Source: Ignavibacteria bacterium RIFOXYB12_FULL_35_14
Lineage (GTDB): Bacteria; Bacteroidota; Ignavibacteria; Ignavibacteriales; Ignavibacteriaceae
Direction of reading: 5' to 3'
NCBI GenBank assembly: GCA_001803045.1
Contig: MHAR01000012.1
Span: 1 to 64,000 of the forward strand
Length of the DNA: 64,000 bases
Part shown: piece after piece, positions 1 through 64,000 of the stretch
Numbering within the stretch: the stretch's first letter is position 1
How the letters are laid out: every line of letters starts with the position of its first letter
The notes under the pieces: generated by a model
What the model was told of the DNA's origin: nothing
The model's database searches: none
What the model saw: only the letters and a program-made list of their open reading frames with translations
Program-made: the position numbers and the translations under genes

Positions 1-68
1 TCCTTGATTGCAGAGGGTTTATTCTCTAATTTTGAAACATCTTTTTATTAAAATTTAAGGCTGTTATT

Positions 69-1250
69 ATGACTAAAACTATAGTAGCAATGCCCGGCGA
101 TGGCATTGGTAAAACTGTCCTCCCTGAAGCTATTAAAGTTCTGGATGCTGCTGGATTTAACACAGATTATGTTTATGCAGATATTGGCTGGGATTTTTGG
201 TGTAAAGAAGGAAATGCTCTTCCGCAAAGAACAATTGATCTTATAAAAAAGCATAAGATTGGATTATTTGGTGCAATCACCAGCAAACCGAAAGATGCTG
301 CAGAAAAGGAACTCGATCCTTCATTAAAAAGTAAGGGTCTTCAATACTTCAGTCCAATAGTTGGATTAAGACAGCATTTCGATTTAGATCTGTGCGTTAG
401 ACCATGCAAATCATTCAAAGGAAATCCTCTGAATTTTATTCGAAAAGTTTCTAATGAAAAGTTTGAAGAACCTGTTGTAGATACGGTTATCTTCCGACAA
501 GGAACGGAAGGGCTTTACTCAGGTGTTGAATGGACAAATCCTCCAAAAGTTGTACGTGATGCATTTGAAACTCATCCAAAGATGAAAACATTTAAAAATG
601 TAGCAAGCGAAGACTTAGCAATTTCAACAAGAATTGTAACAAGAAAAGTTACGCAGAGATTAATCCGTGAAGCATTTGAGTATGCAAAAAAATATGGCTA
701 TAAAAATGTTACTGTTTGTGAAAAACCAAACGTGCTTCGGGAAACTTCCGGTATGATGTGGAGTGAAGCAAAAATAATCGCTAAAGACTATCCCGGTATT
801 GATTTGTGGGATACTAACATAGATGCCCAAATGATGTGGCTGACTAAAAACCCGGAAATCTATGGAGTTATTGTTGCAGAAAATATGTTTGGAGATATTA
901 TCAGCGATGCCTTTGCTGGTTTAGTCGGCGGACTTGGTTTTGCATGCAGTGCAAATATTGGAAAAGAATATGCAGTATTTGAACCAACCCATGGTTCAGC
1001 CCCAAAGTATCAAGAGCTTAATCCTTCCATTGTGAATCCCATCGCAATGATTTTAAGCGCTTGCATGATGCTGGATTACATTGGTGAAACAGAAAAAGCA
1101 AAAAAAATACGCACCGCTATAGCCAATGTTGTGGAAGAAGGAGAAGTAAAAACTTATGATATGCTGAAACTTAAAGGCGGTCCAGATGTGTTTAATCATG
1201 GCGCATGCACAACTCAGCAAATGACGGATGAGATAATAAGTAAATTGTAA
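69..1250 (+). CDS. icd: Isocitrate dehydrogenase (NADP type likely)
   Basis: Oxidises isocitrate to 2-oxoglutarate and CO2 in the TCA cycle, or runs in reverse. The 393-residue protein has the isocitrate/isopropylmalate dehydrogenase fold. Visible family residues are the Ser95...Arg101 substrate loop with Arg111, the Tyr150 motif (TEGLYSGVEW), Lys219, Asp252 and Asp276/Asp280 for metal binding, and HGSAPKY at 308-314. The Lys-Tyr after HGxAP is typical of NADP-using enzymes. The E. coli Asn115 position reads Ile here, so the family assignment is firm but the substrate is inferred. Aconitase two genes downstream supports isocitrate. An AAGG element lies 8 nt before the ATG. Isopropylmalate or homoisocitrate dehydrogenase are less likely alternatives. 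Confidence 0.88.
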   Translation: MTKTIVAMPGDGIGKTVLPEAIKVLDAAGFNTDYVYADIGWDFWCKEGNALPQRTIDLIKKHKIGLFGAITSKPKDAAEKELDPSLKSKGLQYFSPIVGLRQHFDLDLCVRPCKSFKGNPLNFIRKVSNEKFEEPVVDTVIFRQGTEGLYSGVEWTNPPKVVRDAFETHPKMKTFKNVASEDLAISTRIVTRKVTQRLIREAFEYAKKYGYKNVTVCEKPNVLRETSGMMWSEAKIIAKDYPGIDLWDTNIDAQMMWLTKNPEIYGVIVAENMFGDIISDAFAGLVGGLGFACSANIGKEYAVFEPTHGSAPKYQELNPSIVNPIAMILSACMMLDYIGETEKAKKIRTAIANVVEEGEVKTYDMLKLKGGPDVFNHGACTTQQMTDEIISKL

Positions 1251-1253
1251 CAA

Positions 1254-1321
1254 GTCATCCCGAACTTGTTTCGGGATCTTTTAATAAAATCCAACAGATG
1301 CTGAAACAAGTTCAGCATGAC
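1254..1321. repeat. Double palindrome repeat (CTTGT/ACAAG loops)
   Basis: Two 21-nt perfect hairpins (1257-1277 and 1298-1318), each an 8-bp stem with a 5-nt loop, face each other as inverted copies. The loops are CTTGT and ACAAG. The stems differ at two paired positions with compensating changes (cccgaa/ttcggg against gctgaa/ttcagc), so pairing is kept while sequence drifts. The ATG annotated for the next gene falls inside the second hairpin. It may also end icd transcription, but no T-tract is present. Confidence 0.75.
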
Positions 1322-1874
1322 AAATAAAATTAAGAAAGTTATGAAAGATAAAGTTCTAAAAATTTGGCCGGAAATAAATTGGATTGAAAATAAAGAATTA
1401 AGAGAAAAAGTTCTCGATTGCTGGGTTTATGCAATTGAGAACAGTGTTCTTACAATTGAAGATTTGGAAACTATTCCATTCTCATTGCTCATTAAAGATT
1501 GCAAGATTTCATTTATGAATCATAAGCGAACAGCAGTGCAATTATCAGTTGACATTGCAAAAAGAATGAAACAGAATTTTGGAAGTGAAATCCAAATTGA
1601 TATGGATATGTTAATCGCCGGTGCAATTCTGATTGATGTTGGTAAATTGATTGAGTATGATAAAGTCAACGGACAGCTTACAACGAGCAAAGCCGGGAAA
1701 TTACTTCGTCATCCCTTCAGCGGAGTTGCAATTGCCGACCGTTTCGGTTTACCACCTGAAGTACTTCACATAATTGCATATCATGCAAAAGAAGGTGACC
1801 TCGCAAAGCGGAGTACTGAAGCAATCATTGTTCATCATGCGGATTTTGTTTCGTTCGATCCGTTTAAAATGTGA
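1317..1874 (+). CDS. HD-domain phosphohydrolase-like protein with altered HD motif
   Basis: Member of the HD superfamily of metal-dependent phosphohydrolases; substrate unknown. At 185 residues it shows His69, the core segment AGAILIDVGK (101-110), His132, His156 and Asp176 in the family order. In the core motif the usual His-Asp is Ile106-Asp107, so one metal ligand is lost, and activity is uncertain. The ATG at 1317 lies inside a repeat hairpin and has no ribosome site. An in-frame ATG at 1341, preceded by AAGAAAG, may be the real start. The TGA stop is formed by the first bases of the next repeat arm (1871-1898), so the C-terminus may have been trimmed by that insertion. Confidence 0.75.
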   Translation: MTNKIKKVMKDKVLKIWPEINWIENKELREKVLDCWVYAIENSVLTIEDLETIPFSLLIKDCKISFMNHKRTAVQLSVDIAKRMKQNFGSEIQIDMDMLIAGAILIDVGKLIEYDKVNGQLTTSKAGKLLRHPFSGVAIADRFGLPPEVLHIIAYHAKEGDLAKRSTEAIIVHHADFVSFDPFKM

Positions 1875-1898
1875 AACGTGAAATGTCAAACGTCAAAT
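1871..1898. repeat. Left arm of heptad-repeat element (4 x 7 bp)
   Basis: Four uninterrupted 7-bp units: GTGAAAC, GTGAAAT, GTCAAAC, GTCAAAT. They are the reverse complement of the units at 2311-2366. Together the two arms bracket the four-helix-bundle gene at 1946-2302. Confidence 0.85.
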
Positions 1899-1945
1899 GA
1901 GTAGGGTTTTATATTACCATTACGAACAAATTATAAAGGTACATT

Positions 1946-2302
1946 ATGTTACAATTGAATCACAAAAAATTAGATGTTTGGCAGTTATCCATAAAATTCG
2001 TTTCGAAGATTTATAAGATAACTTCAATTTATCCTAAAGAAGAATTATTTAGCTTGACTAGTCAGACAAGAAGAGCTGCAACATCAATTCCTGCTAACAT
2101 TGCTGAAGGAGCTTCAAGGAAAAGTCTAACCGAAAGAAAAAGATTTTTTGAAATTTCAAGATCATCTTTAGTTGAACTTGATACGCACTTAGAAATTGCA
2201 AACGAATTAGATTACCTAAATAAAAATATTCTACCTGAATTAGACAAAGATTTAAACGAATTATTTGCTAAGCTGTCAAATTTAATTGAAAAAGCCAGAT
2301 AG
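1946..2302 (+). CDS. Four-helix-bundle protein (S23 / 23S rRNA intervening-sequence family)
   Basis: Small 118-residue protein of the four-helix-bundle family first seen in 23S rRNA intervening sequences and related to Avd of diversity-generating retroelements. Family hallmarks are the N-terminal KLDVWQLSIKF helix, the EELFSLTSQTRRAATSIPAN segment (about 33-52), IAEGASR, and an acidic, Leu-rich last helix. These proteins form basic, nucleic-acid-binding oligomers; the cellular role is unknown. AAAGG sits 6 nt before the ATG. The gene is enclosed by inverted arms of 7-bp tandem units, which suggests it travels as cargo of a repeat element. No reverse transcriptase or variable repeat lies nearby. 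Confidence 0.88.
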   Translation: MLQLNHKKLDVWQLSIKFVSKIYKITSIYPKEELFSLTSQTRRAATSIPANIAEGASRKSLTERKRFFEISRSSLVELDTHLEIANELDYLNKNILPELDKDLNELFAKLSNLIEKAR

Positions 2303-2310
2303 TGATTTCC

Positions 2311-2366
2311 ATTTGACTTTTTACAATTGACTTTTGACATCTGACATTTCACGTTTGACATTTGAC
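2311..2366. repeat. Right arm of heptad-repeat element (8 x 7 bp)
   Basis: Eight 7-bp units in exact phase: ATTTGAC, TTTTTAC, AATTGAC, TTTTGAC, ATCTGAC, ATTTCAC, GTTTGAC, ATTTGAC. Position 6 is always A and position 7 always C in this reading. The arm is inverted relative to the four units at 1871-1898 and ends just before the aconitase ribosome site. Confidence 0.85.
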
Positions 2367-2390
2367 ATCGTTCAGAAACAAGGAGCTACA

Positions 2391-4379
2391 ATGAGCCAGA
2401 CATTAATCGAAAAAATCGCACAAAAATATGCTGTAGGACTATCACCCGATTATGAAGTTCATGCAGGTGATTATTTGTCCATCAAACCGGCTTATGTGAT
2501 GACACACGACAACACCGGCGCTGTCATTCCCAAATTTAAATCCATTGGTGCGAAGAAGCTTTCCAACCCACAACAAGTAGTTGTGACTCTTGATCATAAT
2601 GTTCAGGATACAAGCGAAAAAAATCTTGAGAAGTATCGAGCAATTGAAGAGTTTGCAAAACAAATGGGAGCAGATTTTTATCCTGCCGGCAGAGGAATTG
2701 GTCACCAAATAATGTGTGAAGAAGGTTATGCGTGGCCAGGAACAATGGCGGTTGCATCCGACAGTCACTCAAACATGTACGGTGGATTAGGTTGTCTCGG
2801 TACTCCAATAGTTCGAACCGATGCAGCCGCTATCTGGGCAACCGGAAGAACGTGGTGGCAAGTACCTCCAATCGCAAAAGTTGAACTAACTGGAAAACTC
2901 AAACCGGGTGTAACAGGAAAAGATGTCATCATTGCATTGTGCGGATTCTTTAATCATGATGAAGTGTTAAATCACGCAATTGAATTTTTCGGTGATGGAA
3001 TAAGAAATATTCCAATTGATGATCGCCTAACAATTGCCAACATGACAACCGAATGGGGAGCATTAGCAGGTGTTTTTCCAATCGATGAAATTACTCTCAA
3101 CTGGCTTTGTAATAGACATGAATTTATCTCAAAGCATGGATTGGAAAATGTTTCCTCGGATGCTGATGGAAATGTCCGAATGGATGCCTTTGGCAAAAAA
3201 CATCCTCGAATAAATGAAAAACGAATCGCACAACTCGAACAAGAAATTCTTACTGCCGATGAAGATGCTTTTTATGCTAAAACTTTGTCAGTGGATTTAG
3301 GAACAATTCAACCATTTGTCTCGGGACCAAACACTGTTAAGGTTGTCACTTCAGTACAAGAATTAAAATCCAAAGCCATAAAAATTAATAAAGCATACCT
3401 AGTCTCATGTGTGAATAGCCGTGTCGATGATATTGCAGAAGCCGCGGCAATTGTTAAAGGAAAAAAAGTAGCCAACCGCGTTAAGTTTTACATAGCCGCT
3501 GCATCAAGTGAAGTTCAAGCTGAAAGTGAAAAACGAGGGGATTGGCAAGCTCTCATCGAAGCCGGAGCAATTCCACTTCCTCCGGGATGCGGTCCTTGTA
3601 TCGGACTCGGAACCGGTTTGCTTGAAGATGACGAAGTTGGAATTTCTGCAACGAACAGAAATTTTAAGGGAAGAATGGGATCATCGAAAGCCCAGGCATA
3701 TCTTGCTTCGCCGGCTGTCGTAGCTGCTTCTGCAATTTCAGGACAAATAGATTACATTCAAAACTACGAGGGCAATCCGGTTTCAACTAGAATCGTCACA
3801 AACCAGAAAAAAGATTCCAAAACATCAAAAGTTAGAATTATCAACAACTTTCCAGAAAAATTCGAAGGGCAAATTATTTTCTGCTATCAAGATAATCTGA
3901 ATACCGATGGAATTTATCCTAGTAAATACACCTACATTGATGATTTCACTCCGCAGCAGCAAGCCCAAGTAGTTATGGAAAATTATGATCCCGAATTTGT
4001 TAAGATCGCCAAGGAAGGTGATATTCTTGTCGGCGGATTTAACTTTGGAACGGGCAGCTCGCGCGAACAAGCAGCAACAGCACTTAAGTATAAAGGGATA
4101 CGATGCGTGATTGCCGGTTCATTGAATGAAACTTACAAGCGAAATGCTTTGAACAACGGATTTTTAATAATCGAGTGCCCACAGCTTGTTAATGATCTGA
4201 AGAAAAAATATGGGACAGAAAAATTAACAGTTGCAACCGGAAGCCAAGCAACAATAGATTTTGTTAACTCCATAATTCATTTCGCTAATCAAAAATATGT
4301 AATTGATCCGGTCGGTGAAGCCGCACAAGAGCTAATCGTTGATGGCGGATTAGAAGAGTGGGTGAGGAAAAATTTATAA
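2391..4379 (+). CDS. acn: Aconitate hydratase (Aquifex-type, LeuCD-like)
   Basis: Interconverts citrate, cis-aconitate and isocitrate with a [4Fe-4S] cluster. The 662-residue protein is of the shorter single-chain class known from Aquifex and relatives, closer to LeuC/LeuD than to AcnA/AcnB. Cluster ligands are Cys340 (SCVNSR), Cys400 and Cys403 (GCGPCIG). The C-terminal swivel domain carries the FGTGSSREQAA active-site motif. AAGGAG at 2380-2385 sets the start at 2391. An upstream in-frame ATG at 2334 only reads through the heptad repeat and is not used here. It sits with icd, a PrpD-like gene and citrate lyase genes, which fits citrate/isocitrate metabolism. Confidence 0.93.
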   Translation: MSQTLIEKIAQKYAVGLSPDYEVHAGDYLSIKPAYVMTHDNTGAVIPKFKSIGAKKLSNPQQVVVTLDHNVQDTSEKNLEKYRAIEEFAKQMGADFYPAGRGIGHQIMCEEGYAWPGTMAVASDSHSNMYGGLGCLGTPIVRTDAAAIWATGRTWWQVPPIAKVELTGKLKPGVTGKDVIIALCGFFNHDEVLNHAIEFFGDGIRNIPIDDRLTIANMTTEWGALAGVFPIDEITLNWLCNRHEFISKHGLENVSSDADGNVRMDAFGKKHPRINEKRIAQLEQEILTADEDAFYAKTLSVDLGTIQPFVSGPNTVKVVTSVQELKSKAIKINKAYLVSCVNSRVDDIAEAAAIVKGKKVANRVKFYIAAASSEVQAESEKRGDWQALIEAGAIPLPPGCGPCIGLGTGLLEDDEVGISATNRNFKGRMGSSKAQAYLASPAVVAASAISGQIDYIQNYEGNPVSTRIVTNQKKDSKTSKVRIINNFPEKFEGQIIFCYQDNLNTDGIYPSKYTYIDDFTPQQQAQVVMENYDPEFVKIAKEGDILVGGFNFGTGSSREQAATALKYKGIRCVIAGSLNETYKRNALNNGFLIIECPQLVNDLKKKYGTEKLTVATGSQATIDFVNSIIHFANQKYVIDPVGEAAQELIVDGGLEEWVRKNL

Positions 4380-4384
4380 TCGCA

Positions 4385-4852
4385 AATAGAACATGGATTG
4401 AACAGATTAAACAGATAAGAACGGATTTTAATGCAATTTAAACATCAGGAATTGACTGAACTTATTATTAAAGCTTTTTATAATGTTTATAATTCATTGG
4501 GATATGGATTTTTAGAGAAGGTTTATGAGAATTCAATGTTGATTGAATTGAAATCTTTAGGATTAAATTGTGAAAAGCAGAAACCGATATCTGTTTTTTA
4601 TAAAAATTTGAACGTCGGTGAATACTTTGCAGATATAATTGTTGAGAACAAAGTTATTATTGAATTAAAAGCGGCAGAAGGAATAATTGAGGAACATGAA
4701 GCGCAGTTATTGAATTATTTAAAAGCCACTGATATAGAAGTTGGATTGTTATTCAATTTTGGCAAGCAACCACAATTCAAAAGACAAATTTTCGAAAATG
4801 AATACAAAAAATCTGTTCAAATCCGTTCGATCAGTTGAATCCGTGTTCTATT
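4385..4852. mobile_element. GxxExxY cargo element with GAT-phased inverted arms
   Basis: Inverted arms of about 46 nt (4385-4430 and 4806-4852) enclose the GxxExxY gene. In the left arm GAT occurs at 4396, 4405, 4414 and 4424, a spacing of 9, 9, 10. In the right arm ATC occurs at 4811, 4821, 4830 and 4839, the exact mirror. Both outer ends begin with AATAGAAC. The left arm ends right before the gene's ATG, and the right arm encodes its last nine residues. I infer a mobile or formerly mobile unit; no target duplication is evident. Confidence 0.7.
4431..4838 (+). CDS. GxxExxY protein (PD-(D/E)XK nuclease-like)
   Basis: A 135-residue member of the GxxExxY family, assigned to the PD-(D/E)XK nuclease superfamily. 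The naming motif is Gly26-Phe-Leu-Glu29-Lys-Val-Tyr32. The likely catalytic set is Glu29, Asp68 (YFADIIV), and Glu78 and Lys80 (IIELKA). No biochemical role is established. A second copy lies at 63376-63762. The C-terminal residues KSVQIRSIS are read from the right inverted arm of the enclosing element, so the repeat and the gene end are fused. There is no clear ribosome site; translation starts 5 nt after the arm. The element context suggests a mobile gene, possibly a nuclease acting on the palindromic arms (inference). Confidence 0.85.
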   Translation: MQFKHQELTELIIKAFYNVYNSLGYGFLEKVYENSMLIELKSLGLNCEKQKPISVFYKNLNVGEYFADIIVENKVIIELKAAEGIIEEHEAQLLNYLKATDIEVGLLFNFGKQPQFKRQIFENEYKKSVQIRSIS

Positions 4853-4874
4853 AAAAATTTAACAAAGGGATACC

Positions 4875-6311
4875 ATGCATAAATCTATTTCACGACAAAT
4901 ATCAGAATTTGCGGTTAATCTTAAATACAAAGACTTACCGGAAAATGTAGTTCACGAAGTAAAGCGATATCTTTACGATTCGATAGGATGTGCCTACGGC
5001 GCTTATCAAACAAAAGATGTGAACATCATTCGTAACATCTACAAAAAAATGAAAGGCGCAAAAGAATCTACGGTAATAGGATTCGGGGATAAACTTCCTG
5101 CAGTTAATACAACACTAATCAATTCCTTGATGATTCGTGCATTGGATTTTAACGACATCTTTTGGAAAGAAGATCCATCACATCCATCTGATATAATTCC
5201 AGCAGCATTGTCTGTCGGTGAATTAGTTGGTGCATCAATGAAAGATGTAATAACCGCGATTGTTCTTGCTTACGAATTTGAACAGCGGCTTTGTGAATTT
5301 GCCGTTCCGGGAATTCGTGAGAGACGATGGCACCATGCAACACTAACACAGTTTGTTTCTCCAATTGTTGCTGGATATTTATTGGGATTATCCGTAGATC
5401 AAATGGTAAACGCAATTGGAATTAGCGGAAGTCACAGTCACACGATTGGCTGCCCAACTGCAGGTAAGTTAACTATGATGAAAAATACCGTAGATCCGAT
5501 GGCTGTTCAAGCTGGAGTTCTTGCAGCACTGATGGCAAAAGAAGGTTATACAGGAACTGAAGCTATATTTGAAGGCAAAGAAGGGTTCATGGATTGTTTC
5601 CTTGGATGGAATGTGAAAGATCAAAAAGTTGAACCTCTTCCAATGAAAGGGCGCGAGGGTTTGGGTGAATGGAAATGGGATCTCGATAAGCTTTTAGGAA
5701 ATTTAGGACAGAATTATAAAATCCTCGAGTGCAGCATGAAAGCATTTCCGACTGAAGCATTAACTCATACTCACATTTCTGCGACTCTTAAAGCTGTAAC
5801 CAGCAATGACATTAGTTATGATCAAATAGAATCAGTTACCGTTACAACAATCGCGAGAGCATGCGATATTTTATTCGATCCTCACAAGTATAGACCGGAA
5901 TCACGTGAAACAGCAGATCACTCACTACCCTACTGCATTGCAGCAGCTCTGGTTGATCATAAAATCACGACATCATCTTTCTCAGAGGAAAAATTAAAAG
6001 ACCAAAGAATTTGGGAAGTGATTGACAAAATAAAAGGTGAAGCGTCCGAAGAATTTGAAAAAATGTTTCCCGCAAAGCAGCCATCTAAAGTTGTAGTAAA
6101 AACAAAAGACGGCAGAGAATTTTTAGAATATCTCGAATTTCCAAAAGGCGATCCACGTGAACCAATGACAATTGAAGACCTTGAAAACAAATTTAATGCT
6201 CTGTCAGATGGACTATTATCAAAACGGAAACAGAAAAGCGTTAGGGATATGATATTCAAAGTTGAGAAATATAAAGCGACCGATTTTATGGAAAGATTGG
6301 TCATAGAATAG
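4875..6311 (+). CDS. MmgE/PrpD family protein (methylcitrate dehydratase or cis-aconitate decarboxylase type)
   Basis: The 478-residue protein belongs to the MmgE/PrpD family, which includes 2-methylcitrate dehydratase and cis-aconitate decarboxylase. Visible family motifs are DFND (91-94) and HPSD (103-106) in the helical N-terminal domain, HHATLTQF near 150, and the C-terminal lid domain with DHSLPY around residue 344. AAAGGGA precedes the ATG. It lies between aconitase and citrate lyase genes without PrpB or PrpC, so a complete methylcitrate cycle is not shown. Acting on citrate or cis-aconitate is plausible but inferred. The TAG stop sits three bases before a repeat element. Confidence 0.85.
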   Translation: MHKSISRQISEFAVNLKYKDLPENVVHEVKRYLYDSIGCAYGAYQTKDVNIIRNIYKKMKGAKESTVIGFGDKLPAVNTTLINSLMIRALDFNDIFWKEDPSHPSDIIPAALSVGELVGASMKDVITAIVLAYEFEQRLCEFAVPGIRERRWHHATLTQFVSPIVAGYLLGLSVDQMVNAIGISGSHSHTIGCPTAGKLTMMKNTVDPMAVQAGVLAALMAKEGYTGTEAIFEGKEGFMDCFLGWNVKDQKVEPLPMKGREGLGEWKWDLDKLLGNLGQNYKILECSMKAFPTEALTHTHISATLKAVTSNDISYDQIESVTVTTIARACDILFDPHKYRPESRETADHSLPYCIAAALVDHKITTSSFSEEKLKDQRIWEVIDKIKGEASEEFEKMFPAKQPSKVVVKTKDGREFLEYLEFPKGDPREPMTIEDLENKFNALSDGLLSKRKQKSVRDMIFKVEKYKATDFMERLVIE

Positions 6312-6313
6312 CG

Positions 6314-6380
6314 ATTGTTAAACATGTCCGCCTCTGGAGGATTGTTGAGAGACACCTAGACAATTTAGCAATTTAACAAT
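6314..6380. repeat. Octad palindromic element with inserted TCCGCCTCT mini-repeat
   Basis: The right arm is three exact octads, TAGACAAT, TTAGCAAT and TTAACAAT (6357-6380). The left arm has the complementary octads ATTGTTAA (6314-6321) and ATTGTTGA (6341-6348), separated by 19 nt that include the palindrome-like tccgcctctggagga. It has no gene inside. It begins just after the PrpD-like stop codon. Confidence 0.6.
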
Positions 6381-6453
6381 GAAATACCCTTGATAGATAG
6401 AATTGCTTATCGTAATTTTCTGTCAGAATAATGACATTTTTAGGAATTTAGGA

Positions 6454-6717
6454 ATGAGAACAATAATTTTTACGGAAGCTAGAAATGCTTTAAACTCACT
6501 AATTAATAGCGTGAGCAAGGAGAAAGAACCAATTGTAATTGTGGGAAGTAAGGGTAGAAAAGATGCAGTTCTTTTAGCAAAAGAGGACTATGACAACCTC
6601 CTGGAACATCTGCACATTCTTAACAATCCAGAATGGGTTAAAAGCATTAAAAAAGGTGTTAGAGAACTTGATGTGAAAAAGGGAGTTAAAAAATCTGTTG
6701 CAGAAGTTCTTAAATGA
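6454..6717 (+). CDS. Phd/YefM-family antitoxin
   Basis: 87-residue antitoxin of the Phd/YefM family. The N-terminal half has the typical MRTIIFTEARNALNSLI DNA-binding fold, the EPIVIVGSKGRKDAVLLAKEDYDNL strand-helix segment is recognisable by position (about 28-52), and the charged C-terminal tail is the expected toxin-wrapping region. It should bind the downstream toxin and repress their common promoter. An AGGA element 8 nt upstream decides for this ATG over one at 6403. Its stop overlaps the toxin start by 4 nt (ATGA), which couples translation. Confidence 0.9.
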   Translation: MRTIIFTEARNALNSLINSVSKEKEPIVIVGSKGRKDAVLLAKEDYDNLLEHLHILNNPEWVKSIKKGVRELDVKKGVKKSVAEVLK

Positions 6718-7004
6718 AATCTAAATCTTTTAAGATTACTTGTTCACCCGAATCATTAAAACAAATTAAGAAGATTAAGAAATCTGAATCCCAGGCTGAA
6801 GTTGACTTGTATTTTGCTCGAATCAAAGAATTGATAGAAAATATACAAGACTTCCCTTTTACCGGAATTGGTAAACCGGAACCACTTAAACACAGAATTC
6901 CTCCATGCTGGTCACGAAGAATAAATTTAGAAGATCGTTTGATTTACCGTATTTCGAAAAACGAAATACAAATAATTTCCATCCTTGAACACTACAATAA
7001 ATGA
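6714..7004 (+). CDS. YoeB/Txe-family ribosome-dependent mRNA endonuclease toxin
   Basis: 96-residue toxin of the RelE/YoeB fold that cleaves mRNA at the ribosomal A site. The family signature GIGKPEPLKH (51-60), WSRRI (66-70), DRLIYRI (74-80) and the C-terminal His93-Tyr94 are all present. Glu56, Arg68/Arg69 and His93 are the expected catalytic residues. It is translationally coupled to the antitoxin gene. The pair sits between the PrpD-like and citrate lyase genes and is the only TA module I recognise in the window. Confidence 0.92.
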   Translation: MKSKSFKITCSPESLKQIKKIKKSESQAEVDLYFARIKELIENIQDFPFTGIGKPEPLKHRIPPCWSRRINLEDRLIYRISKNEIQIISILEHYNK

Positions 7005-7047
7005 TCATAAATGACTTCCAATAATCAAATTATCATAATAATTTCTT

Positions 7048-8289
7048 ATGCGAAACATGAATCAAAAAAATAACATATCCTGCGCCGGCAAACGAGGCGA
7101 TCAAATTCGCTCGGACTGCTATATCGAATTAGAACTTAAACGTTCCGGCGGTATAAAAATAGAGATGAAAAGCAAAGTCGAATCAATGTATGGTGATTCG
7201 ATTATAGCGCAGCTTACCGAGATGTGCAGGTTTTTCAACATCAACCATGTTGAGATTCTTGTCGAGGATGCTGGTGCCCTGCCGTTTACGCTGGCAGCAA
7301 GATTTGAACTTGCAGTTAAAAGATTGCTCCCAGACTTGGATAAGGAATTTCTTCTTCCAATGATCGATAAAAATTATTCTTCTACAACTAAGGAAAGATT
7401 GCGTAGAAGCAGATTATATCTTCCTGGAAATGAGCCAAAGTTTTTTGTGAACGCTGGTTTACATTCTCCCGATGGGATTATTCTTGATCTTGAAGACAGT
7501 GTTGCACATTCTGAAAAGGATGCTGCGCAGCTCCTTGTACGAAATGCATTGCGCTCTGTTGATTTTTACGGTGCTGAAAGAATGGTTCGCATTAATCAAA
7601 TGCCGTTAGGTTTGAATGATCTAAAATTTATCGTTCCCCACTTTGTTAATGTCATTCTAATTCCTAAATGCGAATCTGCCGTTCAAATAACTGAGATTGA
7701 ACAGGAAGTACATCGCTTGAAAAGATTACACAAAATGAAATCCGCCTCTAGCGGAGATATCTACTTCATGCCGATTCTTGAAAGCGCGTTAGGAATCATG
7801 AAAGCTTATGAAATAGCAACAGCATCACGACACAATTGTGCGCTGGCAATCGGACTTGAAGATTATACTGCAGATTTAGGAACTCAAAGAACAAACGAAG
7901 GTCGCGAGAGTTTCTTCGCCCGCTCAATGGTAATTAATGCTGCAAAAGCCGCAGGCATTCAAGCTATCGATACTGTTTTCTCTGATGTTGCAGACATGGA
8001 AGGGTTGCGGGAAAGTGTAATCGAAGCAAAATCTTTAGGATTTGAAGGTAAAGGATGTATTCATCCACGGCAAGTACAAGTTGTGCACGAAGCGTTTGCG
8101 CCAACTTTGGAAGAAATCGAGAAAGCTAAGAAGATTGTTCTGGCTTTTGAAGAAGCGGAAAGCAAGGGATTGGGTGTCGTTTCAATTGGTACCAAGATGA
8201 TTGATGCTCCAGTTGTAAAACGCGCACAGAGAACAATTGATTTGGCAATAATGAACAACATCATTTCTAAAAACTGGAAAATAGAATAG
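7048..8289 (+). CDS. Citrate lyase acyl-carrier/beta-subunit fusion (CitD-CitE like)
   Basis: 413 residues with two parts. Residues about 12-90 resemble the acyl-carrier protein CitD: VESMYGD (44-50) and DAGALPFTLAARFE match its conserved core. Residues from about 120 form the HpcH/HpaI-CitE lyase barrel, with RLYLPGN, ILDLEDS, PILESALG and GLEDYTADLG motifs for acyl-CoA and Mg2+ binding. In classical citrate lyase these are separate subunits. The CitD serine that carries the phosphoribosyl-dephospho-CoA arm aligns near Ser22 (IRSDC), shifted by one residue, so carrier function is uncertain. CitF follows downstream. Citramalate or citramalyl-CoA cleavage is an alternative. A 15-bp palindrome (7741-7755) is read in frame. 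Confidence 0.82.
   Translation: MRNMNQKNNISCAGKRGDQIRSDCYIELELKRSGGIKIEMKSKVESMYGDSIIAQLTEMCRFFNINHVEILVEDAGALPFTLAARFELAVKRLLPDLDKEFLLPMIDKNYSSTTKERLRRSRLYLPGNEPKFFVNAGLHSPDGIILDLEDSVAHSEKDAAQLLVRNALRSVDFYGAERMVRINQMPLGLNDLKFIVPHFVNVILIPKCESAVQITEIEQEVHRLKRLHKMKSASSGDIYFMPILESALGIMKAYEIATASRHNCALAIGLEDYTADLGTQRTNEGRESFFARSMVINAAKAAGIQAIDTVFSDVADMEGLRESVIEAKSLGFEGKGCIHPRQVQVVHEAFAPTLEEIEKAKKIVLAFEEAESKGLGVVSIGTKMIDAPVVKRAQRTIDLAIMNNIISKNWKIE
7741..7755. repeat. Palindromic mini-repeat inside the CitE coding region
   Basis: TCCGC-CTCTA-GCGGA is a perfect 5-bp stem with a 5-nt loop. It is read in frame as Ser-Ala-Ser-Ser-Gly in a loop before the PILESALG strand. A near copy (tccgcctctggagga) sits in the intergenic element at 6327-6341, which suggests insertion of a small repeat into coding sequence. 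Confidence 0.5.
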
Positions 8290-8290
8290 C

Positions 8291-8372
8291 ACACGGATTG
8301 GACTGATTAAACGGATAAAAACAGATTTAAATCCGTTATAATCGGTTTGATCCGTTAGATCCGTGTTCCATT
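8291..8372. repeat. Empty GAT-phased inverted-repeat element (MITE-like)
   Basis: Two back-to-back inverted arms of about 40 nt with no gene inside. GAT starts are at 8296, 8305, 8314 and 8324 (9, 9, 10), and ATC starts at 8331, 8341, 8350 and 8359 (10, 9, 9). The phase and end sequence (ACACGGAT) match the arms around the GxxExxY gene at 4385-4852. It fills the gap between citDE and citF and could form a long hairpin in the shared transcript. Confidence 0.8.
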
Positions 8373-8396
8373 AGGTAGCTAATTAAAAGGTAAAAA

Positions 8397-9989
8397 ATGA
8401 AGTTAGTAAAAAATGCGGCGGGACGAATGGTTCCCACAAAAATTAATAACCAAAAACAAATCCCATTCAAAGGTGTGGATAAATTCAGACCAACCGGCAG
8501 CAAAGCGAAGCCGCCAATTCGAACTTGCATAGATTTTCCTGAAGACGGGAATAAAATTGTAAAAAATTTGAAGGAAGCGTTGAAAAAAGCTGGATTAAAA
8601 GATGGAATGACGATATCGACTCACCATCATTTAAGAAACGGAGATGTTCTCACAAATCTCTTATTTGATACGGTTAAATCGATGGGAGTTAAAAATATTC
8701 GTTGGTTTCCAAGCGCTTCGTTTCCTTGTCATGAACACCTAATTAAGTATTTAGAGGACGGTACGATTCATCATATTGAGGGAAGCATGAACGGTCCTCT
8801 AGGAAAATTTGCCTCCGAAGGAAACATGAAAGGAATTGGAGTTTTACGATCTCATGGAGGAAGATATCAAGCTGTTCAGGATGGTGAAGTTCATATTGAT
8901 ATTGCTGTGATTGCCTCGCCAACGGCTGATCCTTTTGGAAATGCAAATGGAATGACAGGCAAATCTGCTTGTGGGCTCATAGGTTTTGCTTTAGCAGATT
9001 CAGAATATGCAGACAACGTGATTGTTGTAACCGATAACCTTGTTCCCTTCCCTTGCATTCCCTGGCAGATTCAAGGAAACAATGTTGATTATGTAGTCAA
9101 AGTTGAGAGCCTTGGTGATCCAACTAAAATTGTTTCGGGAACAACAGAGGTTACCAAATCTCCCGATAGACTTTTAATTGCTGAGTACGTAGCCGATTTT
9201 ATTGAAGCAGCAGGAATTATGAAAGATGGTTTTTCGCTTCAAGCTGGTGCAGGCGGAACAAATCTAGCTTTTGTTCTTTTCCTAAAAGAAAAAATGAAAG
9301 CAAAAGGAATCAAATCCAGATTTATGCGCGGCGGCAGTACAAAATATCTGGTTCAGATGCTTGAAGAAGGATTAACAGATTACATTTTGGATGGTCAAAC
9401 ATTCGACCTTGAAGGTGTGAGAAGTATGCGAGAAAACCCACGACATGTAAACACAAGTCCGTTCACAAGCTACAACTTTCATGGTAAAGGAAATTTTGCA
9501 TCAATTGTGGATGTTGCTGTTCTTGGTGCAACCGAGGTTGATGTGAACTTTAATGCGAATGTTGTTACTCACTCTGATGGTTATTTACTGCATGGAATTG
9601 GCGGCTGGCAAAATTGTCTTTACTCGAAATGTACTATACTTGCAATTCCTTCTTTCCGTGATAGGATTCCGGTGATAGTCGATGAAGTAACAACTCTTGT
9701 TGGTCCTGGAGAATTGATTGATGTTATAGTCACAGAGAGAGGCATAGCCATTAATCCAAGAAGAAAAGATTTATTAGTTGCGGTTAAAAATTCTACTTTA
9801 CCTATCAAATCAATTCATGATCTTAAAAAAGAAATTGATGAAATCTGCGGCGGCGCCCCTGCAAAACCAAGTGTGAATAGGAAAAAAGTCGTAGCTGTTG
9901 TAAAATGGGTTGATGGAAGTATACTCGATTCAGTTTTTCAGGTGTATCCAAGAAAAAATGTTATTCTTCAAAAAGGCGGTGGAGAGTAA
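8397..9989 (+). CDS. citF: Citrate lyase alpha subunit (citrate:acyl-carrier CoA-transferase type)
   Basis: 530-residue homologue of CitF, which exchanges the acetyl group on the acyl-carrier arm for citrate so that the beta subunit can split it. Recognisable CitF segments are the N-terminal KNAAGRMVP, THHHLRNGD, RSHGGR, ASPTADPFGNANG, QAGAGGTNLAF and GGSTKYLVQMLEEG, ending with LVAVKNSTLPIKSI. Length fits the family (about 510). AAAAGG lies 6 nt before the ATG. Citrate lyase ligase (CitC) and the prosthetic-group enzymes CitG and CitX are not in the window, so activation is unexplained. Citramalate lyase alpha is a possible alternative. Confidence 0.88.
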   Translation: MKLVKNAAGRMVPTKINNQKQIPFKGVDKFRPTGSKAKPPIRTCIDFPEDGNKIVKNLKEALKKAGLKDGMTISTHHHLRNGDVLTNLLFDTVKSMGVKNIRWFPSASFPCHEHLIKYLEDGTIHHIEGSMNGPLGKFASEGNMKGIGVLRSHGGRYQAVQDGEVHIDIAVIASPTADPFGNANGMTGKSACGLIGFALADSEYADNVIVVTDNLVPFPCIPWQIQGNNVDYVVKVESLGDPTKIVSGTTEVTKSPDRLLIAEYVADFIEAAGIMKDGFSLQAGAGGTNLAFVLFLKEKMKAKGIKSRFMRGGSTKYLVQMLEEGLTDYILDGQTFDLEGVRSMRENPRHVNTSPFTSYNFHGKGNFASIVDVAVLGATEVDVNFNANVVTHSDGYLLHGIGGWQNCLYSKCTILAIPSFRDRIPVIVDEVTTLVGPGELIDVIVTERGIAINPRRKDLLVAVKNSTLPIKSIHDLKKEIDEICGGAPAKPSVNRKKVVAVVKWVDGSILDSVFQVYPRKNVILQKGGGE

Positions 9990-10192
9990 TACACACCCCT
10001 TTCGGGGGTGACCAAAAATTAATTATTCAATAAAAAAATCTTCGAAAATCGTTTAAAATCAGCGTCATCAGTGCCTGCCACTATGTGGTTCCATTCAAAG
10101 ATAAATGTTACTTTTTGGTCAACCTCCTGTCGGCTTTAAATATTTAATTGGTCTACGACGCATCCCCTCTGGAGAGGGGCGAGGGGTGTGTT
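9990..10192. repeat. Composite nested palindromic element, copy A
   Basis: The whole gap is a nested inverted repeat. Outer ends are ACACACCCC and AGGGGTGTGT. Inside, TGACCAAAAA (10009) faces TTACTTTTTGGTCA (10108-10121). Inside that lies one arm of the GAT class with ATC spacing 10, 10, 9. A further small hairpin CCCCTC-TGGA-GAGGGG lies at 10164-10179. The 10009-10121 core is repeated in reverse orientation at 62074-62171. No gene is present. Confidence 0.7.
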
Positions 10193-10241
10193 AGTAATTT
10201 GGATCACATAAAAATCTGTAATCAACCGAAGTAATTTGCTA

Positions 10242-11072
10242 ATGAAAAAAATTGGAATTGCATTTGGCAGCGGCGGCGCCCGCGGTATCACTCATCTTCT
10301 AATGATTGAAGCATTGGAGGAACTGGGATTAAAGCCTTCAGCCATTTCGGGCAGCAGCATCGGAGCAGTTGTTGGCGCTTTCTATGCTGCTGGATTCACT
10401 TCCAAAGAAATGCGAAAAATCCTCGATCAACTTCTCAATCCAAAAAGTAACAGCGTATTCGATTTTCCCCTCAAATCAGATTTCATAAAACTATTCTCGA
10501 TGTTCGATCCGCAGTTCATTAAATCAGGATTCATAAAAGGTGATAAGTTCCAGCAATTCATGAAATCACATCTTAAGACTTCAACTTTCGAGGAACTGGA
10601 GGTCCCATTAAAAATATCAACTACAGATTACTGGAAAAAAGAGGAAGTTGTGTTTGAGAAAGGTAATCTGCCGTTAGCGATCAGAGCAAGTTACTCGATT
10701 CCCGGTTTATTTACACCGATCAAAATTAAAAATAAAATTTTAGTCGACGGGGGTGCTGTTAATCCTCTCCCGTTTGACTTGATCAAGAGACAATGCGATA
10801 TAACGATTGCAATTGACATAACATCATTTCATACTATGAATGCTCAAGAGATGCCTTCAACATTCGATATAGTATTCACTACTTATCAGATCATGCAGAA
10901 TTCTATAATTCAGGAGAAGTTGAAATTTGTGAAACCGGATATCTATATAAAACCTAAGATCTCAGATGTGAGGGTTTTTGATTTTGCAAAAGCCGATTCA
11001 ATCTTTGAACAAGCAAAGCCAGCTAAAAAGGAGTTGAAACGGCAATTGGAAAAACTTTTATTGCATAAATAA
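10242..11072 (+). CDS. Patatin-like phospholipase (RssA/YchK type)
   Basis: 276-residue serine lipase-like protein with a Ser-Asp dyad. The oxyanion motif GSGGARG is at 9-15, the nucleophile elbow GSSIG at 37-41 (Ser39), and the DGG motif with the catalytic Asp169 follows. It has no signal peptide, so a cytoplasmic or membrane-associated acyl hydrolase is likely; the lipid substrate is unknown. The ATG is preferred over an in-frame TTG two codons earlier. It stands alone between a repeat element and the convergent ABC export operon. Confidence 0.9.
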   Translation: MKKIGIAFGSGGARGITHLLMIEALEELGLKPSAISGSSIGAVVGAFYAAGFTSKEMRKILDQLLNPKSNSVFDFPLKSDFIKLFSMFDPQFIKSGFIKGDKFQQFMKSHLKTSTFEELEVPLKISTTDYWKKEEVVFEKGNLPLAIRASYSIPGLFTPIKIKNKILVDGGAVNPLPFDLIKRQCDITIAIDITSFHTMNAQEMPSTFDIVFTTYQIMQNSIIQEKLKFVKPDIYIKPKISDVRVFDFAKADSIFEQAKPAKKELKRQLEKLLLHK

Positions 11073-11145
11073 TACGCTCTGCAAAGTATTAATTTTATTT
11101 CAAGGTTGGTACGAATTATTTCGTGTGATTGAAATCGGTCATGAT

Positions 11146-11250
11146 GTAGGGATCGAGCTCCTGCTCGATCCAACTTCAAAGCTGTGGCGGAATGACCGGG
11201 AGGTCATTCCCTACGAACTGCAACGGAATGGCTAGGAAGTCATCCCCTAC
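11146..11250. repeat. REP cluster of the RAYT-associated family (three hairpins)
   Basis: Hairpin 1 has stem GGATCGAGC with loop TCCT, hairpin 2 has stem GGAATGACC with loop GGGA and a CCCTAC end, and hairpin 3 is degenerate with loop AGGA. The outer GTAGGG and CCCTAC ends match the REP pairs around the RAYT gene near 28 kb. Stem sequences differ but pairing is kept. The cluster lies between convergent genes. Confidence 0.75.
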
Positions 11251-11262
11251 CAGGCTGCTGAG

Positions 11263-12432
11263 CTAACCGCCTCGTAAAGCGCTCACAATGTTCAATCTTG
11301 AGGCACGAACTGAAGGCAAGAACCCTCCTAAAATTCCCATAAAGAGTGCAAAAACTATGGAGGAAATTATAATTGTCGGATTTAGTGAGAATGAAAACGC
11401 TAACTCAGCGAAAGAATTCCAGTTTAATGTTGAGATGGAGAAAAACTGTAAAAACGATGCTAAGAAAATTCCAATTGCTCCGCCTATAGACGCAATAAGC
11501 AATGATTCAAATAAAAACGCTGTGAGAATGCTTCTTCGTTTAAAACCTAAAGAACGCAGCGTCCCGATTTCAACTGTTCTGTTAGCAACTGCCGCATACA
11601 TGGTAATCATTGCGCCAATAGTTGCACCAAAACTGAAAATGACAGTAATAAAAATCCCAAGCACTCTGATAAAGCCGGCGAGAAATTCCGATTGTTCGGC
11701 AAAATATTTTTGCTCAATTTTTGGTTCAAACGGAAGCAATCTTTTATCGGAGTCAAAAGCTTTCTTAAATTTTTCATAGTTACTTATATTATCCAGCTTA
11801 AGAGTTAAAGTGGAAACACTTGTTCCTCTATTGAATGCACTTAGCAGCTGATGCGTATCACCCCAAAATTCAGATTCAAATCCGCTTCCATTTGCTTCAA
11901 AAATACCTACAATTGTCCACATGTCACCAGCAAATTTTATTTTATCTCCAATGTTAGTGCCTTCAAATTTTTTGTTGATGGATTTACCAACAATCAATTC
12001 TCTTAAAGAAGGATTAAATAGCCTACCGTTAATAATTTTCACTTGAGGCCTAAGCTGATAAACCATTTGCGAAACACCTCTCACAGTAATATTACTCATT
12101 CCACCCTTTTTAATTTCCAAATTGATTATTACTACTGGTTCAGGTGAAACTAAAAGATTTCCATCCGGTGATTTTGCAACATGAAGAAGTGTGCGTATTA
12201 AATTTTGAGTATCGCCATCAACAATGCTGGTAATTTCACCTTGCGATGATTTCCTAAGAATCATAACATTATCATTCGATCCCGTAGCAACTAAAGTTTT
12301 TTCAACTCCATAAGCCATCATTAAAGCAGCAGTAAAAACGAATACCACCAACGCAATGCCAGTTACTGTAATTATGGCTGTAAGCTTTCGAGATTTGAAA
12401 TTTCTAAATGTGTACTTGAAAGGTATTTTCAT
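11263..12432 (-). CDS. MacB/FtsX-type ABC transporter permease
   Basis: 389-residue permease with the MacB topology: an N-terminal membrane segment (about 17-40), a periplasmic MacB_PCD domain (about 45-250), then three helices that form the FtsX domain with the EIGTLRSLGFKRRSI coupling motif near 295. It should pair with the second permease (overlap of 4 nt), the ATPase and the membrane-fusion protein upstream to form an efflux or lipoprotein-type exporter. The substrate cannot be read from sequence. It is the last gene of the operon; a REP cluster follows. Confidence 0.9.
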   Translation of the reverse strand: MKIPFKYTFRNFKSRKLTAIITVTGIALVVFVFTAALMMAYGVEKTLVATGSNDNVMILRKSSQGEITSIVDGDTQNLIRTLLHVAKSPDGNLLVSPEPVVIINLEIKKGGMSNITVRGVSQMVYQLRPQVKIINGRLFNPSLRELIVGKSINKKFEGTNIGDKIKFAGDMWTIVGIFEANGSGFESEFWGDTHQLLSAFNRGTSVSTLTLKLDNISNYEKFKKAFDSDKRLLPFEPKIEQKYFAEQSEFLAGFIRVLGIFITVIFSFGATIGAMITMYAAVANRTVEIGTLRSLGFKRRSILTAFLFESLLIASIGGAIGIFLASFLQFFSISTLNWNSFAELAFSFSLNPTIIISSIVFALFMGILGGFLPSVRASRLNIVSALRGG

Positions 12433-13589
12433 CCTACAAACCTGAACCCTTCCACGATTTTTGTTTTTAGTGTACGTTGAATTGGAAATACAGCAGCTAT
12501 AATTCCAATAAGAATTGCCGCACCCAATGCCATGATGGTTGTTACTGGTTCAATGAAAAAGAATGGGAAAAATCCTTTAGGAATTGCTTGCTCGAATCCA
12601 GCAACAATGGGATAAGTGAAAGCGATTCCAATTCCTCCGCCTAATATTGAAATCAACATCGATTCACCAAGGATAAGGCCGGTTAAATGGAAAGTCGAAA
12701 ATCCCAATGTTTTAAACACAGCATATTCTCTTGTTCTTTCCCTTGCCGCCATAATCATTGTATTAGCAAGCACCAGCATTATAATTCCAATTATAAAAAA
12801 AGACATTAGATTCATTGCAGTGATAATGGCACTTGAAGCAGCAACAAATCCTTGGGCAAATGCTTTTTCTGTTTCTGTTTTAGTTTCAGCGGAAGAATTA
12901 TTAAACAAAGCATCTATCTGATCTGAAATAACTGCTGCTTTATTTGGATCTTCTATTGCTACTATATACCATCCTACATCTCCAGCTCTAACCGGTGTTT
13001 CAATTTTCATTCTTTCATCTACATACTGCCAGTGAAAAAGCATTTGAGAATCATCGGTATTCTTATTTTGCGGGTGATATATACCCCGAACAACAAAATC
13101 CCATCTGCCGGGATAAATATCTCCCTCCAATGTCATAACATCACCAATTTTGATATTGTATTGCTTAGCAATATCAGCTCCTAACACACATGCGTTTCTT
13201 TCCTTTTTAAACGTTGCAAGTTCTTCAGGAGCAATTAAAAACTCAGGCATAACATCAAAAATTGTTTCTGCATCCACAGCCATCCTTGCAAAGAAATTAT
13301 TCTTATCCTTATATACTCCTCCAAACCAGTTAGCAAAGCTTACAGTCTGAACTCCCGAAACGCTTTTAATTTTTTCTTTATAGGAATAAGGTAACGGAAA
13401 AATAAACGAAACCGCCTGCCTGGTTATTAAACGATTTGCAGAGGCAGCATCTACACTTGAATCCCAAACAGTTACTACTGTCCTTAGAAGTCCAAATGCT
13501 ATGACAGCAATTGTAATTCCCACTATAGTAAGAACTGTTCGGAGCTTATGCCTAAGTGCATTCTTCAAAATTAATTTCAATACTTTCAT
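12429..13589 (-). CDS. MacB/FtsX-type ABC transporter permease
   Basis: 386-residue partner permease with the same four-helix plan: helix near 15-35, a large periplasmic domain with a PGRWDFVVRGIYHP segment, and three C-terminal helices including the REYAVFKTLGFSTFHL coupling region. Two different permeases in one operon indicate a heterodimeric membrane unit. It lies 1 nt downstream of the ATPase gene and overlaps the next permease by the ATGA stop-start. Confidence 0.9.
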   Translation of the reverse strand: MKVLKLILKNALRHKLRTVLTIVGITIAVIAFGLLRTVVTVWDSSVDAASANRLITRQAVSFIFPLPYSYKEKIKSVSGVQTVSFANWFGGVYKDKNNFFARMAVDAETIFDVMPEFLIAPEELATFKKERNACVLGADIAKQYNIKIGDVMTLEGDIYPGRWDFVVRGIYHPQNKNTDDSQMLFHWQYVDERMKIETPVRAGDVGWYIVAIEDPNKAAVISDQIDALFNNSSAETKTETEKAFAQGFVAASSAIITAMNLMSFFIIGIIMLVLANTMIMAARERTREYAVFKTLGFSTFHLTGLILGESMLISILGGGIGIAFTYPIVAGFEQAIPKGFFPFFFIEPVTTIMALGAAILIGIIAAVFPIQRTLKTKIVEGFRFVG

Positions 13590-13590
13590 C

Positions 13591-14268
13591 TTAAACTCCT
13601 ACTAAATCACCTTTTTCAAGATGACGAACGATTCTGGCTCTTTCGGCAGCATGAGGATCGTGTGTAACCATTAAAATTGTTTTATTGAATTCCTTGTTTA
13701 GCCGTTCAAGCAAAGTTAAAATTTCGGCAGCGGAATTTTTATCAAGATCACCGGTCGGCTCATCTGCTACAAGCAGAACGGGATCTGTAACAACTGCCCT
13801 TGCAATTGCAACTCTTTGCTCTTGTCCGCCAGATAATTGTTTTGGATAATGCTGAATATGACTTCCTAAACCGACAATGCCCAGTACTGTCTCCACATGC
13901 TTCTTTCTCTCTGCTTTGGAAAGTTTTGTAAGAAGAAGAGGAAGTTCAACATTTTCAAATGCTGTGAGAACAGGTATTAAATTGTAAAATTGAAAAACGA
14001 ACCCAACATTGTTCGCTCTCCACTTTGCAAGAGCAGATTCGCCAAGATTTGAAATCTCCGTATCTGCGACTACAACTCTTCCCGAGCTTGGTTTATCAAT
14101 TCCGGCAATTAAATTTAACAGAGTAGTTTTTCCTGAACCCGATGGTCCCATCAAAGCCATGAATTCACCCTGTTTTACATTTAAGGATAAGTTACTGAGA
14201 ACGGGAATTTCAAAACTGTCTCGCCAATAAGATTTAGAAACATTTTGTACTTGGATAAGTTCCGACAT
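13591..14268 (-). CDS. ABC transporter ATPase (MacB/LolD type)
   Basis: 225-residue ATPase that drives the two permeases encoded downstream. Walker A is GPSGSGKTT (about 41-49), the signature is LSGGQEQR (about 144-151), Walker B is LLVADEPTGDLD (about 165-176), and the switch His is in MVTHDP (about 200-205). The size and the QFYNLIPVLTAFENVELPL segment place it in the MacB/LolD group. It sits in one operon with the adaptor protein upstream (26 nt gap). Confidence 0.94.
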   Translation of the reverse strand: MSELIQVQNVSKSYWRDSFEIPVLSNLSLNVKQGEFMALMGPSGSGKTTLLNLIAGIDKPSSGRVVVADTEISNLGESALAKWRANNVGFVFQFYNLIPVLTAFENVELPLLLTKLSKAERKKHVETVLGIVGLGSHIQHYPKQLSGGQEQRVAIARAVVTDPVLLVADEPTGDLDKNSAAEILTLLERLNKEFNKTILMVTHDPHAAERARIVRHLEKGDLVGV

Positions 14269-14294
14269 TTAAACTCCTAAAAAATAAATGATTA

Positions 14295-15491
14295 CTATAA
14301 AACTTTTACTGCAATACCGTCTTTTATTTTCTCGGTTAATTTATCAATTATGCTTTCACCTGAACTAACACCGGATATAATTTCAATATTATCTCCAAAT
14401 TTTCTTCCCAATTGAACTTGAACCTCAACTGCTTTATCATCTTTAACAACAAATACAACATCCCTTCCATTCCTTTTACCTGTAGCCGAAGATGGAGCTA
14501 ATAGAATAGGTTTTTCTTTGTCTTTATCTTCATCTTTATCTGTCCTCCGTGTTAAAAATGTAACTTTAGCACTCATTTCGGGAAGCACGCGGCTATCATA
14601 CTCTTTGAAGCCGACTTTCACTAAAACTGTAGCTTTAGACCTATCGGCAGTAGGAACTATTTTGGCTACAAAACCAGGATAACTTTTCTCTGGATAGGCA
14701 TCAAGTACAATTTCACACTCCTGGTTTAAAGTTATTTTTTCAATATTAGATTCTGAAACGTCCGCTTCAACCTGAAGAGATGTCATATCAGCCATTGTAA
14801 CAACCGCTGCTCTTGAATTTATACTCGCTCCGAATGGAGAAACTATTTCACCTACGTCAGCATTTTTAGTTAGCACAGTTCCATCAAATGGAGCTCTAAT
14901 CAATGTATTTTCCATTGCCACTTCAGCGGCTGTAACTTGAGCACTCGCAAGATCGATAATTGCAAGTGTTCTGTTATAACGAGCTTCGGCCGTTTCAAAC
15001 TCTTGCTGCGATATCAAACCTTTAGCTGTCAATTCCTTTTGTCTCTTATAAAAATTCTCAGCATCCTTCAAATCCGCTTCCGCTAACTTCAAATTGGCTT
15101 TAGCTTGGTCTAGTTGAGCTTTGATATCATTGTCTTCAAGCCGGGCAATTATCTGGTCCTTTCTAACTTGGTCGCCTTCAACTACTCCGAGAAAAACTAA
15201 TCGTCCGGTACCTTTGGAAGCAACGGCAGCTTTACGCTGAGCAACAACATATCCGCTCGAATTAAGCACGGCACTTGAATAAGCACCTGTTTGCAATGTT
15301 ACTGTTGTCAGCTTAACCTCTTCTTTTTTATCTAATAGGCTGTTAACATAACTGTAGACAATAAAAGCTAACACAAGCAATAGAACAGAACCGACAATTC
15401 TGGTAACGATTTTTTTAGTTCTATCAGGTGGTCGCTTTTCTTCAGTTCTATTAATTCGTAAAGAGCTTAAATCTATGTTCTTTGTTTCCAC
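14295..15491 (-). CDS. Periplasmic adaptor (HlyD/MacA-type membrane fusion protein)
   Basis: 398-residue adaptor that links inner-membrane ABC permeases to an outer-membrane channel. It has a basic cytoplasmic start, one transmembrane segment (about 31-49), split lipoyl halves around a helical hairpin (about 110-190, with many Ala/Glu/Lys), a beta-barrel domain with RAPFDGTV, and a C-terminal membrane-proximal domain. It is the first gene of the four-gene export operon. No TolC-like gene is in the window. A promoter should lie in the 239-nt gap before acs, where I see no clear motif. Confidence 0.9.
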   Translation of the reverse strand: METKNIDLSSLRINRTEEKRPPDRTKKIVTRIVGSVLLLVLAFIVYSYVNSLLDKKEEVKLTTVTLQTGAYSSAVLNSSGYVVAQRKAAVASKGTGRLVFLGVVEGDQVRKDQIIARLEDNDIKAQLDQAKANLKLAEADLKDAENFYKRQKELTAKGLISQQEFETAEARYNRTLAIIDLASAQVTAAEVAMENTLIRAPFDGTVLTKNADVGEIVSPFGASINSRAAVVTMADMTSLQVEADVSESNIEKITLNQECEIVLDAYPEKSYPGFVAKIVPTADRSKATVLVKVGFKEYDSRVLPEMSAKVTFLTRRTDKDEDKDKEKPILLAPSSATGKRNGRDVVFVVKDDKAVEVQVQLGRKFGDNIEIISGVSSGESIIDKLTEKIKDGIAVKVL

Positions 15492-15730
15492 GATCAGTCC
15501 TAATAAAAAATTCTTGCGAAAAAATGAAAAGGAATTGGCGAAATATAAAAGAAAGTAGGATAAAGATTAAATTTTTAATGATGAATAGAGTTTGAACGTG
15601 ATGAAAAACTCAAAGATTGAGCTTATTCAAACCTCTACCAAAAGTTGTGATCCACTTAATGTTCGAGTTAACTACTTAAATCTTTCAGAAAAGGATTCAG
15701 CAATATCAATGTGACCGGCTGTAAGACTTT

Positions 15731-17620
15731 CTATTCTTCCAAAGTTGATATATTCCCTGGATCCAAACCTAAAGCTCTTGCTTTAAGTACCCGCCTCATA
15801 ATTTTTCCGCTCCTTGTTTTTGGCAGCGAATCCACAACATCAATTTGCTCGGGTTTGGCAATTGGTCCAACTTCATGTCCAACGTGTTGCCGCAATTCTT
15901 CAATCAGCTTATCGCTTTTAGAAAAGCCTGCCTTTAAGATTACAAAACAATGAATTGCATTCCCCTTAAGCTCATGAGGTAAGCCAATAGCAGCAGCTTC
16001 CGCAACTGATGAATGGCTTACCAATGCACTTTCAATTTCCGCAGTGCCAAGTCTATAGCCCGAGACTTTGATAACATCATCTACTCTACCAATAATCCAG
16101 TAATATCCATCTTCATCTCTTCTTGCAGAATCGCCGGTCAAGTACATACCGGGAAATTTACTCCAATACTGGTTTACGTAACGATCTGGATCATTCCAAA
16201 TACTTCTAAGCATCGAAGGCCAAGGAGTTTTAATAACAAGATAACCTTCTTCATTTGGTTTAACGCTTTTTCCTTCTTCATCAACAATATCCATTTCTAG
16301 TCCGGGAAATGGTTTTGTTCCCGATCCCGGTTTTAATGGCACGCATGGCATAGGAGTTATCATGAACATTCCCGTTTCTGTTTGCCACCATGTATCCATT
16401 ATCGGACATTTTTCTTTTCCAATAGTTTTATAATACCAACGCCAGGCTTCCGGATTTATTGGTTCGCCAACACTTCCAAGAAGCCGAAGCGAAGATAAAT
16501 CGTGGCGGTTAGGCCAAGCATCACCAAACCGCATTAAACCGCGAATAGCCGTTGGAGCGGTGTACAAAATATTAATACCGTACTTATCAATCATCTGCCA
16601 CCAGCGATTGGGGTAAGGATGAGTCGGAGCTCCTTCATACATGAATGAAGTAGTACCATTTAACAATGGACCATAAACTATGTAACTGTGTCCGGTTATC
16701 CAACCCGGATCGGCAGCGCACCAATATCTATCATCTTCATGAATATCAAAAACATATTTTAATGTTGCATAAATACCCACCATGTATCCGCCATGAGTGT
16801 GAAGAATAGCTTTTGGTTTTCCGGTCGTTCCAGAAGTGTAGAGCATAAAGAGCGGATCTTCAGCATCCATTTCTTCGATCGTGCATGAGTTTCCGGCAAT
16901 TGGTAACGCCATCAATTCATGATACCACATGTCTCTTCCCGCTTCCATATTGATTGATTCACCAGTTCTTTTCACAACCAAAACACTTTCAACTGTTGCA
17001 GCACGTATAAGCGCCTCATCAGCAATTTGCTTTAAAGGAACAATCTTTCCCCGTTGATACGCACCATCAGAAACAATAAGTACTTTTGATTGGCTGTCTT
17101 CCAGTCTCTCATGCAAAGCTTCAACAGAAAAGCCGCCGTAAACAACAGAATGTATAGCCCCAATTCTTGCACAGGCAAGCATTCCAATCATCAATTCAGG
17201 AATTCTTCCCATGTAAAGAGTAACTCTATCACCTTTTTTCACACCTAAACTTCTAAGAATATTTGAAAACCGACAAGTATCCCTGCGCAATGCAAAGTAA
17301 GAGTAAGATTGAGACTCTCCTTTTTCACCTTCCCAGATAAGTGCTAATTTATTTCTTCGATAAGTTTCTGTATGAACATCAAGGCAGTTGTACGCGATGT
17401 TAGTTTTTCCACCCACAAACCATTTATAAAACGGCTTTTTCGAATCATCTAAAACTCTATCCCACTTCTTGAACCATTTAAGGTCATTAGCTTCTTTCTC
17501 CCAAAAACCCACATAATCCTTTTTTGCAAATTCATAAAGATCTTGACACTTCGCATTTGCATGATCTATGATCTGTTGTTTAGGGTAATAAACTTCACCG
17601 GAAAGTTGTTTCTCTGGCAT
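15731..17620 (-). CDS. acs: Acetyl-CoA synthetase (AMP-forming)
   Basis: Converts acetate, ATP and CoA to acetyl-CoA through acetyl-AMP. The 629-residue protein carries the P-loop YTSGTTGKPKAILHTHGG, the acetate pocket DTWWQTETG, the hinge GRVDDVIKVSGYRLG, and the C-terminal PKTRSGKIMRR with the lysine that is acetylated in regulated enzymes. The residue after TETG is Met where Gly is usual. Length and order match Acs closely. In this genome it could recapture acetate released by citrate lyase (inference). It is transcribed divergently from the nfeD gene. Confidence 0.95.
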   Translation of the reverse strand: MPEKQLSGEVYYPKQQIIDHANAKCQDLYEFAKKDYVGFWEKEANDLKWFKKWDRVLDDSKKPFYKWFVGGKTNIAYNCLDVHTETYRRNKLALIWEGEKGESQSYSYFALRRDTCRFSNILRSLGVKKGDRVTLYMGRIPELMIGMLACARIGAIHSVVYGGFSVEALHERLEDSQSKVLIVSDGAYQRGKIVPLKQIADEALIRAATVESVLVVKRTGESINMEAGRDMWYHELMALPIAGNSCTIEEMDAEDPLFMLYTSGTTGKPKAILHTHGGYMVGIYATLKYVFDIHEDDRYWCAADPGWITGHSYIVYGPLLNGTTSFMYEGAPTHPYPNRWWQMIDKYGINILYTAPTAIRGLMRFGDAWPNRHDLSSLRLLGSVGEPINPEAWRWYYKTIGKEKCPIMDTWWQTETGMFMITPMPCVPLKPGSGTKPFPGLEMDIVDEEGKSVKPNEEGYLVIKTPWPSMLRSIWNDPDRYVNQYWSKFPGMYLTGDSARRDEDGYYWIIGRVDDVIKVSGYRLGTAEIESALVSHSSVAEAAAIGLPHELKGNAIHCFVILKAGFSKSDKLIEELRQHVGHEVGPIAKPEQIDVVDSLPKTRSGKIMRRVLKARALGLDPGNISTLEE

Positions 17621-17811
17621 TTTGTTGCTCCTAAATAATTTTTAGTTGAAGTTGTAAAATGCTAATTAAAATGGATTTTCATTTGGGTTGGAAGTTAAGT
17701 TGTCGAGAATTCAAAAGCAATAAATTGGTTGCTGATATTTTTAAGCCTAAGGAATGAAAAACTAATTGAAGATTACTTCTTTTTTCAGTAGTTTGAACTC
17801 GGAGTTCAGCA

Positions 17812-19095
17812 ATGATAAAAATTTCCTTCATCTTATTGCTTCTTGGAATAATACTCACCGATAACACCGGTCAAAAAAGTAATGTAACTTTAATAACTTA
17901 TGACGGCGCTATAACACCTGCCTGTTCGGATTTTATAAAGCTTGGACTTGAATCGGCAGAACAAAACAAATCTGAATGTCTAATCATCAAGCTAAATACT
18001 CCTGGCGGATTATTAAAATCAACAAGAGTGATTGTGTCGGATATTCTCGAATCGAAAATTCCGATTGTAGTTTATGTATCTCCAGGAGGAGCACAAGCAG
18101 CATCTGCAGGAGTATTCATTACAATGGCTGCTCATATTGCAGCTATGTCACCGGGAACAAATATTGGCGCAGCTCATCCAGTTTCAATGCAAGGTGAACG
18201 AGACTCTATCATGTCGGAAAAAGCAACAAATGATGCCGCCGCCTTCATCAGGTCAATAAGTGAAAAAAGAAATCGAAATATTAAATGGGCTGAAGATGCT
18301 GTCAGAAAAAGTTTATCACTATCGGAAACTGAAGCTCTCAAAAAAAACGTGATTGATTTGATTTCTCCAAACATCGAAGAACTCCTTAAAAAAATTAATG
18401 AAAGAAAAATTGAAACAGTTACCGGGAAAAAAATTTTGAATACAGTTAACGCAAAAATTAACGAAGTAGAAATGACTTTTTCCCTCAAACTCCTCACCAT
18501 CCTAAGCGACCCTAATATTGCTTACATATTATTTATGATTGGGTTGTACGGATTATTATTTGAGATATTTAACCCTGGAGTAATTTTCCCTGGTGTGATC
18601 GGTGGGATTTGTATCATACTTGCATTTTATTCAATGCATACTCTTCCCATCAATTATGCAGGTTTAGCATTAATAATATTTGCAATAATTTTATTTATCC
18701 TGGAAATTAAGGTTGTCAGTCACGGAATATTATCAATCGGCGGAGTGATTTCTTTGATAATCGGTTCTATTATGCTCATCAATGTTGAATCCGGACTTGA
18801 GGTAGTTAAGATATCATGGGAAGTAGTTGCACTTTTTGTAATTCTAACAGTTTTATTCTTTGCTTTTGCTATTACTCTTGGAATAAAAGCACAGAAAAGC
18901 AAACCAACAACCGGTACTCAAGGATTACTAAAATCATTTGGCGAGGCAATTACAGATCTTAATCCTGATGGTGAGGTTAGAATCCATGGTGAAATCTGGA
19001 ACGCCGAAAGCATCGAGGGTAAAATTGAGGCCAAGAGTAAGGTTGAAGTAGTGGAAATTCAAAACTTGAAACTTAAAGTTAAAAATAAAGAGTAA
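17812..19095 (+). CDS. nfeD: NfeD family membrane-bound serine protease (ClpP class)
   Basis: 427-residue protein with a signal-anchor, an N-terminal ClpP-like protease domain (about 24-215), four or so membrane helices (about 235-370) and a C-terminal NfeD OB-fold domain. The catalytic Ser98 is in QAASAG and the partner Lys137 in MSEKATND, the dyad known from archaeal 1510-N. These proteases typically cleave the C-terminus of a neighbouring stomatin, which is the next gene here, 30 nt downstream. The pair probably forms a membrane quality-control module. Confidence 0.93.
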   Translation: MIKISFILLLLGIILTDNTGQKSNVTLITYDGAITPACSDFIKLGLESAEQNKSECLIIKLNTPGGLLKSTRVIVSDILESKIPIVVYVSPGGAQAASAGVFITMAAHIAAMSPGTNIGAAHPVSMQGERDSIMSEKATNDAAAFIRSISEKRNRNIKWAEDAVRKSLSLSETEALKKNVIDLISPNIEELLKKINERKIETVTGKKILNTVNAKINEVEMTFSLKLLTILSDPNIAYILFMIGLYGLLFEIFNPGVIFPGVIGGICIILAFYSMHTLPINYAGLALIIFAIILFILEIKVVSHGILSIGGVISLIIGSIMLINVESGLEVVKISWEVVALFVILTVLFFAFAITLGIKAQKSKPTTGTQGLLKSFGEAITDLNPDGEVRIHGEIWNAESIEGKIEAKSKVEVVEIQNLKLKVKNKE

Positions 19096-19125
19096 TACAA
19101 AACTTAAATTATATAGGAGGCAGCT

Positions 19126-19890
19126 ATGCAATTTTTCGCAACTTTAATCGCAGTAATAATTCTCTTTTTACTATTTATTATTTCAAATGCAGTAAAAATA
19201 TTAAGAGAATATGAAAGAGGTGTTATATTCCGTCTCGGAAGGCTTATAGCAACAAAAGGACCCGGACTTATCCTTCTCATTCCCCTTGTAGATCGAATGG
19301 TAAAAGTTAGTCTTCGAACAATAGTAATGGATGTTCCGCCTCAGGATGTAATTACTAAGGATAACGTATCATTAAAAGTAAATGCAGTAGTTTATTTCAG
19401 AGTGATTCATGCAGAAAAAGCAATCGTAGAAGTTGAGGATTTTCTTTTAGCAACATCGCAGCTTTCACAAACAACGTTAAGAAGCATTTTAGGACAGTCT
19501 CACTTAGATGAACTTCTTTCTGAAAGAGAAAAAATAAACCACGAGCTACAAAAAATTATTGATAATCAAACAGAACCGTGGGGAATTAAAGTTTCCAATG
19601 TGGAAGTAAAGCACGTTGATCTTCCAATTGAAATGCAAAGGGCAATGGCAAAGCAAGCTGAGGCAGAAAGAGAAAGACGAGCAAAAGTAATTCATGCTGA
19701 AGGTGAATTCCAGGCAAGCCAAAAATTAGCCGATGCAGCAGAAATTATGAGTAGACAACCTCAGGCTTTACAGTTAAGATATTTACAAACTTTAACTGAA
19801 ATTGCATCAGAGAAGAATTCCACGATAATCTTTCCACTTCCAATTGACCTGTTAAAACCATTTTTGGATAGGTTTGAACCGAAAGGGTGA
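19126..19890 (+). CDS. Slipin / stomatin-like SPFH protein
   Basis: 254-residue band-7 (SPFH) membrane protein. A single hydrophobic N-terminal segment (about 2-23) is followed by the SPFH core ([36 protein letters not shown]) and a helical Ala/Glu-rich tail with [16 protein letters not shown] that mediates oligomers. A strong AGGAGG precedes the ATG. It is the expected partner and substrate of the NfeD protease directly upstream. Confidence 0.95.
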
Positions 19891-19955
19891 AATAGAGTTT
19901 TATATTCGAATTTAGACACTTATAAAGGAACTATTTATAATTTTGTGGAAAAGTT

Positions 19956-20576
19956 ATGGTTTTCAAAAAATACTTTCTTATTACCCTTTGTCTTAAAGCC
20001 ATTATTATAACAGGATGTGGTTCGAGTCAATTAGTTGATAATCAAAAAAATGTAACAAGAGAATATTTTTATTATTACTATGATGCGGAAGATGTAGTAA
20101 ACGAAAGTCCAGAAAATCCACTCACATTGAGTAAACTTAGATTGAATTTATCTGACGCAAGCAAAATTGAAGAGGTTATGGATTCCATCACAAATCGCTT
20201 AACCATTCATTTTCAAAAGAGCTATGTATATGCTGATATCAAAGGTATTAAAAATATTAAAATTGGGTTGATAAAATTCGACATGATTAAAACAGAACAA
20301 AGAAATTTTATAATTGCTACCATAGACATTGATGATCCTGAAGAAGTTTGCATGTCTTATCACTTTCAAGGATCTGCCGGTGGTATGCAGACTTATAATA
20401 GACTAGGAGCAAACTTGTTGCAACCCTCATATGAATATCCTTTTATTGATGGAGTAATAATTTTATACAAAGGTTTGCCAATGCAACCTTTGGATCATAT
20501 CAATCTCAATGGCATTCTCGTTCCCCGGTTTTTCGAAGATGTGGGGTATCGTGCAAAGCTAAGAGACAATAATTGA
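19956..20576 (+). CDS. Putative lipoprotein of unknown function
   Basis: 206 residues, not recognised. The N-terminus is a lipoprotein signal peptide: basic MVFKKY, a hydrophobic stretch, then the lipobox IITGC with Cys at about 21. The mature part is mixed alpha/beta with EYFYYYYDAEDVVNESP after the linker and no catalytic motif I can name. It should be anchored to a membrane facing the periplasm. It stands 65 nt after the slipin gene and may share its transcript. Confidence 0.75.
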   Translation: MVFKKYFLITLCLKAIIITGCGSSQLVDNQKNVTREYFYYYYDAEDVVNESPENPLTLSKLRLNLSDASKIEEVMDSITNRLTIHFQKSYVYADIKGIKNIKIGLIKFDMIKTEQRNFIIATIDIDDPEEVCMSYHFQGSAGGMQTYNRLGANLLQPSYEYPFIDGVIILYKGLPMQPLDHINLNGILVPRFFEDVGYRAKLRDNN

Positions 20577-20609
20577 TTGCAGTCCTAAAATTATCCAGTT
20601 AATTCTGAA

Positions 20610-21461
20610 ATGCCAGGATACAATCTCAAAGAAATTTTAAACAGGCAAAAGATTACCATTGTCATTACCGACTCGGGTTTGGGAGGAATATCTGTCTTAG
20701 CTGGTATAGAAGAAAAATTAAAAGAAACAAAATCACTTGAAGAAGTAAACCTGATATTTTTTAATTCACTTCCCGAAAAAGGAACTGGATATAATTCCAT
20801 GCCTTCAACCGATATTAAAGCTGAGGTTTTCAACCAGGCGCTGCTGAGCATGGAAGATAAATTCTCCCCGGATTTGATTCTTATTGCCTGCAATACACTT
20901 TCAATTGTGTATCCATTTACACACTTCGCAAAAGATTCGAAAACACCTGTACTTGGTATTGTAGAATTTGGAGTTGCAATGATATTAACAGAAATGGAAA
21001 AGGATGATAAAAGCAAGGTGATGATTCTTGGTACCGAAACAACAATAAATTCTGAAACGCATAAAAACAGACTTGTTGAAAAAGGAATCAAAGGAGACAG
21101 AATTATTTCTCAGGCATTTCCAGGTTTAGAAAGTGAAATCCAAGATTCACCTGGAAGTGAAACTGTGAAAGGCAGAATCGAATTTTATTTAAATGAGGGA
21201 GTTGAAAAACTACATGATAGAAATGAACCGGTCATAGCAGCCCTTTGCTGCACTCATTATGGATTTTCCTCTCAACTCTTTTACTCCACATTAGAAAAAA
21301 TAATTGATCGCGAGATCACATTACTAAATCCAAATGAAATGATGATCAACTCAATGGTTTTGGAAGAAAACCGTAATTCTTTTTCAGAAACAAAAATGAA
21401 TGTGCAGGTAGTATCTCGTGCAGTGATTGATGATGATGAAAAAAATCTATTGGTGGATTAA
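20610..21461 (+). CDS. Divergent Asp/Glu racemase family protein (MurI-like)
   Basis: 283 residues with the two-cysteine racemase fold. DSGLGG (21-26), the first catalytic Cys in LIACNTLS and the second in CCTHYG are all present. The segment that in glutamate racemase reads like GDTARxPYG is NSLPEKGTGYNSMPS, so substrate binding probably differs. It may be a true MurI providing D-glutamate for peptidoglycan or a side-branch racemase; I favour the wider family name. The start is the first ATG and the ribosome site is weak. It converges on the next gene across a hairpin. Confidence 0.78.
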   Translation: MPGYNLKEILNRQKITIVITDSGLGGISVLAGIEEKLKETKSLEEVNLIFFNSLPEKGTGYNSMPSTDIKAEVFNQALLSMEDKFSPDLILIACNTLSIVYPFTHFAKDSKTPVLGIVEFGVAMILTEMEKDDKSKVMILGTETTINSETHKNRLVEKGIKGDRIISQAFPGLESEIQDSPGSETVKGRIEFYLNEGVEKLHDRNEPVIAALCCTHYGFSSQLFYSTLEKIIDREITLLNPNEMMINSMVLEENRNSFSETKMNVQVVSRAVIDDDEKNLLVD

Positions 21462-21537
21462 TAAATTCTTATGCACCTCTTTCGTCAACAGCATTGTTGA
21501 ATTACAGGTATGATCCTGAGCTATTTAACTTCCCTAC

Positions 21538-21560
21538 TTTTAAGTGGGGCTCACTTAAAA
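21538..21560. terminator. Hairpin between convergent genes
   Basis: Perfect 9-bp stem TTTTAAGTG / CACTTAAAA with loop GGGCT, placed between two convergent genes. A/T-rich stem ends could act in either direction, but there is no separate T-tract after the stem, so terminator function is only likely. Confidence 0.4.
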
Positions 21561-21562
21561 AA

Positions 21563-21817
21563 TTAAACACTCAATTCAACAAACTTTGTAGAAACTCTCT
21601 TTACTAAACCGAGTTTTCGCGCCATTTCTTTATGCTTCTTCTTATCGCCAACAATTTCTAGAATTAGCAGACCAGCATCAGAACATTCATCCAACACTCC
21701 GTCGTGAATGCCTAGTCGAGTTTTAATTAAACATCCCCAACCCGTGAGTATTTTCTGAACTGTTACAGCAGATTCCTTTCTGTTACCGATTAGCACTAAC
21801 AGAATTTGCTTCTTCAT
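21563..21817 (-). CDS. Small ACT-like protein (TM1266-type family, tentative)
   Basis: 84 residues. The pattern of an N-terminal strand (QILLVLIGNRK), helix (ESAVTVQKILTGWG), strand (IKTRLGIHD), helix and final strand (LGLVKRVSTKFVELSV) resembles the small ACT-like proteins annotated as iron-only hydrogenase system regulators. No catalytic residues are evident. A ligand-sensing or scaffold role is a guess. It is 52 nt downstream of the secreted protein gene and may be cotranscribed with it. Confidence 0.55.
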   Translation of the reverse strand: MKKQILLVLIGNRKESAVTVQKILTGWGCLIKTRLGIHDGVLDECSDAGLLILEIVGDKKKHKEMARKLGLVKRVSTKFVELSV

Positions 21818-21868
21818 TTTATAACCCTCAAGATTTTTATTTTACGAACCAGTTGTTTAGGAGAAAGT

Positions 21869-22489
21869 TTATTGTTCAAAATCTAAATTGCGTGGTTCAG
21901 TTTCTTCAAATTTATTTTTAAGACGATCGGTAACCGGAATTTCCATTCCAACAACTTTTATTTCGAATTTATCAAACCAAATTTGCCCTTTGCCATCAAG
22001 TAAAACGCCAAAAGATATTTCAGAGCTGTTCATTGGAACATCAAGCACAACTTCATATTTCACCCAATCGGAATTGCCGACAATCGGTCTATCGTTCATG
22101 TTATCAAAGCTGAGCGGTCTTCCGATTACATCATCAACACGCATCCACAATCCTGCCCAATCTGCAACAAACTTTGCTTTCACATAACCTGAAAAGCTGA
22201 TACGCTCACCTTTGTATTTATCAGACTTGATAACTTGCATCAAAGTCACATAACCTAGCGGACGATTGACGACCGATTTTAGTGAAGACGAGAAATAACC
22301 TGAATAGGGATCAAAGTCATCCTGCCTAATTTCATAATCGCGGGGATTACTTCCGGCTAAAGTCCAGCCAATTGGAATACCCTTAATTTTTTCCAGCGGA
22401 ACATTCACATTTGGAAATTGATTTTCTTGAGGAAATATTGAAATACAAATTCCAAGAATAAGAATTGCTGACAGTGATTTGGTTCTCAT
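21869..22489 (-). CDS. Secreted protein with carbohydrate-binding-like beta-sandwich
   Basis: 206 residues. A signal peptide (MRTKSLSAILILGICISIFPQ) is followed by a domain (about 35-190) that looks like the jelly-roll modules found attached to some transcription regulators and glycoside hydrolases: GWTLAGSNPRDYEI, SGYVKAKFVADWAGLWMRVD and a terminal WFDKFEIKVV strand. No enzyme motif is visible. It is probably periplasmic and ligand-binding; exact function unknown. Confidence 0.65.
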   Translation of the reverse strand: MRTKSLSAILILGICISIFPQENQFPNVNVPLEKIKGIPIGWTLAGSNPRDYEIRQDDFDPYSGYFSSSLKSVVNRPLGYVTLMQVIKSDKYKGERISFSGYVKAKFVADWAGLWMRVDDVIGRPLSFDNMNDRPIVGNSDWVKYEVVLDVPMNSSEISFGVLLDGKGQIWFDKFEIKVVGMEIPVTDRLKNKFEETEPRNLDFEQ

Positions 22490-22901
22490 CTTTTTTCCTT
22501 TATCTGTTAATTAATCCGAGTTCCTATTGTTTTACTTAAAATTTTACTTACGAAATATCTAACAAGATTTATTATCAATCAAGTAAACAAAATGCTTGCC
22601 ACCATAATGAGACATTTGAAATACATTATTTTAGACTAAATAGCCGTCTCATTTTTTCTTTTTAAACTTTACTTTCACTTAAAGCCATCTTACTTTGTAA
22701 ATATTGTTGCGGTTGAAATTAAGCTTTTCTAATTTTGATCTACCAATTATCAGCAATCATTCATCATGAATAAAGATGCTTCTGCTCAGCGCATTTACTT
22801 ACCTTTCATTTATCGCGGCAATGCTCTTTTAATAATTGAGGTAATACATTGGATGTACTTAAGTCACATTATTTGCAAATAAAAAATTAAGGATTAATTA
22901 A
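22490..22901. other. 412-nt AT-rich gap between divergent genes
   Basis: The gap should hold the promoters of the secreted protein gene (left) and the DUF389 gene (right). I see no gene, no phased repeat arm, no hairpin of note and no promoter box I would defend. Confidence 0.6.
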
Positions 22902-24215
22902 ATGCTTCGTAAAATTTTACATTATCTAAATCTTGATAGTGAAACTGAAAAATATGATAAAATCCATGCAGCAATAGAGAAGGAGATTATTTTCAAAGGA
23001 ACAAACCTTTGGATTTTAATCTTTGCAATCATCGTTGCTTCTGTTGGATTAAACATGAACTCAACTGCAGTTATAATTGGTGCGATGCTTATTTCACCTC
23101 TAATGGGTCCAATAAACGGAATGGGCTATAGCATTGCCACTTATAATTTTCCACTTTTAGGTAAAGCTGTTAAAAATTTCTCGTTTGCTGTCATTGCAAG
23201 TTTGCTTGCTTCAACTGCATATTTTGGAATCAGTCCTATTTCAACGGCACATTCCGAACTTCTAGCAAGAACAAGTCCATCAATTTATGATGTAATGATT
23301 GCACTGTTCGGTGGTTTAGCCGGAATCTTAGCTATCAGCAGCAAGCAGAAAGGGAACGTTATTCCAGGTGTGGCAATTGCAACTGCCCTAATGCCGCCCC
23401 TTTGTACAGCCGGGTATGGTCTTGCAACCGCACAGCTTTCATTTTTCTTCGGAGCTATTTTCCTTTTCACCATTAACACTGTGTTCATTGCATTTTCATC
23501 AGTAATCATTTCCCAAATTTTGAAATTCCCAATAAGAACACTTGTTGATGCAGCTCAAAAGAAAAGAGTTAATACATGGATATCCGCAATTATTATTATC
23601 ACTGTTATTCCGAGCTTTTATTTTGGATATGGACTCGTTCAAAAGGAAAGGTTTATTGAAAACGCAGCCAAATTTACAAGCAATGTCAGCTTATTTCAGG
23701 GCAATTACCTTCTCAGATACGATATAAAACCATCTGAAAGAAGTATTTCACTTATTTATGGGGGAAGTTCGCTTACAGAGGCGCAGAAAGAGCTGATCCA
23801 AGCTAAAGCCAAAGATTTTAATCTTGATGATGCGGAAGTGATTATCAAACAAGGATTATCATTCATCGATATGAAATCCGAAATATCTGAAAAAGAAAAA
23901 CTAAAAGGTGAAATAAATCGACTCACACAATTAATTATCGAATTGCAGCAGAAGCAAGATAGTTTAAATAACCTAAGACAACTTGGGAAGCAACTGTTAT
24001 CCGAGATCAAGACATTATATCCACAAATAAATTCCTCTTCATATTCGGAAACGACTATTTATAGAGATGAGAAAAATGGATCAACAAAAGTATCAATAGT
24101 CAGCCTATCCTCAAGTAAGCGGCTATCAAGTTCAGATAAAACAAAAATTGATAATTGGTTCAAAGCAAGATTAAATGCAGATTCAGTTCTAATATTTCTA
24201 AATGTCCAAAAATAA
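22902..24215 (+). CDS. DUF389 family membrane protein
   Basis: 437-residue protein of the DUF389 (TIGR00341) family. The N-terminal part holds about six membrane helices (roughly 34-245), with the family signature LNMNSTAVIIGAMLISPLMGPI near residue 50-70. The C-terminal third is soluble and contains a coiled coil (EKEKLKGEINRLTQLIIELQ region, about 325-360). Family function is unknown. AAGGATT lies just upstream of the ATG. Its last 14 nt overlap the next gene. Confidence 0.88.
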   Translation: MLRKILHYLNLDSETEKYDKIHAAIEKEIIFKGTNLWILIFAIIVASVGLNMNSTAVIIGAMLISPLMGPINGMGYSIATYNFPLLGKAVKNFSFAVIASLLASTAYFGISPISTAHSELLARTSPSIYDVMIALFGGLAGILAISSKQKGNVIPGVAIATALMPPLCTAGYGLATAQLSFFFGAIFLFTINTVFIAFSSVIISQILKFPIRTLVDAAQKKRVNTWISAIIIITVIPSFYFGYGLVQKERFIENAAKFTSNVSLFQGNYLLRYDIKPSERSISLIYGGSSLTEAQKELIQAKAKDFNLDDAEVIIKQGLSFIDMKSEISEKEKLKGEINRLTQLIIELQQKQDSLNNLRQLGKQLLSEIKTLYPQINSSSYSETTIYRDEKNGSTKVSIVSLSSSKRLSSSDKTKIDNWFKARLNADSVLIFLNVQK

Positions 24216-24741
24216 ATTGACTTTGAATTCTATCATAAGAAGCGAACTAATTGGCGATGAGAAACAGATTCGCAAAGTGAATGCACTTGCTTTCGGTCAA
24301 GATGACGAAGCAAATATTGTAGATGCACTTCGAGAAAAATGTCCGGAAAGAATTTCACTTGTTGCAAAAATGAATACTGAAATTGTCGGGCACATACTTT
24401 TTACACCTGCAGTTATTGAAAGTGATAAAAATATAATTAGAGGTATGGGATTAGCTCCAATGTCTGTATTGCCGGCTTATCAAAACAAAGGAATTGGCTC
24501 AAAGCTGGTTAGAGAAGGTTTAGAAATTGTCAAAGCAAACAAAACTCCATTCGTTATAGTTTTAGGACATCCGAATTATTATCCAAGATCTGGCTTTGAG
24601 AAAGCTTCGAAGTATCAAATTAAATCTGAATACGAAGGTGTACCCGACGAAGCATTTATGATTCTAATACTTGATGAAGAAAAGATGAGAGGTATTTCAG
24701 GAATAGCAAAGTATCGTAAAGAATTTTATGCAGCTATTTAG
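24202..24741 (+). CDS. GNAT N-acetyltransferase (YhbS-like)
   Basis: 179-residue acetyltransferase. The acetyl-CoA loop is the segment LPAYQNKGIGSKLVREGL (about 91-108), equivalent to Q/RxxGxG/A. The following VLGHPNYYPRSGFEKA is the usual YhbS-like C-terminal motif. The substrate is unknown. The ATG lies inside the end of the DUF389 gene, so the two are translated from one transcript. Confidence 0.9.
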   Translation: MSKNKLTLNSIIRSELIGDEKQIRKVNALAFGQDDEANIVDALREKCPERISLVAKMNTEIVGHILFTPAVIESDKNIIRGMGLAPMSVLPAYQNKGIGSKLVREGLEIVKANKTPFVIVLGHPNYYPRSGFEKASKYQIKSEYEGVPDEAFMILILDEEKMRGISGIAKYRKEFYAAI

Positions 24742-24807
24742 TTTTCAAAATTACAACACACCGATAACTAAATTTTATTTATTCGTCCATAAATAAATTT
24801 CTTACCT

Positions 24808-24850
24808 ATCTGCGAAAATCATAATGATCTGCGGAATCAGCATTCTATTG
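24808..24850. repeat. Solo GAT-phased arm
   Basis: ATC starts at 24808, 24818, 24827 and 24836 (10, 9, 9), the exact mirror of the 9-9-10 GAT spacing in the GxxExxY elements. The outer end CATTCTATTG resembles their AATAGAAC end in reverse. No second arm or gene is next to it, so it is a decayed or half element. Confidence 0.65.
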
Positions 24851-24948
24851 TCTTGGGGATTGAAACCAGCCATCATTTTTCTTTACTAATATTCACCTCA
24901 ACTCTTTATGTTTGTGCATGTTGAATTAGAAAAATATAGGAGATATTA

Positions 24949-26259
24949 ATGAGGCTCATACTTATTTTTACTTTAATGCTCTCTTCCCTGCTTGCACAAA
25001 GTAAAGCGAATGACGTAAAAACATTCACACTAAAAAATGGGATGCAAATAATTCTGCTCGAAGATCACTCGATTCCGAATGTTGCAATGTATCTGTTTTA
25101 TAAAGTCGGTTCGCGAAACGAATATCCCGGAATTACAGGCATTTCACATTTCTTTGAGCATATGATGTTTAACGGAGCAAAGAAATATGGTCCTAAACAA
25201 TTCGATATTACAATGGAAGCAAATGGAGGAGCCAATAATGCTTATACTTCCAACGACATTACTGTTTATTCCAACTGGTTTCCAAGAAGTGCTATGGAAC
25301 TAATATTTGATTTGGAAGCTGACAGAATTGCCCATCTAAACTTTGATGATAAAATGATCGAAAGCGAAAGAGGAGTAATTCTTTCTGAGCGAAGCACAAT
25401 GCTGGAAAACAGTAACGAATCTTATCTTATGCAGGAAGTTTTTGCTGCTGCGTTTCAGGCTCACCCATACGGTTGGCCAGTGATCGGCTGGGAATCGGAT
25501 ATAAAAAATTGGACGAAGAATGATCTTCAGAATTATTTTAAGACTTACTATTCGCCGAACAATTGTGTTGTGGTTCTTACTGGTGATCTTACTCTTGATG
25601 AAGTAAAAAAGCTCAGCAAAAAATATTTTGAACCAATCCCCTGGCGAAGCGCTCCAAGGAAAGTTCATACTGTAGAGCCGGAGCAGCTTGGCGAAAGAAG
25701 ATTGTTTGTAAAAAAGGAAGTATCAACTCCGCATGTGCTTGCAGTTTATCATGTTCCGGAGGCAAGTTCAACTGATTATTATTCATTACGTCTCCTCAAT
25801 TCCATTTTATCTTCTGGAAATACATCACGACTTTACAGCAGCTTAGTAGATGAAAAACAATTGGCAACAGAAGTTTGGACACATTATGGCGAATCATTCG
25901 ATCCTTATGTTTTTATGATTTATTCTATCTGTAACGAAAACGTAACTCCTTCACAAATTGAAGACGTTGTTTATGAAGAGCTTGATAAAATCGCTAACGA
26001 AGGAATTAATGAAAATGAATTGCAGAAGGTGAAAAACCAAAAGCTCATAGAGTTTTACCATGTGATGGAAACAATTAACGGCAAAGCAAACCAAATAGGA
26101 ACGTATCAGCTTTTCTTTGGTGATTACAAAAAGCTGTTTGATGCTCCGGGTGAATATCAAGAAGTGACTGCGGAGGATATTAAAAATGTTGTTAAAAAAT
26201 ATTTCAATAAATTAAATAGAACTGTCGGAATTCTTCGTGCAGAAGGAGAAACAAAATGA
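24949..26259 (+). CDS. M16 zinc peptidase (pitrilysin/insulinase family), active subunit
   Basis: 436-residue secreted peptidase. After a signal peptide ending near SLLAQS, the inverted zinc motif HFFEH is at 67-71 and the third ligand Glu lies in the downstream ESERGVILSER helix. Two M16 repeats are recognisable: the catalytic half and the inactive half with VYHVPEASS and SRLYSSLV. It cleaves peptides in the periplasm together with the partner encoded by the overlapping next gene. Strong resemblance to PqqL/YmxG-type heterodimeric processing peptidases. ATAGGAG precedes the ATG. Confidence 0.94.
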   Translation: MRLILIFTLMLSSLLAQSKANDVKTFTLKNGMQIILLEDHSIPNVAMYLFYKVGSRNEYPGITGISHFFEHMMFNGAKKYGPKQFDITMEANGGANNAYTSNDITVYSNWFPRSAMELIFDLEADRIAHLNFDDKMIESERGVILSERSTMLENSNESYLMQEVFAAAFQAHPYGWPVIGWESDIKNWTKNDLQNYFKTYYSPNNCVVVLTGDLTLDEVKKLSKKYFEPIPWRSAPRKVHTVEPEQLGERRLFVKKEVSTPHVLAVYHVPEASSTDYYSLRLLNSILSSGNTSRLYSSLVDEKQLATEVWTHYGESFDPYVFMIYSICNENVTPSQIEDVVYEELDKIANEGINENELQKVKNQKLIEFYHVMETINGKANQIGTYQLFFGDYKKLFDAPGEYQEVTAEDIKNVVKKYFNKLNRTVGILRAEGETK

Positions 26260-27641
26260 ATAAGCTAAGAATCAATTTGATCACTCTAATAATTATACTT
26301 TCAGCAACATCTTTCGCTGGCAATTTTAAGCTTCCTCCATATGAAAAAGTAAAGTTGGACAATGGCCTAACAGTCTATTTGATGGAACAGCACGAAGTTC
26401 CTCTTATTTATGTTTCAGCATTAATTCCTTGCGGAGCAATTTATGACGGAAATAAAAACGGATTGACTTTCTTAACTTCAGAATCTCTGCTTTTCGGCAC
26501 TAAAAACTTTACTAAAAAGCAGATTGAAGAAACTTTCGAATTTTACGGCGCAAGCATTTCAACCTCGGCAGGTGCAGAGTTCATCAAAGTCAATGCATCA
26601 TTTGCAATACACGATCAAGAAAAACTCTTGCCAATTTTTCAGGACATTATACTACATCCAACTTTCCCTGAAGACGAAGTTCAAAAAAGAAGACAAAGAT
26701 TATTAGTAGAACTTGATCAAGCCAAGGAAAGTCCGAGACAAGTGATCAGAGCTTATTTTAACAAATTCTTATTTACCGACAACGAATTCGGAAATCCGGT
26801 TCAAGGTTCAAAAGGTACCGTTGCTGAAATCAGTTCTGATGATCTGAAGAATTATTACTCATCCTACTTCAATCCTAAAAATTCTTCGATAGCAATAGTT
26901 GGAGACTTTAACATTTCAGAGATGCGCGGAAAAATTTCTGATTTATTCAATTCCTGGAATATGGAGAATCGAACTCCTACGAATCCGATTTTGATTCCGA
27001 GTTTAGATTTTAACAAGAAACGTGTTTTGCTTGTAAATAAAAATGATTCACAGGAAACAACTTTTCTAATTGGCGGAAAAGGAATTAGCAGAAATAATAC
27101 AGACTTTACTGAAATCCAGGTTATCAACACAATTTTAGGCGACCGCTTTACTTCGTGGCTGAATGAGGAATTAAGAATCAACTCAGGTTTAACTTATGGT
27201 GTTCGAAGCGTTTTTGTTCCTTATAAAAATATCGGCACCTTTTTCATTTCCACTTTCACTGGAAGTGAGAATACAGAAAAAGCAATAGACCTTGCTCTTC
27301 AAGTTCTCAACAGATTGCATACGACCGGGATAACAGATAAAGTTTTACTTTCGGCTAAGAGTTATATCAAGGGACAGTTCCCTCCCAATTATGAAACATC
27401 TGGTGCCTTGGTAAATTTGCTAACAGATATGGATTACTATGGATTCGACGATACTTACATCAACAATTTTGAAAAGAAGATTGATGAGATGACTATTGCC
27501 AAGGCCAATGAAATTGCTAAAAAATATTTCCCAGGTGATAATTTACAATTTGTTATTATCGGAAAGGCATCGGAGATAAAAGATGTTGTAAAAAAATATG
27601 GTGAGATAACAGAGAAAGAAATCACAGCAGATGGATTTTAG
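26256..27641 (+). CDS. M16 peptidase-like protein lacking the zinc motif (partner subunit)
   Basis: 461 residues with a signal peptide and two M16 domains. At the position of HxxEH it reads LTSES, so zinc binding is lost; such proteins act as substrate-binding partners, like the alpha subunit of mitochondrial processing peptidase. NSGLTYGVRS and the GQFPPNYETSGALV segment are typical M16 C-terminal features. It overlaps the active subunit gene by ATGA. Its TAG stop uses the first base of the adjoining REP repeat. Confidence 0.92.
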   Translation: MNKLRINLITLIIILSATSFAGNFKLPPYEKVKLDNGLTVYLMEQHEVPLIYVSALIPCGAIYDGNKNGLTFLTSESLLFGTKNFTKKQIEETFEFYGASISTSAGAEFIKVNASFAIHDQEKLLPIFQDIILHPTFPEDEVQKRRQRLLVELDQAKESPRQVIRAYFNKFLFTDNEFGNPVQGSKGTVAEISSDDLKNYYSSYFNPKNSSIAIVGDFNISEMRGKISDLFNSWNMENRTPTNPILIPSLDFNKKRVLLVNKNDSQETTFLIGGKGISRNNTDFTEIQVINTILGDRFTSWLNEELRINSGLTYGVRSVFVPYKNIGTFFISTFTGSENTEKAIDLALQVLNRLHTTGITDKVLLSAKSYIKGQFPPNYETSGALVNLLTDMDYYGFDDTYINNFEKKIDEMTIAKANEIAKKYFPGDNLQFVIIGKASEIKDVVKKYGEITEKEITADGF

Positions 27642-27766
27642 TAGGGAACAGCCTCCTGGCTGTTCCGCCGTTTGCGTACCTGTCTTAGGAATTTTCATAA
27701 GATGATCCTCCGGACTCAGTCGGTTTATGCCCATAACGGCGGAATGACCAGGAGGTCATTCCCTAC
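27641..27766. repeat. REP pair, left of the RAYT gene
   Basis: Two hairpins in inverted orientation: stem GGAACAGCC with loop TCCT (27645-27666), and stem GGAATGACC with loop AGGA (27741-27762). The outer ends GTAGGG and CCCTAC pair, and inner CCGCCGTT pairs with AACGGCGG, so the whole unit can fold as one cruciform. Stop codons of the M16 partner gene and of the RAYT gene fall in its two ends. Confidence 0.9.
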
Positions 27767-28260
27767 AGATTTAAATTCTCAGGCAAATCCTTTTCTAATT
27801 CCCAATTCAGCGGGTTCAACTGCATATAATTTCTAATCAGAAATAACTCTCTTTCATCTCTAATTATTCTATCGTAAAAAGATTTTTGCCAATGAAATTT
27901 TTCGCTCCCAGCTAATGACTCATTAATTTTTTTTGTTGTAAAAGTTTTAAATCGTTGTATGATAGTCGATAGACTTTTCTTTTGAACATTACCCGGCTTA
28001 TTATCAAGTATAACTATGCCATGAATATGATCGGGCATAATTATGAATTCATCTAATTCACATGGATAATATTTTGGTAGATTCTTCCAAATTTCTTCTA
28101 CAATTCTACCCTTTTCAGTTAGTATAGACTTCTCGTTAATTATTTCTGAAAAGAATTCTTTTCGATTCTCCATGCAAAGGGTAACGAAATAATAAAAACT
28201 ATTGGAATAATCGAATTCTTTTAATCTTAATCTTTTTCGTTGTGTTAAGTTGGCTGCCAT
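27763..28260 (-). CDS. REP-associated tyrosine transposase (RAYT, TnpA-REP)
   Basis: 165-residue HUH single-strand endonuclease of the Y1 transposase group. The HUH motif is His78-Ile-His80 in MPDHIHGIV and the nucleophile is probably Tyr129 in FHWQKSFYDRIIRDE. The first strand SFYYFVTLC is typical. Proteins of this group nick REP hairpins and are thought to have spread them. It is flanked on both sides by matching REP pairs, as in known RAYT loci. Its TAG stop is supplied by the left REP pair. No frameshift or missing motif, so it is probably functional. Confidence 0.95.
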   Translation of the reverse strand: MAANLTQRKRLRLKEFDYSNSFYYFVTLCMENRKEFFSEIINEKSILTEKGRIVEEIWKNLPKYYPCELDEFIIMPDHIHGIVILDNKPGNVQKKSLSTIIQRFKTFTTKKINESLAGSEKFHWQKSFYDRIIRDERELFLIRNYMQLNPLNWELEKDLPENLNL

Positions 28261-28280
28261 AATTAAAAAATAATAATTTC

Positions 28281-28406
28281 GTAGGGAACATCCTCCTGGA
28301 TGTTCCGCCGTTTACGTACCTGTTTTTGGAATTAGCAGAAGGTAATTTCCTAGACCCAATCATTTTCTACCCCTAACTGCGGAATTACCAGGAGGTAATT
28401 CCCTAC
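28281..28406. repeat. REP pair, right of the RAYT gene
   Basis: Same plan and length as the left copy: stem GGAACATCC with loop TCCT, then stem GGAATTACC with loop AGGA, and outer GTAGGG/CCCTAC. Compared with the left copy the stems differ at paired sites. The CCCTAC end gives the TAG stop of bshB1. Confidence 0.9.
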
Positions 28407-29116
28407 AAAAGCCATGACATATTATACTCAATCTTCTCCTCGCAATAAAACGGTTCGCCGTAATGTTTTCCGATTTGAAAACCGTAAAACTGTGCACGTG
28501 AAATTAAATAACTAAAAAACTCCGGACGGCTGATGAACGTCTCCGGTTCTTTACTGTTGGAATCGAAGAATTGCGTTTTGAATGCTTTAACTGCTTTCAT
28601 CTTCTGCTCAAAAGAATCCGAAACATCAACAATAAAACTGGGTTCGAAGGTGTACGTCTGCATGTAATAAAAAAGTTTCTTTGGACGATAAGCTTTTTGT
28701 TCAACTTGTTTATCAAATGTTTTAACTTTTAGCAGCCCTGTGGAAAACATCGCTTCCTTTACTAATGCACTTGCATCCTGATGATCGGGATGACGATCTC
28801 TAAAGTATGGCGCAAAAATAATTTTAGGTTTGTATTTTCTAATCTCTCTTATCAACATCATAAGATTTTCTTTCGTTCTTTGAATATTTCCATCGGGAAT
28901 ACCAAGATTAACCCTGACTGAAACGTTCAAAATCTTATCGGCCGCTACAGCTTCCTTTTCGCGCGTTTTCACATCTCCGCGTGTCCCCAACTCCCCTTTT
29001 GTCAAGTCAACAATTCCGACTTTATAATTTTGCTTTGTTAATTTAGCAATGCTTCCACCCATTGAAAGTTCAGCATCATCTGGATGAGCTGCAAAAACAA
29101 GTATATCTAGTGTCAT
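28403..29116 (-). CDS. bshB1: Bacillithiol biosynthesis deacetylase BshB1
   Basis: Removes the acetyl group from GlcNAc-malate in bacillithiol synthesis; a zinc enzyme of the PIG-L/LmbE family. The 237-residue protein has the zinc motif AHPDDAEL (10-17) and the later RDRHPDHQDA motif with the third ligand. MTLDIL at the start matches the family N-terminus, and GAAGAGA lies 9 nt upstream, so I chose this ATG over one three codons earlier and a TTG further up. BshA and BshC are not in the window. The stop codon lies inside a REP repeat. Confidence 0.93.
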   Translation of the reverse strand: MTLDILVFAAHPDDAELSMGGSIAKLTKQNYKVGIVDLTKGELGTRGDVKTREKEAVAADKILNVSVRVNLGIPDGNIQRTKENLMMLIREIRKYKPKIIFAPYFRDRHPDHQDASALVKEAMFSTGLLKVKTFDKQVEQKAYRPKKLFYYMQTYTFEPSFIVDVSDSFEQKMKAVKAFKTQFFDSNSKEPETFISRPEFFSYLISRAQFYGFQIGKHYGEPFYCEEKIEYNMSWLL

Positions 29117-29335
29117 TTTATGCATTCTCTTCAAATTGTTAAAACACTACTTTTAACTTATCTATTTTTCTTGTTGATTTCCACAAAGGAAATCACAATT
29201 TTAACTGAGGAGATAAACCATTTCTTTAGAGTATTTTGAAGCAGGATGCTACAAATGAACAAAGAAGATGGTGTTGGTGAGGTGAGAAGTTAGGAGTTGG
29301 GTGTTTGAATAATCAATGAAAAAATGTCAAACAAC

Positions 29336-29416
29336 ATATACCAGGCAACAGCCCACTTGCTCTTCTTTGGTTGGAATGATATCAAGCAATTTGGCGGGCA
29401 ACTAATAGTTATATGC
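29336..29416. other. attC-like imperfect palindrome (left border of gene pair)
   Basis: CATATA...GCCC at 29336-29355 faces GGGC...TATATG at 29397-29416, two paired blocks on each side separated by spacers of similar length, as in integron attC sites. The right end GTTATATG resembles a recombination box GTTRRRY only in part. No integrase is near. I treat it as a candidate cassette border. Confidence 0.35.
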
Positions 29417-29426
29417 ACGTATAAAA

Positions 29427-29999
29427 ATGAATCAAAAATTTGAAAATGAAATAAAAATTGTTGAGAAGTACTATCATCATTTGTATAACCAAGATAATAT
29501 TTTGCATCAAATACGTTCTTTTAAAATTTTGCATGGGGGCGGCTTTAGATACGAAAGTAAAGGAAAGGAGTCAGTTAGCCCAATAAAAGAATTATCTATG
29601 GAAATATTTTATAAATATGAAGAAGTAAGAGATTTTGAATTAGAATCATTCTGTCAAAAACTCAATGAGATGGTTATTAACAGACTAGGTCAAATTCAGA
29701 AAATGATGTATAGTGAAATTATAAGCGCAACTGAATTAACTGGGAATAAAGTCGATGCAAAAGGTGCAAAAATGAATCCTGATCTAATTTTAGATATGTT
29801 AGAAAAAATAGAAATCAGATTTAATGAAGATGATGAACCTATACTACCTCAATTACATTTAGCTCCACAGCAATTCAACAAAATTAAAGATATGAAATTT
29901 ACACCTGAGCAAGAAAAGAGACAGCAAGAGATTATAGATAATAAAAGAAAAAAATGGTATGCTAAAAAACGTTATAGAAAATTATCTTATCTCGATTAA
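29427..29999 (+). CDS. Unrecognised protein, first of an overlapping pair
   Basis: 190 residues that I cannot assign. It looks mainly helical and strongly charged, with HGGGFRYESKGK near residue 36 and a very basic tail (NKRKKWYAKKRYRKLSYLD). No signal peptide or membrane helix. The last 41 nt overlap the start of the next gene, so the two are almost certainly expressed together. Base use is even more AT-rich than its neighbours, which with the palindromic borders suggests transfer. A partner or antitoxin-like role for the nuclease-like neighbour is conceivable but not shown. Confidence 0.7.
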   Translation: MNQKFENEIKIVEKYYHHLYNQDNILHQIRSFKILHGGGFRYESKGKESVSPIKELSMEIFYKYEEVRDFELESFCQKLNEMVINRLGQIQKMMYSEIISATELTGNKVDAKGAKMNPDLILDMLEKIEIRFNEDDEPILPQLHLAPQQFNKIKDMKFTPEQEKRQQEIIDNKRKKWYAKKRYRKLSYLD

Positions 30000-31494
30000 A
30001 GAAGTCCAATTTTTCGCTCCTTTCAAAGTTCTTCTGGAAAATATGGATTTTTTTGATATTCATTTAATTCATGGTCCAACTGAATTTGGCAAAGATTTCA
30101 TAGCAAAGAAAAATATTGATGATCACATTATTCAATATTGCTTTCAGATAAAAGTTGGTGATATAAATCTAGCTAAATTTATGAATGAAATTAAACCCCA
30201 GTTGCTAGAAATCATTACGAATAAAATATCTCATCCGAATTTTGATCCTAAATTAACTCAAGAAATAATTTTCGTTACAACTGGAACACTTAAACCCCCT
30301 GCAACAATTTCTTTTCAAAAGTTCAACTCTTATGCTCAAAAAACATTTAATATCAATCCCATTTTAACTTGGGAAAAGGATAAACTTCTGAGAGATTTCA
30401 CTCAAATTGGGATTGAACCATTTTTTGAACTTCACAATTCCCCAGAGTTTGTGAGTAGATTTTTTGATTTATTCGCAAAGGTTAAAAAACAATATGAATT
30501 TACAACATTTGATATTGTAAGCTACACAGATTATTGGCTTTCTCTCGATCTTTCTATACATGAAAATAAATTACAAGTATTATTTGAAGGTTATTTCTTT
30601 TCCAAATTATTTCTAGATATAAAGGATTATTATAACTCTGTATTATTTTTGGCTTCTTTAGCTCGTGTTCTAATTAAAAATAAATTGTTTGAGGAGTTTA
30701 GTGAGTTTCTTACCAGTTCTATTCTTGATTCAATAACTTCTTTTTATGTTGATTATTCATCAAAAAATGATACAGAGAAGAAAAATTATTTTATTAGCAA
30801 AGGGATTTTTTCTATTTTAGTCTACCCCAGCGTCTGCCTTAAATCATTAGAACTATTTGCACTTTATATATTATTGACAGAAGAAAATCACGATCCAATA
30901 ATAAGTACTTTTTTTGAACTACTTAAGGAAAAAGGAGCGTACCGTCCAATAAGTGATAATTTTGGTAATGCGATAATATTTATTTCTTTAGTGCTGATAA
31001 AACTGAATAAAGAAGACTTGTTAAAGAAATATCTTATAAATATTACCGTATGGTTGTGTGATCGATACGAACAAAATGGTATAGCTCCTATTGGATACAA
31101 ACCAGATGAGGAATATGAACAGATAATATCCGAATATCTAAGTGGACTCACCTTTCACGAACGTAAAACTAGTTTTATAGCATCAATTATTTTAGATATT
31201 TGTTTTTATTTAGGCGACGATAAATTGTATTCAGATATCGCTAATGATTTTCGTGCAGTAGAAATTATCCCAGAATATTTTCACGTCAATGAGATTGACC
31301 AATTGTTTGATTATGATAAAATAGTTACTCAAACTGATCATGATTTTTCATTAGAATTAAAAACTGATTTTGCAGAATATGTAAAATATCGTGATGCTAA
31401 ATTTAATATCACTCTGCAAAAACAAGAGGCTCTTTTATTGATGTTTCAGCTAAAAGATAGATATTTCCCCAAGATTATTTGGGAATTAATTTAA
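29959..31494 (+). CDS. Putative nuclease-like protein with large helical C-terminus
   Basis: 511 residues, function unknown. Residues about 31-100 show a possible PD-(D/E)XK pattern of the Mrr type: Glu42 and Asp46 in GPTEFGKDF, then Gln63-Ile-Lys65 in CFQIKVGD. The remaining 400 residues are alpha-helical with many Phe, Leu and Lys and no motif I know. The ATG lies within the end of the preceding gene. Together they form a compact two-gene unit bordered by attC-like palindromes, typical of accessory or defence cargo. The nuclease call is inference from spacing of a few residues. Confidence 0.6.
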   Translation: MLKNVIENYLISIKEVQFFAPFKVLLENMDFFDIHLIHGPTEFGKDFIAKKNIDDHIIQYCFQIKVGDINLAKFMNEIKPQLLEIITNKISHPNFDPKLTQEIIFVTTGTLKPPATISFQKFNSYAQKTFNINPILTWEKDKLLRDFTQIGIEPFFELHNSPEFVSRFFDLFAKVKKQYEFTTFDIVSYTDYWLSLDLSIHENKLQVLFEGYFFSKLFLDIKDYYNSVLFLASLARVLIKNKLFEEFSEFLTSSILDSITSFYVDYSSKNDTEKKNYFISKGIFSILVYPSVCLKSLELFALYILLTEENHDPIISTFFELLKEKGAYRPISDNFGNAIIFISLVLIKLNKEDLLKKYLINITVWLCDRYEQNGIAPIGYKPDEEYEQIISEYLSGLTFHERKTSFIASIILDICFYLGDDKLYSDIANDFRAVEIIPEYFHVNEIDQLFDYDKIVTQTDHDFSLELKTDFAEYVKYRDAKFNITLQKQEALLLMFQLKDRYFPKIIWELI

Positions 31495-31517
31495 AAGTGA
31501 ATATGACAAGTGTCTCA

Positions 31518-31575
31518 AACGGAATGCTTCTTTCGCATTTTGCATTTGTGCAGTTTAAAAGTTTGTTCTTCCGTT
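31518..31575. other. Inverted repeat downstream of the gene pair
   Basis: AACGGAA (31518-31524) and TTCCGTT (31569-31575) are perfect inverted 7-mers 44 nt apart, 24 nt after the second gene's stop. It may be part of a cassette end or a terminator; no T-tract follows directly. Confidence 0.3.
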
Positions 31576-31615
31576 ACAGTTTTTTGTCCAGCATAGTTTG
31601 TAAATGAAATTTTGT

Positions 31616-31678
31616 TATTTAATAAATGTGGCATTGTCGTTTTGGGCTACGGCTTAAGCACAACGCCGTTAATAAATA
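31616..31678. other. attC-like imperfect palindrome (right border of gene pair)
   Basis: TATTTA and GGCATTGT on the left pair with ACAACGCC and TAATAAATA on the right in mirrored order, around a centre containing GGGCTACGGCTTAAG. The two-block stem resembles integron attC sites, although the end GTTAATA does not fit GTTRRRY exactly. With the palindrome at 29336-29416 it brackets the two unknown genes. Confidence 0.35.
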
Positions 31679-31722
31679 GATTAGGTATCATAAATAATTT
31701 AATTTTTAGAAATGGAGTCCAA

Positions 31723-33381
31723 ATGCGTATCACATTTATCATTTCAATCATCATTTCATTTGCATTCGTCATGAATTCAAATCCGCCATCAAATAAAAAG
31801 GCATTCATTAACGGAAAGGTTTACACCGTTAATGATAAACAGTCGTTAGCAGAAGCGGTTTTAGTTGAAGGAAATAAAATCATCTTTGTCGGTTCAACAG
31901 ATGAAGTAAAAAAGATGATTGATGCATCAACAGAATTAATTGACCTTAACGGAAAACTAATGCTGCCAGGATTCATTGACGATCATGTTCATTTCACAAG
32001 CGGTGGATTCTACCTACAAGGAATTGACCTGCGTCCCGCAAAATCAACATCTGAGTTCAAGGAAATATTAAAAAAATATGCTGAGAAAAATAAAGGCAAA
32101 TGGATTACCGGCGGTAATTGGGATCATGAAGCATGGGAAGTTAAAGATCTTCCCATTAAAGAAATGATTGATGAGTTCACTCAGAAAACCCTCGTCTTTG
32201 TTGACCGTTTTGATGGTCACATGGCGCTTGCAAATTCCTATGCATTAAAGCTTGCAAAGATCACAAAGGAAACTCCAAGTCCTGAAGGTGGATTAATTGT
32301 TAAAGATCCCAAAACAGGTGAACCAACAGGAATTCTTAAAGACAATGCGATGCAATTAATCTATTCCATCATTCCTTCATCAACGAAAGAAGAAACATAC
32401 AAAGCAGCATTGACAGCATTGAATCATGCAAAAGAATTTGGAGTGACAAGCGTTCAGGATATTACCTACTCACAAGACCTTGCGACCTATAAAAGATTAG
32501 AGAAAGAAGGAAAGCTGAATTGCCGAATTTACACGCGTATGGCAATTGCTAATTATAAAAACCTCGTGAAGGATAAAATTCATGTCGGATATGGAAGTGA
32601 AAAACTTAAACTTGGTTCACTGAAGGGATTTGCAGATGGTTCATTGGGATCAAGCACAGCTTGGTTCTTTGAGTCATACAATCAAGACACAACTACTTCA
32701 GGTTTAGCAATGGATATTGTAACGGATGGAAATTTGCGTGATTGGTCAATTGATGCAGATAAGAATGGATTGCAGCTTTGCGTTCACGCAATCGGTGATA
32801 AAGCAAACAACTACATGCTCAATCTATATCAAGAAATTATTGATAAAAATCCTAAATGGGAGAGACGATTTAGAATAGAACATGCACAACATGTCCGCTT
32901 TGAAGACATTCCCCGTTTTGCAGAACTTGGTGTGATTGCTTCAGTACAGCCGTATCATGCAATTGATGATGGAGTCTGGGCAGAAAAGAGAATTGGACCT
33001 GACCGAATTAAGTACACTTATCCATTCAGAACTTTTCTAGATAATAAAGTTATGCTCTGTTTTGGCAGCGATTGGACTGTCGCACCAATCAATCCCCTGC
33101 TTGGAATTTATGCCGCTGTTACCCGCAGGACTTTAGATGATAAAAATCCAAATGGATGGATTCCCGAACAGAAAATAACAGTTGAAGAGGCAATTAAAGC
33201 TTACACAATTAATAATGCTTACGCTGCATTCGAAGAGAATGTTAAAGGAAGTATTGATGTTGGTAAACTTGCTGACTTAGTTATACTCAATGAAGATATT
33301 TTAACGATTGATCCGGTGAAGATAAAGGATGTTAAAGTTGATATGACTGTTTTTGATGGGAAGGTGATTTATAAAAGATAG
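31723..33381 (+). CDS. Exported amidohydrolase (YtcJ-like)
   Basis: 552-residue metal-dependent hydrolase of the Amidohydro_3/YtcJ group. A signal peptide (MRITFIISIIISFAFVMNS) is followed by a beta-sandwich start (INGKVYTVNDK), the metal motif HVH in GFIDDHVHF, later histidines in HAIGDKAN and EHAQHVRFED, and the Asp in GSDWTVAP. The substrate is unknown; related enzymes hydrolyse amides or formamides. GGAG 5 nt before the ATG fixes the start; an upstream ATG at 31612 would read through the palindromic border. Confidence 0.9.
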   Translation: MRITFIISIIISFAFVMNSNPPSNKKAFINGKVYTVNDKQSLAEAVLVEGNKIIFVGSTDEVKKMIDASTELIDLNGKLMLPGFIDDHVHFTSGGFYLQGIDLRPAKSTSEFKEILKKYAEKNKGKWITGGNWDHEAWEVKDLPIKEMIDEFTQKTLVFVDRFDGHMALANSYALKLAKITKETPSPEGGLIVKDPKTGEPTGILKDNAMQLIYSIIPSSTKEETYKAALTALNHAKEFGVTSVQDITYSQDLATYKRLEKEGKLNCRIYTRMAIANYKNLVKDKIHVGYGSEKLKLGSLKGFADGSLGSSTAWFFESYNQDTTTSGLAMDIVTDGNLRDWSIDADKNGLQLCVHAIGDKANNYMLNLYQEIIDKNPKWERRFRIEHAQHVRFEDIPRFAELGVIASVQPYHAIDDGVWAEKRIGPDRIKYTYPFRTFLDNKVMLCFGSDWTVAPINPLLGIYAAVTRRTLDDKNPNGWIPEQKITVEEAIKAYTINNAYAAFEENVKGSIDVGKLADLVILNEDILTIDPVKIKDVKVDMTVFDGKVIYKR

Positions 33382-33421
33382 TCACAAATTATTTTGGGTA
33401 ATATTTTTGAGTTTATTTGTG

Positions 33422-34120
33422 TTACAGCAATGCAGCCACTTTAATAATTGCCGTCTCCGTTCGTAGTCTATTTTCTGCAAGCTTATATTTTACAGATGAT
33501 TTTAATGAATCCAATTCATCAGCTGTAAAATCTCCTTCTGGACCGAAAATGAATAGATAATTCATTTTAGAGTTTATTTTATCTCGACTGAAATAATTAT
33601 TTGAACTTTGTTCAAAAATAATTTTCTCCCCATCGAATTGGGTAAGTTCATCCATTGAACCGACATAACGAATTTTGGGCAGCCAGCTTAACAGTGATTG
33701 TTTCATAGCTGCGAGCAATATTTTCTCAACTCTCACCAGATTTACTTTTTTAGGGACAGATCTTTTCGCCTTATAAATAATGAAATTAGTAACACCCAGT
33801 TCAGTGCACTTTTCAAGAGCATACTCAAGTCGTTCATTATTACGAAGCATGGGAATGCAGAATGTAATGTTTGGGAATCTTTCTTCAAACTTAAATTCAT
33901 TTAGGATTTTCGCATCAATATTTTTTTTATTGATCTGGACAATCTGACTTTTGAATATCTTCCCTGTACCATTTGTTATATAAATCTCATCGTTCATACG
34001 ATGTCTCATCACATTTAGAATATGACTGCTTTCATCACTATCGATTGTGATGATCTGCGATTTCAAATTATATGAGCTGGAGTAATAAAGTTCTATATTC
34101 GATAAAATTAAATTTTCCAT
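33422..34120 (-). CDS. rsmE: 16S rRNA m3U1498 methyltransferase RsmE
   Basis: 232-residue SPOUT-class methyltransferase that methylates U1498 of 16S rRNA. The N-terminal PUA-like domain (ESSHILNVMRHRMNDEIYI) is followed by the knot domain with LFIFGPEGDFTADEL and the C-terminal LRTETAIIKVAALL motif that binds S-adenosylmethionine. Length is normal. It is 27 nt downstream of the Omp85 gene and shares its direction. Confidence 0.94.
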   Translation of the reverse strand: MENLILSNIELYYSSSYNLKSQIITIDSDESSHILNVMRHRMNDEIYITNGTGKIFKSQIVQINKKNIDAKILNEFKFEERFPNITFCIPMLRNNERLEYALEKCTELGVTNFIIYKAKRSVPKKVNLVRVEKILLAAMKQSLLSWLPKIRYVGSMDELTQFDGEKIIFEQSSNNYFSRDKINSKMNYLFIFGPEGDFTADELDSLKSSVKYKLAENRLRTETAIIKVAALL

Positions 34121-34147
34121 TCGAATTATTTAGAAATAAATATCATT

Positions 34148-35479
34148 CTAAAAAGATAATCCCAATCCGAGTATAAACTCAGAATTTCTATATTCATCAA
34201 ACGCCAGTTCAAATCTTAAAATGTTATACGGAAGCACTAACAAATTCAAACCAACTCCATAGCCGCTTCGAAAATCTTTGAAGCTCAATGGTTTCCCCAA
34301 AATTTTGGTAGCCCCGGCATCTCCAAATAATTCTAAGTATAAAGCGACCCGGTACGAGATTAATTCTTTGGGAACGATAGGAATAAAATCCAAAGAAATG
34401 TTAAAATCTTTTATTAGCGGGTAATAAAGTTCTAACGAACCGATGTAATAGTTATTTCCCTCCTGGTACAAATTATAATTCCCTCTTATTTTCTCATCGT
34501 AGCCAATTAGTGAATAATCGTAATAAGGAATTGATTGTCCAGAAGTAAACCTTGCAGCAAACCGCCACTTTGCAGTTAAGTCATTGAAAACATTTCTGTA
34601 TTCGCGAAAATCTATACCAAGCACCTGATAACTTATATCATTAATTCCTAAACCTTTAAATTCAAGATAAGCGGCTCCGTAAATTCCTGCTTTCGGAAAT
34701 TGAATAAGATCTCTCGTATCATAAGAATAACCAACTCCAATGGAAGGATAACGATCTACCCTTTGGTCGGATGCGTTAATACCTCTGATAAATCTTGGAG
34801 ACTCAACATAGTTGTAGCTGAACTTTAAATTTAATCTTTGGTACACACCAAATCGTTTACCCAGCTCATAGCTACCAATTATGAATTTCTGATTGAAATC
34901 TTCTCCGAATAAATTAGCTGCAGCCAAACTTCTGTTATTTTTTCTTTTGTAAATAAAATCAGCACCCCAGAAAAAGTCGCTTTGGGGAACGATGTTCGGT
35001 TTATAATAAGCCAATTGAAAGGTGGGATCATAACCTAACTCAACTGTACCCATTAGAGTTTCATTTCGTCCGCGAAAGTTTTTTACAACTAAATAAACGC
35101 CATAAGATAATTTTTTCCAATCATTATCGCGAAGACTTGCAACCGGAATCGGATAGATATACCAGCTTTCCTCAACGTTAATAACCAAAATGTTTTTCTC
35201 ATTTTCAGGATAAATAAACAAATCAACCTTTGTGAATAACCCTAAGCTGTATATTCTCTCTTTGTTGTATGCGAGAATTCCTTGAGAAACTGTATCCCTA
35301 ATGTTAAAAGTTAATTCGCGAAGAATAATTTCTTCTTCGGTTATATCATTCCCTTGGACAACAATAGTATCAACAATGAAACTTTTACCAACAGATTTGG
35401 AAAGCGAATCAACTTGTGATAAACTAAGTTCAGAAAAAAAGAAAAGTAAAAATGATATGAAGATTATTTTTTTGATCAA
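34148..35479 (-). CDS. Omp85/BamA-type outer membrane protein with one POTRA domain
   Basis: 443 residues. Signal peptide (FISFLLFFFSELSLS), one POTRA domain (about 35-110: FIVDTIVVQGNDITEEEIILREL), and a C-terminal surface-antigen beta-barrel (about 130-443) ending in ...LGLGLSF, the terminal Phe needed for assembly by BAM. With a single POTRA it is not BamA itself; TamA-like or substrate-specific outer-membrane roles are possible. A palindromic element lies just upstream of its start. Confidence 0.85.
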   Translation of the reverse strand: MIKKIIFISFLLFFFSELSLSQVDSLSKSVGKSFIVDTIVVQGNDITEEEIILRELTFNIRDTVSQGILAYNKERIYSLGLFTKVDLFIYPENEKNILVINVEESWYIYPIPVASLRDNDWKKLSYGVYLVVKNFRGRNETLMGTVELGYDPTFQLAYYKPNIVPQSDFFWGADFIYKRKNNRSLAAANLFGEDFNQKFIIGSYELGKRFGVYQRLNLKFSYNYVESPRFIRGINASDQRVDRYPSIGVGYSYDTRDLIQFPKAGIYGAAYLEFKGLGINDISYQVLGIDFREYRNVFNDLTAKWRFAARFTSGQSIPYYDYSLIGYDEKIRGNYNLYQEGNNYYIGSLELYYPLIKDFNISLDFIPIVPKELISYRVALYLELFGDAGATKILGKPLSFKDFRSGYGVGLNLLVLPYNILRFELAFDEYRNSEFILGLGLSF

Positions 35480-35531
35480 TATTTCTTTTCGATAATGCTT
35501 AATGTTATTGCGTTATTAGAATAAAATTTAT

Positions 35532-35598
35532 GCCACGAATTTCACGAATACACACTAATAAAGTAAAAGCTTATTAAAAATTCGTGTAATTCGTGGCG
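35532..35598. repeat. Empty nonamer palindromic element (CACGAAT units)
   Basis: Left arm GCCACGAAT-TTCACGAAT (two 9-bp units), right arm TTCGTGTAA-TTCGTGGCG. The arms match at 17 of 18 paired positions by my count. The centre has a further inverted CTAATAA/TTATTAA. It encloses no gene and lies between convergent-upstream regions of two - strand genes, 52 nt above the Omp85 start codon. Confidence 0.8.
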
Positions 35599-35697
35599 GT
35601 TATTTTTTATTTTTAACTGAAAATTGCCGATTGAAAATCAAATGTACTGGATAAGTTTAAAAAAAATGAACAATCCAAATGTAAGCTCGATGAGATC

Positions 35698-38598
35698 CTA
35701 TTTGGAAACTTCTTCAACATAATCAGTTATTGGATTACAACTGCATACCAAATTTCTGTCGCCATAGGCGTTGTTAACTCTTCCAACGCTCGGCCAAAAT
35801 TTTTTATGTTTCAACCATTTTGTCGGAAAAGCAGCTTTTTCTCTTGAGTAGGGATGATTCCATTCATCCGAAGCAATATCCAGAATAGTGTGAGGAGAAT
35901 TTTTAAGCACATTATCCTTCTGATCGGCAATTCCAAGTTGAATCTCCTTAATTTCCCCGGCGATCATCAACATTGTATCACAGAAACGATCGAGTTCAGC
36001 TTTTGATTCACTTTCAGTAGGCTCAACCATTAATGTTCCTGGAACAGGAAATGACACAGTTGGTGCATGATAGCCATAATCCATAAGTCTTTTTGCTATA
36101 TCTTCAACTTCAACATTTGCAGATTCTTTAAAGATACGTGTATCAAAAATTAATTCGTGAGCAACTCTCCCCTTTTCACCCGAATACAGAACAGGAAATG
36201 ATTTTTCCAATCTCGCTTTGATGTAATTGGCATTTAGAATCGCGACTTCGGAAGCTTTTGTTAATCCCTCTGCGCCCATCATTTTGATATATGCATAAGA
36301 AATAATGAGGATATTTGCACTTCCCCATGGAGCAGATGAAACCGGTGTAATTCCTTTTTGATGATTTAAATTTACAAGCGGATGATTTGGTAAAAATTGT
36401 GCGAGTTCTTTTGTAACTGCAATTGGTCCAACCCCAGGTCCGCCGCCGCCGTGAGGAATGCAAAAAGTTTTATGAAGATTTAAATGGCAAACATCCGCAC
36501 CAATCATTGCGGGACTTGTTAATCCAACTTGAGCATTCATATTTGCGCCATCCATGTAAACAAGTCCACCGCTGTCATGAATTAATTTACAAATCTGCTT
36601 TATTGCTTCTTCAAACACACCATGAGTTGATGGATAAGTAATCATCAGACCGGCAAGATTGTTTTTGTGCTGTTCTATTTTATTTTTTAAATCATCCAAA
36701 TCAACATTACCAATCTCAGTTGAACTTACTACAACCACTTTCATTCCAGCCATGACAGCGCTTGCAGGATTAGTACCATGTGCAGATGAAGGAATTAGAA
36801 CAACATTTCGGTGATCATCGCCGCGGGCATGATGATAAGCTCGAATAACCATCAATCCCGAATATTCGCCCTGCGCTCCGGAATTTGGCTGAAGCGATAC
36901 TGCGAAAAAACCAGTGATCTCACATAAATCTTTTTCAAGTTGTTTGAATAATTCCAAATAACCTTCGGCTTGATCAAGCGGAGCGAAAGGATGAATATTT
37001 GCAAACTCAGGCCAGGTAACTCCAAGCATTTCAGTTGCAGCATTCAATTTCATCGTGCATGATCCAAGAGATATCATGGAATGAACTAATGAAAGATCCT
37101 TACTTTCCAAACTTTTAATGTATCGCATCATCTCAGTTTCTGAGTGATAAGAATTGAATACCGGATGTTTTAAGTACTTGCTTATTCTTTTAAAGTCTGG
37201 TAAAAATTTATTTTTATTTGAACTTCCTAACTCTGCAAACTTCTTATTATCAATTTTCTTCCCACTTGTCTCTTCAAAAACGGAGATGATTTCTTTCATC
37301 TCATCAAAATCAGTTATTTCATTTATCGAGATTCCAATTGCATTATCGTCAATGTATCTGAGATTAATTTTTTTACTTAATGCAATGTTTCTGATCGCAT
37401 CAATTTCTTTCTTTGAACTATCTGTGAAAACAATTTTAAGAGTATCAAAATAGTTTTTGTTTACTTGAGTGTATCCCAAAAATCTCAAAGCTTCATCAAG
37501 CATTTTTGTGAAATGATGAATTCTCTCGGCAATTGCTTGTAATCCTTTTGGACCATGATATATAGCATACATACCAGCCATCACTGCAAGAAGAACTTGA
37601 GCAGTACATATATTACTGGTAGCTTTTTCTCGCCGTATGTGCTGTTCACGAGTTTGCAATGCCATTCTGTATGCTAAGTTCCCGTGTGAATCAACAGATG
37701 CACCAATAATTCTTCCGGGAATATTTCTCTTATATTCATCTTTGGTTGCAAAATAAGCTGCGTGAGGACCACCAAAGCCCATTGGAATACCAAATCTTTG
37801 TGAATTTCCAACAGCAACATCGGCACCAAACTCTCCCGGAGGTGTAAGTAAAGTTAAGCTTAACAAATCAGCAGCGACCACTTTTAATATTCCGAGCTTA
37901 TCGGCTTTGCTAAAGAATTCCTTGTAATCATAAATTTCTCCATCGCAAGAAGGATACTGAACGAACACTCCAAATATTTTATCATTTAATTCTACGGTTT
38001 TGTGATCTCCAATTAACAATTCAATTCCCAATGGTTTTGATCTCGTCTTTAGAACATCAATTGTTTGAGAAAAACATTCTTCAGAAACAAAGAAGACGTT
38101 AGCATTTTTATTCTTAGAAACCGAGTGAAGCATAGCCATTGCCTCCGCAGCGGCAGTGCCTTCATCCAACAAAGAGGCGTTTGCAATTGGAAGTTCGGTC
38201 AAATCAATTACTGCAGTTTGAAAATTTATAAGAGCTTCCAATCTGCCCTGTGCAATTTCAGCTTGATACGGAGTGTATTGTGTGTACCATCCGGGATTTT
38301 CTAAAATACTTCTTTGGATTACCGCAGGTGTATGGGTCTGATGATAACCTAAACCAATATAAGATTTATAAACTTTGTTTCGGTTGGCTAAATCTTTCAG
38401 ATGTTCTATGAATTTATATTCACTTATTGGGGGATCAATTTCTAATTTTTCAGTAAGCCGGATACTTTGAGGTATAGTTTCTTGGATAAGTTTTTCAACA
38501 CTCTCAACTCCTATCGCTTTCAACATTTCAGTAATATCTTCTTCGCGTGGTCCTAAATGTCTATTAACAAATTTATCAGGATGTTCCATTGAATTCAT
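35698..38598 (-). CDS. gcvP: Glycine dehydrogenase (decarboxylating), full-length P protein
   Basis: 966-residue pyridoxal-phosphate enzyme that decarboxylates glycine and passes the aminomethyl group to the lipoyl H protein. The fused form contains both halves: the N-terminal inactive half ([48 protein letters not shown]) and the catalytic C-terminal half ([15 protein letters not shown], the PLP lysine in [18 protein letters not shown]). GGGA lies 5 nt before the ATG; a second ATG three codons on is possible. GcvT, GcvH and lipoamide dehydrogenase are not in the window. I see no glycine riboswitch upstream. Confidence 0.96.
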
Positions 38599-39046
38599 GT
38601 TTTTCCCAGTTTCTGTTTTTAAGTGAAGGTAAACTCTTGAGTAAATATTCTAAAATTTGCTTCGGAAAATTAAACAATTATTCTCTAAAAATGGTTTAAT
38701 AAGCTATAGATCAGGAGAAGATTCTGATTAAGAGATTCAATTCTTTTTCTTTTGATTAAGTTTGAATGGAAATTTTGTTAAAATTATTCACCCAAAACCG
38801 ATTATCTATACTTTGAGGAAAGCGAGAATCAAAACGGTGTAGGAGAATAATTCCAGTAGAGGCATCTATTTCATTATTTGAATCAAAATATTTTGGGTGT
38901 TACTTACTCAAAAGAATTTTTAGCGCTTATTTCTGGGAGATAAAGATGAAATAGATAATGCAAAAGAAAATTTAATCAGAGAAATAGAAAAAGATTAAAC
39001 AAAACACTATTTTAGTTCAATTATTCTTGATTAGATGGAGTTTGAT
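38599..39046. other. 448-nt gap before dinD with a possible gene remnant
   Basis: The gap holds the promoter region of gcvP (left) and dinD (right). A short open stretch ending LGDKDEIDNAKENLIREIEKD and a stop (about 38932-38999) has no start and looks like the tail of a lost gene. The first copy of a 29-bp direct repeat lies at 38907-38935. Confidence 0.4.
38907..38935 (+). repeat. Direct repeat, copy 1, left of dinD
   Basis: 29 nt beginning CTCAAAAGAATTTTTAGC. It matches 26 of 29 positions of the copy at 40064-40092 in the same orientation. The two copies bracket dinD and its terminator. Confidence 0.6.
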
Positions 39047-39895
39047 ATGAAAAAAGAATTAATTGCTGAACTTTTTCAAAAATTTGAAAACGCTTGTTAT
39101 CTCTTGGAAGGAGTGGAATGTTGGAGTGCGAGAGAGTTGCAAGAAATATTTGATTATTCTGAATGGCGTAACTTTCTAAAGGTTATTGACAAAGCAAAAG
39201 ACTCTTGTAAAAATAGTGGTGAATCAGTTCCAGACCATTTTGTTGATATCAACAAAATGGTAGTGTTGGGCAGTGGTGCAGAAAGAAAAATTGATGATAT
39301 CGCCCTAACAAGATACGCCTGCTATCTTGTTGCTCAAAATGGTGATCCAGCAAAACCTGAAGTTGCTTTTGCACAAACCTATTTTGCTGTTCAGACCCGT
39401 AAACAAGAAATAATTGAAAAAAGACTGCTCGATGTTGCACGCGTAACTGCAAGAGAAAAACTTTCTCACTCTGAAAAGAAACTTTCCGGAATTATCTATG
39501 AAAGAGGTGTTGACGAAAAAGGTTTTGCTATTATCCGTTCTAAAGGAGATCAAGCGCTTTTTGGTGGACTAAATACCCAAATGATGAAAAGTAAATTAGA
39601 TGTTGCGGATGGACGACCTCTTGCTGACTTTTTACCTACACTTACTATTAAAACGAAAGACTTTGCATCCGAGCTTACGAGCCATAATGTAATTGAAAAA
39701 GATCTTCACGGACACGAAAAGATTTCTGAAGAACACGTTGATAATAATCTTGCAGTTAGAAAAATTCTTAAAGAACGCGGGGTGCAGCCGGAAAATCTTC
39801 CTCCCGCCGAAGATGTTAAAAAAATTGAGAGACGGCTTAAAGGTGATGAGAAGAAAATTCTGATAGAAGTGAAGAAAACAAAAAAGAAAAAGTAA
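39047..39895 (+). CDS. dinD: DNA damage-inducible protein D (DinD family)
   Basis: 282-residue homologue of E. coli DinD, which binds RecA filaments and inhibits strand exchange. The N-terminal domain has the BRO-like segment CWSARELQEIFDYSEWRNF and DIALTRYACYLVAQNGDP; the C-terminal part has KLSGIIYERGVDEKGFAIIRSKGDQALF and ends in a Lys-rich tail. GGAG lies 6 nt before this ATG, so I prefer it to the ATG four codons earlier. Genes of this family often sit beside restriction systems, as here. A hairpin terminator follows. No LexA site is claimed because the local SOS box is unknown. Confidence 0.9.
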   Translation: MKKELIAELFQKFENACYLLEGVECWSARELQEIFDYSEWRNFLKVIDKAKDSCKNSGESVPDHFVDINKMVVLGSGAERKIDDIALTRYACYLVAQNGDPAKPEVAFAQTYFAVQTRKQEIIEKRLLDVARVTAREKLSHSEKKLSGIIYERGVDEKGFAIIRSKGDQALFGGLNTQMMKSKLDVADGRPLADFLPTLTIKTKDFASELTSHNVIEKDLHGHEKISEEHVDNNLAVRKILKERGVQPENLPPAEDVKKIERRLKGDEKKILIEVKKTKKKK

Positions 39896-40034
39896 ATTAG
39901 AAATTGCTTATGAACCACAAACCCAAATTAGAACTCATCTGGATTGGCCAAGACAAGCAGCCCAAACTAAAACTGCGTATTTTAATTTGAACAAATGAAT
40001 TTTTGTAATTGATTTATACCATGAAATAATATCA

Positions 40035-40056
40035 GGGAGCTTCGGCTCCCTTTTAT
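40035..40056 (+). terminator. Intrinsic terminator after dinD
   Basis: GGGAGC-TTCG-GCTCCC, a perfect 6-bp stem with the stable UUCG tetraloop, followed by TTTTATTATTTTA. This is the clearest rho-independent terminator in the window. Confidence 0.85.
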
Positions 40057-40063
40057 TATTTTA

Positions 40064-40092
40064 TTCAAAAGAATTTTTATCGATTATTTCTG
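40064..40092 (+). repeat. Direct repeat, copy 2, right of dinD
   Basis: 29 nt beginning TTCAAAAGAATTTTTATC, 26 of 29 identical to copy 1. The rest of the gap up to 40254 is AT-rich with no gene seen. Confidence 0.6.
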
Positions 40093-40254
40093 TTGGACAA
40101 GGAAGGACATTTTCTGTTTTTTACTTAGGGAAGTATAGTTGTCTGAATTGAAGGATATGAATATGTGTCAGAAAAATTTAGTCTTAATGAGCATAATTAT
40201 TTATTTTGATGCATGTGTTTATGAGGTTTTGTACAACACTTAAAATAGGACTTA

Positions 40255-43200
40255 ATGTCTAGAATTTTAATAAATCAGTATTACACCAATCTTGAACGTG
40301 CCAAGCACTTCGGCAAATCCACAAACGAACAATCTATACGCAATCACTTCTGGAACTTGCTTAATGAATACGCTCATAAACAAAACTATGAAGTAGTTAC
40401 TGAAGTTTCATGCCAGGGCACTAAAGGAAGTAAGGTTCGTCCCGATGGAATTGTCAAAAATTTATTTGGATTGGACATTGGTCTTTGGGAAAGCAAAGAT
40501 GAAAAAGATACAATTAACGATGAGATAGATACCAAGCAAAAAAAAGGTTATCCGTTCTATAATATTCTGTTTGAAGATTCAAAAGAAGCAGTTCTTTTTC
40601 AACGCGGTGAAGAAGTTATGCGCGGTTTTGTTCTTAATCCTGATGAACTGCATAAAATCATTACAGAGTTTATTTCTTTCAAGAGCGATACTGTTTACAA
40701 GTTTGAAGATGCATTAGAAAAATTTAAGGCTGATATTCCTGCAATTGTAGAAACGCTCCGTAAACGTATTGATCAAACCCGTGTAAGGAATAAAAACTTT
40801 ATTGCTGTTAGCGCAACTTTCCTTGAACTGTGTAAGATCGAAATAAATCCAGATATAACCGAAGCTGATATTCGCGAAATGATGATTCAGCATATTCTCA
40901 CAAGCGACATTTTTAACAAAATATTTGATGACCCCGAATTTCACCGACACAATAATATTGCTCGTGAACTCGAAAAACTTATTGAGATTCTTTTTACTTA
41001 CAGTGAACGTAAAAACCTGATGGGCAATATCGAGCATTATTACGATGCTATCAATAGCACCGCTGCCGGTATTGTCGATCATCACGAAAAACAAAAGTTC
41101 TTGAAAGTTCTTTACGAAAACTTTTACAAAGTATATAATCCCAAAGCTGCTGATCGTCTTGGTGTAATTTACACGCCTAACGAAATTGTAAACTTTATGA
41201 TTGAAGGCATCGAGTATTTACTACACAAACATTTTGGTAAAACGCTTTCTGATAAAAATGTAGATATACTCGATCCTGCAACAGGAACAGCTACTTTTGT
41301 TACTTCTATTATTGATCACATTCCAAATCAGGATTTACTTTACAAGTACAAGAATGAAATCCACGCAAACGAAGTTGCAATACTTCCATACTACATTGCT
41401 AATCTAAATATTGAATTTACATTTAAGCAAAAGATGGGTTATTACGAAGAGTTTAAGAACCTTTGCTTTGTTGATACACTTGATAACACCAATGCACTTC
41501 TTTACAGCGGAAAACAGGAAACAATGTTTGGTTTAAGTTCTGAAAACTCAGAACGTATCAAACAGCAGAACAGTAAAAAGATTTCTGTAGTTATTGGTAA
41601 TCCTCCGTACAATGCAAATCAACAAAATGAAAATGAGAATAATAAGAACAGAGAATATCCATACATCGATAAGCGTATTAAAGATACTTATATAAAGTAC
41701 AGCACTGCACAAAAGACAAAAGTATATGATATGTATGCAAGATTTTTAAGATGGGCTTTTGATAGGGTTGATAAAAATGGCATTGTCGCATTTGTAAGTA
41801 ATAATTCATTTATAAATTCTCGTACTTATGATGGATTTAGAAAAATCGTTGCTGAAGAGTTTAATGAAATATGGATTATTGATCTTAAAGGAAATGCCAG
41901 AACAAGTGGTGAAAGACGCAGAGCCGAAGGTGGTAATGTATTTTCAGATTTAATCAGAGTTGGTGTCGCTGTCTATTTCTTAGTTAAAAAAGAAAATGAA
42001 TCAGGCTGTAATATTTTTTATAATGAGATAAAAGATTACGCAAAAGCTGAAGAGAAGAAAGAATATCTTCACGCTAATAAACTTAAAACACTTCCGTTTC
42101 AAAAGATTACTCCAGATAAAAATAATAATTGGATAAATCTTGCTGATAATGATTTTGAAAGATTAGTAGCTCTTGCAGATAATGATGTGAAGCGTGGAAA
42201 TAAATCTGAAGCTGTCTTTAAATTATTTTCAAATGGAATTGTTACAGCAAGAGATGAATGGACATTTGATTTAAATAAAGAATCACTTCATCAAAAAGCC
42301 AAATATTTTTGTGATTTTTATAAAAAAGAAAAATCAAGATGGTTAAAATCTGATAAACAAAAACCAATTAATGATTTTGTTGATAGAACTATCAAATGGA
42401 CTGAAGAATTAGAATCTCATCTACAAAAAGGTTCTAAATTAGAATTTGCAGAAAGTAAAATTAGAAATTCACTTTACAGACCTTTTATATCTCAGTTCAC
42501 TTATTTTGATAGGATCATAACTCATCGTGTTTATCAAAATGAAATAATATTTGGTATCGAAGATGAGTTTAAGAATAAAGTGATTTGGTTTTCAGGGATC
42601 GCAGGTTCAAAAGCATTTCAAACATTAGCATCAACAAAAGTTGCAAGTTTCGATTTACTTGAAAAGACACAATGTCTTCCACTATACCGTTATGATTCAA
42701 ACGGAAATCGAATAGACAACATAACCGATTGGGGATTAGAACAATTTGTTAATCACTACAAAGACAAAAAGATTAAGAAAGAGGACATCTTCCATTATGT
42801 TTACGCAGTACTTCACAATCCGGCTTACAGAAAGAAATACGAATTAAATCTAAAGCGGGAGTTTCCTCGTATTCCTTTCTATAAAGATTTTTGGCAATGG
42901 GCAAAATGGGGCAAACAATTAATGGAATTACACATAAATTACGAAAAAGCAAAACCATTTAACCTAAAACTCATCAAAAGTGAAACAAAGCAAGCTCATA
43001 CTAAACAAAAAGAAATGTTCAGCAAAGTCGAAGAACCTGAAACGCTTTACGCACACAAACCAATAATAAAAGTCAAACTCAAGGCCGATAAGCTTGCCGG
43101 GGTAATAGAAATTGATGAACTAACTTTATTGAAAGGAATCCCCAAACAAGCGTGGGAATACAAACTCGGTAACCGCAGTGCTATCGAATGGATACTAGAC

Positions 43201-43362
43201 CAGTACAAAGAAAAGAAACCAAAAGATTCAACTATCGCAGAAAATTTTAACACCTATCGCTTTACAGATTATAAGGAAGATGTGATTTACCTGTTAAAGA
43301 AAATCACAACCATTAGCGTAGAAACAATGAGGATAATTAATGAAATGGAAAAAGAGAAATAA
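40255..43362 (+). CDS. Single-chain restriction-modification enzyme (type ISP/IIG-like)
   Basis: 1035 residues combining nuclease and adenine methylase. The N-terminal PD-(D/E)XK site is Asp64 (RPDG), Glu79 and Lys81 (WESKD). A helical linker (about 110-310) leads to the N6-adenine methylase: motif I DPATGTATF at 340-348 and motif IV NPPY at 449-452. The C-terminal half is a target-recognition region resembling the LlaBIII-type specificity domain. I see no helicase motifs between nuclease and methylase, so it is shorter than true type ISP enzymes and closer to type IIG. It should protect the host by methylating its own sites. It belongs to the defence island with dinD and the GmrSD-like gene. 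Confidence 0.88.
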   Translation: MSRILINQYYTNLERAKHFGKSTNEQSIRNHFWNLLNEYAHKQNYEVVTEVSCQGTKGSKVRPDGIVKNLFGLDIGLWESKDEKDTINDEIDTKQKKGYPFYNILFEDSKEAVLFQRGEEVMRGFVLNPDELHKIITEFISFKSDTVYKFEDALEKFKADIPAIVETLRKRIDQTRVRNKNFIAVSATFLELCKIEINPDITEADIREMMIQHILTSDIFNKIFDDPEFHRHNNIARELEKLIEILFTYSERKNLMGNIEHYYDAINSTAAGIVDHHEKQKFLKVLYENFYKVYNPKAADRLGVIYTPNEIVNFMIEGIEYLLHKHFGKTLSDKNVDILDPATGTATFVTSIIDHIPNQDLLYKYKNEIHANEVAILPYYIANLNIEFTFKQKMGYYEEFKNLCFVDTLDNTNALLYSGKQETMFGLSSENSERIKQQNSKKISVVIGNPPYNANQQNENENNKNREYPYIDKRIKDTYIKYSTAQKTKVYDMYARFLRWAFDRVDKNGIVAFVSNNSFINSRTYDGFRKIVAEEFNEIWIIDLKGNARTSGERRRAEGGNVFSDLIRVGVAVYFLVKKENESGCNIFYNEIKDYAKAEEKKEYLHANKLKTLPFQKITPDKNNNWINLADNDFERLVALADNDVKRGNKSEAVFKLFSNGIVTARDEWTFDLNKESLHQKAKYFCDFYKKEKSRWLKSDKQKPINDFVDRTIKWTEELESHLQKGSKLEFAESKIRNSLYRPFISQFTYFDRIITHRVYQNEIIFGIEDEFKNKVIWFSGIAGSKAFQTLASTKVASFDLLEKTQCLPLYRYDSNGNRIDNITDWGLEQFVNHYKDKKIKKEDIFHYVYAVLHNPAYRKKYELNLKREFPRIPFYKDFWQWAKWGKQLMELHINYEKAKPFNLKLIKSETKQAHTKQKEMFSKVEEPETLYAHKPIIKVKLKADKLAGVIEIDELTLLKGIPKQAWEYKLGNRSAIEWILDQYKEKKPKDSTIAENFNTYRFTDYKEDVIYLLKKITTISVETMRIINEMEKEK

Positions 43363-43442
43363 TAAACACAACTTAAAATTGTATTAAAAAACTCACCACT
43401 AATAAAGCGATAGCCGTAAAATCAAAAAAGAAATGGGTGTTT

Positions 43443-45239
43443 ATGAAAACACAAAAATATTCTGTTAATCAGCATTTAATTGAAACAATCCTTGCCTGGG
43501 TTAAATCCGGTGAAATTGCCATTCCTGAAATTCAGCGGCCTTTTGTTTGGGATACTTCCAAAGTTCGTGATCTTATGGATTCCCTCTACCAAGGTTATCC
43601 TATCGGGTACCTTATTGCATGGAAAAATCCAAACGTTAGATTAAAAGATGGTCATAGTGCTGAAGGTAAAAAAATTCTTATCGATGGACAGCAGCGTGTT
43701 ACAGCTTTAACTGCTGCTATTCTCGGTCAAAAGATTATTAACAAAGAGTATAAAAGAACCAGAATTAAAATTTCTTTTCAGCCTATTGAGGAACGTTTCG
43801 AGGTTTTTAATACTGCAATCGAAAAAGATAGTCACTGGTTTCCCGATATTTCAATTTTATTCCAACCAGAAACAAATCTTTTTACGGTAGTAAATGATTA
43901 CTGCTCTAAAAATCCAGAAGTATCTCAAGAACTCATTTTTAATCGCTTCGATCTGCTCAAAAAATTAATTACGAAACAAATCGGTCTAATTGATCTTGAT
44001 TCCGATCTTGATATTGAAGTAGTAACTGAAATTTTTATTCGTATAAATTCTCAAGGTGTAGTACTAAGTCAGGCCGATTTTGCTATGTCTAAGATCGCTT
44101 CCAATGAACTTTATAATGGTTCGATAATTCGGAAAAGTATAGATTATTTTTGCCACCTTGCAGTTGCACCGGAGTTCTATAATATAATTTCGGAAATTGA
44201 TACTGAATTTTCTGTAAGCGAGTATTTTAAAAAAATGTCTTGGCTTAAAGAAGAGAATGATGATATCTATGATCCCGATTATACTGACCTTCTGCGAGTT
44301 GCATTTACCTCTGAGTTTAATCGCGGTCGTCTTTCTGATTTAGTAAGTCTCCTCTCAGGTAGAAATTTTGAAACAAGAAGTTTTGAAGATGTAATTGCAA
44401 AACAATCTTTTGAAAAACTAGAAAATGGCATCCTAAATTTTATTAATGAAACAAATTTTAAACGATTTGTGATGATCATTCGTGCTGCTGGATTTGTATC
44501 TTCTTCTCTTATTCGTTCTCAAAACGCACTAAATTTCGCTTACATAGTTTACCTCAAACTCAGAGCACTAAACTACAATCAAGCTGAAATTGGAAGCTAC
44601 GTGCGAAGATGGTTTGTTATGTCAGTCCTAACAGGACGCTATTCCGGTTCACCTGAATCCGTATTTGATTTCGATATTAAAAATATTTCCTCCAAACCAT
44701 TCAAAGAGTTTCTACAGAATGTGGAATCAGCAGAACTTTCAGAAGCTTTTTGGGATTTTTCGTTAGTCCAAAGTCTCGACACTTCCGTTTCAAGCAGTCC
44801 ATTTTTCAATGTTTATCTTGCTTCACAAGTTCGATCAAATGATAAGGGGTTTTTATCTCGTGATATTTCTATTGATGATCTTATAACTCATATGGGGGAT
44901 ATTCATCATGTTTTTCCCAAAGAATATCTCAAACGAAATGGTTTAAAAAGATCTAATTACAATCAGATTGCAAACTACGTCTATATGCAATCCGAAATAA
45001 ATATTAAGATTGGTAGCAAATCCCCTAAAGATTATTTTGCTGAGTTACTCAAACAATGTAACGGTTCAAAATTAAAATACGGTTCTATAGATAAATTAGA
45101 AATGTTAGAAAAAAACCTTAAAGAGAATTGTATACCAAAGTCAATCTTTGAAATGGATTTCAATAATTATGAGCAATTTTTGAATGAAAGAAGGAAGCTT
45201 ATCTCAATGAAAATTCGAGACTATTATTTCAATCTATAA
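43443..45239 (+). CDS. GmrSD-type type IV restriction protein (DUF262-DUF1524 fusion)
   Basis: 598-residue fusion of a DUF262 NTPase-like domain and a DUF1524 HNH nuclease domain, the arrangement of GmrSD and BrxU enzymes that cut modified phage DNA. DUF262 motifs are [11 protein letters not shown] (27-37) and DGQQRVTAL (81-89). The HNH-like end has HHVFPKEYL from about residue 488, followed by an Asn-rich segment (NYNQIANYV). The ATG is preferred over a GTG two codons earlier. It lies 80 nt after the restriction-modification gene in the same direction, so the two may be coexpressed: one acts on unmodified, the other on modified DNA. Confidence 0.9.
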
Positions 45240-45293
45240 AATTTCCACTTCAGCGATCTATAAGGGAAAGTTGTATTGACGAGATATTTGAGA

Positions 45294-46076
45294 TTAATTA
45301 TTAAGGGAGTCAATCTTAACCAGCGCTGAGTGTGCCGCATTCTGTTCGGCGCTTTTTTTATTTTTGCCTTTGCCGATGCCGTATTCGACATCGCCAATCA
45401 TAACTTTGATGGTGAAAGTTCGATTATGCTGCGGACCTTCTTCACTGACAACTATGTAAGAGGGATTATCTAACCGGTTTGCTTGTGCATATTCCAAAAG
45501 CTGACTCTTGAAGTTCTCATCAATTAAATAGACACCTTCCTTAGTGTTCGGTTCTATCAAAATGCGCTCAATAAATTCCCTTGCTTCTTTTAATCCGTTA
45601 TCAAGATAAATTGCTCCAATTAGAGCTTCTAAGCCATCAGACAAAATAGTCTTTGCACCGGGAAGAAAAGTATTTTTAACATTATTACTGATGAGAATAA
45701 ACCTCACCAACTTTATTTTTTCAGCAGCTTCGGCAAGGGTCATTTTGTTTACAAGCTTTGCTCTGACCTTTGTGAGAAATCCTTCATCCTTATCGGGAAA
45801 TTCATCAAAAAGATATTCAGCTACAGATAAGCTTAAAACAGAATCACCTAAAAACTCTAAGCGTTCGTTTGATATATCATAATCATTATTTTCTTCAAGA
45901 AATGACCGGTGAGTTAATGCCTGAATGTAGTAAGATTTATTTTTGATTGAACATCCGATTACTTTTTCAAGTTCTGCAAGCTTTTTTGAACTGAAAATTT
46001 GTGAGATTATTTCGGACTTTTTCTTTATTTCTCGCTGTTTGAGCTTTTCAAAGATCCAACTAAGTAAATTGCTCAC
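45294..46076 (-). CDS. rnc: Ribonuclease III
   Basis: 260-residue double-strand-specific RNase for rRNA and mRNA processing. The catalytic signature ERLEFLGDSVLSL is near residue 70-82, with the second acidic motif in DGLEALIGAIYLD; the C-terminal dsRNA-binding domain includes GIGKGKNKKSAEQNAAHSAL. It begins with GTG directly after the TGA of fabF, and AGGA at the end of fabF serves as ribosome site; the overlapping ATG is in another frame. The acpP-fabF-rnc order is widespread in bacteria. Confidence 0.95.
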   Translation of the reverse strand: MSNLLSWIFEKLKQREIKKKSEIISQIFSSKKLAELEKVIGCSIKNKSYYIQALTHRSFLEENNDYDISNERLEFLGDSVLSLSVAEYLFDEFPDKDEGFLTKVRAKLVNKMTLAEAAEKIKLVRFILISNNVKNTFLPGAKTILSDGLEALIGAIYLDNGLKEAREFIERILIEPNTKEGVYLIDENFKSQLLEYAQANRLDNPSYIVVSEEGPQHNRTFTIKVMIGDVEYGIGKGKNKKSAEQNAAHSALVKIDSLNN

Positions 46077-47324
46077 TCATTCCTCAATTTTTTTGAAAAG
46101 AAGAGATGCATTGTGCCCGCCGAATCCAAATGTATTGCTGATAGCACAATTGATTTTTTTCTCGGTCAGCTTATTTGCGCTGTAATTCAGATCGCATTCA
46201 GGATCAGGATTTGTAAGATTGATTGTTGGTGGAACTTTATTGTTAACAAGACTCAGAATCGTAGCAATTGCTTCAACGCCGCCTGCAGCACCAAGGAGAT
46301 GACCTGTCATTGACTTTGTTGAATTTATGACCAACTTATAAGCATGTTCTCCAAAAGCAGATTTGATAGCATTAGTTTCATTAACATCATTATACGGAGT
46401 AGAAGTACCATGAGCATTTATATGATCAACATCTTCAGGTATTACTCCGGCATCTCGCATAGCTTCTTTCATTGATCTATAAGCACCCTCACCGTTAGGT
46501 GCAGGGACAGTGATATGAAAAGCATCGGCTGTCAAACCGATTCCACCAACCTCCGCATAGATTTTCGCACCACGATTAATCGCATGCTGATATTCTTCAA
46601 GTACAATTGTTCCGGCACCTTCACCCATGACAAAACCGCTTCTATCTTTATCAAAAGGACGACATGCTTCTAAGTACCTATCATTCCAAGTTGATAAAGC
46701 TCTCATTGCATTAAATCCACCAATCGCCATTTCTGTTATAGATGCCTCTGAACCTCCACAGATCATTATATCAGCACTTCCTCGCTGAATCAACATATAT
46801 GCATCAGCTATTGCGTGAGAAGATGTAGCACACGCTGAAGTTGTGGCGTAGTTAGGACCTTTTAGCCCAAACCGAATAGATATTTGCCCGGCAGCTATAT
46901 CTGAAATCATCATAGTAACGAAGAAAGGACTAAGCTTTCGGGGAGTTTTTGACTCAAAGTAAATCCAATGCTGCTGTTCGAGGGTTGTCATGCCTCCAAT
47001 TCCGCTTCCGAAAATTACTCCAAATTTTTCCTTATCGATCTTGTCCAAATTTAATCGAGAATCATTCATAGCCATTTCGGATGTCGCCATAGCATACTGG
47101 GTAAAAAGATCCATACGCTTTGCAGCTTTTCGATCCATATAGTTATCGGAATTGAAATTTTTTATTTCTGCGGCAAATTTTGTATCGAAGTTAGTTGTAT
47201 CGAAACGGGTGATTAGTCCAACACCATTTCTCCCCTGTTGAAGACCATTCCAGAAATCGTCCACACCAATACCAATAGAAGTTAATACTCCCAAACCGGT
47301 TACAACTGCTCTTCTTCTTTCCAT
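46077..47324 (-). CDS. fabF: 3-oxoacyl-ACP synthase II (FabF)
   Basis: 415-residue condensing enzyme that elongates acyl-ACP with malonyl-ACP. The catalytic Cys is in TTSACATSSHAIA, the two His residues are in NAHGTSTPYND and STKSMTGHLLGAAG, the order expected for the Cys-His-His triad. The N-terminus RRRAVVTGLGVLTSIG is typical. It is the middle gene of acpP-fabF-rnc and lies 104 nt after acpP. Confidence 0.96.
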   Translation of the reverse strand: MERRRAVVTGLGVLTSIGIGVDDFWNGLQQGRNGVGLITRFDTTNFDTKFAAEIKNFNSDNYMDRKAAKRMDLFTQYAMATSEMAMNDSRLNLDKIDKEKFGVIFGSGIGGMTTLEQQHWIYFESKTPRKLSPFFVTMMISDIAAGQISIRFGLKGPNYATTSACATSSHAIADAYMLIQRGSADIMICGGSEASITEMAIGGFNAMRALSTWNDRYLEACRPFDKDRSGFVMGEGAGTIVLEEYQHAINRGAKIYAEVGGIGLTADAFHITVPAPNGEGAYRSMKEAMRDAGVIPEDVDHINAHGTSTPYNDVNETNAIKSAFGEHAYKLVINSTKSMTGHLLGAAGGVEAIATILSLVNNKVPPTINLTNPDPECDLNYSANKLTEKKINCAISNTFGFGGHNASLLFKKIEE

Positions 47325-47428
47325 ATGTTGATGGTCTAAACCAGGTACAACTTTTCAGTTCACTATGTAAACTTTATCTTCTTCGATAAATTGAAGACAT
47401 GAAGTTAAACTAAAGTTGAAGGGATTTA

Positions 47429-47662
47429 TTATCCTAATTTTTCTTTAAGATATTTAATTGCATCACCAACTGTAGTGATTTTCTCAGCATCTTCATCGGG
47501 GATTGAAACATTGAATGAGCTTTCAAAACCCATTACAAGTTCTACTATATCCAAAGAATCGGCGCCAAGGTCATTTGTAAACGATGCTTCTGGAGTAATT
47601 TGAGAGTCCTCGACTCCTAACTTATCCATAATTATTTCCTTTACTTTTGCTTCAACATCCAT
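47429..47662 (-). CDS. acpP: Acyl carrier protein
   Basis: 77-residue acidic carrier of the growing acyl chain. Ser36 in [12 protein letters not shown] receives the phosphopantetheine arm. The four-helix pattern, [14 protein letters not shown] and length are standard. It lies between fabG and fabF, the usual position. Confidence 0.97.
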
Positions 47663-47710
47663 TTTTGCTCCTTTTGTGTTTGTGAATAATGATTTAATAG
47701 AATTACAAAA

Positions 47711-48472
47711 TTACATAGTCATTCCGCCGTCAACGGCGATTACTTGTCCGGTAATATAAGCAGCTTCATCGCTGGATAAAAACCCAACTACCTTAGCAAC
47801 ATCTTCGGGGGTTCCAAGTCTATTTAATGGAATATTATTTAGCAAAGCTTCTCGCTGTTTATCATTCAGCTTTGCTGTCATATGTGTTTCAATGAATCCA
47901 GGTGCAACTGCATTTACAGTTATGCCCCTGGAGGCAACTTCTCTTGCTGTTGATTTCGTAAAACCAATCACTCCGGCTTTCGATGCGGAATAATTGGCTT
48001 GTCCGGCATTTCCAATAATTCCTACTACTGAAGCAATGTTGATTATCCGTCCATATTTTTGCTGAATCATTGGTCTGAGTACAGCTTTGGTGTAATTAAA
48101 TACGCTTTTAAGGTTAATGTTAATTACATCATCGAATTCTTTTTCAGACATTCGGAGTAATAAATTATCACGAGTTATACCTGCATTATTGACTAAAATA
48201 TCAACACCACCCATATTTTTTATGGCCTCGTCAATTGTTGCTTGAGCATCTGCAAATGAAGATGCATCAGCTTTAAATCCATAAATCTTCGTACCTAAAT
48301 TATCAACTTCCTTCTGGATTTCTTCGACACATTCATCACAGCTATTATCAACAAATACTATATCTGAAAATAAAATCCCGGAACAGTTGCGAGCTGCTAA
48401 TTCTTTAACTATTGCTCGACCAATTCCTCTACTTCCACCTGTAACTATAGCTCTTTTACTTTTATTTACCAT
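47711..48472 (-). CDS. fabG: 3-oxoacyl-ACP reductase (FabG)
   Basis: 253-residue short-chain dehydrogenase that reduces 3-oxoacyl-ACP with NADPH. The cofactor loop is TGGSRGIGRAI (11-21), NNAG follows near 95, and the catalytic Ser-Tyr-Lys is in IINIASVVG...NYSASKAG. An extra stretch with DNSCDECVEEIQKE after the second strand is a little longer than in E. coli FabG and carries two Cys. It is next to acpP, 48 nt upstream in transcription order. Confidence 0.95.
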   Translation of the reverse strand: MVNKSKRAIVTGGSRGIGRAIVKELAARNCSGILFSDIVFVDNSCDECVEEIQKEVDNLGTKIYGFKADASSFADAQATIDEAIKNMGGVDILVNNAGITRDNLLLRMSEKEFDDVININLKSVFNYTKAVLRPMIQQKYGRIINIASVVGIIGNAGQANYSASKAGVIGFTKSTAREVASRGITVNAVAPGFIETHMTAKLNDKQREALLNNIPLNRLGTPEDVAKVVGFLSSDEAAYITGQVIAVDGGMTM

Positions 48473-48676
48473 TTATTTTCAAGGATTATGTTAATAATAA
48501 ATTAATTATCGATGACCTAGATCGTACAAAATTTCCTAAAACCGAATTTGTCCCTCTTCGCAGCTGATCTAAAGTCTATTCAAATTTTCAATGAATAATA
48601 TACAACTGCTTGGTTTATTTTTCCACTTTATTTTAGATTTAATATAAAATTAAAAATTAAACAAAATGAACTGATT

Positions 48677-49261
48677 TTAAACCAATTCTTTAGATTGTAA
48701 ACAATTCAAATACTCATCCCGAAATTCTTCCAGCTCAGTAAAACCTTCTTCACCTAAAAAATACTTTAGCTCTTCCTTGCACGAATCGAATATGGTGTTA
48801 TTTTCATCGGGGTTTCTATTACATGAAGCCAATCTATCAATGTGTTCCTCATCTACAGTCAATACGCCTTGATAAATTGTCAATGGGAAAAGCACACAAT
48901 ACATTGGTTTATAACCCCATTTATGCATTCCTTTTGACAATCCTAATCTTTGCAAAGTACAAAGTCCATGTTTATCAAGGAAAGTACATTTATCGTTAAT
49001 GATATTTGTTCCAATGGCAATTCCTGATTCAAAATCATCATCCTTTTCAGGAGCTTCAAACCATTCGTCCACGTTTTTGGTTTGGCTGTCATCCATCATT
49101 CCAATTATTTCATCTTTAACAGATAAAATTTTCTCATGCTCTTTATAATCTGCATACACACCATAGTTGCAGCATTCACCACCGATACACCTGCAGGTAA
49201 ACTTGAAAGTGAAAATCAACGGATCTATCTTTATTCCATTAATCGTTTTGAAATTTTCCAT
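48677..49261 (-). CDS. DUF3109 family Cys-rich protein
   Basis: 194-residue protein of the DUF3109 family, function unknown. Clustered cysteines near the N-terminus (TCRCIGGECCNYG) and two more groups (CTFLDKHGLC, MYCVLF, LASCNRN) suggest a bound metal or iron-sulfur centre, as in the YkgJ-type zinc/iron family. It is encoded 2 nt after fabD and before the gap to fabG, so it is probably cotranscribed with lipid synthesis genes; a link to that pathway is only by position. Confidence 0.85.
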   Translation of the reverse strand: MENFKTINGIKIDPLIFTFKFTCRCIGGECCNYGVYADYKEHEKILSVKDEIIGMMDDSQTKNVDEWFEAPEKDDDFESGIAIGTNIINDKCTFLDKHGLCTLQRLGLSKGMHKWGYKPMYCVLFPLTIYQGVLTVDEEHIDRLASCNRNPDENNTIFDSCKEELKYFLGEEGFTELEEFRDEYLNCLQSKELV

Positions 49262-49263
49262 AA

Positions 49264-50178
49264 TTAAAGGTACTTCTCCACATCTGAATATTTATCAATA
49301 CATACACATTTAACTTGAGGATTTATTCGTTTAACTAATCCTTGCAATACTTTTCCTGGACCAATTTCAAAGAATTCTTCAATGCCATCAGCAATCAGGT
49401 TTTGAATTGTTTCTTCCCACTTTACCGGTGCTGTAACTTGCTCGAACAGTAAATTTTTAACTTCTTCTTTTTTGGTGACCGGTTTTGCTGTTACATTTGC
49501 GTAAACAGGAAAACGAGCATCGTAAATCGGAGTTTTATCCAATGCTTCTTTAAGCTTATCTTTTGCTGTCTGCATAAGCGGTGAATGAAAAGCACCGCTG
49601 ACAACAAGTTCCTTAACTAATTTAGCACCTTTTGCTTTACAAAGTTCCATTGCTTTTCTAACACCGTTAACTGAACCGGAAATTACAATTTGATCGGTTG
49701 AATTAAAATTCGCTGGCTGAACTATTCCTTCTGCAGAAGCTTCAGAGCATGATTCCGAAACGATCTCTTTAGATAAACCGATAATTGCAGCCATGGTTCC
49801 TTGATTAACAATTCCTGCGTGCTGCATCGCCTTACCCCGCTCTCTTACGAGTTTAATAGCATCATAAAATTGAATTGAACCTGCAGTAACTAATGCAGAA
49901 TATTCACCTAAAGAATGGCCTGCTGCCGCTGAAGGTGCTATGGTTCTAATCAGTAAAGCGAGAATTACTGAATGAAGAAATATTGCCGGTTGCGTGAATT
50001 CAGTTTGTTTTAGCTGATCTAAAGGACCACTAAATAAAATGTATGACAGATTAATTCCTAACGCATCGTCAGCAGTTTTTATCATTTCTTTTGCCTCGGC
50101 AGAATTATCGTACAGGTCTTTTGCCATGCCAACATACTGTGAACCCTGTCCGGGAAATAAAAATGCTATCTTTGTCAT
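49264..50178 (-). CDS. fabD: Malonyl-CoA:ACP transacylase (FabD)
   Basis: 304-residue enzyme that moves malonyl from CoA to ACP. LFPGQGSQYVGM at the start, the nucleophile Ser in AAGHSLGEYSAL, and the catalytic His in VSGAFHSPLM are all in place. It follows fabH by 36 nt in transcription order. Confidence 0.96.
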   Translation of the reverse strand: MTKIAFLFPGQGSQYVGMAKDLYDNSAEAKEMIKTADDALGINLSYILFSGPLDQLKQTEFTQPAIFLHSVILALLIRTIAPSAAAGHSLGEYSALVTAGSIQFYDAIKLVRERGKAMQHAGIVNQGTMAAIIGLSKEIVSESCSEASAEGIVQPANFNSTDQIVISGSVNGVRKAMELCKAKGAKLVKELVVSGAFHSPLMQTAKDKLKEALDKTPIYDARFPVYANVTAKPVTKKEEVKNLLFEQVTAPVKWEETIQNLIADGIEEFFEIGPGKVLQGLVKRINPQVKCVCIDKYSDVEKYL

Positions 50179-50214
50179 AAAACTTAATTAATCTATGATT
50201 TCAGTTTTATTGAA

Positions 50215-51219
50215 TTAATCTATAGCCCAAACAAGATATGAAGCACCCCATGTGTATCCTGCCCCGAAAGCCGATAAAATTATTTTATCGCCCTTTTTAA
50301 TTTTTCCCTCACGATAATATTCTACTAAGCATGAAGGAATCGTAGCTGCGGTTGTATTACCATATTTTTGAATATTTATCATCACCTTGTCTTTTGAAAT
50401 ACCCATTCTCTCGGCAGTCGCATCGATTATTCTCAAGTTGGCTTGATGCGGAACCAAGTATGCGATATCCTCAGGATTAAGATTATTTTTTTGCATAATC
50501 TCATACGAAACATCTGCCATACCTTTTACAGCAACTTTAAACACTGCTTTTCCATCTTGGTAAATTACGTGCATATTATTATCAACTGTTTTATGTGTCG
50601 AGGGATAGAGACTGCCGCCGCCTTTCATGTACAAAGCTTCTCTGCCGGAACCATCCACGCGCAAAATAGAATCTTGAAGTCCGTAATTCAAATCTTCAGT
50701 TGGTTCTAGTAACACTACTGCTGCACCATCACCAAATAAAATACAATTGTTCCTATTTTTATAATCAGTTATTGCTGTCATTTTATCAGCACCAATTACC
50801 AAAACTTTTTTTGCTCGACCGCTTTCTATCAACGCACAACCAGTATGATAAGCAAAAAGAAATCCGGAACACGCTGCGGAATAATCAAATCCCCACGCAT
50901 TTTTTGCTCCGATATTCTCTTGAACTAAACAGGCAGTTGCTGGGAAAAACATATCGGGAGTAACTGTTGCAACAATTATAACGTCAATTTCTTCTGGTGA
51001 TAAATTTTTAGATCTTAGCAAATCCTCTGCCGCCTTGGTTGCAAGATCGCTTGTTGCACCATTTTCAAGCATTCGTCGTTCTACGATCCCTGTTCTGGTT
51101 CTTATCCATTCATCTGTTGTATCTACAATTTTTTCAAAGTAGGCATTATCAAGTACCTTATCGGGGAAGTACATTCCTAATCCGGTAATGATAGCATTAT
51201 ATTTTTTATGCTTTGTCAT
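50215..51219 (-). CDS. fabH: 3-oxoacyl-ACP synthase III (FabH)
   Basis: 334-residue enzyme that starts fatty acid synthesis from acetyl-CoA or branched acyl-CoA and malonyl-ACP. The triad is Cys in DYSAACSGFLF, His in VPHQANLRI and Asn in YGNTTAATIP. It lies 11 nt after plsX in the same operon. Acyl-CoA preference (straight or branched) cannot be read here. Confidence 0.96.
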   Translation of the reverse strand: MTKHKKYNAIITGLGMYFPDKVLDNAYFEKIVDTTDEWIRTRTGIVERRMLENGATSDLATKAAEDLLRSKNLSPEEIDVIIVATVTPDMFFPATACLVQENIGAKNAWGFDYSAACSGFLFAYHTGCALIESGRAKKVLVIGADKMTAITDYKNRNNCILFGDGAAVVLLEPTEDLNYGLQDSILRVDGSGREALYMKGGGSLYPSTHKTVDNNMHVIYQDGKAVFKVAVKGMADVSYEIMQKNNLNPEDIAYLVPHQANLRIIDATAERMGISKDKVMINIQKYGNTTAATIPSCLVEYYREGKIKKGDKIILSAFGAGYTWGASYLVWAID

Positions 51220-51230
51220 TTAATTTCTTT

Positions 51231-52256
51231 TTAAGCTATTATGTTTGCGTATTCTTTAAGTGATTCTTCAATCTTTTGATTTAAGTTTTTCTTATACATG
51301 TCGTATGCGCGAAAAACCATATTCTTAATTGCCTTAGGAGTGCTTGAGCCATGCCCGATAATGCTTATTCCATTTATTCCTAATAAAGGAACGCCGCCAT
51401 GTTCCTGGTAATCCAAATCTTTAAGAGCTCTTTTTAAAGTTCCTTTGAATAATCCGATTTTAATTTTATCAATAAAATTTTTCTCTGCAGTTTTTTTAAG
51501 TAAATGTTTTAACAGTTTTGGAACTGATTCGCCAAATTTCAACAAAATATTTCCGATAAATCCATCACAAACTACCACATCAACTTTTCCCGTTAGTATA
51601 TCTCTTCCCTCCACGTTTCCAACAAAATTCAGCTTAGATTCCTTTAGTAACTTATATGCGGCAGTGGTTACTTCATTTCCTTTACTTTCCTCTTCGCCCA
51701 TACTTAAAATTCCGACTTGAGGATTTGAAACACCGCCCAACTCTCTTGCATAAATAGTTCCCATCACAGCATACTCAAAAAGGTGATTGGGCTTTGCATC
51801 TTTACCTGCACCAACATCAAACAAAAAACAAGTTCCATGCACATTTGGAATCTCAGCTCCAATGGTTGGTCGCCCTACATTTGGCAATCTTCCCATTATT
51901 AAGGTTGAAGCTGCCATCATTGCTCCGGTATTTCCTGCACTCACAAAAGCATGGGCTTTCTTCTCCTTAACATATCTCGCACCTACCACAATCGAGGAAT
52001 TTAGTTTTTTCTTTATTGCCTCGGTTGGAGTATCGCCCATCTCTATAATTTCTTCTGCACTAATGATCCTGGAATTATCGAAACTAAGATTCTTATCCAC
52101 CAATACTTTCATTATTTCTTTTTCTTTTCCAACTAAAAAAAGATCGAATCCCGGATTCTTCCTTTCGGCATCAATAGCACCAACAATTGCATTTTGAGGT
52201 GCATAATCACCTCCCATTGCATCAACAATAATTTTACAACGATCAGAATTATCCAT
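51231..52256 (-). CDS. plsX: Phosphate acyltransferase PlsX
   Basis: 341-residue enzyme making acyl-phosphate from acyl-ACP for phospholipid synthesis. The family segments VDAMGGDYAPQNAIVGA, SAGNTGAMMAAS, FLFDVGAGKDAKP and EHGGVPLLGINGISIIGHGSS are clear. It follows rpmF by 17 nt, the classical rpmF-plsX-fabH order. Confidence 0.96.
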   Translation of the reverse strand: MDNSDRCKIIVDAMGGDYAPQNAIVGAIDAERKNPGFDLFLVGKEKEIMKVLVDKNLSFDNSRIISAEEIIEMGDTPTEAIKKKLNSSIVVGARYVKEKKAHAFVSAGNTGAMMAASTLIMGRLPNVGRPTIGAEIPNVHGTCFLFDVGAGKDAKPNHLFEYAVMGTIYARELGGVSNPQVGILSMGEEESKGNEVTTAAYKLLKESKLNFVGNVEGRDILTGKVDVVVCDGFIGNILLKFGESVPKLLKHLLKKTAEKNFIDKIKIGLFKGTLKRALKDLDYQEHGGVPLLGINGISIIGHGSSTPKAIKNMVFRAYDMYKKNLNQKIEESLKEYANIIA

Positions 52257-52273
52257 TTATGGGGAGAAAGGAT

Positions 52274-52453
52274 TTAGCTTTTTGGTATAAACATCGATTT
52301 TTCGTTATAGTAACCGCAGGAAGGGCAAGCACGATGAGTCATTTTAACTTCGCCACAGTTTGCACATACTCCCAGGGCTGGTGAATGAGCTTTATAGTGA
52401 GTTCTTCGCTTAGCTGTTCTGCTCTTTGACATTCGTCGTTTTGGATTTGGCAT
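52274..52453 (-). CDS. rpmF: 50S ribosomal protein L32
   Basis: 59-residue ribosomal protein. It begins MPNPKRRMSKSRTAKRR, has the zinc-type cysteines Cys30, Cys33, Cys43 and Cys46 (CANC and CPSC), and ends EKSMFIPKS. AGGAAT lies just before the ATG. Its place between yceD and plsX is conserved across bacteria, which confirms the call. Confidence 0.97.
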   Translation of the reverse strand: MPNPKRRMSKSRTAKRRTHYKAHSPALGVCANCGEVKMTHRACPSCGYYNEKSMFIPKS

Positions 52454-52467
52454 TTTATTCCTATTAT

Positions 52468-52977
52468 TTAATTAGTATCAATTTTGTTTTTCAAATCTTG
52501 TAACGGCAGCCATCGCGGGTCAACCTCATGGTTTTTACAGTCGCAGCTGCCTTCATTTAAATTTTTTCCGCATTCGGGACACAATCCCTTACAATCATCT
52601 TTACATAATTTTTTCATTGGTACAGCAAGCAAAGCATAATCATGAATATCATCATCTAAAACTATTTCTGATGCATCTGCAGGTAAATAAGTCACATTAA
52701 GAGATTCATTATCTTCATCGGGATTACTGCCGAATAAATAGACTGTCTGGTACTTAGCTTTTAAGTTTGTATCGAAATCAGAAATACATCTATCGCATTC
52801 AAAGTGAGCATTTAACTGTAGTTCCGTCTCTAAAACAATTTGATTATGTAATTTTTGAAGACTTAAATTAATGTGTACTCTGTCAAAGAATGGTTCCTCT
52901 AAACCAACACTTTCAATCGGTTCATCTAATTTATAGAGATGAGTTCCCTCTTTGAGGTTATTTATCTTAATTAACAT
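52468..52977 (-). CDS. yceD: DUF177 protein (YceD, 23S rRNA accumulation family)
   Basis: 169-residue YceD protein, implicated in 23S rRNA accumulation and always found next to rpmF. The C-terminal CKDDCKGLCPECGKNLNEG segment and the final DPRWLPLQDL are family features. MLIKINNLKEG is the expected N-terminus, so I place the start here, not at the upstream ATG 45 codons away. It is the first gene of the rpmF-plsX-fab operon. Confidence 0.92.
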   Translation of the reverse strand: MLIKINNLKEGTHLYKLDEPIESVGLEEPFFDRVHINLSLQKLHNQIVLETELQLNAHFECDRCISDFDTNLKAKYQTVYLFGSNPDEDNESLNVTYLPADASEIVLDDDIHDYALLAVPMKKLCKDDCKGLCPECGKNLNEGSCDCKNHEVDPRWLPLQDLKNKIDTN

Positions 52978-53174
52978 CAAAAATTCCAAAAAACGTTGCG
53001 AAATATAGAGTTTCTGTCTCTGAGAATCAACCTTCCAATAAATCAATAGTTTGTGTAAAAATTGTAAGTTCCCGCATGACAATTTTAATTTGCTTACACA
53101 ATATGATAACAATATTCAAGAATTTGTTGTGATTAACATAACCGTTTTTCTCTCCAAAATAAAAATCTCTTAAA

Positions 53175-54119
53175 ATGATGGTAGTCTTGTCTGCAATTGC
53201 TGCACTCATCCCAATGATGACTTATTTGTTCGTAATTTGGCGTTTTGATAGGTATGATCGAGAACCTGCACTTTTAATTCTGATTAATTATTTCTGGGGC
53301 GCCGTTGGAGCAATCGTTTTAACTTTGATATTCGGAAGCATCATGGATTTATCCATATCTCTTCTGTTTTCGGAGGAAAGTCATATAGAATTTCTACAGC
53401 TAATCATCTCTGCCCCGATTATTGAAGAGATTACGAAGGGTTTCTTTCTCTTTTTGATGGTTCAAAATAAAAAATTTGACAATATTACTGACGGAGTTGT
53501 TTATGGCGGTGCAATTGGACTTGGTTTTGGTATGACTGAAAACTTCATGTATTTCATAGCGAATAGCAGTTCTGTGAATACATGGATATTTGTAGTAATC
53601 GTGCGAACATTATTTTCTGCAGTAATGCATTGCGTAGCAACCGGAACCCTGGGCGCTTTTCTCGGCTATGCCAAGTTCAATAAAAAAGTTTGGAAAAGAT
53701 TTTTTGCCCTAGTAGGTTTGATAATCGCAATCATTATCCATTCCGCATGGAATTCTTTTATCAGCTTTGAATCCACAGCTTGGTTAGGATTTATCTTCAT
53801 GATAATAACAATTTGCATTTTTATAATTGTATTTAATTTATCAATTTCAAGTGAGAGAAAAATTATTTTCTCTGAATTGCTCGAGGAATCTCAGGATGGT
53901 TTAATACCTGCCGAGCATTTAGGCATTCTCAATTCCTCAAAAAGACATAAGTTTGGGTGGATTGATGAAGGCATACGCAAAATATATATTTCATCAGCCA
54001 TTGGGTTAGCTTTTAGAAAAATGCAGCATAAAAATTCCCTTGGAATAAATAAATATTATTATGAAGCTGAGGTTGATAAGCTCCGAAAAACGATAGCAAT
54101 TTTACTTGGAAAAACTTAA
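53175..54119 (+). CDS. PrsW-family intramembrane metalloprotease
   Basis: 314 residues with about eight membrane helices in the first 225 residues. The glutamate zinc motif EEITK (APIIEEITKGF), the following GAIGLGFGMTENFMYF, and the histidines in VMHCVATG and IIHSAWNS fit PrsW, the site-1 protease that cleaves an anti-sigma factor in Bacillus. No anti-sigma gene is nearby, so the substrate is unknown. The C-terminal 90 residues are cytoplasmic and charged. It starts divergently from the yceD operon. Confidence 0.88.
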   Translation: MMVVLSAIAALIPMMTYLFVIWRFDRYDREPALLILINYFWGAVGAIVLTLIFGSIMDLSISLLFSEESHIEFLQLIISAPIIEEITKGFFLFLMVQNKKFDNITDGVVYGGAIGLGFGMTENFMYFIANSSSVNTWIFVVIVRTLFSAVMHCVATGTLGAFLGYAKFNKKVWKRFFALVGLIIAIIIHSAWNSFISFESTAWLGFIFMIITICIFIIVFNLSISSERKIIFSELLEESQDGLIPAEHLGILNSSKRHKFGWIDEGIRKIYISSAIGLAFRKMQHKNSLGINKYYYEAEVDKLRKTIAILLGKT

Positions 54120-54120
54120 A

Positions 54121-54705
54121 ATGAAAACAATCGGTATTTACGGCGGAACATTCGATCCTATTCACACCGGGCATTTAATTACAGCACAATCCGTATGTGA
54201 AATAAGAAAATTGGATAAGATTATCTTCATCCCTAGTTTCATATCACCTCACAAAACAGATAGAATTTCCTCATCGCCGAAGCATAGAATTAACATGTTA
54301 AAGCTTGCTGTAAAAGGAATACCTTATTTTGATTATTCTGATATCGAGATCAAGAAAAAAAATATCTCTTACTCAATCGATACAATTCAAGCATTTAAAT
54401 CTTCTTACAAAAATATTGAATTGATAATTGGTTATGATAATCTGATTGTATTTGATAAATGGAAAAATCCGGATGAATTGTTAAAGCTTGTTCAGCTTGT
54501 TGTATTAAGACGAAAAGCTAAAGAAGAAAAATCTCAGCAAAATAAATATTTCAAAAAAGCCATCTTTGTCGAGACTCCTTTGATAGATGTTCGCGGAACA
54601 GATATCAGGCAAAGAGTGCGAAGCGGCAAAAGCATCAACTTCCTTGTTCCTCAAAAAGTGAAGGCATATATTTACAAACATAATTTATATAAGGAAAAAG
54701 CTTAA
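54121..54705 (+). CDS. nadD: Nicotinate-nucleotide adenylyltransferase
   Basis: 194-residue enzyme that forms deamido-NAD from nicotinate mononucleotide and ATP. The nucleotide-binding motif GGTFDPIHTGHL (7-18) includes the (T/H)xGH signature, and RGTDIRQRVRSG near the C-terminus is the ISSTxIR-like motif. The ATG follows the prsW stop by 1 nt; an in-frame TTG 15 nt earlier is less likely. The stop overlaps the next gene by one base (TAATG). Confidence 0.95.
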   Translation: MKTIGIYGGTFDPIHTGHLITAQSVCEIRKLDKIIFIPSFISPHKTDRISSSPKHRINMLKLAVKGIPYFDYSDIEIKKKNISYSIDTIQAFKSSYKNIELIIGYDNLIVFDKWKNPDELLKLVQLVVLRRKAKEEKSQQNKYFKKAIFVETPLIDVRGTDIRQRVRSGKSINFLVPQKVKAYIYKHNLYKEKA

Positions 54706-55634
54706 TGAAAATACTAGTGACCGGCGGAGCTGGATTCATCGCATCGCAAATTGCAGATGCATATATTGCTGAAGGTCATAAAGTTTTTATTCTTGATGAT
54801 TTGTCAACCGGTTTTGAAAAAAATGTAAACACAAAAGCAGTATTTATTAAAAAAGATATTATTGATCCGTCTCTTTCGAAATTATTTGAAAAAGAAAAGT
54901 TTGATGTGGTTAATCATCATGCAGCACAAATGGATGTGCGAAAATCAGTCGCCGATCCATCATTCGATGCAGCTACAAATATTCTCGGTACAATAAATCT
55001 GCTTCAGAATTGTGTGAAAACTGGTGTAAAAAAATTCATGTTTGCATCTACCGGAGGCGCAGTTTATGGTGAACAAACTTACTTCCCAGCGGATGAAAAT
55101 CATCCAACATCTCCGCTATCACCTTATGGTATTTCAAAGCTGGCTGTGGAGAAGTATTTATTTTTTTATTATGCTCAGCACAAGTTAAAATATACAATTC
55201 TTCGGTATGCAAATATTTACGGACCAAGACAAAATGCAATGGGAGAAGCAGGTGTTGTCGCAATCTTTTCAACAAAGCTTCTTAAGGGTGAACAACCGGT
55301 AATTAACGGAAACGGTGAACAAACTCGGGATTATGTTTTTGTCGGTGATGTTGTTAAAGCAAATCTATTAACTTTGAACGAAAATTCTTGCAACACTTAC
55401 AATATCGGAACAGGCATCGAAACTAACGTCAATGATCTATATAAAACATTAAACAAAATCATTGGGAATGGACAGCAGGAAAAACATGGGCCGGCAGCTC
55501 CTGGAGAACAAATGCGGAGCGTCATCACTTCAGATAAAATATTTAACAAGTTTAACTGGCGTCCTACCACTAATATTAACGATGGTTTAATTCAGACTGT
55601 AAACTATTTCAGGAACGAATTAAACATTTCTTAG
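54705..55634 (+). CDS. NAD-dependent sugar epimerase/dehydratase (GalE-like)
   Basis: 309-residue extended short-chain dehydrogenase. Cofactor loop GGAGFIASQIAD (7-18), catalytic Tyr and Lys in SPYGISKLAVEKY, and NIYGPRQN are typical of UDP-glucose 4-epimerase-like proteins. The exact sugar is not determined. It overlaps nadD by one nucleotide. Confidence 0.92.
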   Translation: MKILVTGGAGFIASQIADAYIAEGHKVFILDDLSTGFEKNVNTKAVFIKKDIIDPSLSKLFEKEKFDVVNHHAAQMDVRKSVADPSFDAATNILGTINLLQNCVKTGVKKFMFASTGGAVYGEQTYFPADENHPTSPLSPYGISKLAVEKYLFFYYAQHKLKYTILRYANIYGPRQNAMGEAGVVAIFSTKLLKGEQPVINGNGEQTRDYVFVGDVVKANLLTLNENSCNTYNIGTGIETNVNDLYKTLNKIIGNGQQEKHGPAAPGEQMRSVITSDKIFNKFNWRPTTNINDGLIQTVNYFRNELNIS

Positions 55635-55649
55635 TTGATTTCTAATTTG

Positions 55650-56606
55650 ATGGTTATCGAAAAATTAATTGATGGTTTATTGATAAACGATCGCAGATCA
55701 ATATCAAGATCGATTTCAATAAGTGAAAATGATGATTCGGAAGCATCGGAAATTCTAAAAAAAATTTATAAAAAAATCGGCAAAGCATATCGCATTGGAA
55801 TTACAGGACCACCCGGCGCCGGAAAAAGTACAATAACAAATCAGCTTACAAAATTACTACGAACCAAAAAATTTAAAGTCGGTATAATAGCCGTCGATCC
55901 AACAAGTCCATTTACAGGCGGAGCGCTGCTCGGTGATCGGGTACGTATGACTGAAATAGGAAACGATGAAGGTGTTTTTATCCGAAGCATGGCAACTCGC
56001 GGAAGCTTGGGCGGCTTAAGTAAGAAAGCTGTTGATGCTGCGGATATTTTAGATGCATCGGGTTTTGATTTTATTATTATGGAAACGGTTGGTGTCGGTC
56101 AATCAGAACTTGATATTGCTCAAAATGCAGATACAACAATTGTTGTTTTAGTTCCCGAATCCGGTGATTCAGTTCAAGCAATGAAAGCCGGATTGATGGA
56201 GATCGCTGACTTCTTTGTTCTCAATAAAAGTGATCGCCCCGGTGCGCAACAAGCATTTACAGCACTCAAAACTATCTTGATGATGAGAGAACACACTGAA
56301 ACTTCCTGGCTGCCAAATATTATTAAAACAGTTGCGGCAGAAGGAAAAGGTATAAAGGATATTTTTGAAGAGATAAATAGGCATCGGGATTTTATGATTA
56401 ACTCCGAATTATTTTATCTTAAAAGACAGAGACAGGCAAAAGTTAGAATAAAAGAAATTGTTGAAGATAAGCTGAAGAAAAAATTATGGAATTCTTCCAT
56501 TGAAGAATCATTGGATTCCTCTTTAGAAAAAGTTGTGTTGGGCAATTTATCTCCGTACCATATTGCAGAAAATATCCTGGAAAAATTTAAGAAACACATT
56601 CACTAA
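55650..56606 (+). CDS. meaB: Methylmalonyl-CoA mutase-associated GTPase MeaB (ArgK)
   Basis: 318-residue P-loop GTPase that guards and reloads B12-dependent acyl-CoA mutases. The G1 motif GPPGAGKST is near residue 53-61, followed by DPTSPFTGGALLGDRVRM, ETVGVGQSE (G3 region) and NKSD (G4). An upstream in-frame TTG at 55635 is less likely than this ATG. The mutase itself is not in the window. It lies next to acyl-CoA dehydrogenase and a carboxyltransferase, which together fit propionyl- or branched-chain acyl-CoA metabolism. Confidence 0.94.
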   Translation: MVIEKLIDGLLINDRRSISRSISISENDDSEASEILKKIYKKIGKAYRIGITGPPGAGKSTITNQLTKLLRTKKFKVGIIAVDPTSPFTGGALLGDRVRMTEIGNDEGVFIRSMATRGSLGGLSKKAVDAADILDASGFDFIIMETVGVGQSELDIAQNADTTIVVLVPESGDSVQAMKAGLMEIADFFVLNKSDRPGAQQAFTALKTILMMREHTETSWLPNIIKTVAAEGKGIKDIFEEINRHRDFMINSELFYLKRQRQAKVRIKEIVEDKLKKKLWNSSIEESLDSSLEKVVLGNLSPYHIAENILEKFKKHIH

Positions 56607-56633
56607 AAAATTTATACACTTTAGGGAAGATAA

Positions 56634-57794
56634 ATGGAAACAACCTCAAACTCATTCACGATGGATTTCACCGAGAACCAAACTTTAATCAAAAACACTA
56701 TAAAAGAATTCGCTGAAAAAAATATTAAGCCATACATAATGCAGTTTGACGAGTCGCAGGAATTTCCAATGGAAATAATGCGGCAGCTTGGTGAATTAGG
56801 ATTTATGGGAATTTTATTCCCTGAAGAATACGATGGTGCTGGTTTAGGTTATGTGGAGTATGCACTCATTGTTGAAGAGTTAGCCAAAGTCGATCCGTCC
56901 ATTTCCCTTTCCGTTGCAGCGCATAATGGGCTTTGCACGAATCATATTTATCAGTATGCTAATAATGAGCAGAAGAAAAAATATCTTCCAGATTTAGCTA
57001 CAGGCAAAAAAATCGGTGCTTGGGGTTTAACTGAATCTTCATCAGGAAGTGATGCCGCGAGTTTAAAATCAATTGCAGTAAAGTCCGGCGGTAAATATAT
57101 TTTAAACGGAAGCAAAACTTTCATCACTCATGGAACTGTTGGTGAAATTGCAGTTGTTATGGCTATCACTGATAAGGAAAAAGATAAAAAAGGAATATCT
57201 GCTTTTATTTTAGAAAAAGGAATGAAAGGATTTATTGCCGGTAAGAAGGAAAATAAACTTGGAATGAGAGCAAGTGATACGACTCAGCTTATATTTGATA
57301 ACTGCGAAATTCCTGATGAAAATCTTTTAGGAAATGAAGGAGAAGGATTCTCGCAAGCAATGATTATACTAGAAGGTGGAAGAATTTCTATTGCAGCCTT
57401 AAGTGTAGGTTTAGCCCAGGGCTGCCTCGATGCGTGTACAAAATATTCTAAAGAAAGGAAACAATTCGGTAAAAGCTTAAGCGAATTTCAGGCAACTCAA
57501 TTCAAGTTATCGCAAATGGCTACTAACATCGAAGCAGCAAGATTACTGACTTACAGAGCTGCCGCTATGAAAGATCAAGGAAAACCTAATACAAAAGAAG
57601 CAGCAATGGCAAAATTATTTGCAAGTGAAATTGCTGAAAAATGTGCGAATGATGCTGTACAGATTTTTGGCGGATATGGATATATGAAGGATTATCCGGT
57701 AGAAAAATTTTACCGCGATGTTAAGCTGCTTACAATTGGCGAAGGAACTTCGGAGATTCAGAGAATTGTCATAGCACGAGATTATCTCAAGTAA
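56634..57794 (+). CDS. Acyl-CoA dehydrogenase
   Basis: 386-residue flavoprotein that introduces the alpha-beta double bond into acyl-CoA. It has the three-domain plan; GAWGLTESSSGSDAASL binds FAD and substrate, QIFGGYGYMKDYPVEKFYRD is the second signature, and the catalytic Glu is probably in LTIGEGTSEIQR. Chain-length preference is not clear, though short or branched chains suit the neighbours. Electrons would go to an electron-transfer flavoprotein not present here. Confidence 0.95.
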   Translation: METTSNSFTMDFTENQTLIKNTIKEFAEKNIKPYIMQFDESQEFPMEIMRQLGELGFMGILFPEEYDGAGLGYVEYALIVEELAKVDPSISLSVAAHNGLCTNHIYQYANNEQKKKYLPDLATGKKIGAWGLTESSSGSDAASLKSIAVKSGGKYILNGSKTFITHGTVGEIAVVMAITDKEKDKKGISAFILEKGMKGFIAGKKENKLGMRASDTTQLIFDNCEIPDENLLGNEGEGFSQAMIILEGGRISIAALSVGLAQGCLDACTKYSKERKQFGKSLSEFQATQFKLSQMATNIEAARLLTYRAAAMKDQGKPNTKEAAMAKLFASEIAEKCANDAVQIFGGYGYMKDYPVEKFYRDVKLLTIGEGTSEIQRIVIARDYLK

Positions 57795-57813
57795 TCTTTC
57801 TTGATCGTTAACC

Positions 57814-57894
57814 TTTGTGTCTTTGTACCTTCGTGGCATAAAAGATACCTTAAAATAAAAATTATTCCGCCACTAAGACACAAAGTCTCGAAGA
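57814..57894. repeat. Empty octad palindromic element (CTTTGTGT units)
   Basis: Left arm octads CTTTGTGT, CTTTGTAC and CTTCGTGG (57814-57837). Right arm, in mirror, CCACTAAG, ACACAAAG and TCTCGAAG (57871-57894). By my count 19 of 26 positions pair. It encloses no gene and separates the acyl-CoA dehydrogenase from the carboxyltransferase. Confidence 0.75.
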
Positions 57895-57932
57895 GTTACA
57901 AAAAGAAAATTATTTTTAATTTATTACATATT

Positions 57933-59588
57933 ATGAAAAAAATCGGCAGCCCCATTCAAGAAAATGAAACTTATCTCAAACGAGATGATTATCAAAAAGA
58001 ACTTTTAAGAAAACTTGAAGCGCTTAGAAATAAGATTAAACTTGGCGGCGGACAGAAAGCTATTGAAAAGCACAAAGCTAAAGGAAAGCTTACAGCTCGT
58101 GAAAGAATTGCAAGATTAATTGATGATGAAAAAAGTTTCTTTGAGCTTGGATTATTCTCCGCTCATGGAATGTATGAAGAATACGGTGGTGCCCCATCTT
58201 CAGGAACAATTTATGGAATTGGTAAAATAAATGGAAAAAATCATGTTATCGTTGCGAATGATGCCACAGTGAAAGCCGGAGCTTGGTTTCCTATTACTGC
58301 AAAGAAAAATCTACGCGCTCAAGAAATAGCAATAGAAAATAAGCTCCCAATAATTTACCTCGTTGATAGTGCTGGAGTTTTTCTCCCGCTTCAAGATGAA
58401 ATTTTTCCTGACAAAGAACATTTTGGAAGAATCTTCAGGAATAATGCGGTCATATCCTCAATGGGAATTCCGCAGATTGCTGCAATTATGGGTCCATGCG
58501 TTGCGGGCGGAGCTTATCTACCGATCATGTCTGATGAAGCATTAATTGTTGAAGGTGAAGGTTCTGTTTTTTTAGCTGGTGCTCATTTGGTTAAAGCTGC
58601 CATTGGCGAAGTTATAGATAATGAAAGCCTTGGCGGAGCAAAAGTACAATCGAATATTTCCGGTGTTACCGATTACATTATGAAAAATGATGAGGAATGT
58701 CTTGATCAAATAAGAAGCTTAACTGGAAAATTCGGAGATAGAGCAACTGCAGGATTTAATCGTGAAAAAAGTAAACCTCCGATTTATTCTCCTAAAGAAA
58801 TTTATGGACTACTACCCGAGGACACTATCAAACCGTATGATATGTATGAGGTAATTGCTAGAATAGTCGATGAATCATCTATAGATGAATACAAAGCTGG
58901 ATATGGCAAAACGGTTATAACTTGTTACGCCCGTATTGATGGCTGGGCAGTGGGGATTATTGCTAACCAAAGATCGGTTGTAAAAACTGAAATGCATGAG
59001 ATGCAAGTTGGTGGAGTTATATATTCTGATAGTGCTGACAAAGCTGCCCGATTTATTATGAATTGTAATCAAAGAAAAATTCCACTGGTATTTTTACAGG
59101 ATGTTACAGGCTTTATGGTTGGCTCACGTGCCGAACAAGGCGGAATAATAAAAGACGGCGCGAAGATGGTTAATGCTGTCGCTAATTCGGTTGTTCCTAA
59201 AATCACTATAATAGTTGGGAACAGTTTTGGTGCCGGCAATTATGCAATGTGCGGCAAAGCTTACGATCCACGATTTATTTTCGCTTATCCAAATGCTAAA
59301 ATAGCTGTGATGGGTTCTTCGCAAGCAAGTAGCGTCCTGCTGGATATTAAGCTCAAGCAAGTTGAGAAGGAAGGAAAACGTTTCAGCGATGATGATAGGA
59401 AAAAACTCTTGGATGAAATCATCAAAAGTTATGAAGAAAAAAATAATCCCATGTATGCTGCCGCGAGATTATGGATTGACGAGATAATTGATCCGGCATT
59501 AACACGAGATTACATTTCAATATGCATTGAGGTTGCTAATAATAATCCCGATATGCCGAAGTTTAATCCTGGCGTAATTCAAACCTAA
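57933..59588 (+). CDS. Acyl-CoA carboxylase carboxyltransferase (beta) subunit
   Basis: 551-residue carboxyltransferase, closest in motifs to the methylcrotonyl-CoA carboxylase beta subunit. KGKLTARERI, the oxyanion motifs GPCVAGGAYLP and GNSFGAGNYAMCG, and IFPDKEHFGRIFRN are typical. It transfers CO2 from biotin to an acyl-CoA; propionyl-CoA is an alternative substrate given meaB. The matching biotin carboxylase/carrier subunit is absent from the window. An upstream ATG at 57801 reads through the octad repeat and is rejected. Confidence 0.93.
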   Translation: MKKIGSPIQENETYLKRDDYQKELLRKLEALRNKIKLGGGQKAIEKHKAKGKLTARERIARLIDDEKSFFELGLFSAHGMYEEYGGAPSSGTIYGIGKINGKNHVIVANDATVKAGAWFPITAKKNLRAQEIAIENKLPIIYLVDSAGVFLPLQDEIFPDKEHFGRIFRNNAVISSMGIPQIAAIMGPCVAGGAYLPIMSDEALIVEGEGSVFLAGAHLVKAAIGEVIDNESLGGAKVQSNISGVTDYIMKNDEECLDQIRSLTGKFGDRATAGFNREKSKPPIYSPKEIYGLLPEDTIKPYDMYEVIARIVDESSIDEYKAGYGKTVITCYARIDGWAVGIIANQRSVVKTEMHEMQVGGVIYSDSADKAARFIMNCNQRKIPLVFLQDVTGFMVGSRAEQGGIIKDGAKMVNAVANSVVPKITIIVGNSFGAGNYAMCGKAYDPRFIFAYPNAKIAVMGSSQASSVLLDIKLKQVEKEGKRFSDDDRKKLLDEIIKSYEEKNNPMYAAARLWIDEIIDPALTRDYISICIEVANNNPDMPKFNPGVIQT

Positions 59589-59597
59589 TAAACTTCA

Positions 59598-60266
59598 TTG
59601 ATTCCATTTTTGAAAAACCGCTCAATCTACATTTTGATTTTCGCCTTATGCTTTCTAGCAGAATATCTATTCCCTCAGCAAAGCAAGCTCTCAAAATCAG
59701 TCAATAATATTTCTGAATTCATCGCCTCAGGTGAATTTTTAATTTTAAAAGAACAAGTCGGTGGACTTTCAATTGTTGATTCGATTTATTCACAAGCGCT
59801 CAAGGTTAATGATAATGATCATTCGGAAGCACTACTTTCTCTGATATTTGCAACCGTTCCTTATAATGAAGTGCCAGTCCAAATTCCAATTATCAAATCC
59901 ATTCTCAATTTTCCCTTAATTGCTGCATCGGATTCAATTTTCAAGCTGAAGAATGCAAATCTACCGGGATATATATTCTTCGATAGCCCGATGAATAATT
60001 ATGGCGACAAAGATAAATTGGCACATTTTTTTGGAAGCGCATTCCTATCGTACTCCTCAAATTATTTTGATTTAGGAAATGCAATTGGTTATCTTGTAGA
60101 AGTTTTTGAAGAGTCTTTTAAAGTCCAGTCATCAATTGATGAGAGAGATTTAATCACAAACAAATTAGGGAATTTGTTCGGAACTGTGTTGAAGCAAAAC
60201 AAAAACATATTGCCATCACAAATAATTATTCTACGAACATTATCAAATTTTAGTTACAGCTTATGA
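59598..60266 (+). CDS. Secreted or membrane-attached protein of unknown function
   Basis: Up to 222 residues, not assigned. A hydrophobic N-terminus (YILIFALCFLAEYLF) acts as signal peptide or anchor. The DKLAHFFGSAFLS motif (about 137-149), followed by AIGYLVEVFEE and an LITNKLGNLFG segment, recalls VanZ/DUF2279-like small membrane proteins. No ATG lies near the 5' end; a TTG at 59598 or 59610 must be used. It overlaps the response regulator gene by 4 nt (ATGA), which supports that it is real. Confidence 0.6.
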   Translation: MIPFLKNRSIYILIFALCFLAEYLFPQQSKLSKSVNNISEFIASGEFLILKEQVGGLSIVDSIYSQALKVNDNDHSEALLSLIFATVPYNEVPVQIPIIKSILNFPLIAASDSIFKLKNANLPGYIFFDSPMNNYGDKDKLAHFFGSAFLSYSSNYFDLGNAIGYLVEVFEESFKVQSSIDERDLITNKLGNLFGTVLKQNKNILPSQIIILRTLSNFSYSL

Positions 60267-61618
60267 ATACAATACTAATCATCGATGATGAAAAGGAAAT
60301 ATGCGAAAGCTTAAAAATGATCCTTGATTATGAAGGATATCAAACTGATTACTCACTGCTTCCTTCAGAGGGATTAAATAAGATTGAGTCAACTGTTTTC
60401 TCAGCACTCTTGCTTGATATTCAAATGCCTGAAATGAATGGCTTTGAAGTTATAAAACGCGTTAAAGAAAAATATGCACAGCTTCCTGTCATTATAATTA
60501 CAGCTCACGGAAGCATTGAGAATGCAATTAAGGCAACTAAGCTTGGAGCCTTTGATTTTATTGAAAAGCCGATTGATCGTGATAAGTTATTGATTAGCGT
60601 TAGAAATGCAGTTGATCAATACAAGCTTTTGCTTGCTAATGAAGAGATGAAGCGAACAATTTTTGGCGAAGGAAAAATTTTAGGCAGAAGTAAAGCAATT
60701 CAAAACATTCTTCAGCTGATTGAAAAAGTTGCACCGCTTGATACAAGAGTTTTAATCACTGGTGAAAATGGCACAGGCAAGGAGCTTGTTGCAAGGGCAA
60801 TTCACAATAAGAGTTCAAGAAAAGATAAACCTTTCATCGAGGTAAATTGTGCGGCAATTCCTAATGAGCTGATAGAGTCAGAATTATTCGGACATGAAAA
60901 AGGATCATTCACAGGTGCAGTGCAGCAAAAGATAGGAAAATTTGAGCTTGCGAATAGGGGAACAATTTTTCTTGATGAGGTTGGAGATATGAGTCCTCAA
61001 GCACAGGCAAAAGTCTTACGCGTAATTGAAGACGGAAAGTTGGAAAGAGTCGGTGGTACAAAAAAGATCGAAGTTGATGTTAGGATAATCTCTGCAACTA
61101 ATAAAAATTTAATCGAAGAAATTGGCAAAGAAAAATTCAGAGAAGATTTATTTCATAGGTTAAATGTTATTCCATTAAATATTCCTGCGCTTCGTGAGCG
61201 TGCCGAGGATATTCCAATTTTAATAAATCAATTTACCGCAGAAATTACATCCAAACACAAAAAGCTTCCTGTTAGCTTTGATGAAGAATCCATCAAGTTT
61301 TTACAAAGTATGCCATGGACAGGAAATGTTAGAGAGCTTCGCAATGCGGTTGAGCGAATCATAATCATTATGGATAAAAGACAAATCACAAAGAGAGATG
61401 TCGAGTCGTTATTTGTAATTGGTAAAGCTAATTTCAACGATCTTATTGATCAAAGCAATTCATTCCAGGAGTTTAAGGAAAAAGCTGAGAGGGCATTTAT
61501 TCTTAAGCAGCTAATAGCAAATGATTGGAATATCAGTAAGACTGCAGAAATACTTGATATCCAACGCAGTCATCTCTACAATAAAATGAAGAAGTATGAA
61601 ATTGAAAAGGAGGATTAG
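60263..61618 (+). CDS. Sigma54-dependent response regulator (NtrC family)
   Basis: 451-residue regulator with three domains. The receiver (1-120) has the phosphoacceptor Asp52 in LLLDIQMPEMNG. The AAA+ domain (about 135-370) has Walker A GENGTGKE, the sigma54-contact loop GSFTGA (Ser where Ala is usual), and GTIFLDEVGDM as Walker B. A Fis-type helix-turn-helix (NISKTAEILDIQRSHLYNKMKKYEI) ends it. No sensor kinase is adjacent. Targets are unknown. Confidence 0.94.
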   Translation: MNTILIIDDEKEICESLKMILDYEGYQTDYSLLPSEGLNKIESTVFSALLLDIQMPEMNGFEVIKRVKEKYAQLPVIIITAHGSIENAIKATKLGAFDFIEKPIDRDKLLISVRNAVDQYKLLLANEEMKRTIFGEGKILGRSKAIQNILQLIEKVAPLDTRVLITGENGTGKELVARAIHNKSSRKDKPFIEVNCAAIPNELIESELFGHEKGSFTGAVQQKIGKFELANRGTIFLDEVGDMSPQAQAKVLRVIEDGKLERVGGTKKIEVDVRIISATNKNLIEEIGKEKFREDLFHRLNVIPLNIPALRERAEDIPILINQFTAEITSKHKKLPVSFDEESIKFLQSMPWTGNVRELRNAVERIIIIMDKRQITKRDVESLFVIGKANFNDLIDQSNSFQEFKEKAERAFILKQLIANDWNISKTAEILDIQRSHLYNKMKKYEIEKED

Positions 61619-61620
61619 AA

Positions 61621-61968
61621 ATGGGTAACACTATCTTTTCAAAAATTATTAATAAAGAAATTCCAGCCGACATAGTTTATGAAAGTGATACTATTCTAGC
61701 ATTTAAAGATATCCGACCTCAAGCACCTGTTCATGCCCTCATCATTCCTAAAATTGAAATTCCAAAAGTAAGCGACATAAAAGGTAAAGAGCATGCGCAG
61801 CTATTAGGTGAGATGATTGATGCAGCGAATAAAATTGCTAGGGATACAGGAATATCTGAGGATGGTTTCAGATTAGTTTTCAATTGCGGTGCAAATGGCG
61901 GGCAGGATGTTTATCATCTCCACATGCATTTGTTAGGCGGCAGACAGATGAAATGGCCTCCAGGATAA
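61621..61968 (+). CDS. HIT family nucleotide hydrolase (HinT-like)
   Basis: 115-residue histidine-triad protein that hydrolyses nucleotide phosphoramidates. The HIT motif HLHMHLL is near residue 99-105, with FSKIINKEIPADIVYESD at the start and a G-rich GCNGGQDVYHL-type loop before it. AAAGGAGG overlaps the end of the response regulator gene. It ends just before a composite palindromic element. Confidence 0.95.
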   Translation: MGNTIFSKIINKEIPADIVYESDTILAFKDIRPQAPVHALIIPKIEIPKVSDIKGKEHAQLLGEMIDAANKIARDTGISEDGFRLVFNCGANGGQDVYHLHMHLLGGRQMKWPPG

Positions 61969-62185
61969 GCCCCATCACCGCCAGAGGTGATCAGGCCTTG
62001 CCATTCCTCATCTGTGGCGAACGCCTCGAATGGTGGCAGGCCAAAGGGGAAGGGAGTTTTGTATTTTTGAGGTTGACCAAAAAGTAACATTTATCTTTGA
62101 ATGGAACGCAGACGACGCTGATTTTAAACGATTTTCGCAGATTTTTTTATTGAATAATTACTTTTTGGTCACCCCCGATTAAGGG
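61969..62185. repeat. Composite nested palindromic element, copy B
   Basis: The core 62074-62171 begins TGACCAAAAAGTAAC and ends TTACTTTTTGGTCA and contains one GAT arm (spacing 9, 10, 10). It is the reverse complement of the core at 10009-10121. Before it lies a smaller palindrome ATCACC-GCCAGA-GGTGAT (61974-61991). The last residues and TAA stop of dinB, on the other strand, are read from its right edge. Confidence 0.65.
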
Positions 62186-63324
62186 GCAGGCAAACTTATT
62201 GCGTTATATCCAAACTTATCTCTAATTCGTGTAACTGCTCTAAACATTTTTTTTCTTTTTATTTCTTCGTCTTCGAATAAAAATTCCTGTTCAGAATATT
62301 CTGAAAAGTTTGACAATCCCACACCAACTAATCTTACTGCAACTCTTCTTATGTGAGCTTTGCTTAACAATTGCCATGCAGTGTCAAAAACTATTTTATC
62401 ATCATCTGTTGGTTTAATGGTTCGTGAGCGAGTTAGAGTTTGAAAATCGGAATATCGCAATTTTACATTGACTGTTGAGGCAATCCATCCGTGGTTTCGC
62501 ATTGTTTGGCAAATTTTTCCGGTAAGTTCAAACAATGTTTTTTTAAGGACCTCATTGCTCGTAACATCCTCACCAAAGGTTGTTTCCTTTGAGATACTTT
62601 TTCGTTCCCGCTGGATAGTCAGATACTCAGTTCCTTCTCCACTTGCTTTACGCCATAAATCAATTCCGTATTTGCCATAAGCAGCAGCAAAATATTCTTG
62701 AGGAAGTGAAGTAATATCGCTAATCTTATAAATACCTTTGCTGTTCAAATCTTTCAGCATTACATTGCCGACTCCGGGAATTGTTTCAATCGGCATTGGA
62801 CTTAAAAATTCTTTCTCCATTCCAGGCAAAACATAAGTAATTCCTGTCGGCTTCATGCAGTCGGAAGCAATCTTCGCAATAGTTTTGTTGCTGCCAATTC
62901 CAATTGAGCATGGAAGCGATAGCTTTGTCCATATTTCTTTTTGAATAAATGAAGCAAAGGAAAATATTGATCCGTAAATCTTCTGGCAGCCGGTCATGTC
63001 CAAATAAAATTCATCAATTGATGCTTGTTCAACTAAGGGAGCATATTTCAATAAGATATTTTCTACAGCATCTGAAAATCGGCTATACTCTCCATGGCTT
63101 CCATGAATATAAATTCCATTCGGACACAAACGATACGCTGTTCTTATTGGCATTGCTGAGTGTAATCCGTATTGTCGTGCTTCGTATGAACAAGCTGCTA
63201 CTACTCCCCTTCCGTATTTCGGATCGCCGCCAACAATCACGGGCTTGCCCTTCAGTTTCGGATTGAGTATCCGCTCAACTGAAACAAAAAATGCATCTAG
63301 ATCTAGGTGAAGGATTAAACGCAT
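62179..63324 (-). CDS. dinB: DNA polymerase IV (DinB)
   Basis: 381-residue Y-family translesion polymerase. HLDLDAFFVSVE (metal site), YGLHSAMPIRTAYRLCP, and the second metal motif ASIDEFYLDMTG are present, followed by helix-hairpin-helix IPGVGNVMLKDL and a little-finger domain. The C-terminal end (SLPAP and stop) is encoded by the border of a repeat, so the last residues may have been replaced by its insertion. No beta-clamp-binding motif is obvious at that end. Confidence 0.94.
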   Translation of the reverse strand: MRLILHLDLDAFFVSVERILNPKLKGKPVIVGGDPKYGRGVVAACSYEARQYGLHSAMPIRTAYRLCPNGIYIHGSHGEYSRFSDAVENILLKYAPLVEQASIDEFYLDMTGCQKIYGSIFSFASFIQKEIWTKLSLPCSIGIGSNKTIAKIASDCMKPTGITYVLPGMEKEFLSPMPIETIPGVGNVMLKDLNSKGIYKISDITSLPQEYFAAAYGKYGIDLWRKASGEGTEYLTIQRERKSISKETTFGEDVTSNEVLKKTLFELTGKICQTMRNHGWIASTVNVKLRYSDFQTLTRSRTIKPTDDDKIVFDTAWQLLSKAHIRRVAVRLVGVGLSNFSEYSEQEFLFEDEEIKRKKMFRAVTRIRDKFGYNAISLPAP

Positions 63325-63330
63325 AAGTCA

Positions 63331-63835
63331 ATGGCACACTGATGACACAGATTAGACTGATTAACACAGATAAAACTATATCCGTTTATCATTTGTAAAT
63401 ATTTTCCTTTTGATTTCTGGTTTCCTACCAAAGTTTAATAGCAGTCCAACTTCAATATTGGTTGCTTTTAAATAATTTATTAATTGAAGTTCGTGTTCTT
63501 CAATCAAAGTTTCTGCTGCTTTCAATTCAATTATTACTTTATCTTCAACTATCAAATCTGCAAAATATTCGCCGACTAATTTATTATCATAATAAACATT
63601 AATTGGTTTTTGTCTACCAATCTTCAATTCATTCTTTGTCAATTCAATCAAAAGAGCATTCTCATAAACCTTTTCTAAAAATCCAAAACCAAGCTTATTA
63701 TAAACCTTATAAAAACAAGAGATGATTTGTGAGGTTAAATCCTGGTATAAGTACTCTTCCATTTAAATACCTTTCTAATTTGTAATTTAAAATCTGTGAC
63801 TATCTGTTAAATCAGCGTCATCCGTGCCTGCCACT
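63331..63835. mobile_element. Second GxxExxY cargo element with GAT-phased arms
   Basis: GAT starts at 63341, 63350, 63359 and 63369 on the left (9, 9, 10); ATC starts at 63792, 63802, 63811 and 63820 on the right (10, 9, 9). The outer ends share GGCA...GATGAC. The arms enclose the second GxxExxY gene. The right end continues into a segment also found in the composite element at 10056-10096. The arm sequence differs from that of the first element although the phase is the same. Confidence 0.7.
63376..63762 (-). CDS. GxxExxY protein (PD-(D/E)XK nuclease-like), second copy
   Basis: 128-residue homologue of the protein at 4431-4838, with the same GFLEKVYENALLIEL motif, EYFADLIVEDKVIIELKA catalytic segment, and EVGLLLNFG. 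The two are clearly related but diverged in their ends and middle. Sequence is intact. It is enclosed by arms with the same 9-9-10 GAT phase, so gene and arm type travel together. It lies upstream of dinB in the same direction. Confidence 0.85.
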   Translation of the reverse strand: MEEYLYQDLTSQIISCFYKVYNKLGFGFLEKVYENALLIELTKNELKIGRQKPINVYYDNKLVGEYFADLIVEDKVIIELKAAETLIEEHELQLINYLKATNIEVGLLLNFGRKPEIKRKIFTNDKRI

Positions 63836-63843
63836 ATGTGGTG

Positions 63844-64000
63844 CTATTGATTCATCGCAGCGAGCAACGTTTCCAACCTTGGATATGCTTTAACTATCGT
63901 GCTTGGCATTTGGACTTTGTCCTTCTCCTCAAGCAGATGAATCAGCTCGAAAGCATTTGCAATGGCATCACCCTGGGGATGATTATTCATGATAACATAA
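63844..64000 (-). CDS. DUF72 family protein, C-terminal fragment (runs off the window)
   Basis: Only the last 51 residues are in the window. NNHPQGDAIANAFELIHLL is the C-terminal DUF72 signature (Asn-Asn-His followed by the Ala-Leu/Phe helix). DUF72 proteins have a TIM-barrel fold and unknown function. The gene continues past position 64000. The stop lies directly beside the repeat element. Confidence 0.7.
   Translation of the reverse strand, partial: YVIMNNHPQGDAIANAFELIHLLEEKDKVQMPSTIVKAYPRLETLLAAMNQ

Follow-up and report, generated by a model that had tools for sequence, protein, structure and literature searches.

The window analysed here, a stretch of 64,000 nucleotides from Ignavibacteria bacterium RIFOXYB12_FULL_35_14 (NCBI GenBank assembly GCA_001803045.1, contig MHAR01000012.1, positions 1 to 64,000 of the forward strand), contains two overlapping genes, and the question raised by this locus is whether they form a mobile defence or conflict system, as a first-pass annotation made from the sequence alone had suggested. 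An ORF check returned two reading frames of 190 and 511 residues with a 41-nt overlap, exactly as given in that annotation, and the pair is described by the following features:

29427..29999, + strand: small partner protein gene, 190 aa, no known family (ORF; upstream of the large gene in 15/15 loci)
29959..31494, + strand: large protein gene, 511 aa, predicted Mrr-like PD-(D/E)XK nuclease plus TPR-like helical solenoid (ORF, alignments, AlphaFold2, Foldseek, Mrr_cat, OloB N-terminal similarity)
29959..29999, + strand: overlap of both genes, 41 nt (seen in every locus, in the same relative phase)

Each of the 15 loci examined has the pair; they represent several bacterial phyla and include a Rhodococcus plasmid and one archaeal MAG that is doubtful. 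When 84,980 species genomes were scanned, relatives of the pair turned up at 12 loci (Bacteroidetes, Balneolales/Balneolaceae, Fodinibius, Desulforapulum, Anaerolineae, two Acidobacteria, Verrucomicrobia, Roseomonas, and a Nanoarchaeota MAG), and further relatives were found on the Rhodococcus plasmid (L014) and in genome G333 (locus L042); among the loci, L020 duplicates L010 (Fodinibius) and L022 duplicates L011 (Balneolales). On the contig binned as Nanoarchaeota (L023), whose bin assignment may be wrong, the pair is accompanied by a gyrase-A-like gene and a MvaI/BcnI restriction system. The small gene, an ORF of 190-207 aa, lies upstream of the large ORF and overlaps it at each locus, with both frames intact. 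The tabulated overlap is 26-41 nt long and always 2 mod 3, its exact length being approximate in the GC-rich loci L014, L026, and L027 because it is uncertain there at which codon the large gene starts. In the alignments the family splits into two subfamilies: the window belongs to one of them, and L022-L027 to the other.

Within the 395 genomes of the window's phylum, full-length relatives of the large protein are present in four (about 1%, the window's own genome counted), and a profile of the small gene finds an intact copy in the same four; no full-length relative was found in the other sampled members of the window's own family, close relatives included. A short small-gene match in G339, broken by stops, was discounted, and large-protein matches in G154, G219, and G009 were set aside as N-terminal only, with the solenoid not covered. 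Across the 15 loci, pairwise distances between the small proteins track those between the large ones (r = 0.91, a value that none of 10,000 permutations reached), and the correlation holds inside each subfamily too; it shows long joint inheritance rather than physical interaction, because linked genes share their history anyway. The annotation had also noted a lack of known homologues, which is correct for named families (none covers the small protein or the pair) and incorrect for uncharacterised homologues, which occur in many phyla. The pair has no match in INPHARED phages and no relative in IMG/VR or PHROGs, and a phage origin was rejected on these grounds. No description of this pair or architecture was found in the literature searched.

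The large protein is divided into two predicted domains:

29959..30378, + strand: predicted nuclease domain, residues 1-140, with invariant E15, E42, K45, D46, Q63, and K65 (alignments, AlphaFold2, Foldseek)
30442..31257, + strand: helical solenoid, TPR-like, residues about 162-433 (AlphaFold2 helices; Foldseek TPR matches with low TM-scores)

The E-x3-D...QxK pattern that had been likened to Mrr-type nucleases is present at the quoted positions as E42-FGK-D46 and Q63-I-K65, and residues E15, H38, E42, K45, D46, Q63, K65, and P93 are identical in 15/15 aligned loci; given this invariance, the E42/D46/Q63/K65 pattern is taken not to be a chance occurrence. An AlphaFold2 model built from 13 sequences (pLDDT 84, pTM 0.86) folds residues 15-107 as alpha-beta-beta-beta-alpha-beta, followed by helices to the C-terminus, with strands at 47-53 and 56-65; D46 enters strand 2, and Q63 and K65 lie on strand 3. 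The best PDB fold match in Foldseek is MspJI (E 8.2e-3, probability 1.00), and FokI also matches (probability 1.00 and 0.99). No PDB match reached E 0.001, and since the Foldseek E-values exceed this value the assignment to the PD-(D/E)XK fold rests on topology and motifs. The Pfam Mrr_cat family (PF04471) is matched at E 0.1 or better by 5 of 13 aligned members; the window's protein scores 13.1 bits, under the curated cut-off of 21, and two relatives exceed that cut-off with 21.1 and 22.8 bits. A PD-(D/E)XK-type core is thus predicted from the AlphaFold2 topology, the Foldseek matches to MspJI and FokI, and the Mrr_cat scores above cut-off in two relatives. On these models, the large protein is most likely a Mrr/MspJI-type PD-(D/E)XK nuclease with E15, D46, Q63, and K65 as residues of active-site type.

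The long C-terminus, described in the annotation as all helical, is modelled as such. It has no convincing family, and in Foldseek it matches the TPR domains of KLC1, KLC2, and LGN, plus Get4, with low TM-scores. Pfam finds no modified-base-recognition (SRA-like) domain in the large protein, whose C-terminus is instead the helical solenoid, and a central P-loop NTPase is absent, with no ATPase match in Pfam and no such region in the AlphaFold2 model.

The small protein was modelled with moderate confidence (pLDDT 79, pTM 0.60) as a helical protein with beta-hairpins, in the order N-terminal helix, beta-hairpin, 34-residue helix, second hairpin, and C-terminal helix. The second hairpin surrounds a conserved FDEDGxPxLP segment, and the C-terminal helix ends in a conserved K-(K/R)...R-(K/R)-(L/M). 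It has no family match in Pfam, PADLOC, NCBIfam, or PHROGs and no fold match in the PDB or BFVD (viral folds); an isolated sequence match to a PDB acetyltransferase was seen at E 0.0039. A capsid-like fold, an idea drawn from the order of helices and hairpins, was rejected on the lack of PDB and BFVD matches. The protein had been called basic, which is true of the window member (pI 8.4) and not of its relatives (pI 5.0-7.8).

The borders of the pair, previously noted as mobile-looking, can now be specified as attC-like integron sites, as follows:

29331..29416, + strand: upstream attC-like site (sequence; weak), R' box GTTATATGC at 29408-29416, 10 nt before the small-gene ATG
31500..31674, + strand: attC-like site directly after the large-gene stop, R' box GTTAATA at 31668-31674 (nhmmer profile and alignment)
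29409..31668, + strand: inferred integron cassette with the gene pair, 2,260 bp (two R' boxes, nhmmer match; region replaced in G296 and G132)

Just past the large gene, the sequence is similar to repeats of about 200 nt that lie between small ORFs in other parts of this genome. Two of these repeats bear complementary boxes, with GTTATGTAGC before the intervening ORF and GCTACATAAC following it. An nhmmer profile was built from four of these attC-like repeats with the window left out, and it gives a single match in the window (31502-31671, 61 bits, E 3.5e-18), the best of 30 shuffled control windows scoring 7.7 bits. The window's R' sequence GTTATATGCAC is complementary at 9/11 positions, by eye, to GTGAATATGAC after the large gene, a correspondence missed by an ungapped inverted-match test. 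Folding of the upstream site is no better than that of shuffles, and hairpin z-scores are not significant (-0.01 and -0.07 in the window, -1.3 for a repeat elsewhere in the genome), so the attC call in the window rests on similarity in sequence to arrays of the same genome. No integron integrase lies beside the window; integron integrase genes (TIGR02249, above cut-off) are present on two other contigs (C11, 310 bits; C51, 280 bits), both partial and at contig edges. Exact complementary boxes of 12-13 nt flank the pair in L020, L022, and L024, and in L024 two attC copies of about 90 nt surround it, the first directly after an AbiGi gene. The gene pair therefore seems to travel as an integron gene cassette. 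The window's own copy has probably decayed and is probably no longer mobile, because its boxes are imperfect and its hairpin energies unremarkable.

The insertion site points the same way. In the window the pair is flanked by genes for a PIG-L-type deacetylase and an amidohydrolase; the place between these two genes is taken by genes for a methyltransferase and a 139-aa protein in the same-genus genome G296, and by a gene for a secreted-type protein in G132. A little upstream, at 27763-28260, an IS200-like Y1 transposase gene of the REP-associated type lies between the M16 peptidase and PIG-L genes, which are separated by almost nothing in G296.

Known or candidate defence genes are found near 8 of the 15 loci, a raw count given without a background rate. 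The pair stands beside a type III R-M system and a TIR protein (L016), BREX BrxC (L022), a type II R-M system with a MvaI/BcnI nuclease (L023), and AbiGi (L024), near an OLD nuclease and a HamB-like helicase on the Rhodococcus plasmid (L014), and near the PADLOC candidate families PDC-M18A (L042) and PDC-S15 (L021). In the window, PDC-S13, a type IIG R-M enzyme, and an HEC-05-like protein are encoded 8-14 kb downstream. Prophage-like DNA is the setting in L018, where the pair adjoins phage head genes. L019 and L025-L027 have no evident defence neighbours, and in L019 and L027 the pair is near housekeeping genes. Overall, the homologues are not in fixed housekeeping contexts; many of them lie among defence neighbours, in prophage-like DNA, on a plasmid, or between attC sites, and the site is variable among close relatives. 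Separately, window positions 39035-45239 form a probable defence cluster, in which a DinD-like gene (PDC-S13) is joined by the type IIG restriction-methyltransferase and by a protein of 600 aa with matches to HEC-05 models. On the Rhodococcus plasmid (L014, 11713-16046), a 281-aa gene without a family match comes after the pair, along with the gene for the HamB-like helicase, and this is possibly a divergent Hachiman system.

Probably the two genes form a bacterial module for immunity or conflict that has so far not been described. Our preferred reading, to which we assign a probability of roughly 55%, is that it is a mobile two-gene nuclease conflict module, most likely directed against phages or plasmids, in which the small protein regulates the nuclease. 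The large protein would be the effector, cutting DNA with its N-terminal nuclease, and the TPR-like solenoid would serve to bind either a trigger, in the form of a protein or peptide, or the small partner. The small co-inherited protein would serve as a dedicated regulator, keeping the nuclease inactive, or licensing it, until infection; we propose that it is made first and in a coupled amount, because its gene overlaps the start of the effector gene. At the window locus the pair would have arrived as an integron gene cassette. The proposal of a candidate defence or conflict system is supported computationally by the patchy, mobile distribution and by the defence neighbours, and neither of the outcomes named beforehand as refuting it (a structure lacking a PD-(D/E)XK core, or homologues in fixed housekeeping contexts) was seen.

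The order of the two genes, with a small upstream gene overlapping a downstream candidate toxin gene, also fits an antitoxin-first toxin-antitoxin pair carried on an integron cassette, as do the strict co-inheritance of both genes and the cassette borders around them; the small protein would be the antitoxin, and the nuclease a toxin that cuts host DNA, the main role of the pair being to stabilise the cassette array. Toxin-antitoxin pairs are abundant in chromosomal integrons. We nevertheless consider this unlikely, since typical type II toxins are far smaller than a 511-aa effector of two domains, one of them a solenoid, since no antitoxin DNA-binding fold can be recognised in the small protein, and since defence genes are frequent among the neighbours. 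MspJI as best PDB fold match, together with the Mrr_cat similarity, would suit a restriction-type enzyme (type IV, MspJI/Mrr-like) directly recognising foreign or modified DNA with the small protein as its DNA-recognition or specificity subunit. That the MspJI match is limited to the nuclease core, that Pfam shows no modified-base-reading domain, and that the C-terminus is like protein-binding TPR solenoids and unlike DNA-recognition domains make such an enzyme improbable here.

A housekeeping or DNA-repair nuclease pair without a conflict role would account for those loci (L019, L027) that lie near housekeeping genes. It is very hard to reconcile with a pair that occurs in about 1% of the phylum's genomes and is absent from all sampled close relatives, whose insertion site is variable, and of which copies lie on a plasmid, within prophage-like DNA, and among the cassettes of integron arrays. 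The mobile conflict module preferred above can be given a more specific form, offered tentatively as a serious possibility: an undescribed two-gene immune system, widely scattered, whose small protein would have a new fold and control a Mrr-type nuclease that has its own TPR-like sensor and no NTPase, and which would have spread between phyla partly as integron cassettes.

Among known systems, Olokun is the nearest in the effector. OloB (PADLOC PDLC03926) matches residues 5-143 of the large protein at E 2.3e-9 and is matched by 4 of 13 family members at E 0.1 or better, the effectors are of similar length (511 residues here, 556 in OloB), and both systems have two genes. The match is, however, limited to the nuclease-side domain, and in place of OloA, which has about 596 residues, the present system has an unrelated partner of 190 aa; a search of the window's own genome gave no OloA match at E 1 or better. 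Membership in Olokun was rejected on the domain-limited match and the absence of OloA. A further OloB match, in L015, was set aside for its different architecture. With Mrr/MspJI-type PD-(D/E)XK enzymes the large protein shares the D-x16-Q-x-K pattern, a helix glutamate, and the modelled alpha-beta-beta-beta-alpha-beta core, but here the nuclease is fused to a TPR-like solenoid rather than to a modified-base reader or winged helix, has a constant small partner, and in the window member falls under the Pfam cut-off. Avs/STAND-type defence proteins have an N-terminal nuclease and a C-terminal TPR-like sensor. The large protein is similar in having a nuclease effector at one end and a helical-repeat solenoid at the other; it differs in lacking the central NTPase, in place of which there is a second small protein. 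Judged on sequence, the pair is a putative two-gene nuclease-effector conflict module outside Olokun, with a novel partner and an apparent integron route of spread.

If this reading is true, a compact candidate immune system would be added for which Pfam, NCBIfam, PHROGs, and PADLOC have no such two-gene family, and a nuclease-solenoid effector would be tied to a small protein that matches no known fold. The whole module of about 2.1 kb is readily synthesised and tested. Integrons store anti-phage genes, many of them missed by annotation tools, according to work cited in PMC12444791 (Darracq 2025; Getz 2025; Kieffer 2025). The integron-borne defence cassettes of that work resemble the present case in that a candidate defence module is an attC-flanked cassette, and differ from it in that the module here has two genes and occurs in the window's phylum and in Balneolota-type genomes; the idea of integrons as defence stores would, if the reading is true, be extended to lineages whose cassettes are little studied. 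In Fodinibius (L020), repeats like the pair's upstream flank occur beside other small ORFs at 4588-4723, about 6950-7063, and 10145-10221, likely a cassette array. The window's own genome has two cassette arrays without an adjacent integrase (L067, 3856-6826, on contig 12 at about 99-102 kb; L068, 3053-4876, on contig 21), which consist of attC-like sites of about 200 nt and single-ORF cassettes, one of them encoding an HNH-type protein.
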